From Thermoplasmata archaeon (GTDB lineage: Archaea > Thermoplasmatota > Thermoplasmata > Thermoplasmatales > Thermoplasmataceae): a DNA stretch of 6,224 bases. Positions within the stretch are counted from its first letter, which is position 1. Each line of letters starts with the position of its first letter. The notes beneath the pieces are model-generated. The model worked only from the letters and a program-made list of their open reading frames with translations. It had not been told where the DNA came from and did no database searches. A program made the translations under genes and the position numbers. The DNA lies in the NCBI GenBank assembly GCA_021811525.1, contig JAJZOK010000027.1, forward strand, positions 1 to 6,224. The letters run 5' to 3'. Of the stretch, positions 1-6,224 are shown piece after piece.

Positions 1-190
1 ATAGCTCCCTTCGTGCTTTCTTATAATCACCCAACTTGTTCCATATCAGTGAATGGAAACATGAATCCCAAAGCCAGCAATGCGGATAGGTATTGCCATT
101 CGGTGAGGTATATCCTAGTTCCTCATGCCAGTTTAAGGACATGATTTGTTGAACACGGTGTCTGAATTCTTCTTTGCTAACTGATGCCAC
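1..190 (-). CDS. MGH1-like / GH63-type glycoside hydrolase, N-terminal part (runs off left edge)
   Basis: Reading the minus strand from GTG at 190 gives 63 codons that stay open to the window edge. Residues 31-50 carry the pattern N-G-N-x-Y-P-H-x-W-L-W-D-S-x-F-H-S-L-I-W, followed by LGDYKKARREL. The W-x-W-D-S-x-F-H block followed by an acidic residue and A-x-x-E-L is characteristic of (alpha/alpha)6-barrel glycosidases annotated as MGH1-like, GH63 or amylo-alpha-1,6-glucosidase type. These act on alpha-linked glucosides, mannosylglycerate or related substrates. The catalytic acids lie downstream, outside the window, so the substrate cannot be named. The GTG start is chosen because an in-frame TGA lies three codons upstream and a purine-rich GAGGGTGG sits directly before it. 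ATG at codon 17 is an alternative, but it would remove the helix SKEEFRHRVQQIMSLNW that suits this family. Nothing ties this gene to the defence-type genes at the right; it may mark the host side of the region. Confidence 0.78.
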   Translation of the reverse strand, partial: MASVSKEEFRHRVQQIMSLNWHEELGYTSPNGNTYPHCWLWDSCFHSLIWNKLGDYKKARREL

Positions 191-216
191 CCACCCTCAC
201 TCCGTTTAGATCAAAT

Positions 217-226
217 CATTTAATCG
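217..226 (-). promoter_or_regulatory. TATA-like box for the glycoside hydrolase gene
   Basis: On the minus strand the A/T-rich run CGATTAAATG is centred about 31 nt upstream of the GTG start at 190. That would place transcription start a few nucleotides before the GTG, consistent with an archaeal promoter and a very short leader holding the purine-rich GAGGGTGG. The call rests on position and base composition only. Confidence 0.35.
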
Positions 227-850
227 AATTAAACTGCCACTAGCGCAATTCTGTAAGTCTCGCAGATATAATATATCTCACGAAAGATGGTATGTAGATT
301 CGTTGTAACGAGTCAAGCTTTCAATGAGTGATACGTGTGTTGTATCTTCACGAATTTTGCAGTAACTTTGGATCAATCCCGTACAATCCAGTCTTGATTG
401 CGGTGTTACCGGCTCTCTGTAATGACTGGATGGCTCATATCGGATATTTCACAGATTTAAGCCATTGAGTGTGTTTTCATTGCATATGTAATATGTTGTC
501 AGCACGGACTGGCGAGCGATGGATTATTTTTCGGGGGAAGGTTGCTTAGAAAATATACAGATCAATGCGCAAATACCCCGTTTGTCGTCTTAGGATGTAA
601 GAGCAGGAAAAATCTTACAAGAGTGTACGGCCATTACACCCGGCCCATAGGAATCTACAGAAAGATCAGTACACTGTCTATTCTCTGGAGATCGCTGCGG
701 ATGCTCTTGGTCTGCCCCCCTAAATAGTGAGACATTATTGGCTTATAAAGACTCAGGGAAAGCAAGTCAGAAAGAGAGTGGTTTGGAGGAAATTGGCTCG
801 GCCCACTCTTCTACGCTTGTTACGTTCAAGGGAAAATGGCAACTTCCAAT
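227..850. other. Non-coding stretch, no convincing gene
   Basis: No open frame here looks like a conserved protein on either strand. The longest frame, about 61 codons on the plus strand starting from TTG at 542, has no recognisable motif and an ordinary mixed composition. A second plus-strand frame ending at about 723 reads ...YTVYSLEIAADALGLPP before a stop. It looks protein-like but has no start and is stopped about 40 codons upstream, so it could be debris of a dead gene. A TATA-like TTATAAAG lies at about 742-749 on the plus strand, but no good start codon follows at a leaderless distance. No tRNA, rRNA or CRISPR repeats were seen. Confidence 0.5.
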
Positions 851-974
851 AGGAGGTGGTAAATCTGAGTATTTAAAGAGCTCGGGCAAATATGGACGTC
901 TGGCGCCAATTTACGATATGCTAAGTTGGCCCTATTATATGTGACTGGATGATTTTCGTGAATCGGCAGCTTAG
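851..974 (+). pseudogene. Possible broken 5' end of a class I SAM-dependent methyltransferase gene
   Basis: The plus strand carries a strong Shine-Dalgarno-like AGGAGGTGG at 851-859. It is followed in frame by KSEYLKSSGKYGRLAPIYDMLSWPYYM, then TGA at 942-944, then LDDFRESAA and TAG at 972-974. The Y-x-x-x-A-P-x-Y-D block followed by a hydrophobic W-P segment is how many UbiE-like class I methyltransferases begin, just before the SAM-binding glycine loop. No start codon lies at the proper distance from the ribosome-binding site, the frame is interrupted twice, and the glycine-rich loop and the rest of the fold are absent. I therefore read it as a 5' remnant left by deletion or decay. The match is short and recognised by eye only; a chance resemblance is possible. 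Confidence 0.33.
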
Positions 975-1006
975 TCTTAAATATTGGATTAAAGAATAAG
1001 CAATCA

Positions 1007-1107
1007 GGTGAATTAAAATCAGCTTTTGCTGGTGCCTTATCTCTGAAATGACGGTCGTGGATACGGCCTGGGATCTAGGATAAGGTTCACCGTCCCCTTA
1101 TTTTTTA
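1007..1107. other. Compound stem-loop element with plus-strand T-run (candidate small RNA or mobile-element remnant)
   Basis: Three helices fit together. An outer stem pairs GGTG plus CCTTATC at 1031-1041 with GATAAGG at 1079-1085 and CACC at 1088-1091: 11 pairs with a 2-nt TT bulge on one side. Inside its 37-nt interior, GGTCGT at 1053-1058 pairs with ACGGCC at 1063-1068 around a GGAT loop. To the left a small hairpin CAGC-TTTT-GCTG spans 1020-1031. On the plus strand the structure is followed by CCCCTTATTTTTTATT at 1094-1109, a T-rich tract that would end an archaeal transcript. An alternative outer pairing joins GGTGAA at 1007-1012 to TTCACC at 1086-1091. No C/D box, H/ACA or tRNA signature fits. 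It could be a small RNA convergent with the DUF3800 gene, a 3' structure of that operon read from the minus strand, or a non-autonomous element. Confidence 0.4.
1012..1031 (-). terminator. Possible terminator of the RHH-DUF3800 operon
   Basis: Read on the minus strand, hairpin CAGC-AAAA-GCTG is followed directly by ATTTTAATT, about 80 nt past the DUF3800 stop codon. The stem is only 4 bp and the T-tract is interrupted, so this is a weak call. It is the only T-rich tract after a hairpin on this strand downstream of the operon. Confidence 0.25.
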
Positions 1108-1899
1108 TTATCTCGGCACTGAGTGATGTGTGATCTTGGTAACATCGTCATTTAATCCATTTTCAGTCTTTTGAAAGCAAATGGCTGCAACATAGTCGGC
1201 AACTTGTAGGCATTTGTCATCGCGTGAATCTCTGTTTGACGACCTTACGGTTATCTTCAAGCTGTGTAATGATCCCCTGGGAAAGTTCATGGCGGCATTG
1301 AGCTGTACATCGAAGTTTCTCAAGACGTTCTCGCCTCTTTTTCTGTCAACTGTTGCGTTCACGTTTCTATAATTTCTTAGGCTTGTTTCTAGCAGACATT
1401 TTACCACCATTTCACTGTACAATTTATTGACATTGCTTTTCTCTATTGACCGTACGAGCCTCTTATTTATGCCGATTACCGAAAACCCGATATCGCTGCT
1501 GTTGATCAATTCAATAAATTGACTCCTGACTTCAGGGCTGTCATTGCTATACTTGAATTCGTATATTTCCTTCTTGCTTCTTCCATTTATTTTACGCATG
1601 AGTTTGCGAATTTTCCTCGAAAGGAGAACTGGATCTTCAACTATTACGCATGCAACAACAAATGTATCAGTTGCCTTTCGTGAGAAACCTATATCTCCCG
1701 ATTCATCAATGAAAACATCTATGACTTTTTTAGTGGAACCACGCCATATTGCATTTGGTCGTTGCAGTCTGAAGCAAATTACCTTTTCATCAAGTAGGTC
1801 ATTTGGAGCGCTATGTTTCTCGTAATCAAACCCTCTACGTGAGGGGGAGAACATTCCCTTTCCACCGTGTGATCGATCAGTCAAGAATCCCTTCACCAT
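1108..1899 (-). CDS. DUF3800 domain protein, predicted RNase H-like acidic enzyme, second gene of RHH operon
   Basis: The 263-aa product shows the marks of DUF3800. A first strand carries VFIDESGDIGF (residues 62-72, D65 and E66), followed by EFKYS (114-118, E114 and K116). Then come NATVDRKRG (181-189, D185) and a C-terminal DDKCLQVADYVAA (227-239, D228 and D235). The spaced acidic residues at strand ends suggest an RNase H-like metal site; that is a fold-level inference, and no activity can be read from sequence. Codon 1 lies 7 nt after the stop of the RHH gene, so the two are almost certainly co-transcribed. The DUF3800 core normally starts close to the protein N-terminus, yet about 60 residues precede it here. 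No better in-frame start exists near the core; M16 is the only alternative. The extension may be genuine or point to an upstream sequence change. In this operon it sits where the toxin or effector of a toxin-antitoxin pair would. It has no signal peptide or membrane segment. Confidence 0.85.
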   Translation of the reverse strand: MVKGFLTDRSHGGKGMFSPSRRGFDYEKHSAPNDLLDEKVICFRLQRPNAIWRGSTKKVIDVFIDESGDIGFSRKATDTFVVACVIVEDPVLLSRKIRKLMRKINGRSKKEIYEFKYSNDSPEVRSQFIELINSSDIGFSVIGINKRLVRSIEKSNVNKLYSEMVVKCLLETSLRNYRNVNATVDRKRGENVLRNFDVQLNAAMNFPRGSLHSLKITVRSSNRDSRDDKCLQVADYVAAICFQKTENGLNDDVTKITHHSVPR

Positions 1900-1906
1900 T
1901 TACCAC

Positions 1907-2461
1907 TCATTTTCCCCCCTCGACCGACTTATGCTTAACAACTTTGTCAACAATCCGGTCTTTAGTCAGCGAATCTGACAGGGCTTCAATGATCCTTCTG
2001 GCAATTTCAATTTCTCTGATTTTTTCCCTGCGCTTGTCTGCACCCTTTGAGAGTTCTTGAATGAGATTTTCGAGTATCTTCTTCGGCGTATGAAGCGAAT
2101 CAATGTTAAGATCTGAAACGTCGTTAACAACGTGGTCGGGTTCATCAATCAAGAATCGGCCATTTGATAGAAGTATTATTTCAAAATCGAATGGTTCTGA
2201 GTGTCCCTTGGCACTTTTGTAATATGCTACATCCTTTCCCACAGCAACTCTGGCGCCGAATTCGCGTAGCAGTGGCTTCATTGTATCAAATAGGTTTCGA
2301 TACTTCTCAACGAGCTCTTCCTTGTCTGAACGCCTCGGCCTGAAAGAAAATCCTCTCAATATGTTCTCGGTTACGTCTGAAAGATTAAGACCTTGTTTTT
2401 TTGCCGCCTCAACAACTTGTTTATCGACGCTCAACGTTAATTTGACTTTGTTCCCCGGCAT
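1907..2461 (-). CDS. CcdA-type ribbon-helix-helix protein with long C-terminal extension (antitoxin-like, probable autorepressor)
   Basis: The first ~38 of 184 residues form a ribbon-helix-helix DNA-binding unit: strand KVKLTLSVD (5-13), helix KQVVEAAKKQG (14-24), then LNLSDVTENILRGF (25-38). This matches archaeal proteins annotated as CcdA-family type II antitoxins. RHH proteins dimerise and bind palindromic DNA, usually their own promoter. Unlike the ~70-80-aa antitoxins, this one has about 145 more residues. A central part (70-110) alternates hydrophobic strands, such as FGARVAVG and FEIILLSNGRFLID. A charged helical tail (126-176) includes KRREKIREIEIARRIIEAL. I do not recognise this extension; it may bind the partner or a ligand. 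ATG is chosen because a TATA-like box lies 27 nt upstream with no Shine-Dalgarno sequence. Inverted CCGTAT half-sites lie beside that box. No CcdB-like toxin is present; DUF3800 follows 7 nt downstream. Confidence 0.85.
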   Translation of the reverse strand: MPGNKVKLTLSVDKQVVEAAKKQGLNLSDVTENILRGFSFRPRRSDKEELVEKYRNLFDTMKPLLREFGARVAVGKDVAYYKSAKGHSEPFDFEIILLSNGRFLIDEPDHVVNDVSDLNIDSLHTPKKILENLIQELSKGADKRREKIREIEIARRIIEALSDSLTKDRIVDKVVKHKSVEGGK

Positions 2462-2483
2462 TTACCACAGAATCTTGCGCCGG

Positions 2484-2496
2484 TTATTTATTTCTT
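2484..2496 (-). promoter_or_regulatory. TATA box and purine-rich BRE of the RHH-DUF3800 operon
   Basis: On the minus strand AAGAAATAAATAA lies with its A/T-rich core centred about 27 nt upstream of the ATG at 2461. The purine-rich AAGAAA at its upstream edge fits a BRE. The spacing implies transcription starting at or next to the ATG, giving a leaderless mRNA; no Shine-Dalgarno sequence is present before the ATG. Confidence 0.62.
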
Positions 2497-2525
2497 CCGT
2501 ATTATGATACGGGTGTAACCCGTAT
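2497..2525. promoter_or_regulatory. Candidate operator: three alternating CCGTAT half-sites beside the TATA box
   Basis: A perfect 8-bp inverted repeat with a 3-nt centre, ATACGGGT-GTA-ACCCGTAT, occupies 2507-2525. A third half-site, CCGTAT at 2497-2502, forms a second inverted pair with ATACGG at 2507-2512 around TATG. The half-sites therefore alternate in direction (+, -, +) and abut the BRE/TATA of the RHH operon. This is the arrangement expected if RHH dimers bind cooperatively and block assembly of TBP/TFB. That the RHH protein binds here is inference; the repeat is directly visible. The ATPase promoter at about 5160 lacks this motif. Confidence 0.6.
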
Positions 2526-3026
2526 TTGTACCTGTATGAGCAGATAATCAGGTTTGGCGTGAACTACTCGGGCCGTCATATGGGTATAGCTACAGCGGCA
2601 CCGTAGAATACACTTGTACTGGTTTCTCGCGCTGTGCTCTGCCTTCTTCCTCCAATTTATTGACGCTTCCTTGTTGGTTGTCAATAGTTTCCGTTAGGTA
2701 CACTTAATTTGAGAGGCGCATGGCTCCATCATCTTCTAGATGTGATTTATAACAGTTGGAGTAGTGCGGGTTATTTGCTCTATTGCAAAATCTTTGCCAA
2801 GTCGCACTCATTCCTGAGAATATCAAAAGTCCCAAATTCTGGAGGATGCGCCAATTTTGCCTCCATGCCCACTAAGCGCCAGCGCAGGGGAGGAGTAAAT
2901 CGCATATGCAATCCAGCCATGTCGAGAACACTGTTGATAGGATTCTTGTTTTGCAAAAAAGACAACGTCGTTAGATTGCTCAATGACTCCCTCGGATGTC
3001 TGCTGGCTTTCTTAAAATGGAGGAAG
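2526..3026. other. Non-coding stretch between ATPase terminator and RHH promoter
   Basis: I see no convincing gene in these 500 bases. Overlapping frames exist on both strands: about 107 codons plus from TTG at 2709, and 67 codons minus from TTG at 2983. Each is the antisense of the other and has no family motif. The 67-codon minus frame has a GAGGGAG Shine-Dalgarno-like run 3 nt before its TTG, so a small gene cannot be fully ruled out. Minor features are an 8-bp palindrome GCATATGC at 2902-2909 and a 5-bp inverted repeat ACCTG/CAGGT near 2530-2553. Together they are no more than chance could produce. Confidence 0.45.
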
Positions 3027-3055
3027 AATTAAAAAAGACAGGGATGCGAACCCCA
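3027..3055 (-). terminator. Probable terminator of the OLD-like ATPase gene
   Basis: On the minus strand a short hairpin with GGG(G) at 3054-3051, loop TTCGCAT and CCC at 3043-3041 is followed by TGTCTTTTTTAATT, with six T at 3036-3031. It lies about 80 nt past the stop of the ATPase gene on the same strand. The loop with its flanks, GGGGTTCGCATCCC, also looks like the T-arm of a tRNA, but no other tRNA parts can be built around it. Confidence 0.4.
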
Positions 3056-3135
3056 GACCTGCTAATCAAGAATCTGAACATAAGTTGGACATGGACAGTT
3101 CGGTATTAGATTAAAGTTTTAAGAGAATACGAATC

Positions 3136-5136
3136 TCATCTGCCATCAAACCTATCATTTATCTTTTCAACAAGAGCGATTATGTTTCTTACCGATGCAT
3201 GCAATGGCTCTTCGTCAGCGTTGTCAACTCCGTTTGGCGTGCCATTCAACATAGGCCAAAACTGTTTTGCCACAATTGATTTGTTGTAATCCACTCCGTT
3301 ACTTTCAGCAATTTCTTTGCACCAGTTCACGATTTTCTTTCTTTCGCCTTTGTTATCCAGCTCTGGAAAATCAATTCCCTTCTCAATGGTCCGCATAAAA
3401 GTTGCGAAGTAAAGTCTTGGGTCTATAAGGTCTTCAGAGTCCCCTTCTCTCCCTATAATTTCGCCTATTTGCAGGATATACTTTTGTTTGTCTTCCTCTG
3501 GAATCCTGTTAAGGACTTCATGATCAGTTTTTTGAGCGCTGTCTACTATAACGAGGAAATCCACTCCTGCTTTTTTGTAGAACTTGATGTAATCCAAGAT
3601 GTTCGGAATTCCACCTATCTCGTCCACAGAATATAGGTCTCTGCTCAAGTACTTTTGACCGGTGCGCTCCAAGTGCTCGTTGAATGCCAAGAAGATATCC
3701 ATGTCGGTTATTCCCTCAAAAAGGAGAGTCCTGGAAGCCCCATATAGAGAATACCTTGCAGGAGATCCTATGTATTCTCTGATTCGTGTTAGAACACTCA
3801 CATCGGTTGGAGCACTTAAGCTGATTATCTTAGTGCCATCACCAGTCTTTTTCTCCACCAACCTGATTATATCTGGTCGCCAGGGATCAATAAGTGCGCG
3901 CTCATGCGAAGTATAGATGAGCTGGAGCTTTTCCGAGTTGCTAACCTCTTTCAATAATCGGAGTATGTCTCCCTTCCCCTTATCGTGCAAGCTGGTTGCC
4001 GGGTTATCTAACAAAATCACTATTCGTTTGGAAGACTTGGATAATTTTGAAGAAATCTCCATATAGAACGCCAGCCACCATTTGAATCCTTCACTTCCTT
4101 CGACTACGGAGACTATGGAGTCGGTTTCAAGGTCTTTTACGTAAAACGTCAAGTTTGTATTGTCTGAACTTACTCTAAATTCATATTTTTGCTGGCTCCA
4201 GAGTTTGCCTAATACCTCTGTCAGCTTTCTTGAAATCGTTTCGTAATATGAATTTCTTAACTGTGCATCTTTTGTCCTCACATTTTGGACTCCGCTTGGT
4301 AACAAATCTTGAGTAAGCAAAGCTATTGAACTGAAGGTTTCCGAACTGCTTGGGTCGCTTATGTATTGGTCCATTGATATTTTATCCTCTATGTTGAAGA
4401 CGCGATCCATGTAGTAAATGGCTGGAAGATTGCTTATTAGGAGATTAAACGGTGATTTGCTTAACTTAGAACGTTCCTCCCTTATTCTATCTTCAATCTC
4501 CTTGAGCCTCTGGTCGTGCTCCCCTTGAAACTGAGGGTCTTTTGGGATCGGTGCCAAAGAGTTTCTCAGGGACTGAACTGCCAAGTCGCTCTCTTTATTG
4601 TCTCCAAAATTAGTTTTCTTAAATGTGTCAAGGGCACCGTTAAAAGCACCTTCATGAACACGTATGTTATTGAAGTTCCGGTTCATGGCGTTACGGAAGT
4701 TATTTCGCAACTCTTCAACGGCCTTCAGTATGGTAGTCTGGTCAAGCGGCGCAATCTTTACTTCATTATCACGTGCAAATACGGAAAAATGACCGTCCAG
4801 ATACCTGTTAAGAGTGATTTCAGTTACGCCGTCACTTTGAATTGCACCGGATAGTTCTTTAGCGTCGCTTTCGTCTAACCTAAGCTTTGCCTCAACAACC
4901 TTAACGCTAGAAGCCGCCAAAGATCCGTTCGTAATCTTCTGAGAGATGTCAGAACCCCGGAAGAGTTCAGACTCTTTAGGGATAACTTTTGAGTCCAGAA
5001 GTCTAACACCCTCCAAGAAGGAGGTTTTGCCAGTACCAGTCATTCCAACGAGGCATGTCAGGCACTTTTCCAGTCTTACGACACCACTATCTTTAATCGA
5101 CTTGTGATTATAAACAGATACACTCTTAATCCACAT
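3136..5136 (-). CDS. OLD-like protein: ABC/SMC-type ATPase with C-terminal TOPRIM-like domain
   Basis: The 666-aa product has Walker A G-MTGT-GKT at residues 31-38. A helical, charged middle (about 134-230, including QRLKEIEDRIREERSKL) fits the coiled-coil insert of this class. A signature-like GSEGFKWWLAFYMEI (347-361), Walker B RIVILLDNPATSLH (371-384) and an H-loop IYTSHE with H411 complete the ATPase. A TOPRIM-like domain follows, with LLFEGITD (471-478, E474), FLVIVDSA (527-534, D532) and EDLIDPRLY (568-576). This order and the length fit OLD-family nucleases, which act on DNA and often serve in anti-phage defence. Two key positions are odd: the Walker B glutamate is Asn378, and the second acid of the TOPRIM D-x-D is Ala534. 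ATPase or nuclease activity may therefore be altered. The ATG has its own leaderless-type promoter. No GajB-like helicase partner is adjacent; the upstream gene, 450 bp away, is a Res-type helicase-nuclease. Membership of the ATPase class is sure; nuclease activity is not. Confidence 0.85.
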   Translation of the reverse strand: MWIKSVSVYNHKSIKDSGVVRLEKCLTCLVGMTGTGKTSFLEGVRLLDSKVIPKESELFRGSDISQKITNGSLAASSVKVVEAKLRLDESDAKELSGAIQSDGVTEITLNRYLDGHFSVFARDNEVKIAPLDQTTILKAVEELRNNFRNAMNRNFNNIRVHEGAFNGALDTFKKTNFGDNKESDLAVQSLRNSLAPIPKDPQFQGEHDQRLKEIEDRIREERSKLSKSPFNLLISNLPAIYYMDRVFNIEDKISMDQYISDPSSSETFSSIALLTQDLLPSGVQNVRTKDAQLRNSYYETISRKLTEVLGKLWSQQKYEFRVSSDNTNLTFYVKDLETDSIVSVVEGSEGFKWWLAFYMEISSKLSKSSKRIVILLDNPATSLHDKGKGDILRLLKEVSNSEKLQLIYTSHERALIDPWRPDIIRLVEKKTGDGTKIISLSAPTDVSVLTRIREYIGSPARYSLYGASRTLLFEGITDMDIFLAFNEHLERTGQKYLSRDLYSVDEIGGIPNILDYIKFYKKAGVDFLVIVDSAQKTDHEVLNRIPEEDKQKYILQIGEIIGREGDSEDLIDPRLYFATFMRTIEKGIDFPELDNKGERKKIVNWCKEIAESNGVDYNKSIVAKQFWPMLNGTPNGVDNADEEPLHASVRNIIALVEKINDRFDGR

Positions 5137-5154
5137 CGATTTAGCATATTAACA

Positions 5155-5167
5155 GATAAAATTTAAT
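5155..5167 (-). promoter_or_regulatory. TATA-like box of the OLD-like ATPase gene
   Basis: On the minus strand ATTAAATTTTATC is centred about 24-25 nt upstream of the ATG at 5136, the spacing expected for a leaderless archaeal transcript. A GGAGGA run lies about 40 nt upstream of the ATG, too far to act as a ribosome-binding site. The promoter suggests the ATPase is transcribed independently of the helicase-nuclease upstream. Confidence 0.5.
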
Positions 5168-5279
5168 GATTTCCTCCGAATATCACGTAGCAAGCTGTCA
5201 AAATCAGCTTTAGCCTACCTTTTTCCAAAAGTCATGGCCACACAGTAACATGCGGTTATTGTAATTGGAATAGCTGAAT

Positions 5280-5338
5280 GGTAGCACTGCAAGAGAACTC
5301 CTCATATTGCTTGTAATTCCACACTGAGCGGAGCTACC
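5280..5338. repeat. Imperfect inverted repeat / hairpin in the 5137-5583 gap
   Basis: GGTAGC-A-CTGC at 5280-5290 pairs with GCGG-A-GCTACC at 5328-5338. That gives six perfect pairs, an A/A mismatch, then four pairs including one T/G, enclosing 37 nt. It lies in a 450-bp gap that carries no open frame of note. Between this hairpin and the ATPase start I see only the promoter. Confidence 0.45.
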
Positions 5339-5356
5339 TTGTCCGGTTAAAAGTCA

Positions 5357-5428
5357 CCACCCCTATAATTGCACTCGGGAGGAGAGACTAATGTGCCCGA
5401 AGTGAGCCGGAAATCAAAAGAGGGGTGG
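5357..5428. repeat. Nested hairpin, 8-bp G/C-rich outer stem
   Basis: CCACCCCT at 5357-5364 pairs perfectly with AGGGGTGG at 5421-5428. Inside, CACTCGGG at 5372-5379 pairs with CCCG-A-AGTG at 5396-5404 with one bulged A, leaving a 16-nt loop that begins AGGAGAGAC. Two nested G/C-rich stems in a non-coding gap suggest an RNA fold or the end of a mobile element. A TATA-like CTATAATT at 5363-5370 lies within it. Confidence 0.45.
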
Positions 5429-5580
5429 ATTGCGTTAACAAGACGGGTTGAATTTTGATTGAAGTCTAAGCATGGGGTGCTGTGTTCGGCGAGTGGGCGA
5501 GCGAAGGGCATATTGCACTAGGCGAAGGCTCAAAGAGGAGTGAAGGGTGAATTTGAACCTAAGTTGTACTGTTTTTGTTC
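5429..5580 (+). other. Purine-rich tract with GNGAAGG repeats ending in a T-run (candidate non-coding RNA 3' part)
   Basis: The plus strand is strikingly G- and A-rich. It carries GCGAAGG at 5501-5507, GCGAAGG at 5522-5528 and GTGAAGG at 5540-5546, preceded by GGCGAG copies at 5488-5493 and 5497-5502. It ends at GTTTTTG at 5571-5577, just before the stop of the helicase-nuclease on the other strand. Together with the two hairpins to its left this could be a plus-strand RNA of about 230-300 nt ending at the T-run. I checked by eye for RNase P, SRP and tRNA consensus blocks and did not find them. No protein frame is open through it. Confidence 0.3.
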
Positions 5581-5583
5581 ACT

Positions 5584-6224
5584 TTACAGATCAGAAAAAA
5601 TCTTGCTGACATCATCTATCCAATATTTCCTGTACTTTTCACCCACCATACTCAAGTTGTCCGTTTTCATGAATAGGTACACTTTTATGAAGAAGCTACT
5701 AAACTGAAACTTTTTTTGAGAGTCATTATCTTCAAACAGTTTACTGAAATAGTCAGCTTTTTGTTGATAGTCTGTATATTTGGTACTCTTTGGATCGACG
5801 AACACTATTTTATAATCATTTCCCTTCTTAAGCCAAAATATGAAATCTGGGGAGTAATTCCTCATTCTGTTTTTTTCTGCATCGTAATAAGGGATATTGA
5901 CTCTGTCTAGAGTCTCATCAATCTTAGAAAAGACCCACCAGTCTAATTTTAGGTACTTTCCCTCATCACTTGATATGAATGAATCGAGGTCATGGATGAA
6001 TTTCTTCTCACTATCGACCTTTATTATGTGGTTAATGAAATCCGCCTTATCGGAGGCTGCCAAAATTATTGGCAGGTAGTAATGGTATGCCAGATTTACT
6101 AGCTCTATTTTACTATCGTCGTAGTCGAACAATAATTTCTTCTTGGTGTTTGCCCATTTCTCAACTTGGGAAGTATATTCATCTATATCTATCTCCTTTG
6201 ACTTCAATCCAACTCTTCTTTTGC
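5584..6224 (-). CDS. Type III Res-like helicase-nuclease, C-terminal nuclease part (5' end beyond right edge)
   Basis: The frame stays open to the right edge, so this is the last ~212 residues of a larger protein. The TTG at 6207 should not be taken as its start, because in-frame codons KRRVG continue upstream. In visible numbering, LDWWVFSKIDETLDRVNIPYYD (93-114) leads into a PD-(D/E)xK nuclease core: YSPDFIFW (124-131, D126), then IVFVDPKS (139-146, D143 and K145), then TDYQQKADYF. That WWxFSKIDE...PDFIFWLKK...VFVDPK order is typical of the C-termini of DEAD/DEAH helicase-endonucleases related to type III restriction Res subunits. These enzymes translocate on DNA and cut it, usually at about 900-1000 residues. 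The helicase motifs would lie outside the window. KRRVG at the visible start may be the sequence just after the helicase core. No Mod methyltransferase lies downstream on this side; it could lie upstream. The gene ends at TAA and faces a plus-strand T-run. Confidence 0.85.
   Translation of the reverse strand, partial: KRRVGLKSKEIDIDEYTSQVEKWANTKKKLLFDYDDSKIELVNLAYHYYLPIILAASDKADFINHIIKVDSEKKFIHDLDSFISSDEGKYLKLDWWVFSKIDETLDRVNIPYYDAEKNRMRNYSPDFIFWLKKGNDYKIVFVDPKSTKYTDYQQKADYFSKLFEDNDSQKKFQFSSFFIKVYLFMKTDNLSMVGEKYRKYWIDDVSKIFSDL

What the first reader, a model, noticed from the sequence alone, without database searches (positions are those of the whole stretch)
1108..2525. RHH (CcdA-type) protein plus DUF3800 enzyme as a possible non-canonical toxin-antitoxin or defence pair
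A CcdA-type RHH gene is followed after 7 nt by a DUF3800 gene, behind one promoter with a palindromic operator-like site. The layout is that of a type II toxin-antitoxin operon (DNA-binding antitoxin first, autoregulated), but the partner is a DUF3800 protein with RNase H-like spaced acids, not a CcdB-like toxin. The RHH protein is also more than twice the usual antitoxin length. Seen: gene order, spacing, motifs and palindrome. Inferred: functional pairing and toxicity.
Basis: partly seen in the sequence, partly recalled or inferred. Interest (0 to 1): 0.75.

Follow-up and report, generated by a model that had tools for sequence, protein, structure and literature searches.

The report
RNA-linked nuclease with RHH regulator
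In an archaeal genome fragment, a gene for an RNase H2-like nuclease faces a small structured RNA and follows a gene for a DNA-binding protein whose relatives sometimes precede a different nuclease, which suggests a nuclease controlled by both a protein and an RNA.

The parts
1907..2461 (-). long RHH (CcdA-like) gene, 184 aa: N-terminal RHH, then a helix, a small beta region and a long C-terminal helix
   Evidence: ORF; CcdA 20.5 bits, under cut-off; family; model, mean pLDDT 74.9; the RHH part itself is at pLDDT 41-62
1108..1899 (-). DUF3800 gene, 263 aa, type 2 RNase H-like fold; residues 1-33 low confidence
1006..1092 (+). candidate DUF3800-X structured RNA, divergent, with an extra hairpin; convergent with the DUF3800 gene
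   Evidence: Rfam RF02984, 25.1 bits, gathering 38.2; folding z; own model R3, 11.7 bits; own models R1, R2: not supported
976..983 (+). TATA-like box CTTAAATA, starting 30 nt before the RNA
   Evidence: 8 of 8 match; the same spacing is AT-rich over 45 RNA loci
1101..1106 (+). run of six T after the RNA, possible terminator; next to the DUF3800 stop codon (1108-1110)
   Evidence: sequence; not tested
2507..2525 (.). perfect palindrome with two TACG half-sites, operator candidate
2497..2501 (-). third TACG half-site (TACGG)
2485..2493 (-). TATA-like AAATAAATA before the RHH start codon
   Evidence: sequence; not tested

Best explanation
This is an archaeal DUF3800 nuclease-RNA module with an added regulator gene. 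The DUF3800 protein is a type 2 RNase H-like nuclease (modelled). A small structured RNA of the DUF3800-X kind is transcribed towards the 3' end of the DUF3800 gene from its own promoter and most likely binds the nuclease, to hold it in check, to guide it or to be cut by it (inferred). In this lineage the nuclease gene sits behind a long RHH gene, whose product probably binds TACG half-sites at the shared promoter and represses it (inferred from the recurring half-sites). The extra C-terminal part of the RHH protein may also bind the nuclease, as in a toxin-antitoxin pair (inferred).
Against: The RNA match is under Rfam's gathering score. Own model R1 (11 pairs) found nothing; R2 gave 6.3 bits at 1030-1092, ranked fourth in the window; R3 gave 11.7 bits, hardly above another hit of 11.3 in the window, while the least of the known members gave 27.2 and hits elsewhere in the same loci gave up to 15.2. 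In L001 R2 and R3 give 19.8 and 17.6 bits at places far from the RHH gene, more than they give the window. The tree puts the window's DUF3800 on its own branch, not clearly inside the RNA-linked rows. The z-score does not choose the strand, and a segment inside a coding region, 6051 (-), has z -4.32. The window's half-sites alone are not significant (81 of 500 shuffles). No relative's DNA around the pair could be read.
Confidence: 0.6

Rival explanations
1. A type II toxin-antitoxin pair: the RHH protein binds and silences a toxic DUF3800 nuclease and represses the operon. The RNA is a side feature or not real.
For: Gene order, 7-nt gap, palindrome. The RHH family also precedes NYN nucleases in 3 of 8 other loci read. 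Half-sites shared by the family.
Against: 19 of 45 RNA loci hold intact DUF3800 genes and none of them this RHH, so DUF3800 genes of this kind live without it. The gene after the RHH is not always a nuclease (L170, L180, L181). No complex was modelled.
Confidence: 0.25
2. The RNA match is chance; the pair is a regulator and a nuclease of unrelated role.
For: Sub-threshold Rfam score; weak or no support from own models, which score some unrelated places as high or higher.
Against: Best match of 4227 families, in the expected place and direction, lowest folding z in the window, TATA-like box at the right distance.
Confidence: 0.12
3. The RHH gene is only a neighbour; the working unit is DUF3800 plus RNA, perhaps with the OLD-like ATPase upstream as part of a defence island.
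For: In L141 an AAA/OLD-like TOPRIM gene lies 17 nt upstream of an RNA-linked DUF3800 gene; the window has an OLD-like gene at 3136-5136 on the same strand.
Against: 7-nt gap between RHH and DUF3800 in the window; an RHH and a DUF3800 relative, each 71% identical, both have a longest contig of 40,107 bases.
Confidence: 0.15

Closest known systems
DUF3800-X RNA and its DUF3800 genes (Rfam RF02984)
   Same: RNA convergent with the DUF3800 gene, stop codon beside the RNA's 3' end, as in 19 of 45 loci
   Different: This RNA is divergent and under the cut-off; an RHH gene precedes the nuclease gene, not found in any of the 45 RNA loci in the stretches read
Type II toxin-antitoxin operons with RHH antitoxins (CcdA, VapB and the like; recalled)
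   Same: DNA-binding RHH gene first, short gap, palindrome upstream
   Different: RHH protein of 184 aa with an extra region; partner is a type 2 RNase H-like DUF3800 protein; toxicity unknown
DUF3800 accessory proteins of CRISPR loci (PMC10910872, PMC12669027, passages read) and PADLOC model DUF3800_VII (its link to retrons is recalled)
   Same: DUF3800 nuclease fold, found with RNA-using systems
   Different: No CRISPR array was looked for; no reverse transcriptase among the five window ORFs given to Pfam

Membership tests
DUF3800-X RNA (RF02984) | score over the family's gathering cut-off of 38.2 bits | tested here: not met
   25.1 bits
DUF3800-X RNA (RF02984) | consensus stems formed | tested here: met
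   Rfam alignment over positions 1-73 with one marked non-standard pair, the outermost; the minimum-energy fold shows the outer stem, an added hairpin and the inner stems
DUF3800-X RNA (RF02984) | convergent with an adjacent DUF3800 gene (layout seen here, not a curated criterion) | tested here: met
   window 1006-1092 (+) against 1108-1899 (-), 15 nt; 19 of 45 loci alike
DUF3800 (PF12686) | Pfam score over 21 bits | tested here: met
   38.6 bits
Type 2 RNase H fold | structural match covering the domain | tested here: met
CcdA antitoxin (PF07362) | Pfam score over 22.4 bits | tested here: not met
   20.5 bits; relatives in L001 and L045 pass with 30.4 and 29.4
Type II toxin-antitoxin | toxic partner neutralised by direct binding of the antitoxin | not testable with these tools
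   needs a bench test
Type II toxin-antitoxin | autoregulation by operator binding | tested here: inconclusive
   half-sites enriched over nine loci together, not in the window alone; palindrome in the window
Type III toxin-antitoxin (RNA antitoxin) | RNA repeats upstream on the same strand as the toxin gene (recalled) | tested here: not met
   the RNA candidate lies downstream on the opposite strand

The most novel reading that the evidence does not exclude
One nuclease under double control: an RHH protein that represses and perhaps binds it, and a structured RNA encoded against its 3' end that keeps it in check; RNAs left without an intact nuclease gene in other archaea would be antidotes kept against such modules.
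Probability: 0.22. Interest if true: 0.75.

Novelty: new variant of a known kind. Interest (0 to 1): 0.52.

Why it matters
RNAs linked to DUF3800 are described, but the passages read give only guesses at what DUF3800 does with RNA. This locus joins a candidate RNA of that kind, its nuclease and a DNA-binding partner from a family that elsewhere sometimes precedes another nuclease. That gives a concrete three-part unit on which to ask whether the RNA inhibits, guides or is cut by the nuclease.

Tried and rejected
DUF3800 genes of viral contigs: 34 loci fetched. 8 of the 34 were scanned with Rfam at gathering level and showed no DUF3800 RNA. The A1 profile of the RHH, run on stop-to-stop ORFs of 50 aa or more in the 41 loci held at that time, hit only L001-L007 at E up to 0.1; the upstream ORFs printed for the 34 loci (at most three each, 30 aa or more, near the start) showed no such RHH by eye.

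L002-L007 and most hits matched only the first 30-50 or so residues (short RHH proteins) and were dropped from the family. Full-length matches: 3 places in 2 of 392 genomes (19 genomes had any match), 1 place in 1 of 389 (24 had any match), 7 places in 6 of 149 (E up to 1e-10). These samples overlap. Viral contigs: no relative with A1, one partial match of 34 residues with A4.

Own RNA models R1 and R2 did not support the window match; R3 did weakly. R2 and R3 gave L001 19.8 and 17.6 bits at two different places thousands of bases from its RHH gene, taken as background. No RNA family at gathering level in the RHH loci L001, L045, L046, L063.

DUF3800 places without an RNA: of 37 PF12686 places in 33 of 246 genomes, 20 lie beside an RNA place when coordinates are compared and 17 do not; 11 of these 17 loci were scanned permissively with Rfam and showed no DUF3800 RNA, nor did two plasmid loci, L171 and L172; the other 6 were not scanned singly.

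RHH model against the PDB: no match at E 0.001 or better. Phages: no match for either protein; plasmids: none for RHH, three records for DUF3800. tblastn hits that lay on the RNA itself (L126, L128, L132, L136, L140, L142, L146) come from two ORFs, in L129 and L141, that read through the RNA, and were not counted as remnants.

Full report
What is there. On the minus strand a 184-aa RHH gene (1907-2461) is followed after 7 nt by a 263-aa DUF3800 gene (1108-1899). DUF3800 passes Pfam (38.6 bits, cut-off 21); the RHH protein scores 20.5 for CcdA, cut-off 22.4. A perfect palindrome of two 8-nt arms lies at 2507-2525, 45 nt before the RHH start codon. Upstream on the same strand lies an AAA/OLD-like TOPRIM gene (3136-5136). 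No whole genome is held for the window; one relative of the RHH protein and one of DUF3800 are named Nitrososphaerota archaeon.

A third part. Of 4227 Rfam families, the best match in the window is DUF3800-X RNA at 1006-1092 (+), 25.1 bits against a gathering score of 38.2, E 0.078; dividing by the number of families gives about 1.8e-5 for this family. In 351 nt the E-value is 0.0044. The match covers the whole model, keeps the AUGA and UGGGA of the internal loop, and has one marked non-standard pair, the outermost; a hairpin is inserted after the first stem, where 6 of the 12 members of alignment A11 also carry one. The segment folds at -33.1 kcal/mol, 0 of 200 shuffles as low. It has the lowest z (-4.55) of 1230 segments of 87 nt, 1228 on a grid plus this one on both strands; on the grid alone the best is 6051 (-) with -4.32, then 1001 (-) with -3.97. 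The other strand of the segment folds well too (z -4.25).

The layout is that of the family. RF02984 was found over its cut-off in 37 of 294 genomes of the phylum of one handle and 3 of 292 of another. I fetched all 45 places listed, one of them (L167) under the cut-off. In 19 of 45 an intact DUF3800 gene (180 aa or more) faces the RNA; in 16 of these the gap is -6 to +10 nt, in one -38, in two the ORF runs through the RNA. Some of the 19 are near-copies (L130 and L131, L137 and L139, L129 and L141). Of the other 26, one (L123) is cut by the contig end, five lie beside a broken or partial DUF3800 gene (L134, L147, L157, L161, L165), two beside short fragments (L133, L138), and in 18 none was found. 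The window's gap is 15 nt. The 45 loci are AT-rich at -30 to -23 (0.76-0.89); 15 of 45 have their best TATA-like 8-mer (7 of 8 letters or more) starting at -38 to -22, 21 of 45 have such an 8-mer there at all, against 11 of 45 in an equal stretch at -60 to -44; the window has CTTAAATA at -30.

Limits of the RNA claim. R1, an own model with 11 pairs, found nothing. R2, from 18 members of one length class, has good covariation (12 of 19 pairs with changes on both sides, 0 of 500 shuffles as many) but gives the window only 6.3 bits, and ranks three other places higher. R3, from 12 members nearer in build, ranks 1006-1092 first with 11.7 bits, E 0.088, next to another hit of 11.3, and E 0.0043 in 301 nt. 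The weakest known member gives 27.2; other hits in the known loci reach 15.2, and L001 has 19.8 (R2) and 17.6 (R3) at places far from its RHH gene. So this is a divergent candidate, resting on the Rfam score, the place, the direction, the promoter and the folding together. The tree of 47 DUF3800 domains does not decide: the window's kin form their own branch among RNA-linked and RNA-free rows.

The RHH family. A profile search gave 107 proteins, 102 of them 158-221 aa long. Eight other loci were read. The next same-strand gene is a NYN nuclease in L001, L168 and L183 (gaps -4, 21, 16; the last two NYN proteins are much alike), a 94-aa membrane-like protein in L170, a 271-aa protein in L180, a 99-aa protein in L181; L169 has none near, and L182 ends 191 nt after the gene (Pfam). 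The upstream 100 nt of nine genes, the window's included, hold 48 TACG or CGTA words; shuffles mean 20.2, largest 31 of 500. Alone, the window (81 of 500 shuffles as high), L001 (216) and L182 (67) are not unusual. The RHH model shows RHH, helix, beta strands and a long helix, the RHH part at low confidence, without a PDB match.

Reading. The pair is real, but in the loci read the RNA is the commoner companion of this DUF3800 kind, and the RHH gene looks like a lineage-specific addition: 0 of 45 RNA loci hold it at E 0.001 in the stretches read, which for L123 stop at the contig end. An RHH and a DUF3800 relative, each 71% identical, have the same longest-contig length, 40,107, which suggests but does not show linkage. 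RNAs that stay while the nuclease gene is broken or absent would fit an antidote or a role of their own, but the loci were found by the RNA, so this is biased. In L141 an OLD-like gene lies 17 nt upstream of an RNA-linked DUF3800 gene, like the window's neighbourhood.

Print. Searches for DUF3800 (10 of 11 listed), for RHH with NYN and toxin-antitoxin (1 paper, 10 of 192 listed), for CcdA with RNase H fold (12 of 156 listed) and for retron with DUF3800 (10 of 17 listed) showed in their listings no paper on an RHH-DUF3800 pair; only open-licence papers are held and most listed papers were not opened. In PMC2701414, a survey of toxin-antitoxin systems (passages), the word NYN does not occur; it describes RHH antitoxins with other partners. 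The Rfam 15 paper mentions DUF3800-I and -IX only in a table (PMC11701678, passage). The 2017 paper that I recall as the source of the DUF3800 RNA motifs is not held; nothing of it was seen.

Noticed in passing
window 3136-5136 (-): AAA_15 plus OLD-like TOPRIM gene, 666 aa, a defence-type protein; best PADLOC models AbiLi, mad3, AriA, Old.
   Followed up: partly
window 5584-6222 (-): ORF running off the window's end, with weak TnsA-like or restriction endonuclease resemblance, below cut-offs; its 3' part around 6051 (-) also folds unusually well as RNA.
   Followed up: no
L134, L147, L157, L161, L165: DUF3800-X RNA kept beside a broken or partial DUF3800 gene; in 18 further RNA loci no DUF3800 gene was found.
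   Followed up: partly
L112, L120, L122: A tRNA lies within 300 nt of a DUF3800-X RNA copy, on the same strand in L112 and L122 and the other in L120.
   Followed up: no
L141:4715-6748 (-): OLD-like gene 17 nt upstream of an RNA-linked DUF3800 gene.
   Followed up: partly
L156:1944-3224 (+): Type I restriction specificity gene upstream of an RNA-linked DUF3800 gene.
   Followed up: no
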